Source of the DNA: Candidatus Gastranaerophilales bacterium
GTDB lineage: Bacteria; Cyanobacteriota; Vampirovibrionia; Gastranaerophilales; Gastranaerophilaceae
Assembly: GCA_944324345.1 (NCBI GenBank)
Contig: CALUVT010000003.1
Coordinates: forward strand, 124,001-188,000
DNA length: 64,000 nt
Reading direction: 5' to 3'
The first letter of the stretch is position 1. Every line of letters starts with the position of its first letter. Made by a program: the position numbers and the translations under genes. Below the pieces are notes generated by a model. That model was given only the letters and a program-made list of their open reading frames with translations. It did not search any database and was not told where the DNA came from. Below are positions 1-64,000 of this stretch, piece by piece.

Positions 1-435
1 CGCACGAGTGTAAACGGGAGAATCCTCTTCGGTTAAAACATCTTTAATTGGGATATCATCATTTGTTCTGGCACTTTTTTCGATTGAAAATACGTTAATT
101 CTACACCCCTCTTTTAAGTCTTCATTTTCTGGTTTAAAATCATCTAAAATTTTTACCAAAACATCTGTCGATATTTGTTTAATATTTTCTATTGCCTCAA
201 AAAAAGTGAGGTACATTTTTTGAAGAAAATCTTCTCCATGGAAAATATTTCCGGACTTAATTTCTGCTTCTTTTTTAATATGCTTATCAAAAACATCCAA
301 CAGTTCTATTTTTATCTTGTCTTTTCTTTTGGTGTGATGTATTTGTCCCAAAAGAAGATCAGATTTTTCTTTCTCTTGCTGAGTAAGATCAATTGAACCA
401 AAGGAAATTCTACAGTTATTATTTTTAATTTGCAT
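1..435 (-). CDS. Sigma-70-like protein, C-terminus cut off by the window edge
   Basis: The first 145 codons of a minus-strand gene are visible, starting with ATG at 435 and running off position 1. The protein begins MQIKNNNCRISFGSIDL. A segment near residues 60-85 (ENIF..EDFLQKMYLTFFEAIENI) resembles sigma-70 region 2, where EDL.Q.GYLGL.EA is usual. The last visible part (VFSIEKSAR..PIKDVLTEEDSP) resembles the linker before region 4. The match is by eye and divergent, so the sigma-factor call is tentative. The N-terminal ISFGS motif recurs in other small proteins of this window. An A/T-tract motif lies 18 bases upstream of the start. Confidence 0.45.
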   Translation of the reverse strand, partial: MQIKNNNCRISFGSIDLTQQEKEKSDLLLGQIHHTKRKDKIKIELLDVFDKHIKKEAEIKSGNIFHGEDFLQKMYLTFFEAIENIKQISTDVLVKILDDFKPENEDLKEGCRINVFSIEKSARTNDDIPIKDVLTEEDSPVYTRA

Positions 436-452
436 ACCTTTTAGAAAACCCG

Positions 453-467
453 TAAATATTTTTTTTG
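453..467 (-). promoter_or_regulatory. A-tract/T-tract upstream motif, weak copy
   Basis: On the minus strand this reads CAAAAAAAATATTTACGG, close to the copy at 42851 (CAAAAAAATTTTTTACGG). It lies just upstream of the sigma-like gene, closer to the start (about 17 bases) than the other copies. It may be an upstream promoter element. It lacks the TAG that precedes the other four copies, so the assignment is weak. Confidence 0.3.
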
Positions 468-559
468 TCTTCTAAAAAAAATTTTTAATAGCCTCTAAAA
501 CAGTATTCCGTAATTTTTTAAAAAAATCTGAATATCTTTACTAATCTGAGCGGAATAGT

Positions 560-1036
560 TTATTTTAATTTTAACTTTGGAAACCACATTGGAACATTTT
601 TCTTGTATTCCAAGTATTCATCTCCAAAGTTTCTTTCAAGCTGTTTTTCTTCAAATAGTTTAAAGTAAACACAATTAATAATGAAAAATGTTAACATCCA
701 ATAAAAAATATTAACTGCATTTAAAATTACAGCTTCTGATACAAGTATTAACAAAACAGCTGTTATCATAGGATTTCTGACAACCTTAAATGGACCTTCG
801 ACAACCAAATGTTTTGTGCATGCCCAAGGAGCAAGGGTTCCTTTACCAATTTTTTGAAATAACACTACAGTCCAAATAAAAAGTGACAAGCCAAAAAACA
901 ATAGACAAATACCAAAAAATATCTGCCAAACATCAGGAACTTTGTACTGAAAGTTTGAAAAATACAGTATCAAAAAAGGAATAATCACTGTAACATTAAA
1001 AGGTAAAATAATTATTGCTTTAAGCCATTTTTTCAT
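560..1036 (-). CDS. Isoprenylcysteine carboxyl methyltransferase-family membrane protein
   Basis: This 158-aa protein is very hydrophobic, with about four membrane segments. It carries the motifs GPFKVVRNPM (near residue 82) and a C-terminal FEEKQLERNFGDEYLEYKKNVPMWFPK-type tail split over residues 128-155. These are typical of the ICMT/phospholipid methyltransferase (PEMT-like) family, which methylates small lipid or protein-terminal substrates at the membrane. In bacteria the substrate is usually unknown. A GGAGGT ribosome site precedes the ATG. It stands alone, divergent from the gal operon. Confidence 0.75.
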   Translation of the reverse strand: MKKWLKAIIILPFNVTVIIPFLILYFSNFQYKVPDVWQIFFGICLLFFGLSLFIWTVVLFQKIGKGTLAPWACTKHLVVEGPFKVVRNPMITAVLLILVSEAVILNAVNIFYWMLTFFIINCVYFKLFEEKQLERNFGDEYLEYKKNVPMWFPKLKLK

Positions 1037-1110
1037 AAATAACCTCCAAAAACGAATTGTATTTAAAAGTATTATAACTTAAATTCAAATACCATGTAAA
1101 TCTGTTTTTA

Positions 1111-1139
1111 TTTACAAAAATAACTCAATATGCTAAAAT
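1111..1139 (+). promoter_or_regulatory. Likely galM promoter
   Basis: TTTACA, a 17-base spacer and TAAAAT match a housekeeping promoter. The predicted transcription start is about position 1146, only about three bases before the galM ATG, and there is no Shine-Dalgarno. The gal operon mRNA may therefore be almost leaderless. Confidence 0.45.
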
Positions 1140-1148
1140 ACTAATATT

Positions 1149-2177
1149 ATGGTAAATTTAACGATTTTGGAACTTGGAGCACTTGATGGCAAGACTATAA
1201 AATCTTTTAATTTAAAATCAAGGGAAATCGAAGTTGAGTTAACAAATTATGGAGCATCTATACTTTCTATCAAAGTCCCTGACAATACAGGGAAAATGAC
1301 AGATGTAGTTTTGGGTTACAAAAACATAGAAGATTATTTTAAATCTGACAAATTCTTGGGAGCTACTGTCGGACGTTCTGCAAATAGAATCAAAGGTGGG
1401 ATTGCAGAAATTAAAGGGGAAAAAATTCAGCTTTCACTAAATGATGGTGGAAATCATATCCACGGAGGTTTTTGCGGTCTTAATAAAAAAGTTTGGGACT
1501 ACATACAGATAGAAAACGGTATTAAATTTTCATACCTAAGTCTTGATGGGGAAGAAGGTTATCCGGGAAACTTAAAAATTGAAGTTTCGTACACAGTAGA
1601 AAATTCGTCTTTACAAATAAATTATCGAGCAACATCCGACAAAGATACAATTTTCAACCCAACAAATCATACATATTTTAATCTAAGCGGACACGGAGAT
1701 ATATTGAATCAATATGTCCAAATAAATTCTGATTTTTATACAGAAAATGATGAAAAATCTTTACCCAACAGGAAAATCTGTTCCGTAAAAAATACACCAA
1801 TGGATTTTAGACAATTCAAAAAAATCAAAGATGATATAGAAAGTGATTTTGACCAGATTATATATGGCAAAGGTTTTGACAATAATTGGGTAGTAAAAGA
1901 TTTCAACGGATATATAAAATCTGCAGCAAAAGCATATTCTCCCGATAACGGGATAAAATTAGAAGTTTTGACAGATTTGCCAGGTATCCAATTTTACAGC
2001 GGGAACTACTTAGATGATAAATTTATAAGCAGAAATGATATAAAAATTGATAAAAGATGCGGATTCTGCCTTGAATGTCAATATTTCCCGAATTCTTTTG
2101 CAAACGAAAAATTTATCAAGCCGATTTTATATGCTGAAGAAATTTTTGATAAAAACATAATTTATAAATTCAATTAA
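1149..2177 (+). CDS. galM: Aldose 1-epimerase (galactose mutarotase)
   Basis: GalM converts beta- to alpha-galactose, the form used by galactokinase. The 342-aa length is normal. Family signatures seen are TNYGASILSIKVPD near residue 32, TVGRSANRIKGG near 75, NDGGNHIHGG near 99 (first active-site His region), NPTNHTYFNLSGHG near 175 (second His) and the late LECQYFPNSFAN motif near 310 carrying the catalytic Glu. It is the first gene of galM-galK-galE-galT, all on the plus strand. The ATG has no clear ribosome site, consistent with the promoter lying immediately upstream. Confidence 0.92.
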   Translation: MVNLTILELGALDGKTIKSFNLKSREIEVELTNYGASILSIKVPDNTGKMTDVVLGYKNIEDYFKSDKFLGATVGRSANRIKGGIAEIKGEKIQLSLNDGGNHIHGGFCGLNKKVWDYIQIENGIKFSYLSLDGEEGYPGNLKIEVSYTVENSSLQINYRATSDKDTIFNPTNHTYFNLSGHGDILNQYVQINSDFYTENDEKSLPNRKICSVKNTPMDFRQFKKIKDDIESDFDQIIYGKGFDNNWVVKDFNGYIKSAAKAYSPDNGIKLEVLTDLPGIQFYSGNYLDDKFISRNDIKIDKRCGFCLECQYFPNSFANEKFIKPILYAEEIFDKNIIYKFN

Positions 2178-2256
2178 AATTTTTGAAACTCCTACTATAA
2201 TAGTATGTTACATTTGTCAAAGATAGGGTATAAATATTAAAAGAGGGTATTAATAA

Positions 2257-3537
2257 ATGAAATCTGCAGAGAAACTAAAAAAAGACATTTCTAATGGTTT
2301 GTACAATTCAATTTTAGAGAAGATATATTGTAAGAAAGATTTTAAGAAAATTCACGAACGATACATAGATTTGATAAACGGATTTTGTGCAAACTTCGGC
2401 TCAAATAGAGAATTGTCCCTTTTTAGTGCTCCAGGAAGAACCGAAATCGGAGGGAACCATACAGACCATCAGCGGGGCTGTGTTCTGGCTGCCAGCGTAA
2501 ATTTAGACGTGATTGCGGCTGTATCTTTAAATAATGAAAATACAATAAGGCTTCAATCGGAAGGCTACCCTCTGGATATAATAAATCTGGATAAATTAGA
2601 GCCTGAAATGTCTGAATACAATCAGGCAAAAGCTTTAATTAAAGGAGTTGTTGCGAAGTTTAAAAAGCTTGGATACGATATAAAAGGATTTGATGCTTAT
2701 ACATCGTCAAATGTATTAAAAGGTTCAGGATTATCAAGTTCTGCGGCTTTTGAAGTTCTAATCGGAAACATTTTAAACGGACTTTTTGCTAATAATTCTG
2801 TAAGTGATATTGAAATCGCTAAAATTGGTCAATATGCAGAGAACGTATATTTTGGAAAGCCTTGCGGATTGATGGATCAAATGGCATCATCTGTCGGAGG
2901 GGTAGTATCAATAGATTTTAAAGATAGCGAAAAACCTTTAATAAAAAAGATAGAATATGATTTTTCCAAATCAGGATATGCACTATGTATAATCGACAGC
3001 GGTGCAGACCATGCGGATTTAACTGATGAATATGCGGCGATACCTTACGAGATGAAAAAAGTTGCACAAGTTTTTGGGAAAGAAGTTTTAAGAGAAGTAG
3101 ATGAAAAATTATTTATGGAAAATATAGCAAAAGTTCGTGAAAAATGCGGCGACAGAGCTATTTTAAGAGCAATGCATTTTTACGCAGACAACAATCGTGC
3201 TATATTAGAAGCTGAAGCATTAAAGAAGGGGGATTTTAAGAAATTTCTGGAAATTGTAACAGAATCAGGAAAATCATCATATATGTACCTCCAAAATGTT
3301 TCAGTTTGCGGATCTTCAACTCATCAAGCTGTGGGCTTGGTTCTTGCATTGTGTGACAAATTTTTGGAAAACAAAGGTGCTTATCGAGTTCATGGCGGAG
3401 GTTTTGCCGGAACTGTTCAGGCTTTTGTTCCTTTAAATATGGTAACAGAATTTAAGACAAAAATCGAAAAAGCGATAGGAAAAGATTGCTGTCACATATT
3501 ATCAATCAGACCTGTCGGCGGTATTCGAATTGAATAA
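2257..3537 (+). CDS. galK: Galactokinase
   Basis: This GHMP-family kinase phosphorylates galactose to galactose-1-phosphate with ATP. At 426 aa it is slightly longer than the E. coli enzyme because of an N-terminal extension of about 40 aa. The galactokinase signature GRTEIGGNHTDHQ is at residues 60-72. The ATP-binding loop KGSGLSSSAAFE is near 155 and the C-terminal motif HGGGFAGTVQAFVP is near 380. A GAGGGT ribosome site precedes the ATG. It lies 79 bp after galM and 16 bp before galE, so it is part of one operon. Confidence 0.95.
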   Translation: MKSAEKLKKDISNGLYNSILEKIYCKKDFKKIHERYIDLINGFCANFGSNRELSLFSAPGRTEIGGNHTDHQRGCVLAASVNLDVIAAVSLNNENTIRLQSEGYPLDIINLDKLEPEMSEYNQAKALIKGVVAKFKKLGYDIKGFDAYTSSNVLKGSGLSSSAAFEVLIGNILNGLFANNSVSDIEIAKIGQYAENVYFGKPCGLMDQMASSVGGVVSIDFKDSEKPLIKKIEYDFSKSGYALCIIDSGADHADLTDEYAAIPYEMKKVAQVFGKEVLREVDEKLFMENIAKVREKCGDRAILRAMHFYADNNRAILEAEALKKGDFKKFLEIVTESGKSSYMYLQNVSVCGSSTHQAVGLVLALCDKFLENKGAYRVHGGGFAGTVQAFVPLNMVTEFKTKIEKAIGKDCCHILSIRPVGGIRIE

Positions 3538-3553
3538 TGAAATGAGGTAAATA

Positions 3554-4546
3554 ATGGCAATATTAGTATTAGGCGGAGCAGGATATATAGGTTCACATAC
3601 AGTATATGAGCTTATAGACAAAGGCGAAGACGTAGTGATTGCAGACAGCCTTCAAACAGGTCATATTGAAGCAGTTCATCCAAAAGCCAGATTTTATAAA
3701 GGTGATATCAGAGACATTAATTTTCTTGATGAATTGTTTACGAAAGAAAAAATTGATTCAGTAATACATTTCGCTGCAAATTCTCTTGTCGGAGAAAGTA
3801 TGACCGATCCTTTAAAGTATTATGATAACAATTTATACGGCACAATGGTGCTTTTAAAATCAATGGTTAAAAACGGCATCGGAAAAATTGTATTTTCATC
3901 AACCGCCGCAACTTACGGTGAGCCCGAAAATATTCCGATATTGGAAAGTGACAGGAAAGAACCGACAAATACTTACGGCGAAACAAAACTTGCAATGGAA
4001 AAAATGATGAAATGGGTATCAAAAGCTCATGATTTAAAATTTGTGTCACTCAGATATTTCAACGCTTGCGGAGCACACAAATCAGGTAAAATAGGAGAAG
4101 CACACGAACCTGAAACTCATTTAATTCCGCTAATTTTACAAGTACCAAACGGCAGACGTGAACAGATAAACATTTTTGGGGACGATTACGACACTCCTGA
4201 CGGAACCTGTATAAGAGATTATATTCACGTAACCGATTTAGCTCAAGCACACATTTTAGCGGTTGAATACCTGCAAAAAGGCGGAGAATGTGATATTTTT
4301 AACCTCGGAAACGGTATCGGCTTCAGCGTAAAAGAAGTAATTGATACGGCAAGAAAAGTCACAGAGCACCCAATTCCTGCAGTAATTTCACCAAGAAGAG
4401 CAGGCGATCCAGCTCAACTTGTCGCATCAAGTGAAAAGGCTAAAAAAGTTTTAAGTTGGAAACCTGAGCACGCTGACTTGGAAGAAATTATCACCTCTGC
4501 TTGGAATTGGCACAAAAATCATCCGTACGGTTTCTCTCAAGAGTAA
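3554..4546 (+). CDS. galE: UDP-glucose 4-epimerase
   Basis: GalE interconverts UDP-galactose and UDP-glucose using bound NAD. It is a 330-aa short-chain dehydrogenase-type protein. The Rossmann motif GGAGYIGSH is at residues 6-14. The catalytic region SSTAATYGEPE carries Ser/Thr, and TYGETKLAME supplies the Tyr-X3-Lys pair near 142-146. The RYFNACGA and CIRDYIHVTDLA motifs are also family-typical. It lies 16 bp downstream of galK, and galT follows after 11 bp. Confidence 0.95.
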   Translation: MAILVLGGAGYIGSHTVYELIDKGEDVVIADSLQTGHIEAVHPKARFYKGDIRDINFLDELFTKEKIDSVIHFAANSLVGESMTDPLKYYDNNLYGTMVLLKSMVKNGIGKIVFSSTAATYGEPENIPILESDRKEPTNTYGETKLAMEKMMKWVSKAHDLKFVSLRYFNACGAHKSGKIGEAHEPETHLIPLILQVPNGRREQINIFGDDYDTPDGTCIRDYIHVTDLAQAHILAVEYLQKGGECDIFNLGNGIGFSVKEVIDTARKVTEHPIPAVISPRRAGDPAQLVASSEKAKKVLSWKPEHADLEEIITSAWNWHKNHPYGFSQE

Positions 4547-4557
4547 GAAAGGGCTTT

Positions 4558-6048
4558 ATGATTTCAGAAAGTATTTCAAAACTTGTTCAATACGGAATAA
4601 ACAACAACCTTATACAAAAGGTTGACAAAATTTATACGACAAATCGTGTTCTTGAAGTTTTGCAGCTTGACGATTTTGAAGAATGCGAAATTACCGATTG
4701 TGAAATAAATTTAGAGCAAATTTTGAAAGATATTTTAGACTATGCTTGTGAAAGAGGTCTAATTGAAGATAATATTGTCGCTCGAGACTTATTTGATACA
4801 AAAATTATGGGCTGTCTTGTACCTCCTCCACACGATGTGATTGAGAAGTTTGAAATGCTCTATAAAAATTCGCCGGAACTTGCGACCGAATGGTATTACA
4901 AGTTTTCTCAAGACACTGATTACATAAGACGATACAGAATAAAAAAAGATTTGAGGTGGAAAGCCCAAACAGAATATGGCGAATTGGATATTTCAATAAA
5001 CCTTTCAAAGCCTGAAAAAGATCCAAAAGCAATTGCCGCTGCAAAATCAGCTAAGCAATCAGGATACCCAAAATGTGCCCTTTGTGCAGAAAATGAGGGA
5101 TATACAGGTAGATTAAACCACCCAGCAAGACAAAATCACCGTATAATTCCGATTGACTTAGATAATGAAGAGTGGTTTTTGCAATATTCACCTTATGTTT
5201 ATTACAATGAACACTGTATTGTGCTAAACAGCCAGCATATTCCTATGAAAATTGATAAATCAACTTTTAAAAAGCTTTTTGAATTTGTAGAAAAATTCCC
5301 TCACTACTTTATAGGTTCAAATGCTGATTTGCCGATTGTAGGCGGATCAATCCTTTCTCATGACCATTTTCAAGGCGGCCATTATGAATTTGCAATGGCA
5401 AGGGCTCCTATTGAAAAACATTTTTCAATAAAAAACTATGAAGATGTTGAATGCGGAATTGTCAAATGGCCGATGAGTGTAATTAGGATTCGGCATGACA
5501 ATTATGAACACTTGATTAATCTCGCTGATTTAATTTTAAAGAAATGGCGGGAATATTCGGATGAAGATGCTTTTATTTATGCTTACACAGATGGTGTTCC
5601 CCATAATACAATAACACCTATTGCAAGAAAATCAGGCGAACTTTTTGAACTGGATTTGGTTTTGAGAAATAATATTACGACAGACGAACATCCGCTTGGG
5701 GTTTATCATCCGCATAGCGAATATCATCATATTAAAAAAGAAAACATCGGGCTTATCGAAGTAATGGGATTGGCTGTCCTGCCTTCAAGATTAAAAACAG
5801 AATTTGAAATTCTGTCTGAATATATTTTGAATGATAAAGATATAAGGAGCAACGAAACAATCTCAAAACACGCTGACTGGGTTGAGGAATTCTTGCCAAA
5901 TTACCAAATTACTGCTGAGAATATTCAATCAATTTTGCAAGCTGAAACAGCGAAAGTTTTTGCAAAAATTCTCGAATGCTGTGGAGTATTCAAGCGTGAC
6001 AAAATAGGCCAAAAAGCCTTTGAAACATTCATAAAATCGTTTGTATAA
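4558..6048 (+). CDS. galT: UDP-glucose--hexose-1-phosphate uridylyltransferase, class 2
   Basis: GalT transfers UMP from UDP-glucose to galactose-1-phosphate. The sequence is of the Firmicute-style class 2 type (about 495 aa), with CALCAENEGYTGR near residue 178 and GGSILSHDHFQGG near 265, and no HPH motif of the E. coli class. The reading frame opens upstream inside galE. The ATG at 4558 is preferred because it follows galE by 11 bp behind an AGAAAGGG ribosome site and gives the expected N-terminus, MISESISKLVQYG. It completes the Leloir operon. No sugar transporter is in the window. Confidence 0.93.
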   Translation: MISESISKLVQYGINNNLIQKVDKIYTTNRVLEVLQLDDFEECEITDCEINLEQILKDILDYACERGLIEDNIVARDLFDTKIMGCLVPPPHDVIEKFEMLYKNSPELATEWYYKFSQDTDYIRRYRIKKDLRWKAQTEYGELDISINLSKPEKDPKAIAAAKSAKQSGYPKCALCAENEGYTGRLNHPARQNHRIIPIDLDNEEWFLQYSPYVYYNEHCIVLNSQHIPMKIDKSTFKKLFEFVEKFPHYFIGSNADLPIVGGSILSHDHFQGGHYEFAMARAPIEKHFSIKNYEDVECGIVKWPMSVIRIRHDNYEHLINLADLILKKWREYSDEDAFIYAYTDGVPHNTITPIARKSGELFELDLVLRNNITTDEHPLGVYHPHSEYHHIKKENIGLIEVMGLAVLPSRLKTEFEILSEYILNDKDIRSNETISKHADWVEEFLPNYQITAENIQSILQAETAKVFAKILECCGVFKRDKIGQKAFETFIKSFV

Positions 6049-6139
6049 GCCCATTTTAACTAACATATAGAGCTGATTTAATTTAGGTGTTTTAAATAAT
6101 AATTGGGGCAATAGCGGTACAAAAATAAAAATGTATGAA

Positions 6140-6184
6140 ATAAAAAAATAATAGCAAAGTTTAAATACCTTGCTATTATTATCT
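6140..6184 (-). terminator. Bidirectional terminator between galT and tRNA-fMet
   Basis: An 11-bp stem (AATAATAGCAA with TTGCTATTATT) is followed by a T run on both strands. On the minus strand it ends tRNA-fMet. On the plus strand it can end the gal operon. Confidence 0.7.
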
Positions 6185-6190
6185 TTTAAT

Positions 6191-6267
<77 letters not shown>

Positions 6268-6286
6268 ACATTATCGCTCACACCCC

Positions 6287-6315
6287 ATTATGTAACGCTA
6301 AAAATCAAAAATCAA
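6287..6315 (-). promoter_or_regulatory. Likely tRNA-fMet promoter
   Basis: On the minus strand TTGATT, a 17-base spacer and CATAAT lie 20 bases upstream of the tRNA 5' end. Confidence 0.45.
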
Positions 6316-6437
6316 CCCCCTTATTTTTTATTGATGTACATACCCTACTTAAGGTTAACTGGAGATAATTTCGGGGTTTACACATAATAAAAATTCTTTG
6401 TAAAACTTATCATGCTTAAAATTTAAATTTACATAAA

Positions 6438-6480
6438 TAAAAAAATAGCGATAAGTGAAAATCCTTATCGCTATTATCTT
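6438..6480 (-). terminator. Terminator of tRNA-Arg
   Basis: A 12-bp stem (AATAGCGATAAG with CTTATCGCTATT) with an 8-base loop is followed on the minus strand by a run of seven T. It lies directly downstream of tRNA-Arg. Confidence 0.75.
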
Positions 6481-6488
6481 TTAAAACC

Positions 6489-6562
<74 letters not shown>

Positions 6563-6615
6563 TTAATACCGTTTATGGCTTTCCTGATGCCTTGCGTTTT
6601 ACATCAGCAAACCCT

Positions 6616-6643
6616 ATGTTAACAAAAAAAGATTTTTTTTCAA
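6616..6643 (-). promoter_or_regulatory. Likely tRNA-Arg promoter
   Basis: On the minus strand TTGAAA, a 16-base spacer and TAACAT lie about 50 bases upstream of the mature tRNA 5' end. Confidence 0.35.
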
Positions 6644-6728
6644 GTTATTTCTAAAATTTTTAAAAAATGAAATATAATTAATGTTTTTTATATAGTATAT
6701 GTTATTCTCTAACTTGAGAGGTACAGAT

Positions 6729-6929
6729 ATGGAAAAATTAACTCAAAGAGAAAAAACAGTTCTTAAACTTATTACACAAGGTTATGGTTACAAGCAAATT
6801 AGTAAACAAATTTTTGTTAGCACACATACTGTCAAAGCACACATTAGCTCTATAATAAGGAAACTTGAAGCAAAAAACAGAACTAATGCAGTATATATCG
6901 CTATGATATATCATCTTCTCGATGAATAA
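6729..6929 (+). CDS. Stand-alone LuxR/GerE-type HTH protein
   Basis: The 66-aa protein is almost only a LuxR-type helix-turn-helix: LTQREKTVLKLITQGYGYKQIS, then STHTVKAHISSIIRKLEAKNRT. There is no receiver or ligand domain, so it resembles GerE-like solo regulators. The frame opens at 6699, but the ATG at 6729 sits behind GAGAGG and gives the normal domain start. It lies 59 bp upstream of the amidase gene, on the same strand. Its targets are unknown. Confidence 0.8.
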   Translation: MEKLTQREKTVLKLITQGYGYKQISKQIFVSTHTVKAHISSIIRKLEAKNRTNAVYIAMIYHLLDE

Positions 6930-6988
6930 ATTGTTACAATTTGATAGCTTAATGCACTCGTTATATAATAGAAAATGAGATAATATCT

Positions 6989-8845
6989 ATGAAAAAGTTT
7001 TTTATTTTATTTTCTATAATAGTAATTACCTTATTTACATTTGTCCGACAAGCTTGTGCCAACGAATTATACAAGTTTACAGATGCAAATTTTGATACAT
7101 CAAACTCCATGATTGTACTTTCCGGTCAAGACACACCTTCTGGAAACGTTTTACAAAATATCAAGTTGGTCAAAATGCAAAATCCGGATAGAGCCTACTT
7201 TGATATAAATTCTTCTATAATTACATTTCCTAAACAAAACTGGATATTCAAGACAGGGCCCATTAAAGAAGTTAAAATTAACCAATTTTCTACATCACCA
7301 AATGTAGTAAGAGTCGTAATGTATTACGAAAGCGGATTCAATCCCGATAGTATCAAATTTTTAAGAATTAAGAATAACATTATTATCAAACTAAAAGATA
7401 ATGGAATATGTGACAATGAATTTTTCCAAAATACATACAGAGATGAACACACTTCTTCAAGCGATTTTTACGAATATATGACAATTTCTACACCTGTTGA
7501 AAGCTCAAACGATAACATTGTCGGACAAATTCAAGATGCTTTTAACCAGCAAGCAGAACAATTGTTTGAAAGGAAAGAACTAAAACTTAATACAAAATAT
7601 TATCTTAACAATATTACTCTAAGGCCAAATACAATTTTATTAAACGGTTTTGGTTCTGTTTCCATTGAAAGACCAATGATACTGTATAACCCAACAAGAA
7701 TTATATATGATCTCCCGAACACATTAGTTGATATGAAGATTAGAAACAAAGAGTACAGGCTTAGCGAAACAGAAACAGTAAAAATTGGTCAATTTTCCGT
7801 AAACAAAGCCAGAATTGTAATTACAACAGATGCCGTAAAACAATATATTCCAATATATTCAAGTGACAATCAATCTTTGATAATTGCGAATTTCCAAAAA
7901 ATAAATAATTCAACCTTGTACAATAGTTCAAGTAATGCAATCGCATATAACAAAGAAAAGAATGATTCAATGACAGAATCTATGCTACTTAAATTTGATG
8001 CCCCAATTGTACACGGGCTCGACAGATATAATGACAAGATTATCTTATATCTCTATAATGTTTCAAAGTATAATGACGAAAATTTCAAAAACGCTTATAA
8101 AGATACAATATTTAAAAATGCTTATATTGAATTAATGCCTAAAATCGGGTTAAAATTGACAATACCGATAGAACAAGATGCTATTGTAAATACATATTTA
8201 GGTGCAGACGGAAGAAATTTAAAAATTAAAATTAAGGAATCACAAAAAAAAGAACAGGTTCAACAACCTTCAATCATTTTGAATCCTGTTGTTCCTAAAG
8301 ATAATTCCGGCAATAAAAAAATAGTTCTAGACGCAGGACATGGCGGAAAAGACGTAGGAGCAATAGGTGGTGAAATTTATGAAAAAGATATTACTCTTGA
8401 TGTTGCAAAACGTGTGGAAAAACTTTTAAAACAAAAAGGCTACACGGTTGTAATGACAAGAGATGATGATAGTTACGTTTCACTACAAGACAGAGTGTCG
8501 ATTAGTGAAAATGCTCAACCTGATATTTTTGTTAGTATTCACGTAAATTCAAGTGTAAGGCCTGAAATTACAGGAGTAGAAACACACTATTATCATCAGG
8601 AAAGTATCTCACTTGCACAAACTGTTCACTCCTCTTTGGCAAGTTCTGTGCAATCTCCAAACCGAGGATTGTTTAAATCTAAATTTTATGTTATAAATCA
8701 TACTACATCCCCTTCAATATTAGTTGAAATAGGATTTATCTCAAATAGCGACGAGAGAGGGCAGCTCACCGGGGAAAAACGGAAACAGGCGACCGCAAAA
8801 GCAATAGCAGACGGAGTACAGAATTATTTTAAACAGTACAAATAA
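6989..8845 (+). CDS. amiC: N-acetylmuramoyl-L-alanine amidase with AMIN region
   Basis: This exported enzyme cleaves the amide bond between MurNAc and the stem peptide during cell separation. A signal peptide covers residues 1-25. A long beta-rich region with repeated AMIN-like units (motifs such as IKLKDNG and INTYLGADGRNLKIKI-like strands) covers about 30-420. The Amidase_3 domain runs from about 444 to the end. Zinc ligands are visible as DAGHGGKD, the Glu of GEIYEKD, His of VSIHVNSS and the catalytic Glu in LVEIGFISN. The 618-aa length suits cyanobacterial-type AmiC. It overlaps the murI start by 23 bp. Confidence 0.9.
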   Translation: MKKFFILFSIIVITLFTFVRQACANELYKFTDANFDTSNSMIVLSGQDTPSGNVLQNIKLVKMQNPDRAYFDINSSIITFPKQNWIFKTGPIKEVKINQFSTSPNVVRVVMYYESGFNPDSIKFLRIKNNIIIKLKDNGICDNEFFQNTYRDEHTSSSDFYEYMTISTPVESSNDNIVGQIQDAFNQQAEQLFERKELKLNTKYYLNNITLRPNTILLNGFGSVSIERPMILYNPTRIIYDLPNTLVDMKIRNKEYRLSETETVKIGQFSVNKARIVITTDAVKQYIPIYSSDNQSLIIANFQKINNSTLYNSSSNAIAYNKEKNDSMTESMLLKFDAPIVHGLDRYNDKIILYLYNVSKYNDENFKNAYKDTIFKNAYIELMPKIGLKLTIPIEQDAIVNTYLGADGRNLKIKIKESQKKEQVQQPSIILNPVVPKDNSGNKKIVLDAGHGGKDVGAIGGEIYEKDITLDVAKRVEKLLKQKGYTVVMTRDDDSYVSLQDRVSISENAQPDIFVSIHVNSSVRPEITGVETHYYHQESISLAQTVHSSLASSVQSPNRGLFKSKFYVINHTTSPSILVEIGFISNSDERGQLTGEKRKQATAKAIADGVQNYFKQYK

Positions 8846-9626
8846 CAAAAAACCTATAGCATTTTTTGATTCAGGAGTCGGAGGCTTGACAGTTTATGCA
8901 AAAGTAAAAAAACTCTTACCTGAAGAGAATTTTTTGTATTTTGGAGATACAAAGAATATGCCTTATGGGGAGAAAACTGAAGAACAACTTCTTACATTTG
9001 CTGACAAAATTTTTAAATTTTTTGAACAAAAAAACGCAAAAGCTGTTGTTATGGCTTGTAATACAACATCTGCAATAACATACGAAAAATTAAAAAATAA
9101 TTATAACTTTAAGATTTACCCTATAATACAATCCGTATGTTCAACACTTGCAAATCTGAGTGGGGTTGAAAAGCTTGGAGTAATAGCAACACCTGCAACA
9201 ATTAATTCTCACATTTATTCTAGAGAAATTGCAAAATATAACAAAAATATGCAAATATTTGAGCTCGCTGCTCCAAATTGGGTAAGAATTGTTGAAGAAC
9301 ACAGGATTAACCAACCCCAAAGTATCCTTCAGATAAAAGAAATTATTGATGTTATGAAGGAATTTAATCCGGATAAAATTGTGCTTGCTTGTACACATTA
9401 TCCTTATCTTTTGGACGTTTTAAAGAATTTTTTACCGGAAGAAAAGTTCATTGACCCTTCTGTTTATTTTGCAAAAAATATTAAAGATGATTTAACCAAA
9501 TTAAACTTACTTAATAACAAATTTGAATATGAAAAGTTTTTCGTAAGTTCAGAACCCGAAAACTTTAAAACTGCAGCAAAGATGTTTTATACTATAAATG
9601 AGCTCCCTCAAATTATAAATCTTTAA
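8823..9626 (+). CDS. murI: Glutamate racemase, apparent ATT start
   Basis: MurI makes D-glutamate for peptidoglycan. The catalytic cysteines are in ACNTTSA and ACTHYPY, and the N-terminal FFDSGVGG motif holds the essential Asp-Ser. The first ordinary start, TTG at 8886, lies after that motif and would delete it. In frame upstream, the frame is closed by TAG at 8805, and the only plausible starts are ATT at 8823 and 8826. GGAG at 8813-8816 is six bases before 8823. Starting there gives 267 aa, the normal family length, and overlaps the end of amiC. ATT initiation is inferred; an upstream sequence error is the alternative. Confidence 0.85.
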   Translation: MILNSTNNKKPIAFFDSGVGGLTVYAKVKKLLPEENFLYFGDTKNMPYGEKTEEQLLTFADKIFKFFEQKNAKAVVMACNTTSAITYEKLKNNYNFKIYPIIQSVCSTLANLSGVEKLGVIATPATINSHIYSREIAKYNKNMQIFELAAPNWVRIVEEHRINQPQSILQIKEIIDVMKEFNPDKIVLACTHYPYLLDVLKNFLPEEKFIDPSVYFAKNIKDDLTKLNLLNNKFEYEKFFVSSEPENFKTAAKMFYTINELPQIINL

Positions 9627-10587
9627 CGCATTTTAAACAGGATTCATAATCAGAAATTTCAATAATTTTATCACTAATTTTGCTGGGAGTAATATTTAAA
9701 GCCGAAGTATTTTCCTTAATAGCAAAAACTTTTATTCCCCGTCTAACAGCTTCAAAAACCACAGTAGATCCTAATGAATCATAAGGCATAACGAGATAAT
9801 CTAAATTATCTATACTTATACCGGCATCCTTTGAAAACAAAGGAGCATTATTTAAACCAACTAAAATGCAAGGAAGAAACGTCGGAGTTATATACTCAGA
9901 GGCAGCACGACCATCAACTAAATCCGAACTGATTTGATAATCAGCAAAAGCTGGAGAATGAGCACAAGGTACCAAAAGTTCTTTTGATAAATAATGTGAC
10001 AAAATAGCCTCAACACCTCCAACAGGGTCTACTCCAACACCGTTTGAATAATCAGGATTATCATTTTCAGGATCTTCAAACATGCAAACTATTGCCAAAG
10101 CATTGCAACCTTTTTCTAAGAGTCTTTTACCGGTTTTTCTCAATGTTTCAATATTTCGGACAAAGCCGGTTGAAATCCCGCTTTTTTCAATTCCAAATTC
10201 CACCCCGACATAATCGTCCGTTAACTCATAAAACGGAATATCAATCCCATAAACAGCTTTAACAGCATTAATGGTATTTATGTGTATGTTCAAAACGTCC
10301 TCTGGTATTGCACGGTCAAATATAACTCCAATTCGATTATTCTTTGATGGAACTAAATTTAAGTTTCCTTTAAAAAATTCATCAAGAGAATAACCTTCCA
10401 CATAAAACATCTTATCAGTAATTCCGGAAAAACAACCTGCATTCACGACGTTGGGATTTACAATAATACTGGAAACTTCAGCAAATTTTCTTGCATACCG
10501 GCTTGCATCACCGGCATAACCGCCAATAGATGCTCCAATACCTGTAGGCACAATAAAAGCTCCTAATTTTTCTCCATTTTTTAACAT
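9613..10587 (-). CDS. DUF3326 protein
   Basis: The 324-aa protein starts MLKNGEKLGAFIVPTGIGAS and carries the conserved DUF3326 blocks VPTGIGASIGGYAGDA, VNAGCFSGITDKMFYVEGY, IGVIFDRAIPE and GVGVDPVGGVEAILSH. The family is known mainly from cyanobacteria and plants, and its function is unknown. Its conserved Gly-rich and Cys residues suggest an enzyme. The frame runs up to 10671, but a terminator hairpin lies at 10604-10633, so the ATG at 10587 is preferred. No ribosome site precedes it, and TATTATAT lies just upstream, so the mRNA could be leaderless. Its 3' end overlaps the convergent murI by 14 bp. Confidence 0.75.
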   Translation of the reverse strand: MLKNGEKLGAFIVPTGIGASIGGYAGDASRYARKFAEVSSIIVNPNVVNAGCFSGITDKMFYVEGYSLDEFFKGNLNLVPSKNNRIGVIFDRAIPEDVLNIHINTINAVKAVYGIDIPFYELTDDYVGVEFGIEKSGISTGFVRNIETLRKTGKRLLEKGCNALAIVCMFEDPENDNPDYSNGVGVDPVGGVEAILSHYLSKELLVPCAHSPAFADYQISSDLVDGRAASEYITPTFLPCILVGLNNAPLFSKDAGISIDNLDYLVMPYDSLGSTVVFEAVRRGIKVFAIKENTSALNITPSKISDKIIEISDYESCLKCVKDL

Positions 10588-10603
10588 ATTAATATAATAC
10601 AAC

Positions 10604-10633
10604 AAAAAAGACAGTCCTAAGACTGCCTTTTTT
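10604..10633 (-). terminator. Terminator after the 129-aa coiled-coil gene
   Basis: AAAAAAG.CAGTC, loop CTAA, GACTG.CTTTTTT forms a symmetric hairpin with T runs on both strands. On the minus strand it follows the gene ending at 10652. Confidence 0.75.
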
Positions 10634-10651
10634 AAAATATTTAACTTAATT

Positions 10652-11041
10652 TTACTGCTGTGCTCCACCATATGAGAAGTCGTTTTTAATATTTGTTTGA
10701 AGCAATTTTGTCCAAGTGCTTTCGTATGTTGAAATTTCGTTTAATTGTGTTTCAAGGTTATTTTTTTCGAGCTCGAGTTCTTGCTCCCAAGAATTTATAT
10801 TAGCAAGTTCAAGTTCATGTTCTTGTTCACAGCGTTCTGTCAATAATTCATAAGTTTCAGGATCATACTCATAGTATTCATAATATATACTATTAAGCTG
10901 GTCATTATACTTTGCCTGATTTTCAGCGGTTTGTTTTGATGAATTAAGCATATCCATCATAACTGATGACAATTTGTCATTAATTAATGATTTTTGTTTT
11001 GTGTAAAATAACAATGTTTCATGAATATTTGAAATAGCCAT
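10652..11041 (-). CDS. Hypothetical small coiled-coil protein
   Basis: I do not recognise a named family. The 129-aa protein is acidic and almost wholly alpha-helical in character. It has a helix with Met/Ser-rich turns (SSVMMDMLNSSKQ) and a long heptad stretch near 80-115 (WEQELELEKNNLETQLNEISTYES), and it ends FSYGGAQQ. There is no signal peptide or membrane segment. An AGAGG ribosome site precedes the ATG. The overall build resembles the 171-aa protein at 11970, and the two flank clpP, so they may be related structural or secretion-accessory proteins. Confidence 0.7.
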   Translation of the reverse strand: MAISNIHETLLFYTKQKSLINDKLSSVMMDMLNSSKQTAENQAKYNDQLNSIYYEYYEYDPETYELLTERCEQEHELELANINSWEQELELEKNNLETQLNEISTYESTWTKLLQTNIKNDFSYGGAQQ

Positions 11042-11237
11042 CGTCGTCGCCTCTCTTCTTTTTTACTCTCTTACTTATATAAACAATTTAAGAAAGTCGC
11101 AATTTCAACAAAGGATTATTTCGTTACAATTGTTAACATAGGGAAGTATTATATAAGGAGCAATAAATAACTATAGTATAAGTTATGTATTTACTTATTT
11201 TTATAATATAATATATTTGTTATATAGGAGAGTGAAA

Positions 11238-11852
11238 ATGGATCAACAAACTTATATGAAAATAATGGGTTACGTACCCACAGTTATAGAAGCATCGTCC
11301 AGAGGAGAAAGGTCTTTTGATATATTTTCAAGACTTTTGAGAGAAAGAATAATTTTTCTTGGGACAGAAATTGATGATGATGTAGCAAATTCAATTGTTG
11401 CACAACTTCTTTTGCTGGACAGTGAGAATTCTGAAAAAGATATTATGTTATACATAAATAGCCCAGGCGGGGTAATAACTGCAGGAATGGCAATTTATGA
11501 TACAATGCAGCTCATAAAGTCTGATGTTTCAACGATTTGTCTTGGAGATGCTGCTTCAATGGGAGCATTTTTGCTTTGCTCAGGAGCAAAGGGCAAGAGA
11601 ATGGCTTTACCTAACGCAAGAGTAATGATTCACCAACCTCTTGGAGGTGCCAAAGGTCAAGCTACTGACATAGAAATTGAAGCAAAAGAAATTTTGAGAA
11701 TGAAAGATATGCTGATTGAAATTATCGCAAAGAATTCCGGTCAACCAATAGAAAAAGTTAAAGAAGATTGCGAACGAGATCACTTCTTAACAGCTCAACA
11801 GGCATTAGAATACGGTCTTATTGACAAAGTAATTACGAAAAATGAAAAATAA
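11238..11852 (+). CDS. clpP: ATP-dependent Clp protease proteolytic subunit
   Basis: ClpP forms the tetradecameric proteolytic chamber used with ClpX or ClpC. The catalytic triad is visible as Ser in [11 protein letters not shown] (near residue 100), His in [10 protein letters not shown] and Asp in YGLIDKVI. The frame opens at 11217, but the ATG at 11238 follows a GGAG ribosome site and gives 204 aa, the normal length. No clpX follows. A terminator lies 30 bp downstream. Confidence 0.95.
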
Positions 11853-11881
11853 TTAAGTTAACAAATCTTAACAAAACTTGT

Positions 11882-11915
11882 AAAAACATGCAATTCTAAG
11901 GAGTTGCATGTTTTT
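11882..11915 (+). terminator. clpP terminator
   Basis: AAAAACATGCAA, a 10-base loop and TTGCATGTTTTT form a 12-bp stem followed by T-rich sequence. Confidence 0.8.
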
Positions 11916-11969
11916 ATATTATTGTAAGGTTAAAAAAGGTTGGTTATAAATTAGGTAGGAGTTAGGACA

Positions 11970-12485
11970 ATGTCTCCATTACTTTTCGCGTATCGAAAAT
12001 TGGAACTTAATCATCGTCGAATTGAATTACAATATCGATTGATGGATCTCACAAGGAAATTATCCGATTTGCAACAATATTCTGCAAATATAGCGGACGG
12101 ATCAGTTTCTATGAGTGACATGATGAATACACCAAGTTCAATGTTCGGTAGACAAATGATGTATATGCAATACGCTCACAATACAGCATTGATGAGTGCA
12201 AATCAGAATATGATGATGATGCAGCCGATGATTGCAATGCAAATGCAACAAATGCCAAATCCACAATATCAAGCAATGTATCAACAGTGGATTTTCAGGA
12301 ACTTGTACAATCAGGCACGTGAACGAGTCGGCAAGCAGGAAGCTAAACTTTTGAATGAACAGGAAAAACAAATTCAGGCAGAAAAAGCTAAGATTGAAAC
12401 CCAATTAAAAATGATTGAACAAGAATATGATTCAGTAAAACAGGGTGAACAAGAAGCTATAAAATTAATGAAACCTGAATATTAA
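11970..12485 (+). CDS. Hypothetical Met/Gln-rich coiled-coil protein
   Basis: I do not recognise a family. The 171-aa protein starts with a basic-acidic helix (RKLELNHRRIELQYRLMDLTRKL). A central Met/Gln/Pro-rich low-complexity stretch follows at about 60-105 (MMMMQPMIAMQMQQMPNPQ). A charged heptad-like helix fills about 115-165 (EAKLLNEQEKQIQAEKAKIE). There is no signal peptide or membrane segment. It is monocistronic between clpP and a terminator. In build it resembles the coiled-coil protein at 10652. Confidence 0.65.
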   Translation: MSPLLFAYRKLELNHRRIELQYRLMDLTRKLSDLQQYSANIADGSVSMSDMMNTPSSMFGRQMMYMQYAHNTALMSANQNMMMMQPMIAMQMQQMPNPQYQAMYQQWIFRNLYNQARERVGKQEAKLLNEQEKQIQAEKAKIETQLKMIEQEYDSVKQGEQEAIKLMKPEY

Positions 12486-12525
12486 TAAGGTTTATTTATC
12501 CCCCTATCCTTAACTAACCTTTCCT

Positions 12526-12555
12526 GGGAGTCTGCAATTTTGCAGGCTCCTTTTA
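12526..12555 (+). terminator. Terminator after the 171-aa coiled-coil gene
   Basis: GGGAG.CTGCA, loop ATTT, TGCAG.CTCC followed by TTTT. It also lies at the tail of the convergent formyl-THF cyclo-ligase gene. Confidence 0.75.
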
Positions 12556-12560
12556 GCATT

Positions 12561-13073
12561 TTAACATAATATAAATTCGTCAATTTTTCTGTCAAATTCT
12601 TCCCTTGGTAGATTATCTGTAAAAAGTTTATCCGGAATAACCGTCAATGTTTTGGTACCACTATACTTATTTAAAAACCTGTCATAAAATCCGCCACCAT
12701 AACCTAATCTATACCCATTTTTATCTATCATTAAAGCAGGTACAATTATCAAATCCAATATTTCAGGATTGGAAGGAAGTGAACACGGTTCTTTTATTTT
12801 TAAAGATGACAACACAACTTTTTCATTCCTTTTAAAAGGACATACCAATAGGTCTTTACCGGAAACTTTTGGCAGATAAAAATTTTTGTCATCATCCAAT
12901 AAAGCAAGAAGATCTATTTCGTATTTTGTCGGATAATAAAGCATGACATTTTTAGCCTGCAAATAAGTTTCATTCTCCCTCACTAACTTTACAGCACAAG
13001 AACTAAGCTTTGGAATGTCAAGCTGCTTTCGAATATATTTTGCCCGTATCCTTAAGTCGATTTTATCTTCCAT
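12561..13073 (-). CDS. 5-formyltetrahydrofolate cyclo-ligase
   Basis: This ATP-dependent enzyme converts 5-formyl-THF to 5,10-methenyl-THF. The family motif GYRLGYGGGFYDRFL (near residue 125) and the substrate-site segment YYPTKYEIDLLALL are present. The frame opens at 13097. The ATG at 13073 gives 170 aa starting MEDKIDLRIRAKYIRKQL, the normal N-terminus. It is divergent from the corrinoid adenosyltransferase gene with only 22 bp between the starts, so the promoters of the two genes must overlap coding sequence or each other. Confidence 0.88.
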   Translation of the reverse strand: MEDKIDLRIRAKYIRKQLDIPKLSSCAVKLVRENETYLQAKNVMLYYPTKYEIDLLALLDDDKNFYLPKVSGKDLLVCPFKRNEKVVLSSLKIKEPCSLPSNPEILDLIIVPALMIDKNGYRLGYGGGFYDRFLNKYSGTKTLTVIPDKLFTDNLPREEFDRKIDEFILC

Positions 13074-13095
13074 TTTTTTAGTATATAATAAAAAC

Positions 13096-13674
13096 ATGGA
13101 AAACTTCTGTAAAAACGATTTAGTAAATCCTAATTGGGCTAAACACGGTTATATTCAGGTCTATACAGGGGACGGAAAAGGGAAAACAACTGCTTCTCTG
13201 GGGCTTGCAATGAGAGCTTTAGGAAGATGCTGGAAAGTTTTAATTATAATGTTTACCAAAGGCGGTGATAATTATGGAGAACTTGTTTCCTTCAGGAATT
13301 TATCTCCCCAAATTGCACAAAATCTTACAATTATTCAAGCCGGACTTGATAGAATAGTGTATTCTGATAACAAAAATAAAAAAGATGAAGAAGAAATAAA
13401 AAAGGGTTGGGAAATTGCAAAAAAAGCAATTAATAATGATGAATATAACTTGATAATATTAGATGAAGCCAACATAGCAATAGATTTAGGCTTTATAGAT
13501 GTAGATGAAGTTGTCGATGTTCTCAAAAACAAACCGGAAGAAATGGAAATTGTTCTTACAGGGAGAAACGCAAACAAAAAAATTGTTGATATAGCTCACC
13601 TTGTATCAGAAATCAAGCCTATAAAACATTATTGGGACACAGGTATCGCTGCAAGAAAAGGGATTGAATACTAA
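13096..13674 (+). CDS. cobO: Corrinoid adenosyltransferase, copy 1
   Basis: The CobO/BtuR family transfers adenosyl from ATP to cobalamin or its precursors. The P-loop YTGDGKGKTTASLG is near residue 20. IILDEANIAIDLG is the Walker-B-like segment, and EIVLTGRNAN and HLVSEIKPIKHYWDTGIAARKGIEY form the conserved C-terminal part. The ATG at 13096 gives 192 aa; the frame runs further up but overlaps the divergent gene. A paralogue lies at 22231. No corrin-ring biosynthesis genes are in the window, so salvage of corrinoids is plausible. Confidence 0.9.
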   Translation: MENFCKNDLVNPNWAKHGYIQVYTGDGKGKTTASLGLAMRALGRCWKVLIIMFTKGGDNYGELVSFRNLSPQIAQNLTIIQAGLDRIVYSDNKNKKDEEEIKKGWEIAKKAINNDEYNLIILDEANIAIDLGFIDVDEVVDVLKNKPEEMEIVLTGRNANKKIVDIAHLVSEIKPIKHYWDTGIAARKGIEY

Positions 13675-13683
13675 ACAATAAAA

Positions 13684-14407
13684 TCACCAGGGATAATCAT
13701 TATCAATTTTCCATCCATCAAAAAATATTAGAGCACCACACCACGAGCGGGATGTTGAATTGCAATTTTGCAGTATATCTGCTCTTGATTTTTCCCGCAA
13801 TTGGTAATTTTGTGGCTCTGACGCAGAATATAAAATTGTATAACTACCATTAAAAAATAATTTGTCATGCTTTGGAGAAAACATCATTCTAAATAAGTCT
13901 CTTCCCCATTTGTTAGGGCCTTTTTTAGCTCCATTTATATCAACAGTATAAGCAACAACTTGATATTTATTTCCATCCAGACCAAATATAATCCTTTGAC
14001 CAGAAGTTAAATCAATATAGTAATTGTGATGACCCGAAAGGCCAATTATACTTATCTCCATAGTCTAATGCAGGAGATTCCTTTTTAGTATTGATAATTG
14101 TTTTTAGATAAGGAGAAAAATACTGGTTTACGTAAGTATCTATGCAATCAAAATTATTCCAACCACATCCGTCTCCACCATTAATTGTCCCAATATTCCA
14201 TCCTATTGGGTCTCCATAGTCAGTTTTTGCCATTTGAATTACATTGGCTATTATATTATACGAAAACTTTAATTTTTCTATGGTCTGTTTTTTAGAATAT
14301 GAATCAACAAAACCAGATATCAGAATTGCTGCAATAATCCCAATTATACCTAAAGTTATAAGTACCTCTGCAATGGTAAAAGCCCGTTTTTTGCAGTGAT
14401 GTTTTAT
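13684..14407 (-). pseudogene. Prepilin-like gene A, start lost and frameshifted
   Basis: The N-terminal part reads KHHCKKRAFTIAEVLITLG, a type IV prepilin/pseudopilin leader and hydrophobic helix (14404-14300). The position of the usual ATG, in the paralogues GAT-ATG-AAA-CAT-CAC, is ATA here. A second break occurs near 14012-14061: one frame ends in DKYNWPFGSSQLLY and the protein continues in another frame (YYIDLTSGQRIIFG, then VDINGAKKGPNKWGRDLF, a typical prepilin C-terminal block). It could be a decaying gene, or the second shift could be an assembly error. The frame is open upward from the ATA through a G10 tract to an ATG at 14511. Confidence 0.75.
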
Positions 14408-14463
14408 ATCACTATTATACGATAACTTTGAACACTTGCAAGATATTAATTCTTGTAAAAAAC

Positions 14464-14511
14464 CTAGAAACGCCCCCCCCCCGACGTTCTCAATCCTTTT
14501 AACTCTTCCAT
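14464..14511 (-). CDS. 15-aa leader ORF with G10 tract before prepilin A
   Basis: AAAGGAGC lies five bases before an ATG that opens MEELKGLRTSGGGRF and a TAG stop. The three glycine codons are a run of ten G (14473-14482). Adding one G, or one -1 ribosomal slip, carries the frame through the stop and into the prepilin-like gene with no other stop on the way. This layout matches the leaders at 35685 and 42716, although the sequence has diverged. Confidence 0.6.
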   Translation of the reverse strand: MEELKGLRTSGGGRF

Positions 14512-14547
14512 AAACTGCTCCTTTAACTTTACATTGTATTTAATATA

Positions 14548-14727
14548 TTAAGCACTTCTTCTCATCAAATCAGATATTTTAATTTCTTTGTGCTCTTTTT
14601 TTATACTTTTTACAGGCTGCTTAACCTCTACTTTTTCTTGCTTAAACTGTGATAAGCCAACCTTCATATTTGAATTTTCATCACTTATCATAAATATATC
14701 TTTAAAAAATGCAATTAATTCTTTCAT
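14548..14727 (-). CDS. Hypothetical 59-aa protein
   Basis: A short ORF behind a strong GGAG ribosome site (eight bases before the ATG) encodes MKELIAFFKDIFMISDEN at its start. A Lys-rich middle (KQEKVEVKQPVKSIKKEHKE) and the end ISDLMRRSA follow. I do not recognise it. It lies upstream of, and on the same strand as, the prepilin A leader, with a 36-bp gap, so the two could be co-transcribed. Confidence 0.55.
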   Translation of the reverse strand: MKELIAFFKDIFMISDENSNMKVGLSQFKQEKVEVKQPVKSIKKEHKEIKISDLMRRSA

Positions 14728-14852
14728 AGGTATCTCCTAAAATTATTATAACCTTATGTAATTTATTTATATCATTCATTAAACCTATTTTCAACTCAAA
14801 AAACATTATATTTTATGTTATATTAATAATATAAATCCCTTAGGAGCACAAT

Positions 14853-15563
14853 TTGAACAATAATACAACACAAATTCTGAACGATAAATATAATGACGAT
14901 TTTAATACAGCTTTAAATATTTATGAAAATGAATATTCTCATGAAGATTTGATTGAATTTTTAAAATCAGGCTCCGTGGCTCAAAAACAAGCAGCAGCCT
15001 TAAAATTAGATAAAATAAATTCAAAAAAAGATGCTCAAATATTAATTGCAAATCTGACAGGATGTGACGGAAAAATTAGAGAAGCAATCTCTTTCAGACT
15101 AAAAGAATTTATCCCGCAAAACCCCGAATTTTTTCTTGATACACAAAATACTATGTTAGAAGCAATAATCGATATCAACGGTAATATTTGCAGAAACACA
15201 ATTACCGCAATAAGTTCTTTAAAAAAATACTCTCAATTTACAACGGCATTTTGTGAAAAACTAATAGAAAAGACAAAAATATCAATAACGAAAGTTAAAT
15301 CTTTTGGAATCCAAGACGGAAAATATAAAATTAATAAAGAAGTATTTAAATTATACTGGTACCTCGAAACAATAAGTGAGTTTTTAGAATTCATCAATAT
15401 AAATATACTAAAAAAAATTATAGAAGAGACAAAAGAAATAAAAGACTACACTATTCGGGAAAAAACTGCAAAAATTCTTTCAAAAATTAATGACGACGAA
15501 GATTTGTTAAAACTCAAACAAGAGCTTAAAAATGACCAAAATTACTACGTAAGGCGTTTTTAG
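14853..15563 (+). CDS. HEAT-repeat-like protein
   Basis: The 236-aa protein has helical pairs in the HEAT style: SVAQKQAAALKLDKINSKKDAQILIANL, then DGKIREAISFRLKEFIP, and at the end YTIREKTAKILSKINDDEDLLKLK. Such repeats make a protein-binding scaffold. The start is TTG at 14853 behind AGGAGC, and no better ATG exists. There is no signal peptide. It is a single gene between a 126-bp gap and the ribbon-helix-helix pair. Its function is unknown. Confidence 0.7.
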   Translation: MNNNTTQILNDKYNDDFNTALNIYENEYSHEDLIEFLKSGSVAQKQAAALKLDKINSKKDAQILIANLTGCDGKIREAISFRLKEFIPQNPEFFLDTQNTMLEAIIDINGNICRNTITAISSLKKYSQFTTAFCEKLIEKTKISITKVKSFGIQDGKYKINKEVFKLYWYLETISEFLEFININILKKIIEETKEIKDYTIREKTAKILSKINDDEDLLKLKQELKNDQNYYVRRF

Positions 15564-15692
15564 CCTATATTATATTAACTTTTATTAAGCAATTTATAAA
15601 AAATATATACACTTTACGCAATTTTTAATTAATAATTCCCTTTATATATATACAAGGGGAATTTAATAAGGGATAACAAAAAGGAGAACATT

Positions 15693-15881
15693 ATGGCCAG
15701 AGTTTTAATATCAATGCCGGAAAGATTTTTGGATGAAATCGACAAAGTTGCAGGGAACGAAAATCGTACACGTTCAGAATTAATCCGTGAAGCTTTAAGA
15801 ACATACATGTACAGAAATCAAATTAGAAACTCACAAAAAGCGATAAAAAATGCGGAAATCTTAGATACACTGCTCGGATAA
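15693..15881 (+). CDS. Ribbon-helix-helix (CopG/MazE-like) DNA-binding protein
   Basis: The 62-aa protein opens with the strand ARVLISMPERFLDEIDKVA, followed by NRTRSELIREALRTYM. That is the ribbon-helix-helix pattern found in CopG-family repressors and MazE-type antitoxins. An AAAAGGAG ribosome site precedes the ATG. The next gene on the same strand, 28 bp downstream, is another very short protein instead of an obvious toxin. Confidence 0.8.
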   Translation: MARVLISMPERFLDEIDKVAGNENRTRSELIREALRTYMYRNQIRNSQKAIKNAEILDTLLG

Positions 15882-15909
15882 AAGTTAAAATCAAAAGGGG
15901 AAAAAAGAA

Positions 15910-16071
15910 ATGGAAAATAAAGAATATATAATGTCATCACTTGATGAATATTTTCAAATTTTGGATAGGGAAAACAAAAAACGCTCTGAACTAGTTGCAA
16001 AATCTCTGGTCAAATATTTGCAGAAAACGAAAGAACAAACAAAATTTCAATCATTGCAAGCAGCTAAATAA
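15910..16071 (+). CDS. Second small ribbon-helix-helix-like protein
   Basis: This 53-aa ORF starts MENKEYIMSSLDEYFQIL and continues DRENKKRSELVAKSLVKYL. The order of a short strand-like segment, then an RSELV helix and a YL helix, looks like a ribbon-helix-helix fold. An AAAGGGG ribosome site lies seven bases before the ATG. It follows the first ribbon-helix-helix gene by 28 bp and precedes a terminator, so the two probably form one operon. The fold call is by eye. Confidence 0.55.
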   Translation: MENKEYIMSSLDEYFQILDRENKKRSELVAKSLVKYLQKTKEQTKFQSLQAAK

Positions 16072-16136
16072 AAGTCAAGGTCATAGATTATTTTGGGAAA
16101 AGGTAAAAATTTAAGGGGAAAAATCAATCGAATTGT

Positions 16137-16165
16137 AAACGGCTTACGAAATGTAAGCCGTTTTT
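16137..16165 (+). terminator. Terminator of the small RHH operon
   Basis: AAACGGCTTAC, loop GAAAT, GTAAGCCGTTTTT: an 11-bp stem followed by a T run. Confidence 0.85.
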
Positions 16166-16220
16166 GTGTACTAAATAAGCTTTAACCATAATCCAAAATT
16201 TATATAAATATTTTACATAA

Positions 16221-16248
16221 AAAACGAGCCTGTCGCCAAGCTCGTTTT
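16221..16248 (-). terminator. tuf terminator
   Basis: AAAACGAGC and GCTCGTTTT form a 9-bp stem with a 10-base loop. On the minus strand it follows tuf. Confidence 0.8.
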
Positions 16249-16273
16249 TAATTTTAAAATATTGTTGAATTGA

Positions 16274-17482
16274 TTACTCAATAATTTTGTCAACAACACC
16301 GGCACCAACTGTGTGGCCACCTTCTCTGATAGCGAATCTCATACCTTCTTCAATAGCTACAGGAGCGATAAGTTCAACTTCCATAACAACGTTATCACCA
16401 GGCATAACCATTTGACCATCAAATTTGATAGAACCTGTAACGTCAGTTGTTCTGATGTAGAACTGAGGTCTGTAACCAGGGAAGAATGGAGTATGACGTC
16501 CACCTTCTTCTTTTGTCAAAACGTAAACGTTTGCTGTAAACTTAGTGTGTGGGTGAATTGTACCAGGTTTAGCAAGTACTTGACCACGTTGAATTTCAGT
16601 TTTATCAACGCCACGAAGCAATGCACCAATGTTGTCACCAGCTTGACCTTGATCAAGTGATTTTCTGAACATTTCAACACCAGTAACAGTTGTTTTCTTA
16701 GTTTCGCCTAAACCAACGATTTCAACTTCGTCACCAACTTTAACAACACCACGTTCAACACGGCCTGTAGCAACAGTACCACGACCTGTAATTGAGAATA
16801 CATCTTCAACAGGCATCAAGAATGGTTTGTCTAAGTCACGAACAGGTGTTGGGAAGTATGAATCGATTGCATCCATTAATTCCCAAATTTTGTCAACCCA
16901 TTTGTCTTCACCACGTTGGATTTTTGGATTAGCTTGAGCAGCTTCCAAAGCTTTCAATGCAGAACCGTGGATGAATGGGATGTTATCACCGTCAAATTCG
17001 TATGAAGAAAGAAGTTCTCTAACTTCCATTTCAACCAATTCTAACAATTCTGGGTCATCAACCATATCACATTTGTTCAAGAATACAACCAAGTTAGGAA
17101 CGCCAACCTGACGAGCTAACAAGATGTGTTCACGAGTCTGAGGCATTGCACCGTCAGTAGCAGCAACTACAAGAATTGCACCGTCCATTTGAGCTGCACC
17201 TGTAATCATGTTTTTAACATAGTCAGCGTGGCCCGGGCAGTCAACGTGTGCATAGTGTCTTGATGCTGTTTCATATTCTACGTGAGCTGTAGAGATGGTT
17301 ATACCTCTTGCTTTTTCTTCAGGAGCAGCATCGATTTCATCGAATTTTTTCAATGCAGCTTGTCCTGCAGCAGCCAATACAGCTGTAATTGCTGCTGTTA
17401 ATGTTGTTTTACCGTGGTCAACGTGGCCGATAGTACCGATGTTAACGTGCGGTTTGGTACGTTCGTACTTTTCTCTTGCCAT
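16274..17482 (-). CDS. tuf: Elongation factor Tu
   Basis: EF-Tu delivers aminoacyl-tRNA to the ribosome. GTPase motifs are clear: GHVDHGKT (G1, residues 19-26), the RGITI switch, DCPGHADY (G3), NKCDMVDD (G4) and SALKAL (G5), followed by domains 2 and 3 ([13 protein letters not shown], and the C-terminal [11 protein letters not shown]). The 402-aa length is normal. It stands alone here, away from the usual str operon genes fusA and rpsG. A promoter and AAAGGAG-type ribosome site precede it, and a terminator follows. Confidence 0.98.
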
Positions 17483-17546
17483 GAGATTAATCTCCTTTTT
17501 TCTACTTATACTACAATACTAATTTGGTATTTTAAGCCATAGTATA

Positions 17547-17574
17547 ATAATATTTGCTCAATTTTTTTTGTCAA
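17547..17574 (-). promoter_or_regulatory. Strong tuf promoter
   Basis: On the minus strand TTGACA (17569-17574), a 16-base A-rich spacer and TATTAT (17547-17552) lie about 65 bases before the tuf start. Confidence 0.6.
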
Positions 17575-17629
17575 GGCTTACCATACCTGTAGTAATATTA
17601 AACATTGTATTCACAACGAATTTAATCGA

Positions 17630-17980
17630 TTATTTTCTTCTTTTCTTAGGAGCTTTTTGCATGCCCTTTTGGATGTAATCACCGGTTTGTCTCATTGTTT
17701 TTACGTACTCATCTACCTTATCAATTGAGACTTCGTGTAAGGGTAGTTTTTGGTATCTTTTAAATCCGAACTTTTTCAATAACTGCTCGACAAGGGAGTC
17801 ATAAATTTCGTTCACAGAAATTCTTCCATTTCCCTTACCTGTTTTTGGAATTTGGAAAATATCTATTTTCCCTGAATGTTTAAGAAGCTCAGGAACCAAA
17901 GCCTCTCTTTTGGCCCTATTTAAGCCGGGCTGCGTCATTGGAAAGCGATAACTAGATGTAAAATTAATAGTGTTATTCAT
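17630..17980 (-). CDS. Hypothetical basic protein with N-terminal INFTSS motif
   Basis: I do not recognise a family. The 116-aa protein starts MNNTINFTSSYRFPMTQPGL and has a central region KIDIFQIPKTGKGNGRISVNEIYDSL. It ends with a strongly basic tail (KGMQKAPKKRRK). There is no membrane segment. A strong AAAGGAGG ribosome site precedes the ATG, and an A/T-tract motif shared with three other hypothetical genes lies 35 bases further up. It follows the nusA terminator, so it has its own promoter. Confidence 0.7.
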   Translation of the reverse strand: MNNTINFTSSYRFPMTQPGLNRAKREALVPELLKHSGKIDIFQIPKTGKGNGRISVNEIYDSLVEQLLKKFGFKRYQKLPLHEVSIDKVDEYVKTMRQTGDYIQKGMQKAPKKRRK

Positions 17981-18015
17981 TTATCCTCCTTTATTGATGA
18001 TACAGATAAAAACCT

Positions 18016-18034
18016 AAAAAAAATTTTTTTGCTA
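18016..18034 (-). promoter_or_regulatory. A-tract/T-tract upstream motif
   Basis: On the minus strand this reads TAGCAAAAAAATTTTTTTT. It lies between the nusA terminator and the 116-aa gene, 35 bases before the ATG. The copies at 29749, 42851 and 61568 are nearly the same, at 41-49 bases before their genes. Confidence 0.5.
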
Positions 18035-18035
18035 A

Positions 18036-18070
18036 AAAAAAGCGTTTATTGTCTCCAATAAACGCTTTTT
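18036..18070 (-). terminator. nusA operon terminator
   Basis: AAAAAGCGTTTATTG, loop TCTC, CAATAAACGCTTTTT: a perfect 15-bp stem with T runs on both strands. Confidence 0.9.
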
Positions 18071-18090
18071 CTTTTATTTAAAAAGATTCA

Positions 18091-19326
18091 CTATACTTCA
18101 TCTTCGTCTGAAACATCTTCTAATGCTTCACTTTGCTGGAAATCTTCCTCATCAACTGCCTGTTGATTCATTTCTTCTTCAATTTCCTGTTGAAGTTCAT
18201 CAGGTTCTTCTGTTTCTTCAATATCGTCTTCAGGTTCTGCGTAATTTTCAAAGTTTGCAGCTTCTGCTTTCTCCATTTGAGAAACACTCTTTATATCTAT
18301 CTTCCAACCTGTTAGTTTGTGAGCAAGTCTTACGTTCTGACCTTCTCTGCCAATTGCAAGGCTTAACTGATCATCAGGAACGACAACCATTGCCTCATGG
18401 GAATATTCATCATCTGCCAAAATATCAACTGATACTACTCTTGCTGGAGATAAAGCGTTTACAATGTACTCGACAGGGTCTTCTGAATATCTTACAATAT
18501 CTATTTTTTCATTTTTCAATTCTGATACGATAGTTTGAATTCTGCTCCCACGTGGCCCGATACAAGCACCGACGCTATCAACCTCAGGATCATTTGACCA
18601 TACTGCAATTTTGGTTCTATAGCCGGCTTCTCTTGAAATTGATTTAATTTCTACGATACCATCTTCAATTTCAGGAACTTCTAATTCAAACAATTCTCTT
18701 ACGATTTCTGCATGAGCGTGTGAAACAATAACTTGAGGAAGTCTTGTAGTTTCCTTAACGTTCAAAACAAAAACTCTTATCCTGTTACCAGGTTTGTAAT
18801 ATTCTCCAGGGATTTGTTCTTTTTGAGGCATTATTGCATCTATTTTACCAATATTTACGATTACATTGCGATTTTCAACTCTTTGAATTATCCCTGTTGT
18901 AAGAGTTCCCTTCTTTTCCATAAACTCTTGCAACACAAGATTACGTTCAGCTTCCCTTATTCTTTGAGTGATAACTTGCTTTGCAGATTGAGCAGCAATA
19001 CGTCCAAACTGTTCTGGAGTAACTTCAATTTTTACTTCATCACCAACTTCAACATCTTCTGCTATTTCTAATGCATCATTTAATGAAATTTGAGTATCCG
19101 GATCTTCTACAGAATCAACAACCAATTTTGTTCTGAAAACTCCAATCTCACCTGATTGTTCATCTAGAATAGCTTCAATATTAGTAGCTTCTTTAATTCT
19201 CATATGTTTTTTGTACGCTGCAACCATTGCATCACACAAAGACGCAATCAAAACGTCTTTTGAAATTCCTCTTTCTCTTTCTAATTCTTCACAAGCTTCA
19301 AAAAGAGCTGTACCAATTTTAATCAT
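18091..19326 (-). CDS. nusA: Transcription termination/antitermination protein NusA
   Basis: NusA binds RNA polymerase and modulates pausing, termination and antitermination. The N-terminal domain (ALFEACEELERERGISKDVLI-type, residues 7-130) is followed by an S1 domain (GIIQRVENRNVIVNIG) and KH domains (CIGPRGSRIQTIVSELKNEKID; VVVPDDQLSLAIGREGQNVRLA). A very acidic tail of about 60 residues ends the protein. The 411-aa length suits the short form without E. coli-type AR repeats. It follows rimP by 24 bp. The usual ylxR/infB genes do not follow. Confidence 0.95.
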   Translation of the reverse strand: MIKIGTALFEACEELERERGISKDVLIASLCDAMVAAYKKHMRIKEATNIEAILDEQSGEIGVFRTKLVVDSVEDPDTQISLNDALEIAEDVEVGDEVKIEVTPEQFGRIAAQSAKQVITQRIREAERNLVLQEFMEKKGTLTTGIIQRVENRNVIVNIGKIDAIMPQKEQIPGEYYKPGNRIRVFVLNVKETTRLPQVIVSHAHAEIVRELFELEVPEIEDGIVEIKSISREAGYRTKIAVWSNDPEVDSVGACIGPRGSRIQTIVSELKNEKIDIVRYSEDPVEYIVNALSPARVVSVDILADDEYSHEAMVVVPDDQLSLAIGREGQNVRLAHKLTGWKIDIKSVSQMEKAEAANFENYAEPEDDIEETEEPDELQQEIEEEMNQQAVDEEDFQQSEALEDVSDEDEV

Positions 19327-19350
19327 TTTTATTTCCTTTCGTTTTTTATT

Positions 19351-19833
19351 TTAATCAATGTAAAGTTTTGCTGATTGGATATTTTCTTTAGGAATCTGGA
19401 GTTCTTTCCCATCGTCAAATCTGAAAAATTTTAAACCATTTACATCATCGTAATCCAGAATTTCACCCTTAAAAATCTTATCCGTTTCACCATCCAGAGG
19501 TTGTTTAAGTTTCAAACTTATTCTTCTACCGTTAAAATAAACAAACTCTTTATCAGATTTAAATTTTCTTTCTAATCCAGGGGATGATACCTCCAAATAG
19601 TACTTAACAGGAATAAGTTCGTCCAAAAAATCCGACAAACTTCTTGTAACTTTTTCACAATCATCTAGGGTAACATCTTTTTCTCTGGAATAAAGATAAA
19701 TTCTCAGAAACCACCTGTGGTTTTCTTTGACAAACTCTATTTCGATAGGAATATACCCATAACGCATAGCAGTATTCTCAATCAATGGAGTAATTTTATT
19801 TAAAACCTCATGCCTGTTAATATCTTGTTTCAT
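19351..19833 (-). CDS. rimP: Ribosome maturation factor RimP
   Basis: RimP assists 30S subunit maturation. The motifs FLRIYLYSREKDVTLDDCEKVTRSLSDFLDE and YYLEVSSPGLERKFKSDKEF-type (in pieces near residues 45-100) are typical. The frame opens at a GTG at 19857. The ATG at 19833 gives 160 aa starting MKQDINRHEVLNKI, close to the family length. It forms the conserved rimP-nusA pair. Confidence 0.93.
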   Translation of the reverse strand: MKQDINRHEVLNKITPLIENTAMRYGYIPIEIEFVKENHRWFLRIYLYSREKDVTLDDCEKVTRSLSDFLDELIPVKYYLEVSSPGLERKFKSDKEFVYFNGRRISLKLKQPLDGETDKIFKGEILDYDDVNGLKFFRFDDGKELQIPKENIQSAKLYID

Positions 19834-19883
19834 AATAATCTTACCCTTTCTAAACACACGCTGAATGTTCGCCTATATTAGCT

Positions 19884-19913
19884 AAAAAAGAACGGGGTTT
19901 CCCGTTCTTTTTT
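19884..19913 (-). terminator. Terminator of the long coiled-coil gene
   Basis: AAAAAAGAACGGG, loop GTTT, CCCGTTCTTTTTT: a 13-bp stem with T runs on both strands, 88 bases beyond the stop of the gene at 20001. Confidence 0.85.
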
Positions 19914-20000
19914 AAATCTGACAATACTGTCTGTGAATATATTATAACTTAATCACTTTAAAAAGTAAAGGTTAATGTAAAATTATCTTAAAATTATAAC

Positions 20001-21584
20001 TTAACCATTTTCAGCTTTATCTAATAATTCATATCTCGCCATTGCAAGATTGTATTCACCTTCACTGACTGCTTCAGAGCCAACCATGTAAAGAGTTTCT
20101 CCATTGAATTGACCTGTTCTGAATTGTACACCGTGAACAACTGCTGTAGGTTCTTGCTTATATAAATCGGTATAGCCGACATTGCGTTGTGCGTCAACAG
20201 CTTCTTTATATTTTTTACTGTCACGCAAACCAAGAGACTTGTCATCACTGTTACCTAAGATTCCGTCTTTGCCTGACATTTTATCTTTCAATTCCAGTAT
20301 TGTATCTTCAGCAGCAGATAATCCGTCACGTTCTTGTTGTTCCAATTCAGCTAAACGAGTTTGTTGTTTAGGAATTTCTGTTTTCAATGCTTCTATTGTT
20401 GGTTTAGCAGATTCAAATTCTTTCATAGATTTCTCTAATTCGGACTTTTGGCTTTCTAATTTAGCAAGTTCATCTTTAAGTTTCTCTAAATCACTTTGAG
20501 AATTTTTTAAAGTTTCTTCTGCATTTGCCAAATTGTCTTTAGCTTCCAGATACCTTTGAGATGCAATATTGTTATCTTCCTTTGCTTTGTCTAGATTTCC
20601 TGCTGCCTCACTCTTTGCTTGTTCCGCATCTCTTACAGCTTGTTTTGCCTTTTCAACAGCTGCTTTAGCATTGCTGTAAGCAGGTTCAACAGGGCTGCCA
20701 GTCTGGGGATCTATGTTTGCCTTTGCCGCTGCCAATTGACTTTCTGCTTTCGATAATCCTTTTTGTGCAGTATTGAGATTTGAACAAGCTGTATCAAATG
20801 CCTCGTTACAACTTCTTAAACGCTCTTCTGCAACATCCAGATTTTTTTCGCAATTTTTTAAGTTTGAATTATTTTCTTTTACCTCGGTTTCTTTTTGTGA
20901 GATTTCTTCTTCTTTAGTTTTTATATTAGAATTTACCTCTTCCAATTGCTCTTTATTACTATCATATGCTGCTTGCAAATCTGGGAATTTTGCTTCTAAA
21001 GTTGATAATTCACTTTGTGCCGAAGAAATTGCCGCACGCAATTCTGATGAACTTGTTGCACTCTGCATAGAACTTAATGATTCAGATGATACTTGACCTA
21101 TATCTGATTTTGAAGTTTGCTGACTTTTTGGAGAAGTAACTTCTTTTTTGTTTCCGCTCTGAGTTTGTGTGCTGACAGAATCCTGCCCGCCGCCCGCAGC
21201 TTTTAATTCTGCAACACCATTTAAAATAGTTCCCAAAACACCTGCTCCCATACTTATACCAGCCATAATATTAAGGAACTTGCTTGAGCTGTCTTCCTGA
21301 TAATAGTTTGGAACAAAACCAATATTGTTGTTTATTATTGGTCTGTTATCATTGAAAGAATGTCTCAAATCTGAGGTTATGGGGCTATTATAGCCTACAT
21401 AATTGTTCTGTAACCCAAGTCTGGTTGTCGAACGTTGAGCATATATGCCAAATAATGAACCAGTTTTTGACATAGCAGAAGAAGCACTAGTACTTCTAGT
21501 GGTAACAGCCATAGAGCTGGAGGCACTCTTCTTAGTTGAAGAGCCTTGCATATTCAATTTTACAATTCCTGCTGTATAGCTCAT
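20001..21584 (-). CDS. Large hypothetical coiled-coil protein
   Basis: I do not recognise a family. The 527-aa protein has a Ser/Thr-rich, Lys-poor start (residues 12-45), an Asn/Tyr-rich stretch (LQNNYVGYNSPIT, NNNIGFVPNYY) and a short hydrophobic Gly-rich segment near 108-125 (IMAGISMGAGVLGTILNG). A long coiled coil of about 250 residues (190-440) made of E/K/A/Q heptads follows. The C-terminal 80 residues are globular-looking (TAVVHGVQFRTGQFNGETLYMVGSEAVSEGEY). There is no classical signal peptide. The long free stretch upstream and a terminator make it a single-gene unit. It might be a secreted or surface filament-like protein; that is speculation. Confidence 0.65.
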   Translation of the reverse strand: MSYTAGIVKLNMQGSSTKKSASSSMAVTTRSTSASSAMSKTGSLFGIYAQRSTTRLGLQNNYVGYNSPITSDLRHSFNDNRPIINNNIGFVPNYYQEDSSSKFLNIMAGISMGAGVLGTILNGVAELKAAGGGQDSVSTQTQSGNKKEVTSPKSQQTSKSDIGQVSSESLSSMQSATSSSELRAAISSAQSELSTLEAKFPDLQAAYDSNKEQLEEVNSNIKTKEEEISQKETEVKENNSNLKNCEKNLDVAEERLRSCNEAFDTACSNLNTAQKGLSKAESQLAAAKANIDPQTGSPVEPAYSNAKAAVEKAKQAVRDAEQAKSEAAGNLDKAKEDNNIASQRYLEAKDNLANAEETLKNSQSDLEKLKDELAKLESQKSELEKSMKEFESAKPTIEALKTEIPKQQTRLAELEQQERDGLSAAEDTILELKDKMSGKDGILGNSDDKSLGLRDSKKYKEAVDAQRNVGYTDLYKQEPTAVVHGVQFRTGQFNGETLYMVGSEAVSEGEYNLAMARYELLDKAENG

Positions 21585-22230
21585 TATTTGCTCATCTCTT
21601 TCTTATAACTCTAATGATATAAAAACTTTGAAAATTAACTGATTTCATAAATAAGCCTTTTTGTTACAAAAATTAACATTAGTAAAAAGCATGTCTATGC
21701 TATATTTCGACCATTATTTTTCACTTAAAATCCTTATAATTTACTTATACCCAATATTTTAACCGATAGAACATACCCCTTCTTTAGGCGATAAAAACTT
21801 TAATTTAAACTTAGTTGCCATATTTTAATTCCCTGATTTTTATTATTAATAATATTAACAATTCATAATTAAGCCCAAATAACCATGTATAGACTTTATT
21901 CGGGATATGCAAGAGATTTTAACATTTAATTTACAAAAATTATGTAAATTTTTTCTAAAAATGTTTTTTTGTTCTAAAAACTTACAAATCGGTCATCTTT
22001 AACTTTTGTGCAAAAATAATTGTAAAAAGATTGGCATGGATTGTTATAAAGTTATTTATTTTTTTTGATTAAGTTCTATGATGAATATACAAAATCTTGG
22101 GAGCGGGGATAGATACATTTATCCATCTTTTGCTCTAGAAATTTATACATCCTTGGAACGATTAAATAGTGGGATAAATTCGTTAAAATAAGGATAGAGG
22201 AACTTGTCAGTTTATTGGAGGTAGTGAGTC
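21585..22230. other. 646-bp AT-rich intergenic region
   Basis: No convincing ORF, tRNA or riboswitch core is seen. The cobalamin riboswitch box that would be expected before a corrinoid gene is not recognisable. The stretch must hold the promoters of the divergent coiled-coil and cobO genes. A short hairpin, GGATA-loop-TATCC, lies near 22108-22125. Confidence 0.4.
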
Positions 22231-22764
22231 GTGTTAGAGCATGGTTATATACAAATTTACACAGGAGATGGAAAAGGGAAAACCACAGCCTCTTTAGGAT
22301 TGGCTTTAAGAGCATTAGGACACGGCTGGAAAGTATTAATTATTCAATTCACAAAAGGCGATAGTGCAACTTCTTACGGGGAAATTGTTTCATCATCAAA
22401 ATTCCTACCGAATCTTGATGTCGTTCAATTCGGAATGGATAGGGTTTGCTATTCCCACAATGTTTGTATGGAAGATTTTAAGGAAGCTCAAAAGGGTTGG
22501 GAATTTGCTAAAAAAGCCATAAATTCCGGAGAATATCAACTGATTATTTTGGATGAAATCAATATTTGTACTGCTATGAACATGATTAAGGTTTCGGACG
22601 TAAAAGACGCACTTTTACACAAACCGGAGAATTTGGAAATCGTTCTGACAGGGCGTTATGCTCACCCCGAATTGAAGGCTATGGCTCACCTTGTTACTGA
22701 AATGAAACCTATCAAACATTATTTTGATATGGGAGTAATGGCAAGACAAGGTATTGAGTACTAA
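22231..22764 (+). CDS. cobO: Corrinoid adenosyltransferase, copy 2
   Basis: This paralogue of the 13096 gene starts with GTG behind GGAGGT and encodes 177 aa. It has the P-loop YTGDGKGKTTASLG at residues 8-21, the Walker-B-like IILDEINICTAMN, and EIVLTGRYAHPEL and HLVTEMKPIKHYFDMGVMARQGIEY at the C-terminus. It lacks the 15-residue N-terminal extension of copy 1 and differs in the substrate-loop segment around residues 45-75 (DSATSYGEIVSSSKF). The two copies may differ in corrinoid preference or regulation. Confidence 0.9.
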   Translation: MLEHGYIQIYTGDGKGKTTASLGLALRALGHGWKVLIIQFTKGDSATSYGEIVSSSKFLPNLDVVQFGMDRVCYSHNVCMEDFKEAQKGWEFAKKAINSGEYQLIILDEINICTAMNMIKVSDVKDALLHKPENLEIVLTGRYAHPELKAMAHLVTEMKPIKHYFDMGVMARQGIEY

Positions 22765-22837
22765 TACATGAAAAAGATTTAGAAATAAACACAATATAAG
22801 TTAATGTAAATCCTTTTTGTTTCAGAAAATGAAATGC

Positions 22838-22873
22838 CGGACAATCTATCTAAAAGAGAGTCCGTTTTTTTTT
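22838..22873 (+). terminator. Possible cobO copy 2 terminator
   Basis: CGGAC and GTCCG enclose a 17-base loop and are followed by nine T. The stem is short and the loop large, so this is a weak hairpin with a strong T run. Confidence 0.5.
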
Positions 22874-22979
22874 GCTTAATTTATATTTTTTCGGAAATAT
22901 TTACGTTAAGAACAAATATTATTTAATAAAACGCAATAATAAATTTGCATAAAAGCATGTTTGTAATATCATAAGATTG

Positions 22980-23022
22980 GTTACACTAGTCTGATAGGTT
23001 TTGCCCTAGTTCAAAATGTAAC
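22980..23022 (+). other. Possible structured rpsB leader
   Basis: GTTACA-CTAG and CTAG-(TTCAAAA)-TGTAAC can pair around a short loop, about 90 bases upstream of rpsB. An untranslated leader of this size before a ribosomal protein gene may serve feedback control. This is seen by eye only. The whole 349-bp gap after cobO holds nothing else recognisable. Confidence 0.3.
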
Positions 23023-23113
23023 AAGATAAGTAAAAAACTTTATTTTTGTTGCCTAACTGAATGAGACAGTATAGCCCGTAGTACAACAAGTTAAGAAAAA
23101 AAGGAGAAAACCG

Positions 23114-23914
23114 ATGCCAACAGCATCTATGATTGAACTTTTAGAAGCAGGTGTACATTTCGGACACCAAACACAAAGATGGAACCCTAAAATGAAACCG
23201 TATATCTACGGTGCAAGAAACGGTATTTATGTATTAGATTTGCGTAAAACAACAGATTTGCTTGATGAAGCTTATTCAGTTGTAAGAGACTTTGCTGCAA
23301 AAAATAAAAATGTTCTTTTTGTAGGAACAAAAAAACAAGCTGCAGAAGTTGTTGCAGAAGAAGCTAAAAGAGCAGGTGCATACTACATTAACAGAAGATG
23401 GTTAGGCGGTATGCTTACAAACTTTGATACAATCAGAGGCCGTATAAACAAATTAAGAGAATTAGAAGATTTCATGAATTCCGGCCACGCAGAAAAACTT
23501 CCTAAAAAAGAAATCGCTAAATTGAATAGAGAATTAGGCAAGTTGAGCAAAACTTTAGGTGGTATCAAGGATATGAGAGGTTTGCCTGATATTATCTTTA
23601 TCGTAGACCAGAAAAAAGAAGATATTGCTATCAAAGAAGCTAATAAATTGAACATACCTGTTATCTGCTTGGCTGATACAAATGCTGATCCGGACGGTAT
23701 AAACTATATTATTCCAGGTAATGATGACGCAATTCGCTCAATTAAGCTTATTACTTCAAAACTTGCTGATGCAGTATTGGAAGGAAAACAATTGAGAGAA
23801 GCAAATGCTAATACTAAAAAGGTAGAAGAAATAAAACCTGAAGATGCAGGTGTATCATCTGAAGAAGTTAAAGCTTCTAAAGAAGAAGAGAAAACAGAAA
23901 CAGTTGCAGAATAA
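23114..23914 (+). CDS. rpsB: 30S ribosomal protein S2
   Basis: The 266-aa protein has the S2 signatures [20 protein letters not shown] (residues 9-28), [14 protein letters not shown] and [29 protein letters not shown]. An acidic tail of about 40 residues ([15 protein letters not shown]) extends the usual length of about 230. It is followed by tsf in the conserved order, 114 bp away. Confidence 0.97.
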
Positions 23915-23928
23915 TTGATTGAAGACAA

Positions 23929-24001
23929 GGAGGGACAGAAGAGAAATTCAGCTCAAATCCTATAAGGGTAAAAGCTCATTAAATTCAAATTCTGTACCTC
24001 C
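23929..24001 (+). other. Possible hairpin between rpsB and tsf
   Basis: GGAGG.ACAGAA (23929-23940) and TTCTGT.CCTCC (23990-24001) can form an 11-bp stem with one mismatch, closing a loop of about 50 bases. It could be an attenuation or processing structure between the two genes. This is by-eye pairing only. Confidence 0.35.
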
Positions 24002-24028
24002 CGACTTCCTATAAATAAGGAGATTATA

Positions 24029-24892
24029 ATGAACATTACAGCTCAAATGGTAAAAGAACTCCGTGACAAAACAGGTGCCGGTATGATGGATGCTAAAAAA
24101 GCTCTTGTTGAAACTGACGGAGATATGGAAAAAGCTATGGAAGTTCTTCGCCAAAAAGGTATGGCTTCCGCTGATAAGAAAATGGGCAGAATTGCGGCAG
24201 AAGGGCTTGTTGCAACATCTATCCAGGCTAATTGCGGTGCTATGGTTGAAGTTAACTGCGAAACAGACTTCGTTGCTAAGAATGAAGAATTTAAAGAATT
24301 AACAAATGGCCTTGCTGAATTTGTAGCTATGACAAATCCTGCTGATGTAGATGCTTTGTTATCAGCAACTTGTCCTAAATGCGGAAAAGTTATTTCTGAA
24401 ATTATTAAGGAAAAAATTGCTTCTATTGGCGAAAAAATTACTTTCAGAAGATTTGTTCGTTACGAAGGAAATACAGCATCTTACGTTCACAACGGCAAAA
24501 TTGGTGTACTTATTCAAACAGACAACAATGACGCTGAATTAATGAATGATATATGCTTACACATAGCTTCATCTGCTCCGGAATTTATCTCAAGAGCAGA
24601 AATCCCTCAATCAGTTATCGATCACGAAACTGAAATCGAAATGGGTAAAGAAGATTTGTTGAAAAAACCTGAACAAATCAGAGCAAAAATTGTTGAAGGA
24701 AGAGTAAATAAACTTATGGCATCAAGAGTTCTTCTTGAACAGCCGTTTATTAAAAACCCTGACGTAACTGTTGGGCAGTTGATTGAAGGTAAATTAACTG
24801 TTAAAGCTTTCACAAGATTTGTTCTTGGAGAAGGCTTGGAAAAACGTCAAGACAATTTTGCTGACGAAGTTATGAGCCAAATTAAAGGCTAG
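24029..24892 (+). CDS. tsf: Elongation factor Ts
   Basis: EF-Ts is the nucleotide exchange factor of EF-Tu. The N-terminal UBA-like part and signature VKELRDKTGAGMMDAKKAL (residues 8-26), and VNCETDFVAKNEEF, are typical. The C-terminal part with LLEQPFIKNPDVTVGQL is complete, giving 287 aa, close to the E. coli length. An unusual CPKCG pair lies near residue 113 in the linker between the core subdomains, where most relatives have no cysteines. An AAGGAG ribosome site precedes the ATG. Confidence 0.97.
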   Translation: MNITAQMVKELRDKTGAGMMDAKKALVETDGDMEKAMEVLRQKGMASADKKMGRIAAEGLVATSIQANCGAMVEVNCETDFVAKNEEFKELTNGLAEFVAMTNPADVDALLSATCPKCGKVISEIIKEKIASIGEKITFRRFVRYEGNTASYVHNGKIGVLIQTDNNDAELMNDICLHIASSAPEFISRAEIPQSVIDHETEIEMGKEDLLKKPEQIRAKIVEGRVNKLMASRVLLEQPFIKNPDVTVGQLIEGKLTVKAFTRFVLGEGLEKRQDNFADEVMSQIKG

Positions 24893-24914
24893 GCTTCCGA
24901 TTTATATTAATATG

Positions 24915-24948
24915 AAAAAGGTCCGACAATATATTTCGGACCTTTTTT
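24915..24948 (+). terminator. rpsB-tsf terminator
   Basis: AAAAAGGTCCGA, an 8-base loop, TCGGACCTTTTTT with a T run. Confidence 0.9.
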
Positions 24949-25048
24949 GTTAACAAAAAAAAAGATTTACGGTTTTTAATTCTCCAGAGGGTTGAAATTC
25001 CTCAAAAATCTGTTATCATATAATATACAAGCTTGAAAGGGATTATAT

Positions 25049-25192
25049 ATGAACGATTTAAAGGTAAAAGAAATTTCTTGCTTCACAGAAAATAATGTGA
25101 GAAAGACTCGTTTAATAATTTCTGAAAACGGGAAAGATACTGAAATTATACTTCAAGGCAACGGAGAACTTAAAGCAACCGTAGAAGTATAA
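25049..25192 (+). CDS. Hypothetical 47-aa protein
   Basis: A short ORF behind AAAGGG encodes MNDLKVKEISCFTENNVRKT and then a beta-strand-like alternation (RLIISENGKDTEIILQGNGELKATVEV in pieces). It looks like a small beta-rich fold. It sits between the tsf terminator and a palindromic terminator, as a compact single-gene unit. The family is unknown. Confidence 0.5.
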   Translation: MNDLKVKEISCFTENNVRKTRLIISENGKDTEIILQGNGELKATVEV

Positions 25193-25250
25193 ACTAAAAG
25201 ATGTTTGTTGTTAACTTTTAATGAATTAAAATTTAATATTAAAAAAAAAT

Positions 25251-25279
25251 AAATCAAAGAGATTAATCTCTTTGATTTA
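25251..25279. terminator. Palindromic bidirectional terminator
   Basis: AAATCAAAGAGA, loop TTAA, TCTCTTTGATTT forms a perfect 12-bp stem between the convergent 47-aa gene and the exported-protein gene. A run of nine A on one side provides the T run for the minus strand. Confidence 0.75.
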
Positions 25280-25322
25280 TTAATATCCAGTTACTTATCA
25301 TAGCCAATATTTACAAATTTTG

Positions 25323-25955
25323 TTATTGTTTTAAAGAATTTATATTATTATCCCTAATTTCTGACTCAATTATTAATTTGTCAGGGATATTAAAATTACT
25401 ACCATTATCAAAAGAGTCTAATTGAATCCCGGGGAATTCCTTCATAGTCTGAGGGATAGAACCATCATAAAGAACCGGAGCTGTTCTATTCACAACAGAT
25501 GATATTCCGCCTTGCGGATTTTGAATATTTTGATATTTGGAACTTACAGGCTGTTCTGTCTTGTTTTCCGTTTCTATAAAATCAAGTATAAACTTAGAAT
25601 CTTTTGCTATAACTCCATTTGCCGGAGTCTTTGTCTTTGAATCAAGCATTCCTACAAACTTTGCAGGGAAATTACCATTAATTTGAAAAACTTCATTATG
25701 GAAATTTTGGAACTTCACAGGCATAAAAACGAATGTAGAATCAGAAACATTCATAATCTGTCCCAAAACATAGTAACCTTCGTGCAACATTACACCATCA
25801 CCCAACTGAACATTAGACAAAATTTTAATAAGAAGCGTCTTTGAAGGGTTCTGAATTGAAAAATCCTGTAAAGTCTGAACAGGTGTAGTTTTTGCGAATG
25901 CCGGCTGGAAAGCAAATCCTACTAACAAAGCAAATACGAATAAAACTTTTTTCAT
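25323..25955 (-). CDS. Exported hypothetical protein, paralogue 1
   Basis: The ATG at 25955, behind GGAG, gives a clear signal peptide MKKVLFVFALLVGFAFQPAFA; the open frame extends further up to 25997. The mature part starts TTPVQTLQDFSIQNPS and has beta-strand-rich blocks (LGDGVMLHEGYYVLGQIMNV, VFMPVKFQNFHNEVFQING, FPAKFVG). The same order of motifs is found in the next gene upstream: V-Q-x-L-x-D-F-S near the start, a GQI/V strand, then FxPxxF and YPAK/FPAK. Both are probably periplasmic or surface proteins. The function is unknown. Confidence 0.7.
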   Translation of the reverse strand: MKKVLFVFALLVGFAFQPAFAKTTPVQTLQDFSIQNPSKTLLIKILSNVQLGDGVMLHEGYYVLGQIMNVSDSTFVFMPVKFQNFHNEVFQINGNFPAKFVGMLDSKTKTPANGVIAKDSKFILDFIETENKTEQPVSSKYQNIQNPQGGISSVVNRTAPVLYDGSIPQTMKEFPGIQLDSFDNGSNFNIPDKLIIESEIRDNNINSLKQ

Positions 25956-26065
25956 AACACTTTTCTCCATAAGAGGATAATAACATAATTTTGGCAAACA
26001 GTCAATTAAAATACATTACCTGGTCTAGGCAAAATCCTTATATATACCGGATATTTTTAATATTG

Positions 26066-26737
26066 CTATGAATCACCGGAATCAGAATTTACATTTTTGT
26101 CAATTTCTGTTGGCAATTTTTCATAACTATAATTTGGAACGTCTTTTTCTTCATTCTCTTCATCATCATTACTTTTAGTTTTAAAGTTTAAGAGAAATAT
26201 TTGCTCTTTTTTAATTACAATATCTTCACCTGTTTCAACATAAGAAAAAGGAGAATCCTCATATACTTCATTCACACTTGATTTAAAGCGATTATCTTTT
26301 TCATTTTTAACAGCACCCTCAATTGCACTGTAGCCCAGAGAAAGTCCCTTGACAAAGTAATTTCCGACACTCAAAGCAGCTGTTTTAGCAATTTCACCTT
26401 TATTTAGCTTAGTAGTGTATTTCGCAGGATAATAACCTCTTATTTCTACAGTTTGCCCATTTAAATCAACAAATGAAAGAGGGACAAATTGAAAATTTGC
26501 GTTACGTTTTAATCTTTTTGGGCCTTTTACATCAACAATCTGGCCTTTTATTACACTACCACTTTTAATTGTCAAATTTTCATCCAGAAACAAATCATCC
26601 ATAGTTTTTATTGACATATGATCAACAGGATTTTCTGTCGAGAAATCACTGAGAGCCTGTACTCTGATGGTTTCTGCACAAGCCGGTAACGATAAAAAAA
26701 GTATGGCAATTACATAAAAAATTCTATAATGTAGCAT
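26066..26737 (-). CDS. Exported hypothetical protein, paralogue 2
   Basis: The 223-aa protein has a signal peptide (MLHYRIFYVIAILFLSLPACA) and a mature start IRVQALSDFSTENPV like that of its neighbour. Conserved strands follow: KSGSVIKGQIVDV, FQFVPLSFVDLNGQTVEIRGYYPAKY. A short Gly-containing segment KTAALSVGNYFVKGLSLGYSA lies near 135-155, and the C-terminus is acidic and low-complexity (SNDDEENEEKD). It is upstream of paralogue 1 with a 110-bp gap and downstream of uvrA on the same strand. Confidence 0.7.
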   Translation of the reverse strand: MLHYRIFYVIAILFLSLPACAETIRVQALSDFSTENPVDHMSIKTMDDLFLDENLTIKSGSVIKGQIVDVKGPKRLKRNANFQFVPLSFVDLNGQTVEIRGYYPAKYTTKLNKGEIAKTAALSVGNYFVKGLSLGYSAIEGAVKNEKDNRFKSSVNEVYEDSPFSYVETGEDIVIKKEQIFLLNFKTKSNDDEENEEKDVPNYSYEKLPTEIDKNVNSDSGDS

Positions 26738-26769
26738 AATAAACCGCTTTCTTTTTAATTGAGGATATA

Positions 26770-29607
26770 TTATTTTAAGGCGTTTGTCAACATTGGTTTA
26801 AGATATTGTCCAGTATATGAATTCTTACATTTTGAGACCTCTAATGGGGATCCTTGAGCCACAATCTGCCCTCCTCCAACTCCACCTTCAGGGCCTAAAT
26901 CTATTATGTGATCAGCAATTTTTATAAAATCCAAATTATGTTCTATTACAAGAATTGTGTTACCTTGGTCTGCCAGTTTTTGCAAAATTTTGATTAGCTT
27001 GTCAAGATCATACCAATGAAGCCCCACAGATGGCTCGTCAAGCAAATATAAGGTTTTACCCGTCGAACGTTTATTAAGTTCGGATGCAAGTTTTATCCTC
27101 TGAGCCTCACCACCTGATAAAGTTGTAGCACTTTGCCCAAGTTTCATATAATCAAGTCCGACATCGTTTAGGGTTTGGAGTTTGTTTTTTATAGAAGGGA
27201 TACTGTCAAAAAACTCCAAGGCCTCTTTAACACTCATATCTAAAACATCAGATATAGTCTTCCCTTTATATTTAACCTCAAGAGTTTCTCTATTATAACG
27301 CTTTCCCTTGCATACATCGCATTTTACGTAGACATCTGAAAGGAAGTTCATTTCAATCTTAATTAAGCCGTCCCCTTTGCAAGCTTCACAACGGCCGCCC
27401 TTGACATTAAAGCTAAATCTTCCAGGCTTGTAACCCCTTAGCTTAGCTTCATTTGTTTTTGAATAGAGTTCCCTTATGTGAGTAAATAAATCTGTGTAAG
27501 TTGCAGGATTAGAACGAGGAGTTCTTCCGATAGGGGATTGATCTATATCAATAATTTTGTCAATATTTTCAAACCCTGTAATTTCTTCCACCCCCTGAGG
27601 TTTGGGCTTGTTGCCACGAAGCTTATGAACAGCATATTCATATATCAAATCCTGCATCAAAGATGATTTCCCTGAGCCCGAAACTCCGGTAAGACAAACG
27701 ATTTTTCCTAAAGGAATATCGACATCAATATTTTTTAAATTGTTTATATGGGCATTTTTTACATGCAAAAAGTGGCCATTACCTTCTCTAATTTTTTCAG
27801 GAATTGGGATATATTTTTCACCACTCAAATACTTTCCTGTTATTGAAGATTTAGCCTTTATTATATCTTCAACGCTGCCACAGGCTATAATTTTACCACC
27901 ATTAACCCCTGCTTTTGGGCCAATATCGACAATATAATCAGCATTCCTTATCGTATCTTCATCATGCTCAACTACAATAAGAGTGTTACCAAGATTTCTT
28001 AATTTTATAAGCGTTTTTATTAATCTGTCATTGTCTCTCTGGTGAAGCCCTATAGAAGGTTCATCCAATACGTACAAAACTCCTGACAATCCGCTACCTA
28101 TTTGAGTTGCAAGTCTTATTCGCTGTGCCTCGCCCCCTGATAAAGTTCCAGCTCTCCTTGCAAGATCAAGATAACTTAATCCTACATCCTTTAAAAATCT
28201 CAACCTTGCACGTATTTCATCTAATATTTGTTTTGCAATATGCAACTTAAATTCACTTAACTCAAGATATAAATCAGAAATAAATTCCAACTCATCATCA
28301 ACTGACATCTTGGTAAATTCGTATATATTTTTACCCTTTATGGTTACAGCAAGGGGGAAAGGTTTTAATCTTGCTCCATTACATGCAGGACAAGGGGTAG
28401 TTGTCATATATTTTTCTATTTCTTCACGCCAATATTCCCCGTTTGATTCATTATAACGCTTTTCCAAATATGGGATTACTCCATCAAACCTTCTGTATTT
28501 TGTTTCATAACGATGGGTTCCAAATTTCATTACAGTAAATTTGACAATGTCATCACTACCATACAGGATTATTTTTTGTTCCTTTTCCGATAATTGTTCA
28601 AATGGTTTGTTCATATCAATTCCATATTGGGAACAAACTGATTTTAGAACATCTTCATAATAATTTGTTGAAGTTTTTGACCAAGGATATATTGCTCCGT
28701 CTTGTAATGATTTTTTCCTATCGGGAACTATTAAATCAGGATCAATTACAAAGTCTGCTCCAAGCCCTGAACATCTTTCACAAGCTCCATAAGGTGCGTT
28801 AAAGGAAAATATTCTGGGGGCTAATTCTTCAAAACTTAAATTACACTTTGGACAAGCAAGCTTTTCACTATAAATAACTTCTTTATCACCAACAATATCA
28901 ACTATTGCAATTCCATCAGCCTTTTTTAGTGCAATTTGAACACTGTCAGCGATTCTTGATTGAGCCTGAGGTTTTACTACAATTCTGTCTACAACTACGT
29001 GGATTGTATGTTTTTTATTTTTCTCTAACCCAATTTCATCTTCGTCAAGATTATAAATTTCTCCGTCTACCTTTACGCGAACAAAACCCTCTTGCCTTAA
29101 CTCTTCAAAAGTGGAGGTAAATTCACCTTTTTTCCCCCTTGCAATGGGTGCTAAAATTTGAATTTTTGTACCTTCCTCAAGTTTCATAATACTGTTTACT
29201 ATTTCATCAATAGTTTGAGGTTTAATTTCGTCACCACATTCCGGGCAATGAGGGACCCCGACACGGGCATACAAAAGTCTCAAATAATCATAAATTTCCG
29301 TAACCGTTCCAACTGTTGATCTCGGATTATTACTTGTTGATTTTTGGTCAATAGATATAGCCGGAGAAAGACCATCAATATATTCAACATTAGGCTTGTC
29401 CATTTGCCCCAAAAACTGCCTTGCATAAGTTGAAAGACTCTCAATATAACGTCTTTGCCCTTCTGCAAAAATAGTATCAAAAGCAAGAGAAGATTTCCCT
29501 GAGCCCGAAACTCCGGTAAATACAATAAGTTCATTTTTCGGCAATTGCAGGGAAATATCTTGTAAATTATGTTCTTTAGCACCTTTGATGGTAATAGTAT
29601 CTAGCAT
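26770..29607 (-). CDS. uvrA: Excinuclease ABC subunit UvrA
   Basis: UvrA recognises DNA damage in nucleotide excision repair. Both ABC ATPase domains are complete: Walker [14 protein letters not shown] (near residue 32) and [13 protein letters not shown] (near 640), with signatures [12 protein letters not shown] and [12 protein letters not shown] and [20 protein letters not shown]. Zinc-binding cysteine sets are seen at [18 protein letters not shown], and [17 protein letters not shown]...[10 protein letters not shown]. At 945 aa it is full length. Confidence 0.98.
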
Positions 29608-29748
29608 ACAAACATTATTGCATGTAAAAAAGTATTTTCAACAAATTGTAATATAGCAATTGTAGATACCACTAAGCTTTAACAGTATTTAAATATATGG
29701 AAATACTTTAAATAGGATGTTAACATTTATTAAAAATACTTGTTTAAT

Positions 29749-29766
29749 TAGCAAAAATATTTTTTA
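29749..29766 (+). promoter_or_regulatory. A-tract/T-tract upstream motif
   Basis: TAGCAAAAATATTTTTTA ends 49 bases before the 155-aa gene at 29816. It is a close copy of the elements at 18016 (minus), 42851 and 61568. Confidence 0.45.
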
Positions 29767-29815
29767 TGTAATTTAGTGTCAATACAGATGTTGAAATAAG
29801 TTATAGGAGAATAAT

Positions 29816-30283
29816 ATGCAAATATCAAACAATAATAATGTATCTTTTAGTTCCAGAATTCTACCTTGCAATCAATTAAAGAAAGCGATTACAGAAATTG
29901 GTCAAAGCACTGACAAAACAGCTAAAAGAACAGGTGATAGGCTTTGTCGTTCATTGGATGCTTTAATAAACGACGGACGTAATGATGTTTATGAATTTGT
30001 AGTAACCCCTGGGAATAAACAAATGTTAATTCCAGATCGACTTCATTTTATCAAACATACTCCCACATTTGAACGAACTCATAAACTTGCAGATGCAGAT
30101 TCTCCAAATACATCTGTCTATATAGATGATGGTTTCTCGGTAGCCGATTCTGTAAGTTGGCTTGTAGAAAAACAGATAGAACACCAAAAAATTAATGCAG
30201 ACTTAAATTCACCATTTTTCCTAAAATGGAAAGAGGTTAGATCAAGACTTCAAGAATTAAAAACGCGGATTTTTGGTGAGTAA
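29816..30283 (+). CDS. Hypothetical protein with N-terminal VSFSS motif
   Basis: I do not recognise a family. The 155-aa protein starts MQISNNNNVSFSSRILPC, similar in style to the partial gene at the window start (MQIKNNNCRISFGS). The rest is mixed alpha/beta and polar, with GDRLCRSLDALINDGRNDVYEFVV and a C-terminal helix LKWKEVRSRLQELKTRI. There is no hydrophobic segment. A TAGGAG ribosome site lies seven bases before the ATG. It is divergent from uvrA and has an A/T-tract motif upstream. Confidence 0.65.
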   Translation: MQISNNNNVSFSSRILPCNQLKKAITEIGQSTDKTAKRTGDRLCRSLDALINDGRNDVYEFVVTPGNKQMLIPDRLHFIKHTPTFERTHKLADADSPNTSVYIDDGFSVADSVSWLVEKQIEHQKINADLNSPFFLKWKEVRSRLQELKTRIFGE

Positions 30284-30475
30284 TAGTAAGCTAACATAAT
30301 ATTTTACCTATTTTTTTATGTTGTAGATAAGCTCCCCGGATATGGAACCTTGCGATAAAGTCGTTGTGCCAGAAATTAGCATATATTCAAGTCTTATCCA
30401 AGTAATCAAACAGTCAACTCAAGAATATTACAATATGAGAATTATTTTGGGGTTAGACAGTGTCTAAACAACTCG

Positions 30476-30883
30476 CTATGTATTTTTTATTTTCAAAATA
30501 TTATTAATTATGAGTAGAATCAAATATGTAATTATCGTTATTAAAATAGGATAGACTTGTATCACATAAGTATACAGCATTGAACAAAGTATTATTGCCC
30601 CTAATATACGTATAAATTTATTTTTGTAAATTTTATATTCTTTTTCAAGAAAATATAATGTTAATACCCTATTTTTGTTAGATATAACAAATAAATAATA
30701 TGCTAGTGGTATTACGAAAACAAATATTGAAATCAGTGCAACAAACAAAGGTACACACCAACCTACCATTCCCCAATCATTGTAAACGAATACAAAAGCA
30801 TAACTTAACATAAATGATACTACAACACTAAGAAAACTCCAAAAAGCATATATTTGTAAGAATTTAAAACAGTTATTATTCAT
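30476..30883 (-). CDS. Hypothetical four-helix membrane protein
   Basis: The 135-aa protein has about four hydrophobic segments: WSFLSVVVSFMLSYAFVFVY, WCVPLFVALISIFVFVIPL, ILGAIILCSMLYTYV and ILITIITYLILLIINNIL. A basic stretch lies between the second and third. I do not recognise a family. It lies within a patch of unusual sequence between uvrA and tRNA-Leu, with no evident operon partner. Confidence 0.55.
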   Translation of the reverse strand: MNNNCFKFLQIYAFWSFLSVVVSFMLSYAFVFVYNDWGMVGWCVPLFVALISIFVFVIPLAYYLFVISNKNRVLTLYFLEKEYKIYKNKFIRILGAIILCSMLYTYVIQVYPILITIITYLILLIINNILKIKNT

Positions 30884-30929
30884 TGTTGTTATTTAATCAC
30901 TCCTAAATATATCTAATTAAATTTATATA

Positions 30930-30949
30930 ATTTGTCGACGGCGGGACTT
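30930..30949 (-). repeat. Duplicate of tRNA-Leu 3' end, distal copy
   Basis: ATTTGTCGACGGCGGGACTT is identical to 31146-31165, the 3' end of tRNA-Leu plus four flanking bases. The copies are 216 bp apart in direct orientation. Such duplications are typical of integration into a tRNA gene. Confidence 0.6.
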
Positions 30950-30954
30950 ATCTT

Positions 30955-31065
30955 GGATTTGCTTCACGCTCTCAGAGTTTCGCCTAAGTAGCTTTGCTAC
31001 AGTCGGCTCAATCTGTTCGCTCACCGGACTCATTTCACTTCGTTCACTCCGTCCGTCCGCAAATC
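30955..31065. repeat. GC-rich structured element with terminal inverted repeat
   Basis: GGATTTGC at the left and GCAAATCC at the right enclose about 110 bases of unusually GC-rich sequence. Inside are a hairpin GTAGC-TTT-GCTAC and a run of short quasi-repeats of TTCACTTCGTTCAC and GTCCGTCCG type. It has no ORF worth naming. It looks like a REP- or MITE-like element or an integration remnant. The whole 30884-31148 gap holds only this, the repeat and a terminator. Confidence 0.45.
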
Positions 31066-31111
31066 CGCTGAACCCGCTATTTTGCGTTTCGCGGCAATAC
31101 CATCATACAAT

Positions 31112-31146
31112 AAAAAAGGCCATAACAAAAGTTATAGCCTTTTTTA
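31112..31146 (-). terminator. tRNA-Leu terminator
   Basis: AAAAAAGGC.ATAAC and GTTAT.GCCTTTTTT pair with a short loop. T runs lie on both strands, and on the minus strand it directly follows tRNA-Leu. Confidence 0.75.
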
Positions 31147-31148
31147 TT

Positions 31149-31230
31149 TGTCGACGGCGGGACTTGAACCCGCACGGGTTTCCCCACACGCCCCTCAAAC
31201 GTGCACGTATACCGATTCCGTCACGTCGAC
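31149..31230 (-). tRNA. tRNA-Leu (GAG)
   Basis: This 82-nt class II tRNA has acceptor GTCGACG with CGTCGAC, anticodon loop TTGAGGG (anticodon GAG), long variable arm TGGGGAAACCCG and T-arm GGTTCAAGTCC. The CCA end is not encoded. Confidence 0.93.
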
Positions 31231-31243
31231 ATTTATTTTGCCG

Positions 31244-32251
31244 TCACTTTGCAAACGACTTTACCATGCCACCCCATTGTAGCATAAAACAAAAATTCTT
31301 TGCAACAAGCTGTTTTATTTTCAATTTACAATAACTATCAGTCCTTTTAGGAATAAAATATTGCCACCAACCGTCGGAATATTCTTCTCGAATATGATGT
31401 AACAACTTGATATATTCTTTATAGTAACCTGCTTTCATATCTTCATGAAATTTTCCAAGCCACGACGTTGCTTTAGAAAAATATCCGCTTACAAAAACAT
31501 GTTTATATTCATTAAACAAACCTTCATCCTTTAATAGTTTTTCGATTGCAAGAAAAACATATATGGGTGAATAATTTTGTTTCTTTTTGCAGCAAGTTAC
31601 AGCCCCCTTTCTATTTTTGCGATAATAGTACAAATTCTTTGCCAAAAGATATATCCTTTCTGCCTTTATCATTGAATGAAAGAATAAAAGCTGATCTTGA
31701 CCTGTCCTGATTTCTTGGAATTTTATATTATTCTTTAGAAGAAATTCACGCTTATACAATTTTGTCCAAGCTGTTGAGGGGAACTTAAATATTTCTCTTT
31801 TTATTTCCTTTGCTGAAAATACGTTCCCTAAATATTTTCTTGGGAATTTTACTGAACTATATCCACCATTTCTCTTTCTACCTTCGTGCAAAGAATAAGC
31901 TCCAAAAATTAAGATATCAGTCTGCTTTGTATCTGCCACACTCACTGCAATCTTTAATGCATCTTGTGCCAAAACATCATCTGCATCGACAAAATAAACG
32001 TATTTCCCTTGTGCAAATCTGAGACCATAATTTCTTGCGACTCCTGAACCTTCGTTCATCTTGTTTATAACAACAATTCTCCCATCACGTTTTTTATAAT
32101 CATTTAATATATCCAAAGATCCGTCACTTGAGCCATCATCAACACAAATAATCTCAAAATCATTAAAAGACTGAGCTAAAATACTATCTAAACACTCACT
32201 AATATAATCCTTTACATTATACACAGGGATAATAACAGATAATTTTGTCAT
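31244..32251 (-). CDS. Family 2 glycosyltransferase
   Basis: The 335-aa protein starts at the ATG at 32251 with MTKLSVIIPVYNVKDYISEC, the usual GT2 (GT-A fold) start. FEIICVDDGSSDGSLDIL and FAQGKYVYFVDADDVLAQDA hold the nucleotide-sugar-binding Asp and the DXD-like motif. The C-terminal 150 residues are helical and variable. The open frame extends upstream to 32317, but that part is unrelated to the family. It follows flgC on the same strand, so it may modify a surface or flagellar structure. Its target is unknown. Confidence 0.85.
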   Translation of the reverse strand: MTKLSVIIPVYNVKDYISECLDSILAQSFNDFEIICVDDGSSDGSLDILNDYKKRDGRIVVINKMNEGSGVARNYGLRFAQGKYVYFVDADDVLAQDALKIAVSVADTKQTDILIFGAYSLHEGRKRNGGYSSVKFPRKYLGNVFSAKEIKREIFKFPSTAWTKLYKREFLLKNNIKFQEIRTGQDQLLFFHSMIKAERIYLLAKNLYYYRKNRKGAVTCCKKKQNYSPIYVFLAIEKLLKDEGLFNEYKHVFVSGYFSKATSWLGKFHEDMKAGYYKEYIKLLHHIREEYSDGWWQYFIPKRTDSYCKLKIKQLVAKNFCFMLQWGGMVKSFAK

Positions 32252-32338
32252 ACCGAGATTATATGACAAAAAACATCCGTGTCTATTTACTCTGAATATA
32301 TCTAGACCTTCAGACAATAGACTACTGGCTAATAAGAA

Positions 32339-32782
32339 TTATCTACCTATTTCCGCAGCCCTTTGTGCCATTGATTTTGTAATATTTATTAGAGCTAAGT
32401 TAGCTTCATAAGCTCTTTGAGCCAATATTGCATCCGCCATATCCACTGCAGGATTAACATTAGAGGCACGAATATATCCGTTTGCATCTGCATCAGGATG
32501 TCCGGGGCGATAAATTTTTTCTCCCATAGTCGGATCCTCAATACATCCGCTAAAAACTACTCCACCCTGCATATAAGGCAATGTTCCAACCCCAAATACA
32601 TCCTCTTTCATGGAATTCATCAAACCATGGAAAGACACATCATCAGTTGAATTCAAAACAGGTATACGTCTTACGTAATTTGGCGTATCTACGTTTGCAA
32701 TATTTTTTGCATGAATATCTAATCTCAAGCCATGTGCCTTCAAGGCATTTGATCCGATGTTCATTGATTCCATTATACTCAT
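32339..32782 (-). CDS. flgC: Flagellar basal-body rod protein FlgC
   Basis: FlgC is a proximal rod component. The 147-aa protein has the rod N-terminal motif LKAHGLRLDIHAKNIANVDTPNYVRR (in pieces, residues 14-39) and the C-terminal ANPAVDMADAILAQRAYEANLALINITKSM-type motif. AGAAGG lies eight bases before the ATG. It follows flgB by 42 bp. Confidence 0.93.
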   Translation of the reverse strand: MSIMESMNIGSNALKAHGLRLDIHAKNIANVDTPNYVRRIPVLNSTDDVSFHGLMNSMKEDVFGVGTLPYMQGGVVFSGCIEDPTMGEKIYRPGHPDADANGYIRASNVNPAVDMADAILAQRAYEANLALINITKSMAQRAAEIGR

Positions 32783-32824
32783 AGTTTACGCCTTCTTTCT
32801 GTTTTTCGTTTAATCACTTATATA

Positions 32825-33172
32825 TTATTTACCAACATTAATTACTGTTTTCATTTCTGTAATTATATTGGACATCCTTCTTGTTGCCATCGTGTAATAT
32901 ATTGAGTTTTTTTGAATTTCCATTAATTCATTGGCAGGATCAATTTCTTGATTTTGTTTTTCTTCTATTACTCCTGAAGGGCCAAGTTTTTCTGACAATT
33001 TTGTCTCCAGTGGACTATTCATTGAACCCAAATAATCCGAAAAATTAATATCACGACGAACATAACCAGGAGTGTCTACATTGGCAAGGTTGGAGCCCAA
33101 AGCCCTTTGTCTTTGTGCTATTAAGTCCATCATTAATGAAACTTTTCCCATATTATCCAGTGATGTAAACAT
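32825..33172 (-). CDS. flgB: Flagellar basal-body rod protein FlgB
   Basis: FlgB is the innermost rod subunit. The 115-aa protein has the signature QRQRALGSNLANVDTPGYVRRDI and the C-terminal helix NSIYYTMATRRMSNIITEMKTVI. It lies 32 bp after the FlgG-like gene and 42 bp before flgC. Confidence 0.93.
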   Translation of the reverse strand: MFTSLDNMGKVSLMMDLIAQRQRALGSNLANVDTPGYVRRDINFSDYLGSMNSPLETKLSEKLGPSGVIEEKQNQEIDPANELMEIQKNSIYYTMATRRMSNIITEMKTVINVGK

Positions 33173-33204
33173 TTTTATCCTTTCATTCTAACTTAAGATA
33201 TTTA

Positions 33205-33918
33205 TTATTCTCTTATATTAATAGCCTTGTTATACATATCATCAACAACCTTCATCATACGCATACTGGCTATCATTGATGCATTCATTCGCAGCATATC
33301 GTTAACCGAACTGTAAATGTTCGTATTAGCATTTTCTAAATTGTTTTGGCAAAAACAATCGTGATCTTTTACAAGTTCGGGTTCACCCGAATCGGCAGTT
33401 GGAATGAGCTTGTTCATACCATACTGTTCCAAATTCTCCTGAGATTGGAAACGAACAAGAGGAATTGTTCCAATTTTTTTAGGTTTTGATGTAGCACCGT
33501 CATAGGTTAAAACCTCACCATTGGACTTGATTTCAAACTTGTAACAGTTTGCAGGGATTTTTATACCTTCACCGACAATCCAGTCATCAGTTGTTACGAG
33601 ATAACCGTTTTTACCTTGTTTAAAAGCTCCATCACGGGTGTAAGCAATTTGTCCGTCAGGGGAGACTACAGGGATAAATCCAACCCCATTTATTGCAACG
33701 TCGTAAGGATTGCTGGTAATCTGAATTGAACCCTGACTGTAATCCGATCTTACAGCACCTGTTATATAGCCGTCCTCTTTTAACATTTCCTCAAAATTTA
33801 CGGCTTTGTATCCTCTTGTATTCAAATTAGCAAGATTATTTGCGACGTAACCAAGTCTTTCAAACTGGTTAGTTGCGTTATTTACACTCTTTCTTACTAT
33901 TCCTTGCATACTGTACAT
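33205..33918 (-). CDS. Flagellar hook/basal-body rod protein, FlgG-like
   Basis: The 237-aa protein has the rod N-terminus (MQGIVRKSVNNATNQFERLGYVANNLANLNTRGYKA in pieces) and the central FlgG/FlgF block (SNPYDVAINGVGFIPV, AYTRDGAFKQGKNGYLVT). The C-terminal helix is DMLRMNASMIASMRMM. It is FlgG- or FlgF-type; at 237 aa it is shorter than the usual FlgG (about 260). A Cys pair (DCFCQ) near 197 is unusual. It follows the other rod gene by 18 bp. Confidence 0.88.
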   Translation of the reverse strand: MYSMQGIVRKSVNNATNQFERLGYVANNLANLNTRGYKAVNFEEMLKEDGYITGAVRSDYSQGSIQITSNPYDVAINGVGFIPVVSPDGQIAYTRDGAFKQGKNGYLVTTDDWIVGEGIKIPANCYKFEIKSNGEVLTYDGATSKPKKIGTIPLVRFQSQENLEQYGMNKLIPTADSGEPELVKDHDCFCQNNLENANTNIYSSVNDMLRMNASMIASMRMMKVVDDMYNKAINIRE

Positions 33919-33936
33919 AATTTATTCCTCAACTTG

Positions 33937-34635
33937 TTATGATGCAGAACCTAACTGCGATATTACCTTTTGCAAATTCTGATTTTGAATCATAAAAATC
34001 TGTCTGTTTGCTTCAAAATTTCTTATTATAGGCATCATTCCCAAAAATTCATTTTGGAGTGACACGTTTGAAAATTCGTTGTATCCCTGTTTTACTTGAG
34101 GATCCATGACAATTATGCCGTTAGAGTCTACAACCCCAATATATCCTGCATTTTCCATCTTTTTAGTCTTTTGGTTAAAGACACTAACAAGACCTTTTGC
34201 GTTAATTCTTATATCTTCAATTTTTTCGGGAACAACAGGCAGCTTAATGGGGACTCCTGCACTTGACAAAACACTGTCATCCTCCAAGGTTAAAAGATTC
34301 CCTTCCTTATCTATCTTGAACCTTCCATCACGTGTAAGTTTTATACCATCGGAACTTTGTATCTGGAAATAGCCTTTGTTTGCTAATGCAAGATCAAGGG
34401 GATTGTCTGACATTGCAATACGTCCGACTTTATCATCTACGGTCTGCGATAGTCCATGAACCCCCAAAAACTCCGAAAATGAAGATACAACAGGATCCTT
34501 TCTTTGATAACCGATTTTATCAAATCCAAGAATGTTCTCATTGTACATTCCAATGAGTTCACTTTGAACATGCATTGCTCTAAGCGAAGTTGTCATACCT
34601 TTTTCGCTGTATCTGATTCCACCGTGAATTATCAT
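33937..34635 (-). CDS. Flagellar basal-body rod protein, FlgF-like
   Basis: The 232-aa protein starts with ATG at 34635 behind GAGGT; the open frame runs to 34668. It has the segment ENILGFDKIGYQRKDPVVSSFSEFL in place of the usual NxANxxTxGYK, DNPLDLALANKGYFQIQ and LTRDGRFKIDKEGNLLT, and the C-terminal rod helix. It is the first gene of a four-gene rod cluster followed by the glycosyltransferase gene. The choice between FlgF and FlgG is uncertain. Confidence 0.85.
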   Translation of the reverse strand: MIIHGGIRYSEKGMTTSLRAMHVQSELIGMYNENILGFDKIGYQRKDPVVSSFSEFLGVHGLSQTVDDKVGRIAMSDNPLDLALANKGYFQIQSSDGIKLTRDGRFKIDKEGNLLTLEDDSVLSSAGVPIKLPVVPEKIEDIRINAKGLVSVFNQKTKKMENAGYIGVVDSNGIIVMDPQVKQGYNEFSNVSLQNEFLGMMPIIRNFEANRQIFMIQNQNLQKVISQLGSAS

Positions 34636-34776
34636 AACTACCTCTTTTTTAATAACACAATCGGACAATTATATATTTATTTCAATAAATAAAAAATAAA
34701 TCATCCGTTTGTATTAGGTGTCATTTATTTAATGAAAAATTCAAGGAAGTCAATAATTCTAAAAATTCAGAATATA

Positions 34777-35628
34777 TTACCTGCTGATAAGATATTTGTA
34801 CGAACATCCTGCACCTGCAGCCTCTGCAAAATTGGTAGATTGTGACTTCCCAATATTTTTGTCACAGCCCGAGGCTCCGTAATTTGGATCGTTATAGCCT
34901 GTAGTCCCAACAGCACCAGATGGGAGCATCTTATCTTCCCACAATTGTGCGCCAAACAAGTCTTTTCCAACCATATTTGGACCTTTTTTATACCCGTTAA
35001 CATCTATTATTATCCATGGACCACCCCATAAACCACCCATATAAATTACAGAACCGTCTGATAACAATATCATCTGAACAGAAAGATTATAATATCCCAA
35101 TTTCCCAACTCTATAAGGCATTTTATGCCCATTTACATTATAGAAACGGTTATCCGGAGTAGCCCCTAATGGATCATAACCCTGATTATGTCCCCAAACA
35201 TAGGTATCATCAGTCCATGACTTACAAGCTGGTGGATACGAATTACCATATCCTGGAGAGCAATGATCCAAAACCTTTAATTTAGAAACAAAAGAAGAAA
35301 CAAATTCAGGGTTGTAGTAGCCATAATCAAGATCAGTGTTTGGGTTACCATTTACACAGAGATTTGGATTGTATCTACTATGAGTTGCACAAAGCTCTAT
35401 CCCCTCGGCCCTAACCTCGTTAAAAACATTATTTACAACAGAATATGCCTTTTTCCATCTTGCGATATTTTGCCTGTCTTCTATCTTTGACAAGATTACA
35501 GGAATTGTAAGTGCTGCAACAACACCGATTATACCTAGCGTAATCAATACTTCTGCAAGCGTAAAGCCTAAATTGGGGGTAATAAAACCATATTTTCTAA
35601 CAACATTGTTTCTAGTGTGATGTTTCAT
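34777..35628 (-). CDS. Prepilin-like protein B
   Basis: With the ATG at 35628 (MKHHTRNN) the protein has 283 aa. The leader RKYGFITPNLG is followed by FTLAEVLITLG, the type IV prepilin/pseudopilin processing site and hydrophobic helix; cleavage by a PilD-like peptidase is expected before Phe. The C-terminal part has Cys residues and the block VIYMGGLWGG..IIIDVNGYKKGPNMVGKDLF, shared with the other prepilins. That ATG has no ribosome site. The frame is open back through a G10 tract to a well-supported ATG at 35732, out of phase by one base. It could form a surface fibre or an uptake/secretion pseudopilus. Confidence 0.85.
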   Translation of the reverse strand: MKHHTRNNVVRKYGFITPNLGFTLAEVLITLGIIGVVAALTIPVILSKIEDRQNIARWKKAYSVVNNVFNEVRAEGIELCATHSRYNPNLCVNGNPNTDLDYGYYNPEFVSSFVSKLKVLDHCSPGYGNSYPPACKSWTDDTYVWGHNQGYDPLGATPDNRFYNVNGHKMPYRVGKLGYYNLSVQMILLSDGSVIYMGGLWGGPWIIIDVNGYKKGPNMVGKDLFGAQLWEDKMLPSGAVGTTGYNDPNYGASGCDKNIGKSQSTNFAEAAGAGCSYKYLISR

Positions 35629-35744
35629 ATCACTGTTATAACACAATATTGAATCAAAAAAATTTTGACGTTGGTTGAAAGAGCTTAGAACGCCCCCCCC
35701 CCGAGGTTTTTAATAAATCTTAATACTTCCATAAAAAGCTCCTT
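35517..35744 (-). repeat. Duplicated prepilin 5' module, copy B
   Basis: This segment covers the ribosome site, leader ORF, G10 tract and the N-terminal 40 codons of prepilin B. By eye it is nearly identical to about 42531-42774. The boundaries are approximate, since identity falls off gradually inside the pilin body. Confidence 0.6.
35685..35732 (-). CDS. 15-aa leader ORF with G10 tract before prepilin B
   Basis: AAGGAGC lies five bases before an ATG that opens MEVLRFIKNLGGGAF and then TAA. The glycine codons are ten G in a row (35693-35702). One extra G, or a -1 slip, changes the frame to GTT CTA AGC and reads about 20 further codons without a stop into CYNSD-MKHH of prepilin B. This ATG lies 30 bases after a good promoter, whereas the prepilin ATG has no ribosome site. 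Confidence 0.65.
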   Translation of the reverse strand: MEVLRFIKNLGGGAF

Positions 35745-35761
35745 TTCTTTTCTACTAATCC

Positions 35762-35790
35762 ATTATAACATAACTTGAAAATTATTTAAA
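35762..35790 (-). promoter_or_regulatory. Promoter of prepilin B leader
   Basis: On the minus strand TTTAAA, a 17-base spacer and TATAAT preceded by TGT (extended -10) lie about 30 bases before the leader ATG. Confidence 0.6.
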
Positions 35791-35793
35791 CCT

Positions 35794-36048
35794 TTATTCA
35801 CAAGCATCCAACAATTCATATAATGTTGGAGCTTCTTGAACACTGACATTATTTAACGGGACCTTCAAAACACGAGCACAAACTTCTCTGTTTGCGTACT
35901 CTATTTTTATAATATCACCTTCTTTTATCTGTTTTGAGGGCTTTGCGGAGTTTCCGTTCACATAAACTCTCCCCATGTCAGAAACTTCATTGGCCACTGT
36001 ACGGCGTTTTATTAACCTTGAAACTTTTAAAAATTTATCTAATCTCAT
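35794..36048 (-). CDS. S4-domain RNA-binding protein, RqcP/Hsp15-like
   Basis: The 84-aa protein is a single S4 domain: MRLDKFLKVSRLIKRRTVANE and GRVYVNGNSAKPSKQIKEGDII. Small stand-alone S4 proteins of this kind (RqcP/YabO, Hsp15/HslR) bind stalled 50S-peptidyl-tRNA complexes. It is close to the RqcP length. It lies head-to-head with the metallophosphoesterase gene, 45 bp apart. Confidence 0.85.
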   Translation of the reverse strand: MRLDKFLKVSRLIKRRTVANEVSDMGRVYVNGNSAKPSKQIKEGDIIKIEYANREVCARVLKVPLNNVSVQEAPTLYELLDACE

Positions 36049-36093
36049 AATTTTATATTATAATTTATGATATAATTTGTCCAGAGGATATAA

Positions 36094-36906
36094 ATGAAAA
36101 AGAAGTTTTTTTTAAGTTTGTTTTTATTTTTACTAATTCAATGTGCTGTTTTTGCAAACACGATTAAATTTGCTCAAATATCTGATGCACACTTTGTTAA
36201 AAACGATAAATACAGGACAGAAGTTCTTGAACAAGCGGTAAAAGATATTAACGATGAATCAGATATAGACTTCACAATTTTTACCGGAGATAACCTTGAT
36301 GCTCCTCATGCGGAATATCTTCCGGATTTTATAAAAATTGCAAATAGGTTAAACAAGCCATATTACATAGTAATAGGCAACCATGACGTCTTTAGAAACA
36401 ACGGGCTTTCCAAAGAACAATACCTTGAAATAGTTAGGGATAATAACACTTTATACAGGTACAAAAAACCAAATTATGTATTTAAGAAAAACGGATTTGT
36501 ATTTATAGTAGTTGATGGTGCAAAGGAAATAATTCCCGGCTCTAACGGATATTATAAAAAAGAAACTTTAGACTGGCTTGAAAAGCAATTACAAAAATAT
36601 GATGACAAACCTGTAGTAATTTTTCAACATTTTCCGCTTGTAGCAGACAAGGAAATAAAATCCCACAGTGTATTCCAAAAAGAAGAGTATATAAATCTCC
36701 TTGATAGTCACGATAACGTAATTTCTGTTATTGGGGGACACCTTCATATAAACAGCGAAATCATGAGAAACGGGGTTTATCACATAACAACGCCTACTCT
36801 TCTTCACAACCCGCCAATATACAAGATTATCACGATTACAACAACAAAAGGATTTTCCCCAATGATTTATACTGAGTTGAAAGAAGTCAATATGCCTAAA
36901 CAATAG
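36094..36906 (+). CDS. Exported metallophosphoesterase
   Basis: The 270-aa protein has a signal peptide (KKKFFLSLFLFLLIQCAVFA). The calcineurin-like metal motifs are ISDAH near residue 30, FTGDNLD near 69, GNHD near 100, FQHFP near 179 and GGHLH near 213. It is probably periplasmic. Its substrate is unknown; such enzymes often hydrolyse phosphodiesters or nucleotides. Confidence 0.85.
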   Translation: MKKKFFLSLFLFLLIQCAVFANTIKFAQISDAHFVKNDKYRTEVLEQAVKDINDESDIDFTIFTGDNLDAPHAEYLPDFIKIANRLNKPYYIVIGNHDVFRNNGLSKEQYLEIVRDNNTLYRYKKPNYVFKKNGFVFIVVDGAKEIIPGSNGYYKKETLDWLEKQLQKYDDKPVVIFQHFPLVADKEIKSHSVFQKEEYINLLDSHDNVISVIGGHLHINSEIMRNGVYHITTPTLLHNPPIYKIITITTTKGFSPMIYTELKEVNMPKQ

Positions 36907-36976
36907 GATTGCATTTTTTATATAATAATATTATAATTGATTTAAAACTTAGATTGGTTAAAGGAAAATAAACATA

Positions 36977-38347
36977 ATGGATGAGACGGGTAATACGATA
37001 TTTAATTTGTTTGTAATAGCATTCTTACTATTTTCAAACGGTTTTTTTGTTGCTTCCGAATTTGCTATGGTGAAAGTTAGAAAAACTCGCATTGAGCAAC
37101 TTGTGAATGAGGGAAATTTCAATGCAAAAATTGCACTTGAAGCATTAAAGGATTTAGACAAATTTATTGCCGCAGTACAACTTGGTGTAACAATATCAAG
37201 TATCGGTTTAGGTTGGGTTGGCGAAGGTACACTCGCACATATTATAGAGCCATTATTCTCATTCTTACCTGGAATAAGCCAAAATATAGCTACCCACACA
37301 ATGTCTGTATCTATTGCATTTGCATTAATTACATTTTTCCATGTTGTTTTGGGAGAACTTATCCCAAAATCAATTGCACTTGAGTATACCGAAAAAACCG
37401 CATTATGGGTTGCTAAACCGATGCAAATTTTGACGTATATCTTTAACCCATTTATTTGGCTTTTAAACGGATTCGGGAATTTGGTTTTAAAAGCGATGAA
37501 TATTCCGCATTCTCATAAAGGGTCTTTGGTTCATTCAACAGAAGAACTTGATATGCTGGTTAATGCAAGTTACGACGGCGGAGTTTTGAATGAAACAGAA
37601 AAAGACATGCTTCATAATGTATTTAAATTTTCCGATTTAACTGCAAAGCAGGTTATGGTTCCAAGAACAGATATGGTATGTATTTCTATAGATACACCGT
37701 TGGAAGAACTTAATAAGCTTGCGGCAGAAAATCAATACACCAGATACCCCGTATATGAGGAAGATATTGACCATATTATAGGTCTTGTCCATGTTAAAGA
37801 TCTCTATTCATTATCTATAAAAGATGAAATCTGTCCGATTTCTAAGATTTTAAGAGAAGTTCTGCTTGTTCCGGAAACTATAACAATGGATAATCTTGTT
37901 CTTGAATTTAAGAAAAGAAAAGGGCAAATGGCCATTGTAGTGGATGAATTTGGCGGGACTTCCGGACTTGTTACTCTTGAGGATGTAATTGAAGAAATAT
38001 TCGGAGATGTTCAAGATGAGTTTGACGAAGAAGAAGAACAGCAGGAAGATATCGTAGAAGTTGCTCCAAATACTTATCTTGCAAATCCAATGATGAGACT
38101 TGATGAATTCGCCGAATTCTTCCAGATTAAGGAAGAAGATATTGATGATGATGATATAGATACCATTGGCGGTTTGGTTGTAAAGCTTTTGGGACGTATT
38201 GCAGCATTAAATGATACTGTTACATTCAACAATTTAACTTTCATCGTAAAAGACGTAGATGGTGCAAGAGTTACAAAATTAGAGATTATCAAATCCGAAG
38301 AAGAGAAAAAAGAAGCTGAAAAAGAAGACGACAAAAACGGAAATTAA
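36977..38347 (+). CDS. CNNM/CorC-family (TlyC) transporter-like protein
   Basis: The 456-aa protein has an N-terminal DUF21 membrane domain with about four segments (NLFVIAFLLFSNGFFVASEF and IAFALITFFHVVLGELIPKS). Two CBS domains (about 200-325; TRYPVYEEDIDHIIGLVHVKDL and GQMAIVVDEFGGTSGLVTLEDVIEEIFG) follow, then a CorC_HlyC domain. The family is linked to magnesium or cobalt efflux. A charged tail ends the protein. It is alone on the plus strand. Confidence 0.9.
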   Translation: MDETGNTIFNLFVIAFLLFSNGFFVASEFAMVKVRKTRIEQLVNEGNFNAKIALEALKDLDKFIAAVQLGVTISSIGLGWVGEGTLAHIIEPLFSFLPGISQNIATHTMSVSIAFALITFFHVVLGELIPKSIALEYTEKTALWVAKPMQILTYIFNPFIWLLNGFGNLVLKAMNIPHSHKGSLVHSTEELDMLVNASYDGGVLNETEKDMLHNVFKFSDLTAKQVMVPRTDMVCISIDTPLEELNKLAAENQYTRYPVYEEDIDHIIGLVHVKDLYSLSIKDEICPISKILREVLLVPETITMDNLVLEFKKRKGQMAIVVDEFGGTSGLVTLEDVIEEIFGDVQDEFDEEEEQQEDIVEVAPNTYLANPMMRLDEFAEFFQIKEEDIDDDDIDTIGGLVVKLLGRIAALNDTVTFNNLTFIVKDVDGARVTKLEIIKSEEEKKEAEKEDDKNGN

Positions 38348-38466
38348 TACAGCTAATACACAATCTTTAGAAATTTCGAAACATTTCCTCTTTTTAAATG
38401 ATGTTGTAAATTCCTTATTGTATAGAATAGATATGTAAACTATTTGAACAATATTTGGGAATTTTA

Positions 38467-39294
38467 ATGAGTCAAGGTTTCGATTTTACATCATACAATA
38501 ATATAAAAAGACTTGCGGAAGACGAACTTGAACAACTTTGGCATGAATACCTTAAGGACAAAACCAATAAGGCTGCCCGTGATACATTAATTGTTCAGTA
38601 TATCTACCTTATAAGATATGTAGTCGGGCGTGTTAAGGTAACTCTTCCTTCAACTATTTCCATTGAAGATATTGCAGGTTATGGAGTTGAAGGTCTTATT
38701 AACGCGATAGAAAGGTATTCTCCTCAAAAAAATACGCGTTTCGAAACTTACGCACTCATAAGAATAAGAGGTGCAATACTTGATAAAATAAGAGCCCAAG
38801 ACTTTTTGCCAAGAAGTGTAAGAAAAAAAATTAAAGATATAAAAAATGCTCAAGAACACTTGAAACAAGAATTTGGCAGGATGCCGACTACAAAAGAAGT
38901 TGCTCAATATCTTGATATGGACGTGGATAAAGTTACGCAAATCCTTTCAGAAGACACCGTAATGACATCCTTGTATGAGAAAAAAGGTTCAAATGACGAC
39001 AGCATAGAAATTATTGATACGATTGAAGATACTAACAAATTAAATCCACAAGAACAAGCCGAAGAAAAAAATGTTAAACAGGAACTTGAAAGAGCATTAC
39101 AAAGACTTCCTGAACGCGAACGCATAATAATGGTTTTATATTATCAAGAAAACATGACTCTTAAAGAAATTGGAGAGACTATTGGAATGTCTGAATCTCG
39201 TGTCTGCCAACTTCATGCTCAAGCAATTATGAAACTTAAAAATATCTTGAGCGAAAATCGCTCTGCCAGATTGAGTAAAAGCATTATCGCCTAG
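38467..39294 (+). CDS. fliA: RNA polymerase sigma-28 factor (FliA/WhiG type)
   Basis: This sigma factor directs late flagellar transcription in flagellated bacteria. The frame opens at TTG 38455; the ATG at 38467 gives 275 aa. Region 2 shows VQYIYLIRYVVGRVKV, then EDIAGYGVEGLINAIERYSPQKNTRFETYALIRIRGAILD. DFLPRSVRKKIKDIK marks region 3, and PERERIIMVLYYQENMTLKEIGETIGMSESRVCQLHAQ region 4. It lies about 4 kb from the rod genes. Its 3' end overlaps the convergent OmpA-like gene by 11 bp. Confidence 0.93.
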   Translation: MSQGFDFTSYNNIKRLAEDELEQLWHEYLKDKTNKAARDTLIVQYIYLIRYVVGRVKVTLPSTISIEDIAGYGVEGLINAIERYSPQKNTRFETYALIRIRGAILDKIRAQDFLPRSVRKKIKDIKNAQEHLKQEFGRMPTTKEVAQYLDMDVDKVTQILSEDTVMTSLYEKKGSNDDSIEIIDTIEDTNKLNPQEQAEEKNVKQELERALQRLPERERIIMVLYYQENMTLKEIGETIGMSESRVCQLHAQAIMKLKNILSENRSARLSKSIIA

Positions 39295-39883
39295 CTTCGT
39301 ATTCGATTATTACAAAATCAATCCTTTTATTCATTTTTTTGTTATTGTTTTGAAAATTCCCGGGAACTGCCATTCCTGTTGGGTATCCTTTATCATAGGC
39401 TTCGACATTCCCTCTAAACGGCATATACTGTCCGTACCCAAGGGAAAATAATTGTAGCGGAGATAACTTTCCGTATGTAATCATGTATTGCACAATATTT
39501 GCGGAACGAGCCACTGATAGCTCACAATCATTTGAATAAATACCTGATGATAAATTATTATTTTCAGTATGATCTTCAACAACACAATAGTTTGGCAGTT
39601 TGTGAAGCAAAAGAATTATCGTATTTAATATACACAAAGAACTCTCTTTTATCCTTGCTTCTCCATTGCTGAAAAAATAATTTTCGTCAATACTTACAAT
39701 AAGCCCTCGTGGGACTTTTGTGTACACTATTCCCTCTTTCAAAGGCAAAGCAGATCTGAAGATACTTTCAAGCCTGTCTGTATTTGGTTGATATGAAATA
39801 TTCAAAAAATTATCATGGTCGTAAAATGTGCCTGTACAAAATATCATAACCATTATTAAAAATATAATATACAGGTATTTCAT
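39284..39883 (-). CDS. OmpA/MotB-like C-terminal domain protein
   Basis: The 199-aa protein starts at the ATG at 39883 (GAGG ribosome site; the open frame runs to 39928). An N-terminal hydrophobic anchor MKYLYIIFLIMVMIFC is followed by a peptidoglycan-binding OmpA-like domain (VSIDENYFFSNGEARIKESS, then LSVARSANIVQYMITYGKLSPLQLFSLGYGQYMP and NKRIDFVII). The domain is diverged. It could be a MotB-like stator or an envelope anchor. Being next to fliA favours a flagellar link, but that is inference. Confidence 0.7.
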   Translation of the reverse strand: MKYLYIIFLIMVMIFCTGTFYDHDNFLNISYQPNTDRLESIFRSALPLKEGIVYTKVPRGLIVSIDENYFFSNGEARIKESSLCILNTIILLLHKLPNYCVVEDHTENNNLSSGIYSNDCELSVARSANIVQYMITYGKLSPLQLFSLGYGQYMPFRGNVEAYDKGYPTGMAVPGNFQNNNKKMNKRIDFVIIEYEARR

Positions 39884-39940
39884 AAGCTGCCTCATGAATA
39901 TTATTAAACATATCCAAAAGGTATCCATTAGCTGATAGGG

Positions 39941-41155
39941 TTACGGCTTTAAGATAGAAAGAACATATTTATCATTGAAATATTTATTAGCACAACGCAT
40001 AATATCCTCCACCGTGACTTTTTTGACTTTTTCAACAGCCTTTTGGTGAAAATCAAACCCAAATCCCATTATCCCGTAGTGGGCAAGACAATTTGCCTGC
40101 TGAGAATTTGTTTCACTAATAAAAGCCCATTTACCAAAAAGATTATTTTTAGCATTTTCAAGCTCCTCTTCGGAAACAGGAATTGTCTTTATTTTTTCTA
40201 TTTCTTCATCAAAACCTTTTAATGATACCTCAATATTTTTGGGCTCAGTAGCTATATATATTGAGAAATTTGCCGATAATCTTGCCACATCATAAGCACT
40301 TCTAACGACATAAGCAAGTCCCTTTTTATCTCGAAGTTCCAAAAATAATCTTGAGGACAGACCGCTCGCACCAAGAATAATATTTAAAAGAGAAATCGCA
40401 GGGAAATCCTCACTATCAGCAGAATCAACATACCATCCTTTTAGAATATGCGCCTGATTTAAATCCGGTTGAATTAATTCAACATCCTTTTTCTCTTTTA
40501 AAACAGGTTTCTTCAAATCAGGTAAACTGCTTATTGAAGGCTTGATATCTCCCAACTTTTCATCAAGAGATTTTTTCACATAGTCAAAGTCCAAATCTCC
40601 AACAAATGCAACAACCTTCTTACTGTTCTGAACAATAGCAGAATAAGCATTGACTACATCTTCTTTCTTTAAATTTTTCAAATTCTCTAAAATTACCGTA
40701 TTTGTATACCCGTAATTGTGTCCTTCATAAAGATTTTTATAATAACTGTCGATAATTTTTGCTCTTGGGGAGTCTAATTCGGCAATAATTTCTCCCTCTA
40801 GTTTTGCACGCTCTTTTTCAAATTCTTCAAATGTCGTATTTTTCACGATATCACTTACGATATCAAGAGCCTTCTCAAAATCTTCATTTAAACAAATAAA
40901 TTTAAACTTAACATAATCAAGCTTCATCTCTGCAGTAAATTCTATTGCATACTTATCAAGCTCTTCTGATAATTGCTGTGCGTTATATCTTTTTGTCCCC
41001 TGCAAAAATAATCTAACCATTAATGAATAAACACCCGGAAGCGGTAACGGATCATTAAGAGAGAAATTAAGATAAAAAGCAACTCTTGGAGTATTAGGAT
41101 TTTTCTTATAAACAAATTCTATATTATTTTTTAATTCTGAAACTTTTATATTCAT
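39941..41155 (-). CDS. M16-family peptidase-like protein lacking the zinc motif
   Basis: The 404-aa protein has the M16B fold: an N-terminal half (LPLPGVYSLMVRLFLQGTKRYNAQQL) and a C-terminal half with SRLFLELRDKKGLAYVV, the R/Y-type motif. Where active members have HXXEH this protein has YSLMVR, so it should be catalytically inactive. It resembles the non-catalytic subunit of heterodimeric M16B proteases. The partner is not adjacent. The ATG at 41155 follows GAGGT; the frame extends to 41185. It is 57 bp upstream of the OmpA-like gene. Confidence 0.85.
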   Translation of the reverse strand: MNIKVSELKNNIEFVYKKNPNTPRVAFYLNFSLNDPLPLPGVYSLMVRLFLQGTKRYNAQQLSEELDKYAIEFTAEMKLDYVKFKFICLNEDFEKALDIVSDIVKNTTFEEFEKERAKLEGEIIAELDSPRAKIIDSYYKNLYEGHNYGYTNTVILENLKNLKKEDVVNAYSAIVQNSKKVVAFVGDLDFDYVKKSLDEKLGDIKPSISSLPDLKKPVLKEKKDVELIQPDLNQAHILKGWYVDSADSEDFPAISLLNIILGASGLSSRLFLELRDKKGLAYVVRSAYDVARLSANFSIYIATEPKNIEVSLKGFDEEIEKIKTIPVSEEELENAKNNLFGKWAFISETNSQQANCLAHYGIMGFGFDFHQKAVEKVKKVTVEDIMRCANKYFNDKYVLSILKP

Positions 41156-41265
41156 ACAACTCACCTCTAGAGGGCATTTTACCATAATATTGTAAAAAAC
41201 ACAAATCCAAAACCATTTAGTATAACTTCCATTTTTCTGCTATAATCAAACTAAAGAGGTATTGT

Positions 41266-41880
41266 ATGAAAAGAGGGCTTTTTATAACATTTGAAGGTGC
41301 AGACGGCTGCGGGAAAACAACTCAAATGAAGTTGTTGGCAGAGTATTTGGAAAAACAGGGAATTCCTTACCTTTTAACACGTGAACCGGGTGGCAAAGGA
41401 CTCGGAGAAAAAGTTAGAGAGATATTATTGAATTATGACGGAGAAGTCTCCGACAGATGTGAATCTTTTTTGTTTCTTGCTGACCGTGCTCAAAATATTG
41501 ATATAATCGTTACCCCTGCGGTTGAAGAAGGTAAGATTGTTTTGTGTGACAGACATATAGATTCCACAGTAGCCTACCAAGGTTACGGACGAGGACTGGA
41601 TATAAATAGAATAAATATGTTGAATGATATAGCAACAAATGGGAAAAAACCTGATCTTACATTCGTTTTTGATATTGATGTAGAAACATCAATGAAACGG
41701 GTAGGCCAGGAAAAAGACAGAATGGAGAGTGCCGGAAGGGAATTCCACAACCGAGTGCGAAACGGGTACCTTGAACTTGCAAAACAAGAACCTCAAAGAA
41801 TTAAAGTAATTGATGCAACAAAATCTATTGATGAAATTCACAAAGAAGTTATCAAAATTTTTGCGACATTAAACGATTGA
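41266..41880 (+). CDS. tmk: Thymidylate kinase
   Basis: Tmk phosphorylates dTMP to dTDP. The P-loop FEGADGCGKTTQ is at residues 7-18. The DR(E/Y)-type motif LTREPGG, the LFLADRAQ block and VLCDRHIDSTVAYQGYGRGL are present, and the lid (RVGQEKDRME) follows. The 204-aa length is normal. It is alone on the plus strand. Confidence 0.96.
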   Translation: MKRGLFITFEGADGCGKTTQMKLLAEYLEKQGIPYLLTREPGGKGLGEKVREILLNYDGEVSDRCESFLFLADRAQNIDIIVTPAVEEGKIVLCDRHIDSTVAYQGYGRGLDINRINMLNDIATNGKKPDLTFVFDIDVETSMKRVGQEKDRMESAGREFHNRVRNGYLELAKQEPQRIKVIDATKSIDEIHKEVIKIFATLND

Positions 41881-41900
41881 GAAAGTTGGATTTAATACAA

Positions 41901-42659
41901 TTACTTTATAAAATCTCCCCAATACTTCCCGCCTTCTTTGTCCGGATTTGTATTTGATATGGCATAGTGAGTACAAGTAAATCCACCATAATTAGGTCCC
42001 CCACTAACGGCTTTAACAAAAGAACATTGCCCATCTGTGGTAGAATTAGGCTTCTGAGCTGAAACATATCCATCTTTGTTAAAAGTAAATACATGTAAAT
42101 CATAACCAAGCTTGTTAGGGCCTTTCCCTGTACCGTTTATATCATAGTAGTATCTATCCCAACCAAAAACCAGCCCTCCAACCCAAACAGTTGCACCATC
42201 AGGTAAAATAACTGTCTTTTTTGTATAAGCATCCGGATCAATATGAACAGAACTCTTGCCATCTAGGGTCTTGTATCGAAATTTTTCGTCAGGAGAATTA
42301 GTTCCTATAGTACAAATATAATATTTCCCATCACAAACTCTGGCCCCTTGAGTAAATCTTGCAAAATCATTAATCTGTTTAACTGCCACAGCATCATCCC
42401 TGTCAACTCTATAGTCTTCATATGGATTAATATCATTCATCTTCATCATTAAATTAACATTTTGAACGACTGAATATGCTTTTTTAAACTGACTTTCCAA
42501 TACACTGACTTTGTATTTTGAAATCAAAGTCGGGATAGTCAATGCGGCAACAACACCAACTATACCTAACGTAATCAACACCTCTGCAAGCGTAAAGCCT
42601 AAATTAGGGGTAATAAAACCATATTTTCTAACAATATTGTTACTAACGTGATGTTTCAT
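41901..42659 (-). CDS. Prepilin-like protein C
   Basis: With the ATG at 42659 (MKHHVSNN) the protein has 252 aa. It shares RKYGFITPNLG and FTLAEVLITLGIVGVVAALT with prepilin B. A distinct body has a single Cys cluster and the C-terminal block VWVGGLVFGWDRYYYDINGTGKGPNKLGYDL. That ATG has no ribosome site, and the frame is open upward through a G10 tract to the ATG at 42763, out of phase by one base. It was probably made by duplication of the 5' module of B followed by divergence of the body. Confidence 0.85.
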   Translation of the reverse strand: MKHHVSNNIVRKYGFITPNLGFTLAEVLITLGIVGVVAALTIPTLISKYKVSVLESQFKKAYSVVQNVNLMMKMNDINPYEDYRVDRDDAVAVKQINDFARFTQGARVCDGKYYICTIGTNSPDEKFRYKTLDGKSSVHIDPDAYTKKTVILPDGATVWVGGLVFGWDRYYYDINGTGKGPNKLGYDLHVFTFNKDGYVSAQKPNSTTDGQCSFVKAVSGGPNYGGFTCTHYAISNTNPDKEGGKYWGDFIK

Positions 42660-42774
42660 ATCACTATTATAACACAATATTGAATCAAAAAAATTTTGGT
42701 GTTGGTTGAAAGAGCTTAGAACGCCCCCCCCCCGAGGTTTTTAATAAATCTTAATACTTCCATAAAAAGCTCCT
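42531..42774 (-). repeat. Duplicated prepilin 5' module, copy C
   Basis: This is the counterpart of 35517-35744. The leader codons, the G10 run and the flanking bases to the ribosome site are identical by eye. Differences appear in the region between the tract and the prepilin ATG and in the pilin body. The boundaries are approximate. Confidence 0.6.
42716..42763 (-). CDS. 15-aa leader ORF with G10 tract before prepilin C
   Basis: This encodes the same peptide as locus B, MEVLRFIKNLGGGAF with TAA, behind AAAGGAGC. The ten G are at 42724-42733. Adding one G or one -1 slip again reads without a stop into prepilin C. The promoter 31 bases upstream is close to consensus. Confidence 0.65.
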   Translation of the reverse strand: MEVLRFIKNLGGGAF

Positions 42775-42793
42775 TTCAATATCTTACCGACTC

Positions 42794-42822
42794 ATTATAA
42801 CATAATATGTTGTGTATCTCAA
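42794..42822 (-). promoter_or_regulatory. Promoter of prepilin C leader
   Basis: On the minus strand TTGAGA, a 17-base spacer and TATAAT preceded by TGT. It resembles the promoter of locus B, especially in the extended -10. Confidence 0.65.
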
Positions 42823-42850
42823 CTTATTTAGTATTTTTATTTAGAAAAAC

Positions 42851-42868
42851 TAGCAAAAAAATTTTTTA
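42851..42868 (+). promoter_or_regulatory. A-tract/T-tract upstream motif
   Basis: TAGCAAAAAAATTTTTTA followed by CGG ends 41 bases before the 174-aa gene. It is a close copy of the elements at 18016 (minus), 29749 and 61568. Confidence 0.5.
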
Positions 42869-42909
42869 CGGATTTTTATATGGTGACAAAATCGTATGAA
42901 GGAATTTTT

Positions 42910-43434
42910 ATGTCTATAAATTCACCACAAATTAATCCTAATACGGCATATTATTCACCGGCCGCCGATAAAAAAATTAAAGCCGGAGGTACAATTCTTG
43001 GCGGGCTGTTGGGTATGACAGCTTATTATATTCCGGTAACCAGAGATGAATTCGTAAATAGAGCATTTAAAATTACAAAAGATGAAGCAAATGACCAAAT
43101 AGTTGCTCTTACAAATGCCGTAAAAGAAATCGAAAAAGGCTCCTTATCAAGCGAAAACAAAATGATTTTACAAGAAATGGGAGTTGGAGAAGATATTGTA
43201 GATATTACAAGAAAATGCATGGATATTGATCAGAAAGTTTCAGATCCAACTTCGGTTAGAAATTTAAAAACGTACTTCCACGACAATTTTGCAAATTTTA
43301 AGAAAAATCCGCATCTAATGGATAATAATTGTGCAAATGCATTTAAAAAAGTAAAATGGACAAAATTCAAGTGGGGTGTGGGCATTGGAACTGCAATAGG
43401 GCTTGCATTTGGTTTACTTTCAAGCAAAGACTAA
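42910..43434 (+). CDS. Hypothetical protein with two Gly-rich hydrophobic segments
   Basis: I do not recognise a family. The ATG at 42910 behind AAGGAA gives 174 aa; the frame opens at 42880. The start MSINSPQINPNTAYYSPAAD is polar and Asn/Pro-rich. A Gly-rich hydrophobic segment follows (AGGTILGGLLGMTAYYIP, residues 21-38), then a polar helical middle and a second Gly-zipper segment near the end (WGVGIGTAIGLAFGLLSS). That is not a classical signal peptide. The build resembles the proteins at 61630 and 62357. Its 3' end overlaps the convergent DUF429 gene by 15 bp. Confidence 0.65.
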   Translation: MSINSPQINPNTAYYSPAADKKIKAGGTILGGLLGMTAYYIPVTRDEFVNRAFKITKDEANDQIVALTNAVKEIEKGSLSSENKMILQEMGVGEDIVDITRKCMDIDQKVSDPTSVRNLKTYFHDNFANFKKNPHLMDNNCANAFKKVKWTKFKWGVGIGTAIGLAFGLLSSKD

Positions 43435-44046
43435 TTTTTCAGGCTGATTAACAAAATCTATAACATCAAAATCTTTAAAATTAGAAATTATTTTAATGTT
43501 ACTTGGATTTTTTGTATTTTCTCTTGCAAGAATTGCTCCAACTATTGCCTCAAGCTGTGACATAGGCATCATGTTGGAAGGCAAATCCAACCCGTACTCA
43601 AACTTCAACATCTGCTGCAGATATTTGCAATCCGCCGGAGAACGCTCTTTATAACAGGAGTTTAAATTCATACTTTGACGTGTAAGATAGAGTTCAAATC
43701 TTTTTATATCAACACCCTTTTCGACTAAAGATTTAAAATATTCGCAACCTCTTGTCGAATATCTGTTAGTCCAACCTTCTCTATTTGGTATTAAAGGATT
43801 TGTTGCAACAAGCTGGTATGGCTTACCGAGAATTCGCCATTTCCCGTTAAGCATGGTTCTATCCCAAACGAGAGATACACAAATTTTTGAATATTTTAAT
43901 GATGAAAAATTATCAAAAAAGTGCATAACATCATTCATTGTATAAAGCTTGTCAAGTAAAATAAGCTGATTATCCTCATCCAACACCGCAACACCCGAAT
44001 CCATTCCGGAAGATGCCGCAAGAGATAATCCTATATAATAATTCAT
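43420..44046 (-). CDS. DUF429-like predicted nuclease
   Basis: The 208-aa protein starts MNYYIGLSLAASSGMDSGVAVLD, the RNase H-like first strand pair with a motif similar to the DUF429 family. Further matching blocks are LGKPYQLVATNPLIPNREGWTNR and LPSNMMPMSQLEAIVGAILA. The biological role of the family is unknown. It lies 12 bp downstream of map on the same strand, so it may share the adk-map transcript. Confidence 0.6.
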   Translation of the reverse strand: MNYYIGLSLAASSGMDSGVAVLDEDNQLILLDKLYTMNDVMHFFDNFSSLKYSKICVSLVWDRTMLNGKWRILGKPYQLVATNPLIPNREGWTNRYSTRGCEYFKSLVEKGVDIKRFELYLTRQSMNLNSCYKERSPADCKYLQQMLKFEYGLDLPSNMMPMSQLEAIVGAILARENTKNPSNIKIISNFKDFDVIDFVNQPEKLVFA

Positions 44047-44058
44047 AAAACAATTCTC

Positions 44059-44811
44059 CTACGACATTAACTGAGTAATAATCAAAGGTTCATCATCAGT
44101 CGCAAGAACAGTATGTTCAAAGTGTGCTGAAGGCATTTTATCAGCAGTACTTACAGTCCACTCATCAGCTGCAACAGTAACTTCATCACAGCCAAGGTTT
44201 AACATTGGTTCAATTGCAATCACATAACCCTGTTTAATTAAAGTATGATCCCCAACTTTATAATTAAACAAAAACGGTTCTTCATGCATTTCATGTCCAA
44301 CGCCATGACCACCATACTGTCTGACTATACCAAGTTTTTCACGTACTGCAACAGCCTCGATGGCACTTGAAATATCGTCTAGAACATTACCAGCCCTCAT
44401 CTGTGCAATACCTGCATAAAGAGATTCTTCAGTAGCCTTTAGAAGTCTTTGGCACTCTTCACTTATTTCCCCGACAGGATAAGTCCACGCACCATCGCCA
44501 ACCATACCGGCATAAGTTGCACCAACATCAATACTTATGATATCGCCCTCTTTAACTTTTACATCCTCATGAGGAATACCATGGACAACCTGCTCATTAA
44601 TAGATGCACAAATAGAACCCGGGAAACCCTGGTACCCTAAAAATGTAGGAACCGCACGCTCTTTTTTAATTATATTAAAAGCTATACTGTCAAGTTCTTT
44701 TGTACTGATACCAGGCTCTATGACTTCACGCATCTTTTGATGTACCAGTGCTACAATATGCCCTGCATGACGCATTCTCTTTATTTCATCACGAGATTTT
44801 CTGTGAATCAT
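44059..44811 (-). CDS. map: Methionine aminopeptidase type I
   Basis: Map removes the initiator Met. The metal ligands are seen in ISIDVGATYAGMVGDGAWTYPVG (two Asp), HGVGHEMHEEPF (His) and IEPMLNLG plus the final H-E pair (AHFEHTVLAT). The 250-aa length is normal. It overlaps the stop of adk by four bases (ATGA), so translation is probably coupled. Confidence 0.95.
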   Translation of the reverse strand: MIHRKSRDEIKRMRHAGHIVALVHQKMREVIEPGISTKELDSIAFNIIKKERAVPTFLGYQGFPGSICASINEQVVHGIPHEDVKVKEGDIISIDVGATYAGMVGDGAWTYPVGEISEECQRLLKATEESLYAGIAQMRAGNVLDDISSAIEAVAVREKLGIVRQYGGHGVGHEMHEEPFLFNYKVGDHTLIKQGYVIAIEPMLNLGCDEVTVAADEWTVSTADKMPSAHFEHTVLATDDEPLIITQLMS

Positions 44812-45467
44812 TTAATTACCTCTAATAATCTTTCCCAAACTTCATCAATTGAACCATTTGCATCAATTGATTTAAGAACACCTTTTTTTGTATAATACTC
44901 GACCAAAGGTGCAGTTTCTTTATTGTAAGTATCAAATCTTGATTGTGCAACTTCTCTGGTATCATCTTTACGCTGAGTAAGTTCAGCACCATCTTTGTCG
45001 CAATGTCCTGCAACTTTTGGAGGTTTGAATTCGAGATTATAAATTTCTCCGCAAACAGGGCAAGAACGACGGTTTACAATTCTTTCAACAAGAATACTTG
45101 TATCAATATCAAAATATACTGCTATAAATTTTGTTTCAATTCCATTGTCAATTTCAGCATTCATTTTTTCAAGCTGTTCAGCTTGTTCGACACTTCTCGG
45201 AAATCCATCCAAAATATATCCGTTTTTGCAATCATCCTGAGATAATCTGTTTTTGATAATTCTTGTAACTAATTCAACAGGTACCAACTGACCTTTATCA
45301 ATATATGATTTCGCCTCTTTACCTGCATCTGTTTGATTTTTTATCTCAGCTCTCAATAACGAACCTGTATCAACATGCGGAAAGTTCAAATATTCTGCAA
45401 GTCTGTTTGTCTGTGTACCTTTACCACATGCCGGCGGTCCTAAAAAAATTAATTCTTTTTTACTCAT
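44808..45467 (-). CDS. adk: Adenylate kinase
   Basis: Adk interconverts AMP, ADP and ATP. The P-loop GPPACGKGTQ is at residues 9-18. GYILDGFPRSVEQAEQL is the conserved core. The lid has zinc-type ligands CPVCGE plus a later C-D (AGHCDKDGAE), as in Gram-positive-like zinc lids. The 219-aa length is normal. adk-map order is kept, but secY and infA are not adjacent. Confidence 0.96.
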   Translation of the reverse strand: MSKKELIFLGPPACGKGTQTNRLAEYLNFPHVDTGSLLRAEIKNQTDAGKEAKSYIDKGQLVPVELVTRIIKNRLSQDDCKNGYILDGFPRSVEQAEQLEKMNAEIDNGIETKFIAVYFDIDTSILVERIVNRRSCPVCGEIYNLEFKPPKVAGHCDKDGAELTQRKDDTREVAQSRFDTYNKETAPLVEYYTKKGVLKSIDANGSIDEVWERLLEVIK

Positions 45468-45532
45468 TTAAAATCCCTCTTTCTTATAATCTATGTAATT
45501 ATATTACATCAAGAAAAAATTTTCTTCAAACG

Positions 45533-45564
45533 AAAAAAGAGCCCTCAGATTTTGAGAGCTCTTT
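45533..45564 (-). terminator. gyrB terminator
   Basis: AAAAAAGAGC.CTCA and TGAG.GCTCTTTT pair with a short loop. It lies 4 bases beyond the gyrB stop on the minus strand. Confidence 0.7.
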
Positions 45565-45567
45565 TGC

Positions 45568-48186
<2,619 letters not shown>

Positions 48187-48287
48187 TTATGACAAAAAGT
48201 TAACTTTAGACTTTGATATACCCTACAGGAGAATTTTAGAAATAAAATTGTCAGTTAAACTCAATTAGTAATATAAAGGAGTATAAT

Positions 48288-48581
48288 ATGCAAAAAAATC
48301 TAATGAAATCAATTAAAAAAATTATCGGGGAAAGCGGGTCCGACAAAATAACAATCTTCACAGGACATTTGAAAATTGATGGGAATTTATTTATCCCTGA
48401 AGGCAAATGCGAAGAATGCCACGACGATTTTGTAACTCTTGAAAATGCCCTGGTTTGCAGATTAAATGATTATTGCACATGCAATGATGACAATTGTGAA
48501 TGCAATGACTACGTTTGTTTTAAATATGATTGGCTAAATATTTCAATATCTGATATTGTGGCGTTTAGCATAATTAAATAA
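48288..48581 (+). CDS. Hypothetical Cys-rich small protein
   Basis: I do not recognise a family. The 97-aa protein has a Lys-rich start, then KITIFTGHLKIDGNLFIPEG, and a cysteine cluster at residues 41-77 with spacing CEEC, VCRLNDYCTC, CECNDYVC, separated by acidic residues. It could bind zinc or another metal. It has no signal peptide and is isolated between gyrB and a terminator. Confidence 0.65.
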   Translation: MQKNLMKSIKKIIGESGSDKITIFTGHLKIDGNLFIPEGKCEECHDDFVTLENALVCRLNDYCTCNDDNCECNDYVCFKYDWLNISISDIVAFSIIK

Positions 48582-48588
48582 ATGAGTA

Positions 48589-48620
48589 AGAGCCGCCCAT
48601 ATAACCGACGGCTCTTTTTT
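48589..48620 (+). terminator. Terminator after the Cys-rich gene
   Basis: AAGAGCCG and CGGCTCTTTTTT pair around a loop of about 14 bases, with a T run. Confidence 0.75.
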
Positions 48621-48648
48621 ATAACATCTAACAATAATAAAATAAACT

Positions 48649-49905
48649 TTATCTGACAACCTTTTCAAGAGCATTTATTACAACAGGATCCCACTTTACG
48701 GAAGCTTCCAATTTCATGATATCCAATGCTTTATCAACAGGCATAGCACTTCTGTATGGTCTATCTGATGTCATTGCACAATATGCATCAGCTACCGCGA
48801 TAATTCTTGATCCAAAAGGTATAGATTGCCCCTTCAATCCTTCAGGCTCACCTGAACCGTCATATCTTTCTTTCTGGTACGTTATGTAAGGGACAACCTC
48901 TGATAAAAAGTTTATGTTCATTAAGAAATGAACTCCAACGTTTGCATGCCCTTGAATTTGTTTTAATTCTTCTGGAGATAATTTTCCTGTTGTCGAAAAC
49001 ATCTTCTCTGGCAATGCAATTTTTCCGATATTTTGAAGCAGACCTGCATAATATATCAAATCCGTAGTCTTTTCATTCAGGCCAAGCTGTTTACAAATTT
49101 TTCTAGCCAGATTTGCAGTATTTTGGGAGTGAGAAACCTTATAACCACCTTTTGTATCAACAGCGTTTGCAAGATTTTCAACAAAATTTTGCTGATAATC
49201 ACACAAATCACCTATCAAAGCAGTAAGTTCCGCCCTCATATGCTGTAAATCACTCACGGTAGAATGTTCATCTTTTATAAATTTATTCGCCTCATCTATA
49301 TTTTTTTGCAATGTTATTGATGTTGCAAAAAGTACAGCGATACTTTCAACGAGTTCGATATATTCTTCATTAATTTCTTTATCAGAAGATTTTTCTAAAA
49401 CGATTACACCAATGGAAGAAATATTACAATGCATAGGAACAGCTACAACATCTTCAAAAACACTTTCTCCCGATATAAATGCCCGTCCGACAGGGGAATT
49501 CTCATCAACCAAATACTTATCCTGACAACTCGAAGTAGTTCCGACAAGTTCTAATACACCGTCTTTTTCAAGATAAATATGGCATGCCCCCACTTCAAGC
49601 ATTTGCATGACAGAATGGGCAATAGATGTAAAAATTAACTGCTTTTCACTGCCTTCAAAACTCAACACACAAAGAGTATTTTGCATCGAATATATAGATA
49701 TCAACTCTTTTAACTGATTTATAATTCCTAATTTCTTATCCTTAACATTTGCACCTATTTTTCTTGCCAAATCTTCTGATATAAGATTTTCAGCAACAAA
49801 ATCGCCTAAATTAAGAGCAAAAATTTCCTCAATAGGATCCTTATCAATTAAATACTCTGACTGGGAAAAAAGTGAAACTCCATTATTTTTCTCTTCTTTT
49901 TTCAT
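48649..49905 (-). CDS. GAF/HD-GYP-like protein with degenerate catalytic residues
   Basis: The 418-aa protein has a middle GAF-like domain (about 60-200, with GACHIYLEKDGVLELVG and VPMHCNISSIGVIVLEKS) and a C-terminal HD-GYP-type domain (about 250-415). The HD-GYP framework is kept (YYAGLLQNIGKIALP, HANVGVHFLM, YDGSGEPEGLKGQSIPFGSRIIAVADAYCAMTSDRPYR). The His-Asp of LLHDIGK is Gln-Asn here, and HHE of the HHERWDG motif is QKE. It may bind rather than cleave a c-di-GMP-type ligand. It is alone on the minus strand. Confidence 0.8.
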   Translation of the reverse strand: MKKEEKNNGVSLFSQSEYLIDKDPIEEIFALNLGDFVAENLISEDLARKIGANVKDKKLGIINQLKELISIYSMQNTLCVLSFEGSEKQLIFTSIAHSVMQMLEVGACHIYLEKDGVLELVGTTSSCQDKYLVDENSPVGRAFISGESVFEDVVAVPMHCNISSIGVIVLEKSSDKEINEEYIELVESIAVLFATSITLQKNIDEANKFIKDEHSTVSDLQHMRAELTALIGDLCDYQQNFVENLANAVDTKGGYKVSHSQNTANLARKICKQLGLNEKTTDLIYYAGLLQNIGKIALPEKMFSTTGKLSPEELKQIQGHANVGVHFLMNINFLSEVVPYITYQKERYDGSGEPEGLKGQSIPFGSRIIAVADAYCAMTSDRPYRSAMPVDKALDIMKLEASVKWDPVVINALEKVVR

Positions 49906-50031
49906 TAAATTTTTCCTTACTATACATGCCTTCGTATATACTTACGGCACAAGTGAGAAAAAACTTTAATAAATTTTACAAAAATTCATACTTTAGTATG
50001 GGATAATTCATACTTTAGTTACAGATATTTC

Positions 50032-50502
50032 CTAATAACCTATAGCCCAATTAAAAGATGCTGTCTTATCAAAATTTTCATTCACAGCTGAAGCTGACGA
50101 AACTGCCTGAACTTCAATAACTTTCGCAGCTTTCTGAAGCATATTGTATTCCATCATTTTGCTATCAACATTATTAAAAGATTTTAGACGATCCAACTGA
50201 TTTTGAAGCTCGGCGTTCTCATCATTAAGAGTAGTTATTTGGCGGCTAAGCTTATTTAAAGTAAGTTCATTAGACATAGAAAAATAATAACTTACGAATG
50301 CAAATAACACTGCAATACCTAACAAACCACATAAAGTTTTATTTACCTTCCTTATAGCCATAGCTTTTTGAGAAATCTCCTTTTGGAAATAACCTTCAAT
50401 AACTTGATTATCTTCAGTTATAGGATTGTTTACATACGTTTGATTTGAATAACTTACCTGTTGAATTGATTCTTCTAATATTCTTACTCTTGCTGTGTTC
50501 AA
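50032..50502 (-). CDS. ftsL: FtsL-like cell division protein
   Basis: The 156-aa protein has a cytoplasmic part of about 60 residues, a single membrane segment (LCGLLGIAVLFAFVSYYFSM, near 58-77) and a coiled-coil stretch (LSRQITTLNDENAELQNQLDRLKSF). This is the FtsL layout. The gene follows rsmH, as ftsL does in the dcw cluster, although ftsI and mur genes do not follow. FtsL is weakly conserved in sequence, so the call rests on the topology and the neighbour. Confidence 0.6.
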   Translation of the reverse strand: MNTARVRILEESIQQVSYSNQTYVNNPITEDNQVIEGYFQKEISQKAMAIRKVNKTLCGLLGIAVLFAFVSYYFSMSNELTLNKLSRQITTLNDENAELQNQLDRLKSFNNVDSKMMEYNMLQKAAKVIEVQAVSSASAVNENFDKTASFNWAIGY

Positions 50503-50537
50503 GTCTATACCCCAACTAATAAATTATCTTACTCCTT

Positions 50538-51473
50538 CTATAACCTTATACATCTTGCTACTCTTAATTTAGCACTTCTTGAAGGAGGGTTTGCCGATAT
50601 CTCCTCATCACTTGCTACAATCGGTTTTTTAGTTACCAACTCTAAAACCGGAGGTGGACATTTGCATATCATCTGAGTTTTATCGCAATGACACCTCTGC
50701 GAGTGATATTTGAACAAGTTTTTCACTAACCTATCCTCTAACGAGTGAAAACTTATTACACTTATTATAGCACCAAAATCAAGTAAATCCAACACATCAT
50801 TCAGAGTATTTTTTACATTTGTTAACTCATTATTTACTTCTATCCTTATAGCCTGAAATACGCGGGTAGCAGGATGAATAGATGTTTTTATATGAGGAGT
50901 ACAATTTACTATCAAATTTGCTAATTCGGTTGTTGTTTCAAGCTTTTTTAGCTTTCTTTGCTCTACAATTTTTTTTGCTATTCTTTTTGAAAATCTTTCT
51001 TCTCCGTATTCAGAAAATATACGCACTAAATCATCTTCCCTGTACGTATTTACAACATCGTAAGCCGAAAAACCAGAGTCTTGATTAAATCGCATATCTA
51101 AAGGAGCCTCTTTGGAAAAAGAAAAACCTCTTTCTCCTTTGTTAAATTGGTGATACGACGCACCTAAGTCAAACAAAACTCCACCGGTGATTTTTTCTAT
51201 ACCCAAATTTTGTAAAACTTTTTTAATATTTGTATACGAATCTTTTACAATTGTTAAGTTTTTGTAATCTTTTAATCTTTCAGACGAAGCTTTAATAGCA
51301 TCCTCATCAACATCAAAAGCTATCAAACGTCCATTAGGCTGAATTCTTCGCAGTATAAGTTCAGAATGACCGCCCCCGCCTAACGTACAGTCTACATAAA
51401 TTTTGCCGTCACAACATTGAAGAGCGTCGACAGCTTCATACTTCATCACCGTATAATGCTTAAAATCTTCCAT
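50538..51473 (-). CDS. rsmH: 16S rRNA (cytosine(1402)-N(4))-methyltransferase
   Basis: RsmH (MraW) methylates C1402 of 16S rRNA. DCTLGGGGHSELIL (near residue 28) is the SAM-binding loop. GVLFDLGASYHQFNKGERGFSF and DMRFNQDSGFSAYDVVN, then ISFHSLEDRLVKNLFK and the C-terminal NPPSRSAKLRVA, are characteristic. The 311-aa length is normal. It lies upstream of the FtsL-like gene. Confidence 0.95.
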   Translation of the reverse strand: MEDFKHYTVMKYEAVDALQCCDGKIYVDCTLGGGGHSELILRRIQPNGRLIAFDVDEDAIKASSERLKDYKNLTIVKDSYTNIKKVLQNLGIEKITGGVLFDLGASYHQFNKGERGFSFSKEAPLDMRFNQDSGFSAYDVVNTYREDDLVRIFSEYGEERFSKRIAKKIVEQRKLKKLETTTELANLIVNCTPHIKTSIHPATRVFQAIRIEVNNELTNVKNTLNDVLDLLDFGAIISVISFHSLEDRLVKNLFKYHSQRCHCDKTQMICKCPPPVLELVTKKPIVASDEEISANPPSRSAKLRVARCIRL

Positions 51474-51511
51474 AAATTGATTGTAACACGAAAATAATTA
51501 TCATTATTTTA

Positions 51512-51721
51512 CTATTCTGCAATCATATTTAAGCCATAGTGATCATATATATCAATGAAATTTTCATACGGTAGACGCTGAACATTTGAACTGTCATCTT
51601 TGTCTGCAATATTTATCATCATACCGCTCTGTTCTAATATTTGCGGAAAAATTGCATTAAAAAGAACTATCATAAAAATATACTTTCTTATTTCATCCGA
51701 TGTAATATAAATATCAACCAT
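51512..51721 (-). CDS. Hypothetical 69-aa protein
   Basis: I do not recognise it. The ATG at 51721 follows a GGGG stretch and gives MVDIYITSDEIRKYIFMIV as start; upstream Met codons at 51739 and 51748 are also open. A hydrophobic stretch (YIFMIVLFNAIFPQIL) suggests a weak membrane segment, and the C-terminal part is polar. It is 38 bp upstream of rsmH and on the same strand. Confidence 0.4.
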   Translation of the reverse strand: MVDIYITSDEIRKYIFMIVLFNAIFPQILEQSGMMINIADKDDSSNVQRLPYENFIDIYDHYGLNMIAE

Positions 51722-51829
51722 ACATAATCCCCAAGCCATTAATAACAATACATATATAAATATTTACGACAATTATTACTTTTTCTTTAATAATTTTATT
51801 TTTATATAAACATTTGTAAAAAACTAAAA

Positions 51830-51857
51830 ATAAGTCCGACTTTTGCCGGACTTATTA
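51830..51857 (-). terminator. gltX terminator
   Basis: AATAAGTCCG and CGGACTTATT pair with a short loop, 18 bases beyond the gltX stop. Confidence 0.7.
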
Positions 51858-51874
51858 TATCTTATCTATATTTT

Positions 51875-53344
51875 TTAAACTGTCTGTTTCATTGCAGCTT
51901 TTATTCTGTGGAATGTTTTTTCTTTACCGATAATTGCCAAAATTGCAGTCATATCGGCACCGCATATTCTACCAGTCACTGCAGCTCTTATTGCCCACAT
52001 GGTAACTTTTGGTTTTATACCCTTTTCTTTATAAAACGCTCTAAAAGCTTCCAATTTCTCGTGAAGATTCTCTTCAGACCATTCCCAATCCTTGGCCTGT
52101 TCCATAAACGTTTTTAAAACATCCTGAGAAACTTCTGTAGAAAGAGTTTCTTTTGCTTTCTCATCAAATTCAACATCTTCCCCAAAGAAATATGTAACAG
52201 CATCAGTTATATCTGACAACAAAGTTAATGGTTCATAAGTAATTTCAATCATACGTGTATATTGGGCATCCGTTAACTCATTCAAATTATACTTCGTCAA
52301 ATAAGGTTTCAATTTCTCTTTTAACTCAGGAATAGAAAGCATTTTTATATAATGACTGTTCATCCAATTTAGTTTGTCGTACTCGAAAATTGAATTTGAT
52401 GAAGATATTTCATTAATTCTAAAATCTTGAGCGATTTCATCTAAAGACTTAATTTCTTGTCCATCTGAAGGTGACCAGCCCAATAATGCAACAAAGTTAA
52501 TCAAAGCATCTGTTAAGTAACCTTTTTCAACAAACTCAGAAACAGCAGTTGCACCGTGACGTTTTGATAATTTACTTCTATCAGGAGCCAAAATCATACC
52601 TAAATGTCCGAATTTTGGAACCTCTGCTCCTAAAGCCTCAAATATCAATATTTGCTTAAATGTATTGGAAATATGATCTTCCCCTCTTATTACATGGGAT
52701 ATTTTCATAAGCATATCATCTATTACAACCGCAAAGTTATAAGTAGGAGTTCCGTTAGACTTCATAATTACAAAGTCTCCAAGAAGATCCGTATCTACAT
52801 GCAACTCTCCTTTTACCATATCGTCAAAAGTTAACATTGAAGATTCGTGAAAAGCTTTTTGAGCTTTTGCAATATTGAATCTGATAGCAGGTTTTCTGCC
52901 TTCAGCTTTCAGTTTAGCCTTTTCTTCATCTGTTAAATTTAGGCACTTTTTTGTATATACATAAGGTTTCTTATTAGCTGCTGCTTCTTTTTTCTCAGCT
53001 TCCAACTCTTCAGGAGTACAATAACACTCATATGCAAAACCTTTATCAAGAAGTATTTGGGCATATTTAGGATAAATATCAAATCTTTCTGACTGTGTAT
53101 AAGGGCCATAAGGTCCCCCAACATCAGGGCCTTCATCCCAATTCAAACCTAAAGCTTTCAGGCTGTCAAATATGTTATCAATATATGCCTGACTTGTACG
53201 TTCGGCATCTGTATCTTCTATTCTTAAAATAAATTTTCCGTTATTCTTTTTTGCAAACAAATAATTGAACAAAGCTGTTCTTGCAGTACCGATATGCAAA
53301 TTCCCGCTCGGTGACGGTGCAATTCTGACTCTTACGTCTGTCAT
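51875..53344 (-). CDS. gltX: Glutamyl-tRNA synthetase
   Basis: GltX charges tRNA with glutamate. The HIGH motif is in APSPSGNLHIGTARTALFNYL (near residue 10-28), and the KMSKS-type motif is DRSKLSKRHGA (near 252). RIEDTDAERT and CYCTPEELEAE blocks are normal. The 489-aa length is normal. Whether it is discriminating or non-discriminating (Glu-tRNA(Gln)) cannot be judged here. Confidence 0.95.
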   Translation of the reverse strand: MTDVRVRIAPSPSGNLHIGTARTALFNYLFAKKNNGKFILRIEDTDAERTSQAYIDNIFDSLKALGLNWDEGPDVGGPYGPYTQSERFDIYPKYAQILLDKGFAYECYCTPEELEAEKKEAAANKKPYVYTKKCLNLTDEEKAKLKAEGRKPAIRFNIAKAQKAFHESSMLTFDDMVKGELHVDTDLLGDFVIMKSNGTPTYNFAVVIDDMLMKISHVIRGEDHISNTFKQILIFEALGAEVPKFGHLGMILAPDRSKLSKRHGATAVSEFVEKGYLTDALINFVALLGWSPSDGQEIKSLDEIAQDFRINEISSSNSIFEYDKLNWMNSHYIKMLSIPELKEKLKPYLTKYNLNELTDAQYTRMIEITYEPLTLLSDITDAVTYFFGEDVEFDEKAKETLSTEVSQDVLKTFMEQAKDWEWSEENLHEKLEAFRAFYKEKGIKPKVTMWAIRAAVTGRICGADMTAILAIIGKEKTFHRIKAAMKQTV

Positions 53345-53466
53345 TTTTTCCTTCTTTCTTATTTATAAATCAGCAAAAAAAGGATAACATGAGCAAAATT
53401 TGATTTCAAGTTAAATACTTTTTTTAACGGATTTGACTAAGTTTAGTTTAGGTTTAAAATGTATAT

Positions 53467-54333
53467 ATGAAAAAGGTTTGGCTAATTTTATCAATATTAA
53501 TCATAATCCAAACTCCTGCATATACAGCCAACAAAAGAATGGAACCAACATCCGGTGCTGATGCGGGGACTTTGCCAAACATTTTTATATACGCAATTCC
53601 GGAGGATGAACCCCATTCATCTACAAAACAAGAAGAGAAAGAAATTAAAAGCAAAAACAAAAATAGCGAGCAAAATGAAGAAATCCAATTGAACATTGAC
53701 GATAATACACAAATTGGAGCAACAACTTTGAAAGGCTATGCTCAATACGTGGAAGATGCTGAAGAAGTATACCTTAAAGACAGCAATGATAATTTCGTTT
53801 TAAATATAAAAGTGCCTCAAAAAATATCTTCGTCACAAAGTTTAGATTTCAAAAATTATTCAAAATCAAGAGAAATATCAAGATACAAAAACAGTGAATA
53901 CAATATAGCTCCCAACTCTGTTAATACCCAGGAAACAAAAGGAGATTTTACATTTGGAGCTCTATACGGTAATGAAGTTGATAACATAGCTATGCTTGAA
54001 TCCGAGACTGGCTTATTCACAAGGTATGAAAAGAATAAATTTGCCCTAAGTTCAACCTACAAAAAAAACTTAAATACAACTTACAATCAATTCTACGACA
54101 CAATTTCGATAGCACCGGAATTCAAATTAAACAACTACATGTCAATAAAAAATGAATATAAAGCAGATATCACCAGAAACAGAAAATCCGGAGCATTAAT
54201 TTTTTCTATAAATCCCTTTGGGAAAAGAGATTCCGACAGAATGAGACTTGAACTAGGAGCCAAACAAACAATATTTGCTGATAACACAGAACCAAAAACA
54301 GAATTCAGTTTTTCTACCAGATTCAAATTGTAA
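53467..54333 (+). CDS. Exported, possible outer-membrane beta-rich protein
   Basis: I do not recognise a family. The 288-aa protein has a signal peptide (MKKVWLILSILIIIQTPAYT). A charged, low-complexity linker (STKQEEKEIKSKNKNSEQNEE) follows, then a beta-strand-like C-terminal half of alternating hydrophobic/polar segments (FTFGALYGN, KFALSSTYKKNL, MSIKNEYKADI, MRLELGAKQTIF). It ends EFSFSTRFKL, reminiscent of an outer-membrane barrel end. It lies just before the FtsB-like gene. Confidence 0.55.
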   Translation: MKKVWLILSILIIIQTPAYTANKRMEPTSGADAGTLPNIFIYAIPEDEPHSSTKQEEKEIKSKNKNSEQNEEIQLNIDDNTQIGATTLKGYAQYVEDAEEVYLKDSNDNFVLNIKVPQKISSSQSLDFKNYSKSREISRYKNSEYNIAPNSVNTQETKGDFTFGALYGNEVDNIAMLESETGLFTRYEKNKFALSSTYKKNLNTTYNQFYDTISIAPEFKLNNYMSIKNEYKADITRNRKSGALIFSINPFGKRDSDRMRLELGAKQTIFADNTEPKTEFSFSTRFKL

Positions 54334-54394
54334 ATTTATTCTAACGTTATTGTTTTAATAATTTATTTTGTTTATAATCAAAATGTGAGGGTTT

Positions 54395-54802
54395 ATGGCT
54401 GATAATCAAGACCAGACAAATACAGGGGAAGACATCAATAAACAGGCTTCAAGAAAATCAAAAGCCAAAACAGGTTTTTATTACTCTTTTCTGACGCTTG
54501 TACTTTTGTTTTGCTTAATTCAGATAGGTTTTGGAGCAATATTGAATATTTCCAAAACAATATCCTACAGAGCTAAAATTTCTACACTCACCAAAATAAG
54601 AGATAACGCAGAAACCCAAAATCAAGAACTCAAAGAGGATATAAAACTCTTTTCTTCCACCTCAAGCCTTGAAGGTATAGCCAGAAATAATCTTAAAATG
54701 GCGGGGGAAGATGAGGTATTAATACTTATAAATAACACGCAAAATCAAAATACTAACGGCAAAAAGAAAAAGAATAAGAATAAGAGAGATAAAAAAATAT
54801 AA
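54395..54802 (+). CDS. FtsB/DivIC-like septum formation protein
   Basis: The 135-aa protein has a short cytoplasmic part, one membrane segment (FYYSFLTLVLLFCLIQIGFGAI), a coiled coil (LTKIRDNAETQNQELKEDIKLF) and the typical SSLEGIARNNLKMAGEDEVLILI motif. It ends with a basic Lys/Asn tail (KKKKNKNKRDKK). This is the FtsB/DivIC topology, the partner of FtsL in the division complex. A GAGGG ribosome site precedes the ATG. It is 13 bp upstream of the TPR gene. Confidence 0.8.
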   Translation: MADNQDQTNTGEDINKQASRKSKAKTGFYYSFLTLVLLFCLIQIGFGAILNISKTISYRAKISTLTKIRDNAETQNQELKEDIKLFSSTSSLEGIARNNLKMAGEDEVLILINNTQNQNTNGKKKKNKNKRDKKI

Positions 54803-54815
54803 CCGCGGAGTATAA

Positions 54816-56417
54816 ATGCAAAACAGTGAAGTTATTGAATATATAAAACAAGCTTTCGAATTAAAGTCTCAAAAATGTTATAAACAAGCTATTGAAATGC
54901 TTTATAAGGCTTTAGAAATTGAAAATGATAACATTGAAATTCTCTTTCAGCTCGGGGAATTGTATTTTATGCTCAAAAACTTTTCACGTTCCTGCCATTA
55001 TCTTGAAAAAGTTCTTTTAAAAGATAATAGACATATAGAAACTTTGAGGATTTTGGGGAAAATATACTTTTATAATAACGATTCGGATAATGCGTATAAA
55101 ACTGCCGAAACTATATATAATATAACCAAGAATACGGAAGATCTGTTAGAATTTATTAACATATTGTCAAAAGCCAAAGATATAGACAAAATAGAAAAAC
55201 TGGAAAAACAAATTGAATTAGACGATAAAATATGCTACGGATTAGCAAAAGCATATTACGATAACAACAAACTTGAAAAAGCAAAAGAAAAACTTCAATG
55301 TGCGTTAAACCTAAACCCCGAAAATGAATCCGCACTGGTGCTGTTAGGTAAAATATACTTTGATGAAAGCAAGTTTGAAAAGTCCAGAGAAATTTTTGAA
55401 GGGTTTTCAAAAAACACTGAAAATCCTGAAATATTGAATTATTTAGGTCTATTCGCAATTGAGGATATGCATTTTATTGATGCTATAAAATACTTTGCAA
55501 AAGCTTCAAATATTGACAAAGAAAATCCCAAATATTTTTATAACTTAGGGAATGCTTATTTTTATAACGGCTGGTTTAAAGAATCTGCACAAGCATATCT
55601 TAAAGCTATATGTATGCTGCCTGATGAGCCCGGATTTAGATATTCACTTGCATATTTGTACTATACGCAAAAAAACTTTGATAAAGCCCAAAGAGAAATT
55701 GATTATATTTTAAAAGAAAATCCAAAATATTCTTTAGCAGTGGTTTTGGATGCTTTACTTAAATTAGAAAAAAAAGATTTTCTCGGAGCGAAAAATGAAT
55801 TGGAAGAGAATCTAAAAGACGGCAATGATGATAACTTTACTCTTGTATCACTTGCAAAAGTTTATAAAGAGCTCAACCTGTTTGAGAAAGCTGAAAGTGC
55901 TATTACAAAAGTTCTTGATAGAACTCCCGAAAGCCTTAATTACAGATGTCTGCTCGCTGAAATATACATTTCAGAAAAGAAATATGATGATGCAATGCAG
56001 CTTCTTGAAAATATTATAGAGAAAAATGAAAATTATATACTAGCGTACACTTTGGCTGCGGAAACTTCGTACAAGTTGAATAACCTTGACCTTACAAAAG
56101 ATTTTGCACAAAAAATGATTAATCTGGATATGAATTATGCAGAAGGCTATTTCTATCTTGCACTTGTGAGAATTGAAGAAGAAGACTATGACGAGGCTAT
56201 CGAATGTATGAAACGAGCTATAATGTACGACATAGATAATCCCTGCTATTATGCAAAAATGAGTGAAATATACAAACTTAAAGGGGATTATAAAACCGCA
56301 ATAGAGTATATCAAAGAAGCTGAGAATATATCAGGTAACACTGAATACAAAATTATGCTTAGTGATCTTGCAACACTCAACAGAAAAACAAATAATTTGA
56401 CGTCAAAAAAAATATAA
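54816..56417 (+). CDS. TPR-repeat protein
   Basis: The 533-aa protein is made almost entirely of tetratricopeptide repeats, about 13-14 units. Examples are YKQAIEMLYKALEIENDNIEILFQLGELYFML, LEKAKEKLQCALNLNPENESALVLLGKIY and YDEAIECMKRAIMYDIDNPCYYAKMSEIY-type units. TPRs form protein-binding solenoids. No signal peptide or membrane segment is seen. It probably shares a transcript with the FtsB-like gene. Partners are unknown. Confidence 0.85.
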   Translation: MQNSEVIEYIKQAFELKSQKCYKQAIEMLYKALEIENDNIEILFQLGELYFMLKNFSRSCHYLEKVLLKDNRHIETLRILGKIYFYNNDSDNAYKTAETIYNITKNTEDLLEFINILSKAKDIDKIEKLEKQIELDDKICYGLAKAYYDNNKLEKAKEKLQCALNLNPENESALVLLGKIYFDESKFEKSREIFEGFSKNTENPEILNYLGLFAIEDMHFIDAIKYFAKASNIDKENPKYFYNLGNAYFYNGWFKESAQAYLKAICMLPDEPGFRYSLAYLYYTQKNFDKAQREIDYILKENPKYSLAVVLDALLKLEKKDFLGAKNELEENLKDGNDDNFTLVSLAKVYKELNLFEKAESAITKVLDRTPESLNYRCLLAEIYISEKKYDDAMQLLENIIEKNENYILAYTLAAETSYKLNNLDLTKDFAQKMINLDMNYAEGYFYLALVRIEEEDYDEAIECMKRAIMYDIDNPCYYAKMSEIYKLKGDYKTAIEYIKEAENISGNTEYKIMLSDLATLNRKTNNLTSKKI

Positions 56418-56484
56418 TTATAATGTTTAATGTCTACTACATTTGTAGTTAAAATTCAATTTATTTTATGGGAGAAGAAGATTA

Positions 56485-57174
56485 GTGGATAGAAAAGGAT
56501 TAACAAACTTAATATTTGTAGCTACACTGGCTGTTATTACTCAGCTTCCAGCATTTTCGGCAAAAAATGATACGCAATTAATAGAAATGCCAAAAACTTA
56601 TCCTGCAAAATACACTGCGGAATACATAAAAGAGATTAAACCTCTTTACAAACCGACAGGGAAAGAAGAAATAATCTACGTAGCACTCGATATGCTTAAG
56701 GGTACAAACGGAGAGTTTTCAAGAAATGCAATTTTAGGGAATAATCTTTCTGGTAGAGCTGTAAAAATAGAATTTCGCGATCTCGGGACAATAAACCCGG
56801 ATTACGCAAGCTTTGATGCTCTTGGCTGGAAGAAGAATAAACAACTCTTTATATTCATAAACCCGAGACATAAAGATGCTCCTCCGGGTGCCTTAGCAGC
56901 TTTATTGGCACATGAGGCACTGCATCAGGATGAATATAACTCTCTTGCAGAAGAAACTTACGCTTGGACTATGGAAGCTTCCGTATGGTATGAGATTTCA
57001 AAACTCTATCCGGAAAGCAACGAAGAACTACACCCCCTGGTTGTCAGAGAAAATACCTTAAAAAAATTATTTGAACGCGGGGGGTACTCAAACAAATACA
57101 TAAAGAAAACTGTTATGTCCAACGAGGGATACAAAAATCTGCCTGCAACTTCACCGGGATTTGAAGATTTATAA
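56485..57174 (+). CDS. Exported putative zinc metallopeptidase (HEXXH)
   Basis: A GTG start behind GGGAG gives 229 aa with a signal peptide (NLIFVATLAVITQLPAFSA). The segment LAALLAHEALHQDEYNSLAEETYAW contains HEALH, the HEXXH zinc-binding pattern, with a Glu 8-10 residues later as a possible third ligand. The rest has no family match that I recognise. It stands between the TPR gene and the CtpA-like protease gene. Peptidase activity is inferred from the motif only. Confidence 0.65.
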   Translation: MDRKGLTNLIFVATLAVITQLPAFSAKNDTQLIEMPKTYPAKYTAEYIKEIKPLYKPTGKEEIIYVALDMLKGTNGEFSRNAILGNNLSGRAVKIEFRDLGTINPDYASFDALGWKKNKQLFIFINPRHKDAPPGALAALLAHEALHQDEYNSLAEETYAWTMEASVWYEISKLYPESNEELHPLVVRENTLKKLFERGGYSNKYIKKTVMSNEGYKNLPATSPGFEDL

Positions 57175-57222
57175 TTATCCTTTTTTGTTAATAAATAGTA
57201 TATTGATTATAAAAATTGCTTG

Positions 57223-58470
57223 ATGTTAAATATTCGTATGAGGAACCGTCAAGCATTTTTATTTATAGCTTTAGTTTTAATCCTTGCAGGACTGAACATA
57301 TTTTTTATGTTTGCAAATCGGATAGAAATTACCGACATGCCTGACATGGTAGATCACAGTCACATTTCCTCACAAAAGCTGTTTGATAACAGTTGGAAAG
57401 TTATTCGTGATAACTACTACGATTCCGAATTGAATGAACAATCTTGGAGTCGCTGGAAAGAGCACTACCACGGGAAAATCAAGACAGACGAAGATGCAAA
57501 AGTTGCAATTGACACAATTCTTGCAAGTCTTAATGATCCATATTCCCGCTATATGTCAAAGTCAGAATATCTTGAGCAAAACAATTCCATAAACTCAAAA
57601 ATAACAGGTATAGGGGTAAATATTACCTCAGTTTCCGGAAAAATTCATATAGTAAATGTTATGGAAGGAACTCCGGCTCAGTTTGCAAATCTTCTGCCAA
57701 AAGATATTATTATCGCAGTTGATGGTAAAGAAGTAAACGGATTGTCTCTTTCTGAGGTTGCAAATCTTGTTAAAGGTCCTGAAAACAGTTTTGTGAATAT
57801 AACTGTCTTACGAAACAATGACAAAATTGTAAAAAAAGTTATGAGAAAAGAGATTAAAATAAAAACTGTAAAAAGTTCCGTTTTGGATAAAAATATTGGT
57901 TATATCCAGATTACGAGCTTCATCGGCTCTACCACTCCAAATGAATTTTTGGAAGCTCTTGAAAAAACTAAGGATACAGAGGGGTTAATTCTTGACTTAC
58001 GTGGAAATACGGGGGGACTACTTCCCAATGCAGTTTTCATAGCAAACCTTTTTATCCCGCATGGGAATATCGTCAGTATAGTCGGCAGGAACGGATACAA
58101 ATACGATATTAATGCTCAAAATACTGAATTTTCAATAAAAAAGCCGACAGTTGTCCTCGTTGACGGGAACTCCGCAAGTGCAAGTGAAATACTTTCAGGA
58201 GCACTAAAAGATTATAACAAAGCTAAACTTTTAGGCACAAAAACCTATGGGAAAGGCATGGTTCAAAAGATAATCCCAATGCCTAATGAAACAGGCTTAA
58301 ATTTAACAATTGCCAAATACCTTACCCCTAAAGGAACTGATATAAATAAAAAAGGCATCACTCCGGATATACAGGTTGAATTTAGTCTTAAAGACGTAAA
58401 AACAAATAATGATGCTCAGCTTCAAGCCGCTAAAAATGTTCTTTCCAAGATGCTTTTAAGTAAAAAATAA
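57223..58470 (+). CDS. S41-family C-terminal processing peptidase
   Basis: The 415-aa protein starts with a membrane anchor (FLFIALVLILAGLNIFFMF). A PDZ domain (about 120-210, GIGVNITSVSGKIHIVNVMEGTPAQFANLLPKDIIIAVDGKEV) is followed by the peptidase core with the catalytic Ser in VDGNSASASEIL (near 320) and Lys in GTKTYGKGMVQ (near 345). It is of CtpA/Prc type. The ATG at 57223 is used; the frame opens at TTG 57220 and ATG 57238 is also possible. No ribosome site is clear. Confidence 0.93.
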   Translation: MLNIRMRNRQAFLFIALVLILAGLNIFFMFANRIEITDMPDMVDHSHISSQKLFDNSWKVIRDNYYDSELNEQSWSRWKEHYHGKIKTDEDAKVAIDTILASLNDPYSRYMSKSEYLEQNNSINSKITGIGVNITSVSGKIHIVNVMEGTPAQFANLLPKDIIIAVDGKEVNGLSLSEVANLVKGPENSFVNITVLRNNDKIVKKVMRKEIKIKTVKSSVLDKNIGYIQITSFIGSTTPNEFLEALEKTKDTEGLILDLRGNTGGLLPNAVFIANLFIPHGNIVSIVGRNGYKYDINAQNTEFSIKKPTVVLVDGNSASASEILSGALKDYNKAKLLGTKTYGKGMVQKIIPMPNETGLNLTIAKYLTPKGTDINKKGITPDIQVEFSLKDVKTNNDAQLQAAKNVLSKMLLSKK

Positions 58471-58471
58471 C

Positions 58472-58690
58472 TTATCGTTTAAAAATATTTATATCCTTTA
58501 ACTCTTCTTTTTTCGCAATTAAACCGCATTTTGAGCACGCAAGAGTATCTCCGCTACTGTCTACCGGCAGAAAAATATGCTCACAATTTTCCGACTCATC
58601 AGCAGTGTCTACAGCAAAAGGATCAAATGAATTATCCTTTTTTTTCTTCTTAGGTTTAAATAATTTAACTACTAATTCAATAAGATACAT
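58472..58690 (-). CDS. Small putative zinc-ribbon protein
   Basis: The 72-aa protein has an amphipathic start (MYLIELVVKLFKPKKKKK), an acidic middle with C-E-H (ESENCEHIF) and then a CSKCG pair. The C-H-C-C pattern fits a small zinc ribbon. It lies 3 bp after cdd on the same strand and ends 1 bp from the convergent S41 gene. Confidence 0.6.
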   Translation of the reverse strand: MYLIELVVKLFKPKKKKKDNSFDPFAVDTADESENCEHIFLPVDSSGDTLACSKCGLIAKKEELKDINIFKR

Positions 58691-58693
58691 CTT

Positions 58694-59077
58694 TTATAAT
58701 TCAAAACATTCCGGCAATAATTCATTTATGGTATAAACCTTAACCCCTGCTTCTGTTTTAGTAATAATATCAAGACCATTTTCCGATTTAAATTCATCTA
58801 AAACCTGCCTGCAAGCACCGCAGGGAGTACAATTCGCCATATTTGGAGAGAAAACCGCCACTGCTTTAATTTTCCGTTCACCGTTTGCAATGGCCGTACC
58901 AACAGCGTTTCTTTCCGCACAGATAGTCAAGCCAAAACTTGAATTTTCAAAATTACATCCGGTGTAGACATTCCCGCTTTCACACAAAACGCAAGCACCT
59001 ACAGGGAATTTCGAGTAGGGAACGTAAGCATTTTTGGAGGCCTCTTCGGCCATCTGTAACATTTTCTCATAGTCCAT
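58694..59077 (-). CDS. cdd: Cytidine deaminase
   Basis: Cdd converts cytidine to uridine in pyrimidine salvage. The 127-aa length is that of the homotetrameric form. The zinc ligands and catalytic Glu are in GLTICAERNAVG (C-A-E) and CTPCGACRQVLDEF (PCGAC). It starts at ATG 59077. Confidence 0.94.
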   Translation of the reverse strand: MDYEKMLQMAEEASKNAYVPYSKFPVGACVLCESGNVYTGCNFENSSFGLTICAERNAVGTAIANGERKIKAVAVFSPNMANCTPCGACRQVLDEFKSENGLDIITKTEAGVKVYTINELLPECFEL

Positions 59078-59147
59078 ATTTGTACTTTAAAATATTTGAA
59101 TAAAAAAGTAATCCCTTAATTATATGAAATTGTGATATAATTCTGTT

Positions 59148-59945
59148 ATGAAAATTCTTTTGAAATTATTCATAATTTTTATGATTACTATTTCGTCTGC
59201 ACAAGCAGCTACGACAAATATCCTTGTGCTTCCGGCAGACTTGTTAAACACAAGGGAAAATTATTATGGTTTCAACGAAGCATCAGAAATTGTCGCATCT
59301 GATATTATTGCTGAGTTTAACTCATCAGGGGGAAAGATAAGCTCTTTAAGTTTATTCAGTATTCGTGAAAAATTAAGTCAAAACAACGAATTAAAAAACA
59401 TAACCTCATCTACGTTGGACAAATTCAAAAGAAATGATTCAATTGACTACAAAGCATTAAAACAAATTGGAAATATTTTTTCATGCGACTATGTGCTTTT
59501 AACATCCAGCTATGTAACTACGAATAAGAATTCATTAAGACGCAATCTCTGGGAAATATTAGAAATATCAACTGCATTTGATATATCATACCCATACAGG
59601 CTTGAAACTTCTATTGTATTAATAGACACAATTAATGAGATAGTCTTGTGGAGCAATCATTATTCAACTAAAATCGGGAACAATGATAATTATTTTGAAG
59701 CAAAAAACTACGCTCAAGCAAACGAAATTTTAAGTAAGTTACGATTTTATTTAGACAATGTCGTAGCAGAGAGTGCTTCCCAAAATATTATACTTAGACT
59801 TTATCCCAAATCTTTGAGAACGCTAAATAAAAACATTGATAACTCTGATGGAGGAGCGTTGAAATTTGACAAGACAATCCCTCAATTTCCCCAAGAAACT
59901 GATGATGACAGTCAATTTTTCGGAGATATGATTTATGGGATTTAG
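59148..59945 (+). CDS. Exported hypothetical protein, CsgG/TolB-N-like fold suspected
   Basis: The 265-aa protein has a signal peptide (MKILLKLFIIFMITISSAQA). The mature start TNILVLPADLLNTREN.YGFNEASEIVASDIIAEF, and later IGNIFSCDYVLLTSSYVTT plus a strand SIVLIDTINEIVLWSNHYS, follow the order seen in CsgG- and TolB-N-like periplasmic proteins. This is by eye only. The gene is divergent from cdd. Its 3' end overlaps the convergent 97-aa gene by 4 bp. Confidence 0.55.
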   Translation: MKILLKLFIIFMITISSAQAATTNILVLPADLLNTRENYYGFNEASEIVASDIIAEFNSSGGKISSLSLFSIREKLSQNNELKNITSSTLDKFKRNDSIDYKALKQIGNIFSCDYVLLTSSYVTTNKNSLRRNLWEILEISTAFDISYPYRLETSIVLIDTINEIVLWSNHYSTKIGNNDNYFEAKNYAQANEILSKLRFYLDNVVAESASQNIILRLYPKSLRTLNKNIDNSDGGALKFDKTIPQFPQETDDDSQFFGDMIYGI

Positions 59946-60235
59946 CGGTACCTATTATCTACAGGAGCCGGATTTCTGTTAGTATTTGTTACCGGATTTT
60001 TAAATTTTTTACTCTGTTCATTTTCATAATCCCCTTCAAATTGCTTTGGAGTATTCCCTTTTTGGAAATCATCTTTTTCTGCTCTTTCTCCAAATTTTTG
60101 GATCATCGGCTTCATTTCAACTTGTGATGGGGTTTTTACGGCAATTGAATCAAGTTCATTTAAGCGGTCTTTCATATCCCATAAGGCTATAAAAGATACA
60201 ATAAATATTGATAAAAAAATTAACGATTTTCTCAT
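59942..60235 (-). CDS. Hypothetical single-pass membrane protein
   Basis: The 97-aa protein has an N-terminal hydrophobic segment (LIFLSIFIVSFIALW, residues 5-19) followed by a charged, Pro/Asn-rich soluble part (RAEKDDFQKGNTPKQFEGDY). It may be an anchored periplasmic protein. I do not recognise a family. Confidence 0.5.
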   Translation of the reverse strand: MRKSLIFLSIFIVSFIALWDMKDRLNELDSIAVKTPSQVEMKPMIQKFGERAEKDDFQKGNTPKQFEGDYENEQSKKFKNPVTNTNRNPAPVDNRYR

Positions 60236-60382
60236 AATTTCACCTGCTCTTTATATATCAAATATTTTATCCTCAGTTAACAATTTTATGTATTAAACAG
60301 TTATATAAATTTATAGGCTTGCACAAAAATAGTTAGAATGATAAAATGTTCTTGTTGTAGAGATAATAAAGAGGTAAATTTA

Positions 60383-60556
60383 ATGGCTAGATTAATAAGA
60401 CCAAGTTTAGCAATCAGATGCGTTCAATCAGGGTGTAAGACTTTATTTGAAGTAGCTAAAGTTGAAGATGGGAAACAGCAAGAAGTTGTTTGCCCGGGTT
60501 GTGGAGAACATTACGTTTATCCTATTTACGATGATGAAGAAGACAAAAATCAGTAG
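60383..60556 (+). CDS. Small zinc-ribbon-like protein
   Basis: The ATG at 60383 behind AGAGGT gives 57 aa, MARLIRPSLAIRC. The four cysteines C-x5-C ... C-x2-C (RCVQSGC, VCPGCG) suggest a zinc ribbon, and an acidic tail (YDDEEDKNQ) ends it. The open frame from 60338 is longer, but that part is not supported by a ribosome site. The next gene starts 10 bp later, so they probably form an operon. Confidence 0.6.
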   Translation: MARLIRPSLAIRCVQSGCKTLFEVAKVEDGKQQEVVCPGCGEHYVYPIYDDEEDKNQ

Positions 60557-60566
60557 TTTTTAGATT

Positions 60567-61496
60567 ATGTTTAATAATACAGATAAGCGCTATAATCAAT
60601 TCAGTGCTCATTTGAAGAATAAATTCGGCTTTAAGGTTTATAAAATAACTCTTGATGCCGGTTTTTCTTGTCCAAACAGAGACGGAACAATATCTACCGG
60701 CGGATGTATATTCTGTGATGAAGGAGGGAGTTTTTCTCAGGCACATTCAAACCTTCTTTCTGTAGAAGAGCAAGTTGAAGAGGGGATAAAAACTCTTTCA
60801 AATCGATTTAAGGCACAAAAATTCATGTCATACTTTCAAGCTTATTCAAACACATACAAACCTGTAAATGAACTTGAAAAAATATATAATTCTGCACTAA
60901 ATAATCCAAATATTGTGGGGCTTTCTATAGGTACCAGACCGGATTGCATAGATGATGAGAAAATAAAACTTATTTCATCATACAAAGATGATTATTATAC
61001 TTGGATAGAATATGGTCTTCAATCAATCCATGATAAAACATTAAGAAAAATAAATCGCGGTCATAATTATCAATGTTTTTTAAAAGCCTACGAAAAAAGT
61101 AAAAATGCAGGACTAAATGTTTGTGTCCACGTAATTTTTGGGCTATGGGAAACACATGATGAAATTATGCAAACAGCCCAAGAGCTTGCTCGTTTAGGAG
61201 TTGATGGAGTAAAAATTCACATGCTTTGTGCATTAAAAAACACAAAACTGGAACAAGTATACAATAATGGTGAAATTACATTTATGGATGAAGGAGAATA
61301 CGTAAAAACAGTTTGTGATTTTCTTGAATACCTCCCGCAGACAACCACAATTCACAGACTGGCCGGTAATGGGTTAAGTACTGAATTAATAGCTCCTAAA
61401 TGGCTCAGCAAAAAATTTGATTGTCTTAATAAAATTGATCACGAATTTATTAACAGAAATTCATACCAAGGGAGTAAATTTGTTTACAAAAAATAA
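60567..61496 (+). CDS. Radical SAM protein, TIGR01212/YhcC family
   Basis: The 309-aa protein has the family's radical SAM motif near residue 32: CPNRDGTISTGGCIFC, a long-spaced variant of CX3CX2C. Further typical blocks are QAYSNTYKPVNELEKIY, GLSIGTRPDCID and LQSIHDKTLRKINRGH, then the C-terminal IHRLAGNG. The biochemical role of the family is unknown. It follows the zinc-ribbon gene. Confidence 0.9.
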   Translation: MFNNTDKRYNQFSAHLKNKFGFKVYKITLDAGFSCPNRDGTISTGGCIFCDEGGSFSQAHSNLLSVEEQVEEGIKTLSNRFKAQKFMSYFQAYSNTYKPVNELEKIYNSALNNPNIVGLSIGTRPDCIDDEKIKLISSYKDDYYTWIEYGLQSIHDKTLRKINRGHNYQCFLKAYEKSKNAGLNVCVHVIFGLWETHDEIMQTAQELARLGVDGVKIHMLCALKNTKLEQVYNNGEITFMDEGEYVKTVCDFLEYLPQTTTIHRLAGNGLSTELIAPKWLSKKFDCLNKIDHEFINRNSYQGSKFVYKK

Positions 61497-61567
61497 ATAA
61501 TGTGCAATAATATATGGGCTGATATTAGTTTTTTTTGTAAAAATTTATTAAAAAATAAAAATTTGTA

Positions 61568-61584
61568 TAGCAAAAAAAATTTTT
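61568..61584 (+). promoter_or_regulatory. A-tract/T-tract upstream motif
   Basis: TAGCAAAAAAAATTTTT ends 45 bases before the 244-aa gene, and a TAGAAT possible -10 follows about 20 bases later. Copies lie at 18016 (minus), 29749 and 42851. Confidence 0.5.
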
Positions 61585-61629
61585 CAGCTGTGTTAGGTAG
61601 TGTGTAGAATTATCTGAACGGAGATAAAT

Positions 61630-62364
61630 ATGTTAACAGTACAACCTAAAGTTTTTAGTAGTTACAAACCTGCATTCAAATCTGATGAATTTCAAGAAGA
61701 CAATTATCCAACCAGTCTTGCCGATATGGACCAAGACACTTATGATAAAGTTCTAAGAGATTTGCGAGAACGAAAAGGGGATTTTTTAGATCTAACTAAT
61801 AACAAGGAATTTAAACTTCCTGGGCCTGCAAAGAAACTTGTAGAAGGCGGTGCCGTTATAACAACAGGTCTTTTGGGCGGAATGGCTACAGGATGGGGTG
61901 CAAAAAAATCTATACAGGCATTTTCAAAAATCTTTAAATCAGCTCCAGTCAAAGGTTTTGTAAATTATGTAAAAAGTGCCGGAAGATTTGTTAAGAGAAC
62001 ACTTTCTACTGTAAAAAAACTGTTCTTGGAATCAGAATTATACAAAAAACCTGCAAATGCAATAAAAAAACAATATAATAAATTTGCCGAAACAAAATTT
62101 GGAAAATCCTTTACAAAATACTTTGGAATTTTTAAAGAAGGTGCAAAAAAGATTTACTTAAAAGTTAAAAATTCTGTTAAGTCTTTATGGACCAGAGCAA
62201 AAGCTGTAAAGAACGAAACATACGAAAAAGCTGCCGTAAATACAGTTGGAGTTGCAGGAGGTGCAGCATCAGGTATTACCGCTTTAAAAGAAACTCAAGA
62301 AAAGAATAAAAGGGATGAAGAATCAAATGCCGATGTCGAAGAATTCCCAGGAGTAGATGAATAA
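61630..62364 (+). CDS. Hypothetical basic protein with Gly-rich hydrophobic segments
   Basis: I do not recognise a family. The 244-aa protein starts MLTVQPKVFSSYKPAFKSDE. It has a Gly-rich hydrophobic stretch (VEGGAVITTGLLGGMATGWG, near 73-92) and a long Lys-rich, aromatic middle (FVNYVKSAGRFVKRTLSTVKKLF). A second small Gly/Ala stretch (VGVAGGAASGITAL) lies near 208-221, and an acidic tail ends it. There is no classical signal peptide. It overlaps the next gene, a smaller protein of similar build, by a few bases (ATGAATAA). Confidence 0.65.
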   Translation: MLTVQPKVFSSYKPAFKSDEFQEDNYPTSLADMDQDTYDKVLRDLRERKGDFLDLTNNKEFKLPGPAKKLVEGGAVITTGLLGGMATGWGAKKSIQAFSKIFKSAPVKGFVNYVKSAGRFVKRTLSTVKKLFLESELYKKPANAIKKQYNKFAETKFGKSFTKYFGIFKEGAKKIYLKVKNSVKSLWTRAKAVKNETYEKAAVNTVGVAGGAASGITALKETQEKNKRDEESNADVEEFPGVDE

Positions 62365-62857
62365 TATGCATGTAAACTTTGATAGTAAAATTGCATATAG
62401 TGCAAATACTCAAGCTTCTGGCAACAAAAGCAAAAATGACGCTAAAAAAGATGTTGTAACAGGCGGAGGAGCAATAGCTGCAACTGCCACCACTGTTAGA
62501 ACAAGAGCAGCAAGATCCGGATTTGATATGTTTAATTCTGCAAAAAAAGTTTCCGAAGGGATGAAAGGTGTTACCCAAGCAACAAAAGCAACAGCTAATG
62601 TTGCAAAACAGACCAAAAGCCTTTGGGGGAAAGTTGTAGAAAATGCTAAATGGGCTAAAGGAGAAATTCTTAGCTGGGGAACAAGATTTAAAAATGTAAG
62701 ATTTGTCAAAAATATTATAAAGAGCCCAATATTCAGAGGCACAGCAAGTGCTTTAGGTTACGGATTCGGGCTTGTAACATTAATTTCCGGGCTTTCTGAT
62801 ATTACAAAAGTTACCACAGAAGCTATAGAAGGCAAACTTTTACATAACGAAGATTAA
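62357..62857 (+). CDS. Hypothetical basic protein, partner of the preceding gene
   Basis: The 166-aa protein starts MNNMHVNFDSKIAYSANTQ; the second Met at 62366 is an equally likely start. It has an Ala/Thr-rich Gly-containing segment (VTGGGAIAATATTVRTRAA), a Lys-rich middle (TKSLWGKVVENAKWAKGEI) and a Gly-rich hydrophobic end (GTASALGYGFGLVTLISGL). In composition and build it matches the preceding protein, with which it is translationally coupled. The function is unknown. Confidence 0.6.
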   Translation: MNNMHVNFDSKIAYSANTQASGNKSKNDAKKDVVTGGGAIAATATTVRTRAARSGFDMFNSAKKVSEGMKGVTQATKATANVAKQTKSLWGKVVENAKWAKGEILSWGTRFKNVRFVKNIIKSPIFRGTASALGYGFGLVTLISGLSDITKVTTEAIEGKLLHNED

Positions 62858-62876
62858 TAAACATTGTTAAATATCT

Positions 62877-62915
62877 AAAATCGTGCTAAGCTATGCTTAT
62901 GCACGATTTTGTTTT
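62877..62915 (+). terminator. Hairpin over the folP start, terminator-like
   Basis: AAAATCGTGC (62877-62886) and GCACGATTTT (62901-62910) pair over ten bases, and an inner TAAGC/GCTTA pair extends the stem. GTTTT follows. Both candidate folP start codons (62893, 62899) lie in it. It may end the preceding operon, control folP translation, or both. Confidence 0.6.
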
Positions 62916-64000
62916 AAGAGAATTAAAAAACACAAATACAGAAGAAGAATTAAGAAGAGTCGGTTTTGATAAGTCTTATGCTAACAGAGCTGTTAAAAAA
63001 TTTGAATATAAAAATATAAAAATATATTCTCTGACACCGGCACAAGCCAATATTCTTAAACAAACCGCAATTTCTGTAGGAGCAGATTGTGCAACACATA
63101 GAGAGGTAATTACAGGTAGTATCGAAAAATCAAATTGCATACTTGGAGGAAGTACCTCTGAAATAAAAAAAATTGCAGAAAAATTAAAATTCCAGCCATT
63201 TGGACTAAAAGAACTTGGAGAAAAACTTATATTTTTGACTGACGGAGGACCAAAAAGTAATAACATATGCAAAATTGTTGGAATACTTAATCTGACGGAT
63301 AATTCATTTTCAGATGGAGGTATGTACAATGATTTTGAAAAGGCAAAGAATCATCTTCTTGAAATGATTGAAGATGGGGCAGACATAATTGACATTGGTG
63401 CGGAATCGACAAAACCTTATTCATCGGCAGTTAGTGCAAGTGACCAGTTAAAGAAACTTTTGCCAATAATAGAATTTGCAAAGGGAAAAACTAAAATCTC
63501 CGTGGATACGAGAGACTCCCAGGTTGCACAAGAGTGTTTAAACGCCGGTGCTGATATTATAAATGACGTTTCTGGTTTTGATTATGATGAAAAAATGGCA
63601 GATATAATTTCAAGATATAATGCAACTGTGATTATTCAACATTCAAAAGGTTCTCCGGATATTATGCAGGATTCGCCAAATTATGATGATGCTATAGAAG
63701 AGATTTTTCTATCGTTAAAAAATAAAATTGATATGGCACATTCAAAAGGAATAGAAAAAATAATCATTGATCCCGGTATAGGTTTTGGGAAGACGAGAGA
63801 AAACAATTTTGAAATAATAAAACGGATAGAAGAATTTAAAACTCTCGGATGTCCTATTATGCTTGGAATATCCAGAAAAAGTTTACTTGATATGCAAAAT
63901 AGCGATAATCATACCAAAGATATTTATACAACCGCACTTAATACCTTAGCAATAGAGCACGGGGTAGATTTTATACGTGTTCATAATGTAAAAATGCACA
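62899..64000 (+). CDS. folP: Dihydropteroate synthase, 3' end cut off by the window edge
   Basis: FolP condenses dihydropterin pyrophosphate with p-aminobenzoate. The core motifs are present: GILNLTDNSFSDGG (near residue 130), IIDIGAESTKPYSS, ISVDTRDSQVAQE, GADIINDVSGF, IIDPGIGFGK and GISRKSL. The core begins near residue 125, and an N-terminal extension of about 120 residues precedes it (SLTPAQANILKQTAISVGADC). ATG 62893 is also in frame. No Shine-Dalgarno is seen, and the start lies in a stable hairpin. 367 codons are visible and the gene continues past 64000. Confidence 0.9.
   Translation, partial: MHDFVLRELKNTNTEEELRRVGFDKSYANRAVKKFEYKNIKIYSLTPAQANILKQTAISVGADCATHREVITGSIEKSNCILGGSTSEIKKIAEKLKFQPFGLKELGEKLIFLTDGGPKSNNICKIVGILNLTDNSFSDGGMYNDFEKAKNHLLEMIEDGADIIDIGAESTKPYSSAVSASDQLKKLLPIIEFAKGKTKISVDTRDSQVAQECLNAGADIINDVSGFDYDEKMADIISRYNATVIIQHSKGSPDIMQDSPNYDDAIEEIFLSLKNKIDMAHSKGIEKIIIDPGIGFGKTRENNFEIIKRIEEFKTLGCPIMLGISRKSLLDMQNSDNHTKDIYTTALNTLAIEHGVDFIRVHNVKMH

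Follow-up and report, generated by a model that had tools for sequence, protein, structure and literature searches.

Programmed frameshifting and transcriptional slippage sites are built on a homopolymer at which a one-base shift gives rise to a longer product. In Neisseria, pilin variation involves the poly-G tract of pilC as well as the pilE/pilS system, and in Campylobacter the tracts follow the sense of the gene. Among the poly-G/C tracts of Campylobacter, 53% have nine bases and 26% have ten, with 5 to 81 genes per strain (PhasomeIt, PMC6321876), and guanine tracts are known to differ in behaviour according to the replication strand (reviewed in PMC10710837). For Gastranaerophilales and Melainabacteria, no relevant report on phase variation or homopolymers was found in the open literature. 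Judged from its sequence context, the run of ten G (G10) upstream of the gene called here prepilin B is probably, with a likelihood of about 60%, a contingency (phase-variation) switch in a long prepilin leader, which would act through changes in repeat length.

The locus lies on the minus strand of the window, as the whole 64,000-nucleotide stretch analysed is called here, and its features are collected in Table 1. A sequence-only reading of this region had described a promoter, the Shine-Dalgarno (SD) sequence AAGGAGC and an ATG at 35732, opening a 15-codon ORF that contains ten G and ends two codons later; all these elements are present exactly as described, the ORF ending at 35685 in GCG TTC TAA. 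The promoter-like site has an extended –10 TATAAT at 35767-35762, with TTTAAA 17 nt 5' of it, a type of consensus match which is common by chance (four found, 4.5 expected in shuffles). In the frame obtained with one extra base, that is with 11 or 8 G in the run or after a –1 slip, the same start was said to read on into prepilin B, and this is borne out by the stop-free sequence GGGVLSSFNQRQNFFDSILCYNSDMKHHTRNNVVRKYGFITPNLGFTLAEVLITL, which runs via VLSSFNQRQNFFDSILCYNSDMKHH into the prepilin. Likewise, the usual prepilin ATG, that of MKHH at 35628, does lack an SD and is placed directly 3' of TATAAC-AGTGAT. The upstream ATG and the prepilin are separated, inside a reading frame, by a homopolymer (G10) that is long enough for instability. 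A search of Rfam with the region gave chance-level matches only.

Table 1. Position of the features of the prepilin B locus and of the related elements within the window
Feature	Position	Strand	Remark
Promoter-like TTTAAA-17-TATAAT, TG before –10	35762..35790	–	Consensus match, leader ORF
Shine-Dalgarno AAGGAGC	35738..35744	–	5 nt 5' of ATG 35732
15-codon ORF MEVLRFIKNLGGGAF*	35685..35732	–	Product when the tract has 10 G
G10 tract, C at each flank, then GTTCTAAGCTC	35693..35702	–	C-G10-C...AGCT motif
Leader stretch VLSSFNQRQNFFDSILCYNSD, open in prepilin frame	35629..35692	–	Needs a one-base shift or 11 G
Example of a predicted peptide across the tract: NLGGGGVLSSFNQR			
Prepilin B coding region from internal ATG	34777..35628	–	N_methyl domain, GFTLAEVLITLGIIGVV
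Palindrome TATAAC-AGTGAT-ATGAAAC-ATCAC, spans internal ATG 35628	35617..35640	–	Promoter/operator-like
Palindrome copies in window	35617-35640, 42648-42671, 14396-14419	–	
Second copy MEVLRFIKNLGGGAF*, G10 at 42733-42724	42716..42763	–	Upstream of prepilin 41901-42659
Third copy MEELKGLRTSGGGRF*, G10 at 14482-14473	14464..14511	–	Upstream of prepilin

Runs of eight or more G are far in excess in the window, with nine overlapping matches against 0.23 expected at 34% GC, and two further tracts of exactly ten (14473-14482 and 42724-42733) are each located 5' of a prepilin. The tract at 14473 is in a different codon phase, yet it is also one base short of its own prepilin. PF07963 matches above cut-off in both intact prepilins of the window, which have the methylation motif with E at +5 and cleavage before F. 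The prepilin that follows the third tract (13684-14480, minus strand) seems to be divided between two frames, a 175-codon open frame followed by a 125-aa ORF, and may carry a second frameshift. The whole genome (Candidatus Gastranaerophilales, 1.76 Mb in five contigs, analysed as stretches around the tracts) holds 48 runs of at least ten G, 47 of which, 43 of ten and four of eleven bases, adjoin prepilins, a number of copies that rules out a lone chance run. In 39 of these 47 a ten-base tract leaves an SD and ATG one base short of the prepilin, while three eleven-base and two ten-base tracts are in frame; L014 has an interrupted tract, L040 offers two candidate ATGs, only one of them fitting, and L013 has no ATG start. 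The 48th run is an in-frame C10 (KIAPPPK) in an acyltransferase-like gene (L035, 1854-2978), with the polarity of the prepilin tracts and with polysaccharide/capsule-type genes as neighbours; examples of other surface-type genes with tracts are this acyltransferase and a glycosyltransferase-like gene (L150), all these genes being named by eye from sequence.

The genome contains 72 prepilin (N_methyl) matches, 68 of them above cut-off. Of the prepilins without a tract, those that were read have in most cases an ordinary SD, with an in-frame ATG near the mature N-terminus. Three others (L199, L200 and L201) have a similarly long, in-frame leader with no G tract and are possibly former tract genes now locked on. 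At about 380,750 of contig C1 (L205), an interrupted tract CCCCCTCCCGC follows AAGCTTTCAGAGTG, as a decayed C-sense motif. The end of contig C1 and the start of C3 (L047, L048) share an identical sequence with a T-rich run and a G9, and are an assembly break in a repeat. No 16S rRNA was found in the assembly.

The relation between tract and reading frame was followed in 143 distinct prepilin-linked tracts from this and related genomes (147 in some of the leader scans). Stops in the intervening frame of relatives had been proposed as evidence against a switch; the comparison was made, and the prepilin frame is stop-free from the tract to the FTLAE motif in 142 of 143. Where the gap is at least 45 nt, 93 of 94 copies are open in the prepilin frame, and 2 and 1 of 94 in the remaining two frames. 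Relative to the best SD and start, runs of ten are one base short of the prepilin in 86 of 92 cases, runs of eleven are in frame in 17 of 22, and runs of nine are two short in 12 of 16. The binomial p for the shared frame class is about 6e-39, but the copies are not independent, nine- and eleven-base copies were deliberately over-sampled and starts were picked by rule, so that the p-values of this test are indicative only. Whichever of the three codon phases a G-sense copy has, the favoured in-frame length is 11 modulo 3 (54/59, 18/21 and 16/18), and this also applies to the main phases of the C-sense copies (25/26 and 5/6), hence descent from a single leader is insufficient as an explanation. 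A conserved regulatory leader peptide was also considered and rejected, given that the peptide, the codon phase and even the sense vary among copies with a constant frame offset. Between tract and motif, any in-frame ATG, GTG or TTG is missing from 67 of 147 leaders, so that the upstream ATG is their sole evident start. A group of longer leaders, with about MKRLNAKQAHKFNKFHKACVEVSTCVAA 5' of the tract, is common to a number of prepilins and is not confined to a single genome (L142, L155, L156, L158, L087 and L145); L142 and L155, whose frames can be read, follow the same frame rule.

Run lengths in related genomes, whose count had been suggested as a check, are dominated by ten: in 33 genomes of the genus, G runs of exact length number 1,621 at ten bases, 150 at eleven and 148 at nine, counts which include some runs unrelated to prepilins. 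The share at exactly ten is 84.5%, the median per genome is 44 ten-G runs and the highest number is 169, while other families of the order Gastranaerophilales have almost no such runs. One genome of the same genus (G002) differs from its tract-rich relatives in that its eleven-base runs (15) outnumber its ten-base runs (12), perhaps with a different slippage balance. Nine- and eleven-base copies also occur beside ten-base ones in closely similar surroundings, as in L158 (ten) and L107 (nine), which come from two genomes and have 96-97% flank identity, and, within the present genome, in the similar flanks of L032 (eleven) and L007 (ten) and of L029 (eleven) and L017 (ten). Across the paralogues and close relatives compared, tract length differs, and such changes of length without a change of frame design fit phase variation at the DNA level. 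Some long-read data are prone to errors in homopolymers, so a true eleven might have been called as ten during sequencing or assembly; this is extremely improbable, because the same ten is found in relatives that include assemblies of several projects whose contigs are named in short-read style (k127, NODE), which makes a systematic undercall unlikely, and because these assemblies do distinguish nine- and eleven-base copies.

The tracts have a common surrounding motif, which on the G strand reads C-G10-C with AGCT on the 3' side for both senses. AGCT is present within 16 nt 3' of the run in 74 of 110 G-sense and 25 of 36 C-sense copies, as against 2 and 3 on the mirrored side, and C precedes and follows the run in 103 and 105 of the 110 G-sense copies and in all 36 C-sense copies. 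In about a quarter of the copies the messenger carries C10, read as proline codons, with the flanks reversed; being common to G-sense and C-sense copies, the motif is not a coding constraint. Polarity is mixed in none of 113 loci, including those with genes in both senses, 106 of 110 adjacent tracts have the same polarity, and at most two flips are found per genome, the two of the most complete genome matching one origin and one terminus. In pieces longer than 9 kb, 52 of 58 tracts have their G's on the G-rich strand, whereas in small pieces of about 4 kb, where GC skew is too noisy, the C-sense agreement is 9/18; G runs of lengths 4-6 show a mild skew (823 on the G-rich strand against 617 opposite). 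The term leading strand is here a presumption from GC skew; dnaA, at C1:659080, is distant from the polarity flips and thereby does not confirm the origin. In a literature search, no published account of poly-G polarity by leading strand was found.

The constant placement of the G's suggests that fork behaviour, rather than transcription or translation, limits the orientation that is retained. It might be supposed that the tract is primarily a DNA element (C-G10-C...AGCT), spread and held at ten by a fork-coupled process on one template strand, whose effect on the frame was co-opted later. The motif shared by both senses and the uniform polarity within loci and between neighbours would agree with this, but selection on slippage or fork stalling could instead give the polarity, and, in a search that was not systematic, neither an enzyme nor an empty site nor a target duplication came to light; such an origin is improbable. 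IMG/VR contains no copy of the motif, so a phage origin is unsupported. It is also quite unlikely that the tracts are set or reset to ten by a dedicated fork-coupled process that reads the C-G10-C...AGCT motif of one template strand; if they were, dozens of prepilins would be one base from expression by a programmed, not a random, DNA change.

As a contingency switch, the prepilin B tract would operate with translation starting at the ATG at 35732: with ten G, or nine, the ribosome would reach a stop few codons past the tract, while with eleven, or eight, it would read via the leader into the prepilin. Slippage during growth would change the run length, eleven would be a brief "on" state as longer runs tend to revert to ten, and in each cell few of the 47 prepilins would be made from the upstream start. 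A faster fall-back of longer runs is a possible adaptive reason for eleven, and not nine, being the "on" length. What is observed is the shared frame, the default of one base short, the eleven-base copies that are mostly in frame and the similar leaders differing in length. Some findings weigh against phase variation: the in-frame length is nearly always eleven and not nine, a direction that slippage alone does not call for, the lengths are much sharper than in Campylobacter, and genes of the MutS and MutL type are present in the genome, so mismatch repair would slow slippage. Programmed transcriptional slippage, in which the DNA would be fixed at ten and every cell would have a steady share of eleven-base transcripts, would explain the sharp ten in 33 genomes and the required shift of nearly always +1 base in any phase or sense, and could operate whether the messenger has G's or C's in the run; it leaves unexplained, however, the placement by replication strand and the nine- and eleven-base copies without re-framing, and we regard it as unlikely, although it has to be taken seriously.

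Switching of prepilin B had been ascribed to repeat-length change or to ribosomal frameshifting, and the comparison among copies favours the former and disfavours the latter. A programmed –1 shift on GGG GGG G would give, at ten bases, exactly the frame needed, and the slippery heptamer X XXY YYZ is present at the prepilin B junction, trivially so for any G10. The C10 copies, nevertheless, would require an identical shift, so that frameshifting would have to be as effective on proline runs with reversed flanks as on glycine runs, no stimulator conserved in the messenger sense is seen, with the motif reversed in the C-sense copies, and eleven-base copies are mostly in frame already; with either G10 or C10 in the messenger and no re-framing of nine- and eleven-base copies, –1 frameshifting is very improbable.

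With repeat-length change as the preferred reading, it has to be considered whether ten G is really the "off" state of prepilin B, as had been proposed. The upstream start is indeed one base short, but the gene has an internal promoter-like element and ATG which could act at any tract length, a further point against phase variation, so that prepilin B is perhaps still made at G10 and "off" is unproven. This element, a palindrome, is found in 33 of 147 leaders, with none expected in shuffles of the window, and resembles a promoter whose start is covered by an operator, followed by an ATG without a leader; a transcript from the prepilin B copy would be leaderless. Its consensus is TATAAT-AGTGAY-N6..8-RTCAC, often 3' of TTGTAAAA at –35 spacing. 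It sits in frame, as an insertion between tract and prepilin, and is sometimes kept where the ATG is lost (ATA, GTA). If the internal start is used, the prepilin B tract would determine whether the leader is short or long, and not whether the gene is on or off.

If the switching is real, this would be among the largest homopolymer switch sets described, in gut relatives of cyanobacteria, and pilus identity would be a stochastic per-cell trait of these gut inhabitants. Polarity by replication strand, whatever the gene sense, offers a clean natural test of the effect of the fork on homopolymer stability. The kind of system is already known, while its scale, the sharp length of ten, the motif and the replication polarity appear to be new. 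As in Campylobacter, intragenic poly-G/C tracts of 9-11 bases occur in a low-GC genome, in surface-structure genes, with the frame deciding between on and off; unlike in Campylobacter, 84.5% are exactly ten, with up to 169 G10 runs per genome, most of them one short, and the genes are mostly prepilins, with a common flanking motif and a fixed replication polarity. As in Neisseria, poly-G is found in the 5' coding region of a pilus biogenesis gene and G-rich DNA near a pilin gene, but here dozens of dispersed prepilin genes each have a tract in their leader, and no silent cassettes or gene conversion like those of pilE/pilS are in evidence. Finally, as at slippage and frameshifting sites, a one-base shift on a homopolymer gives a longer product, whereas the present system uses C runs as well as G runs, loses the offset on length change and has an orientation that follows replication.
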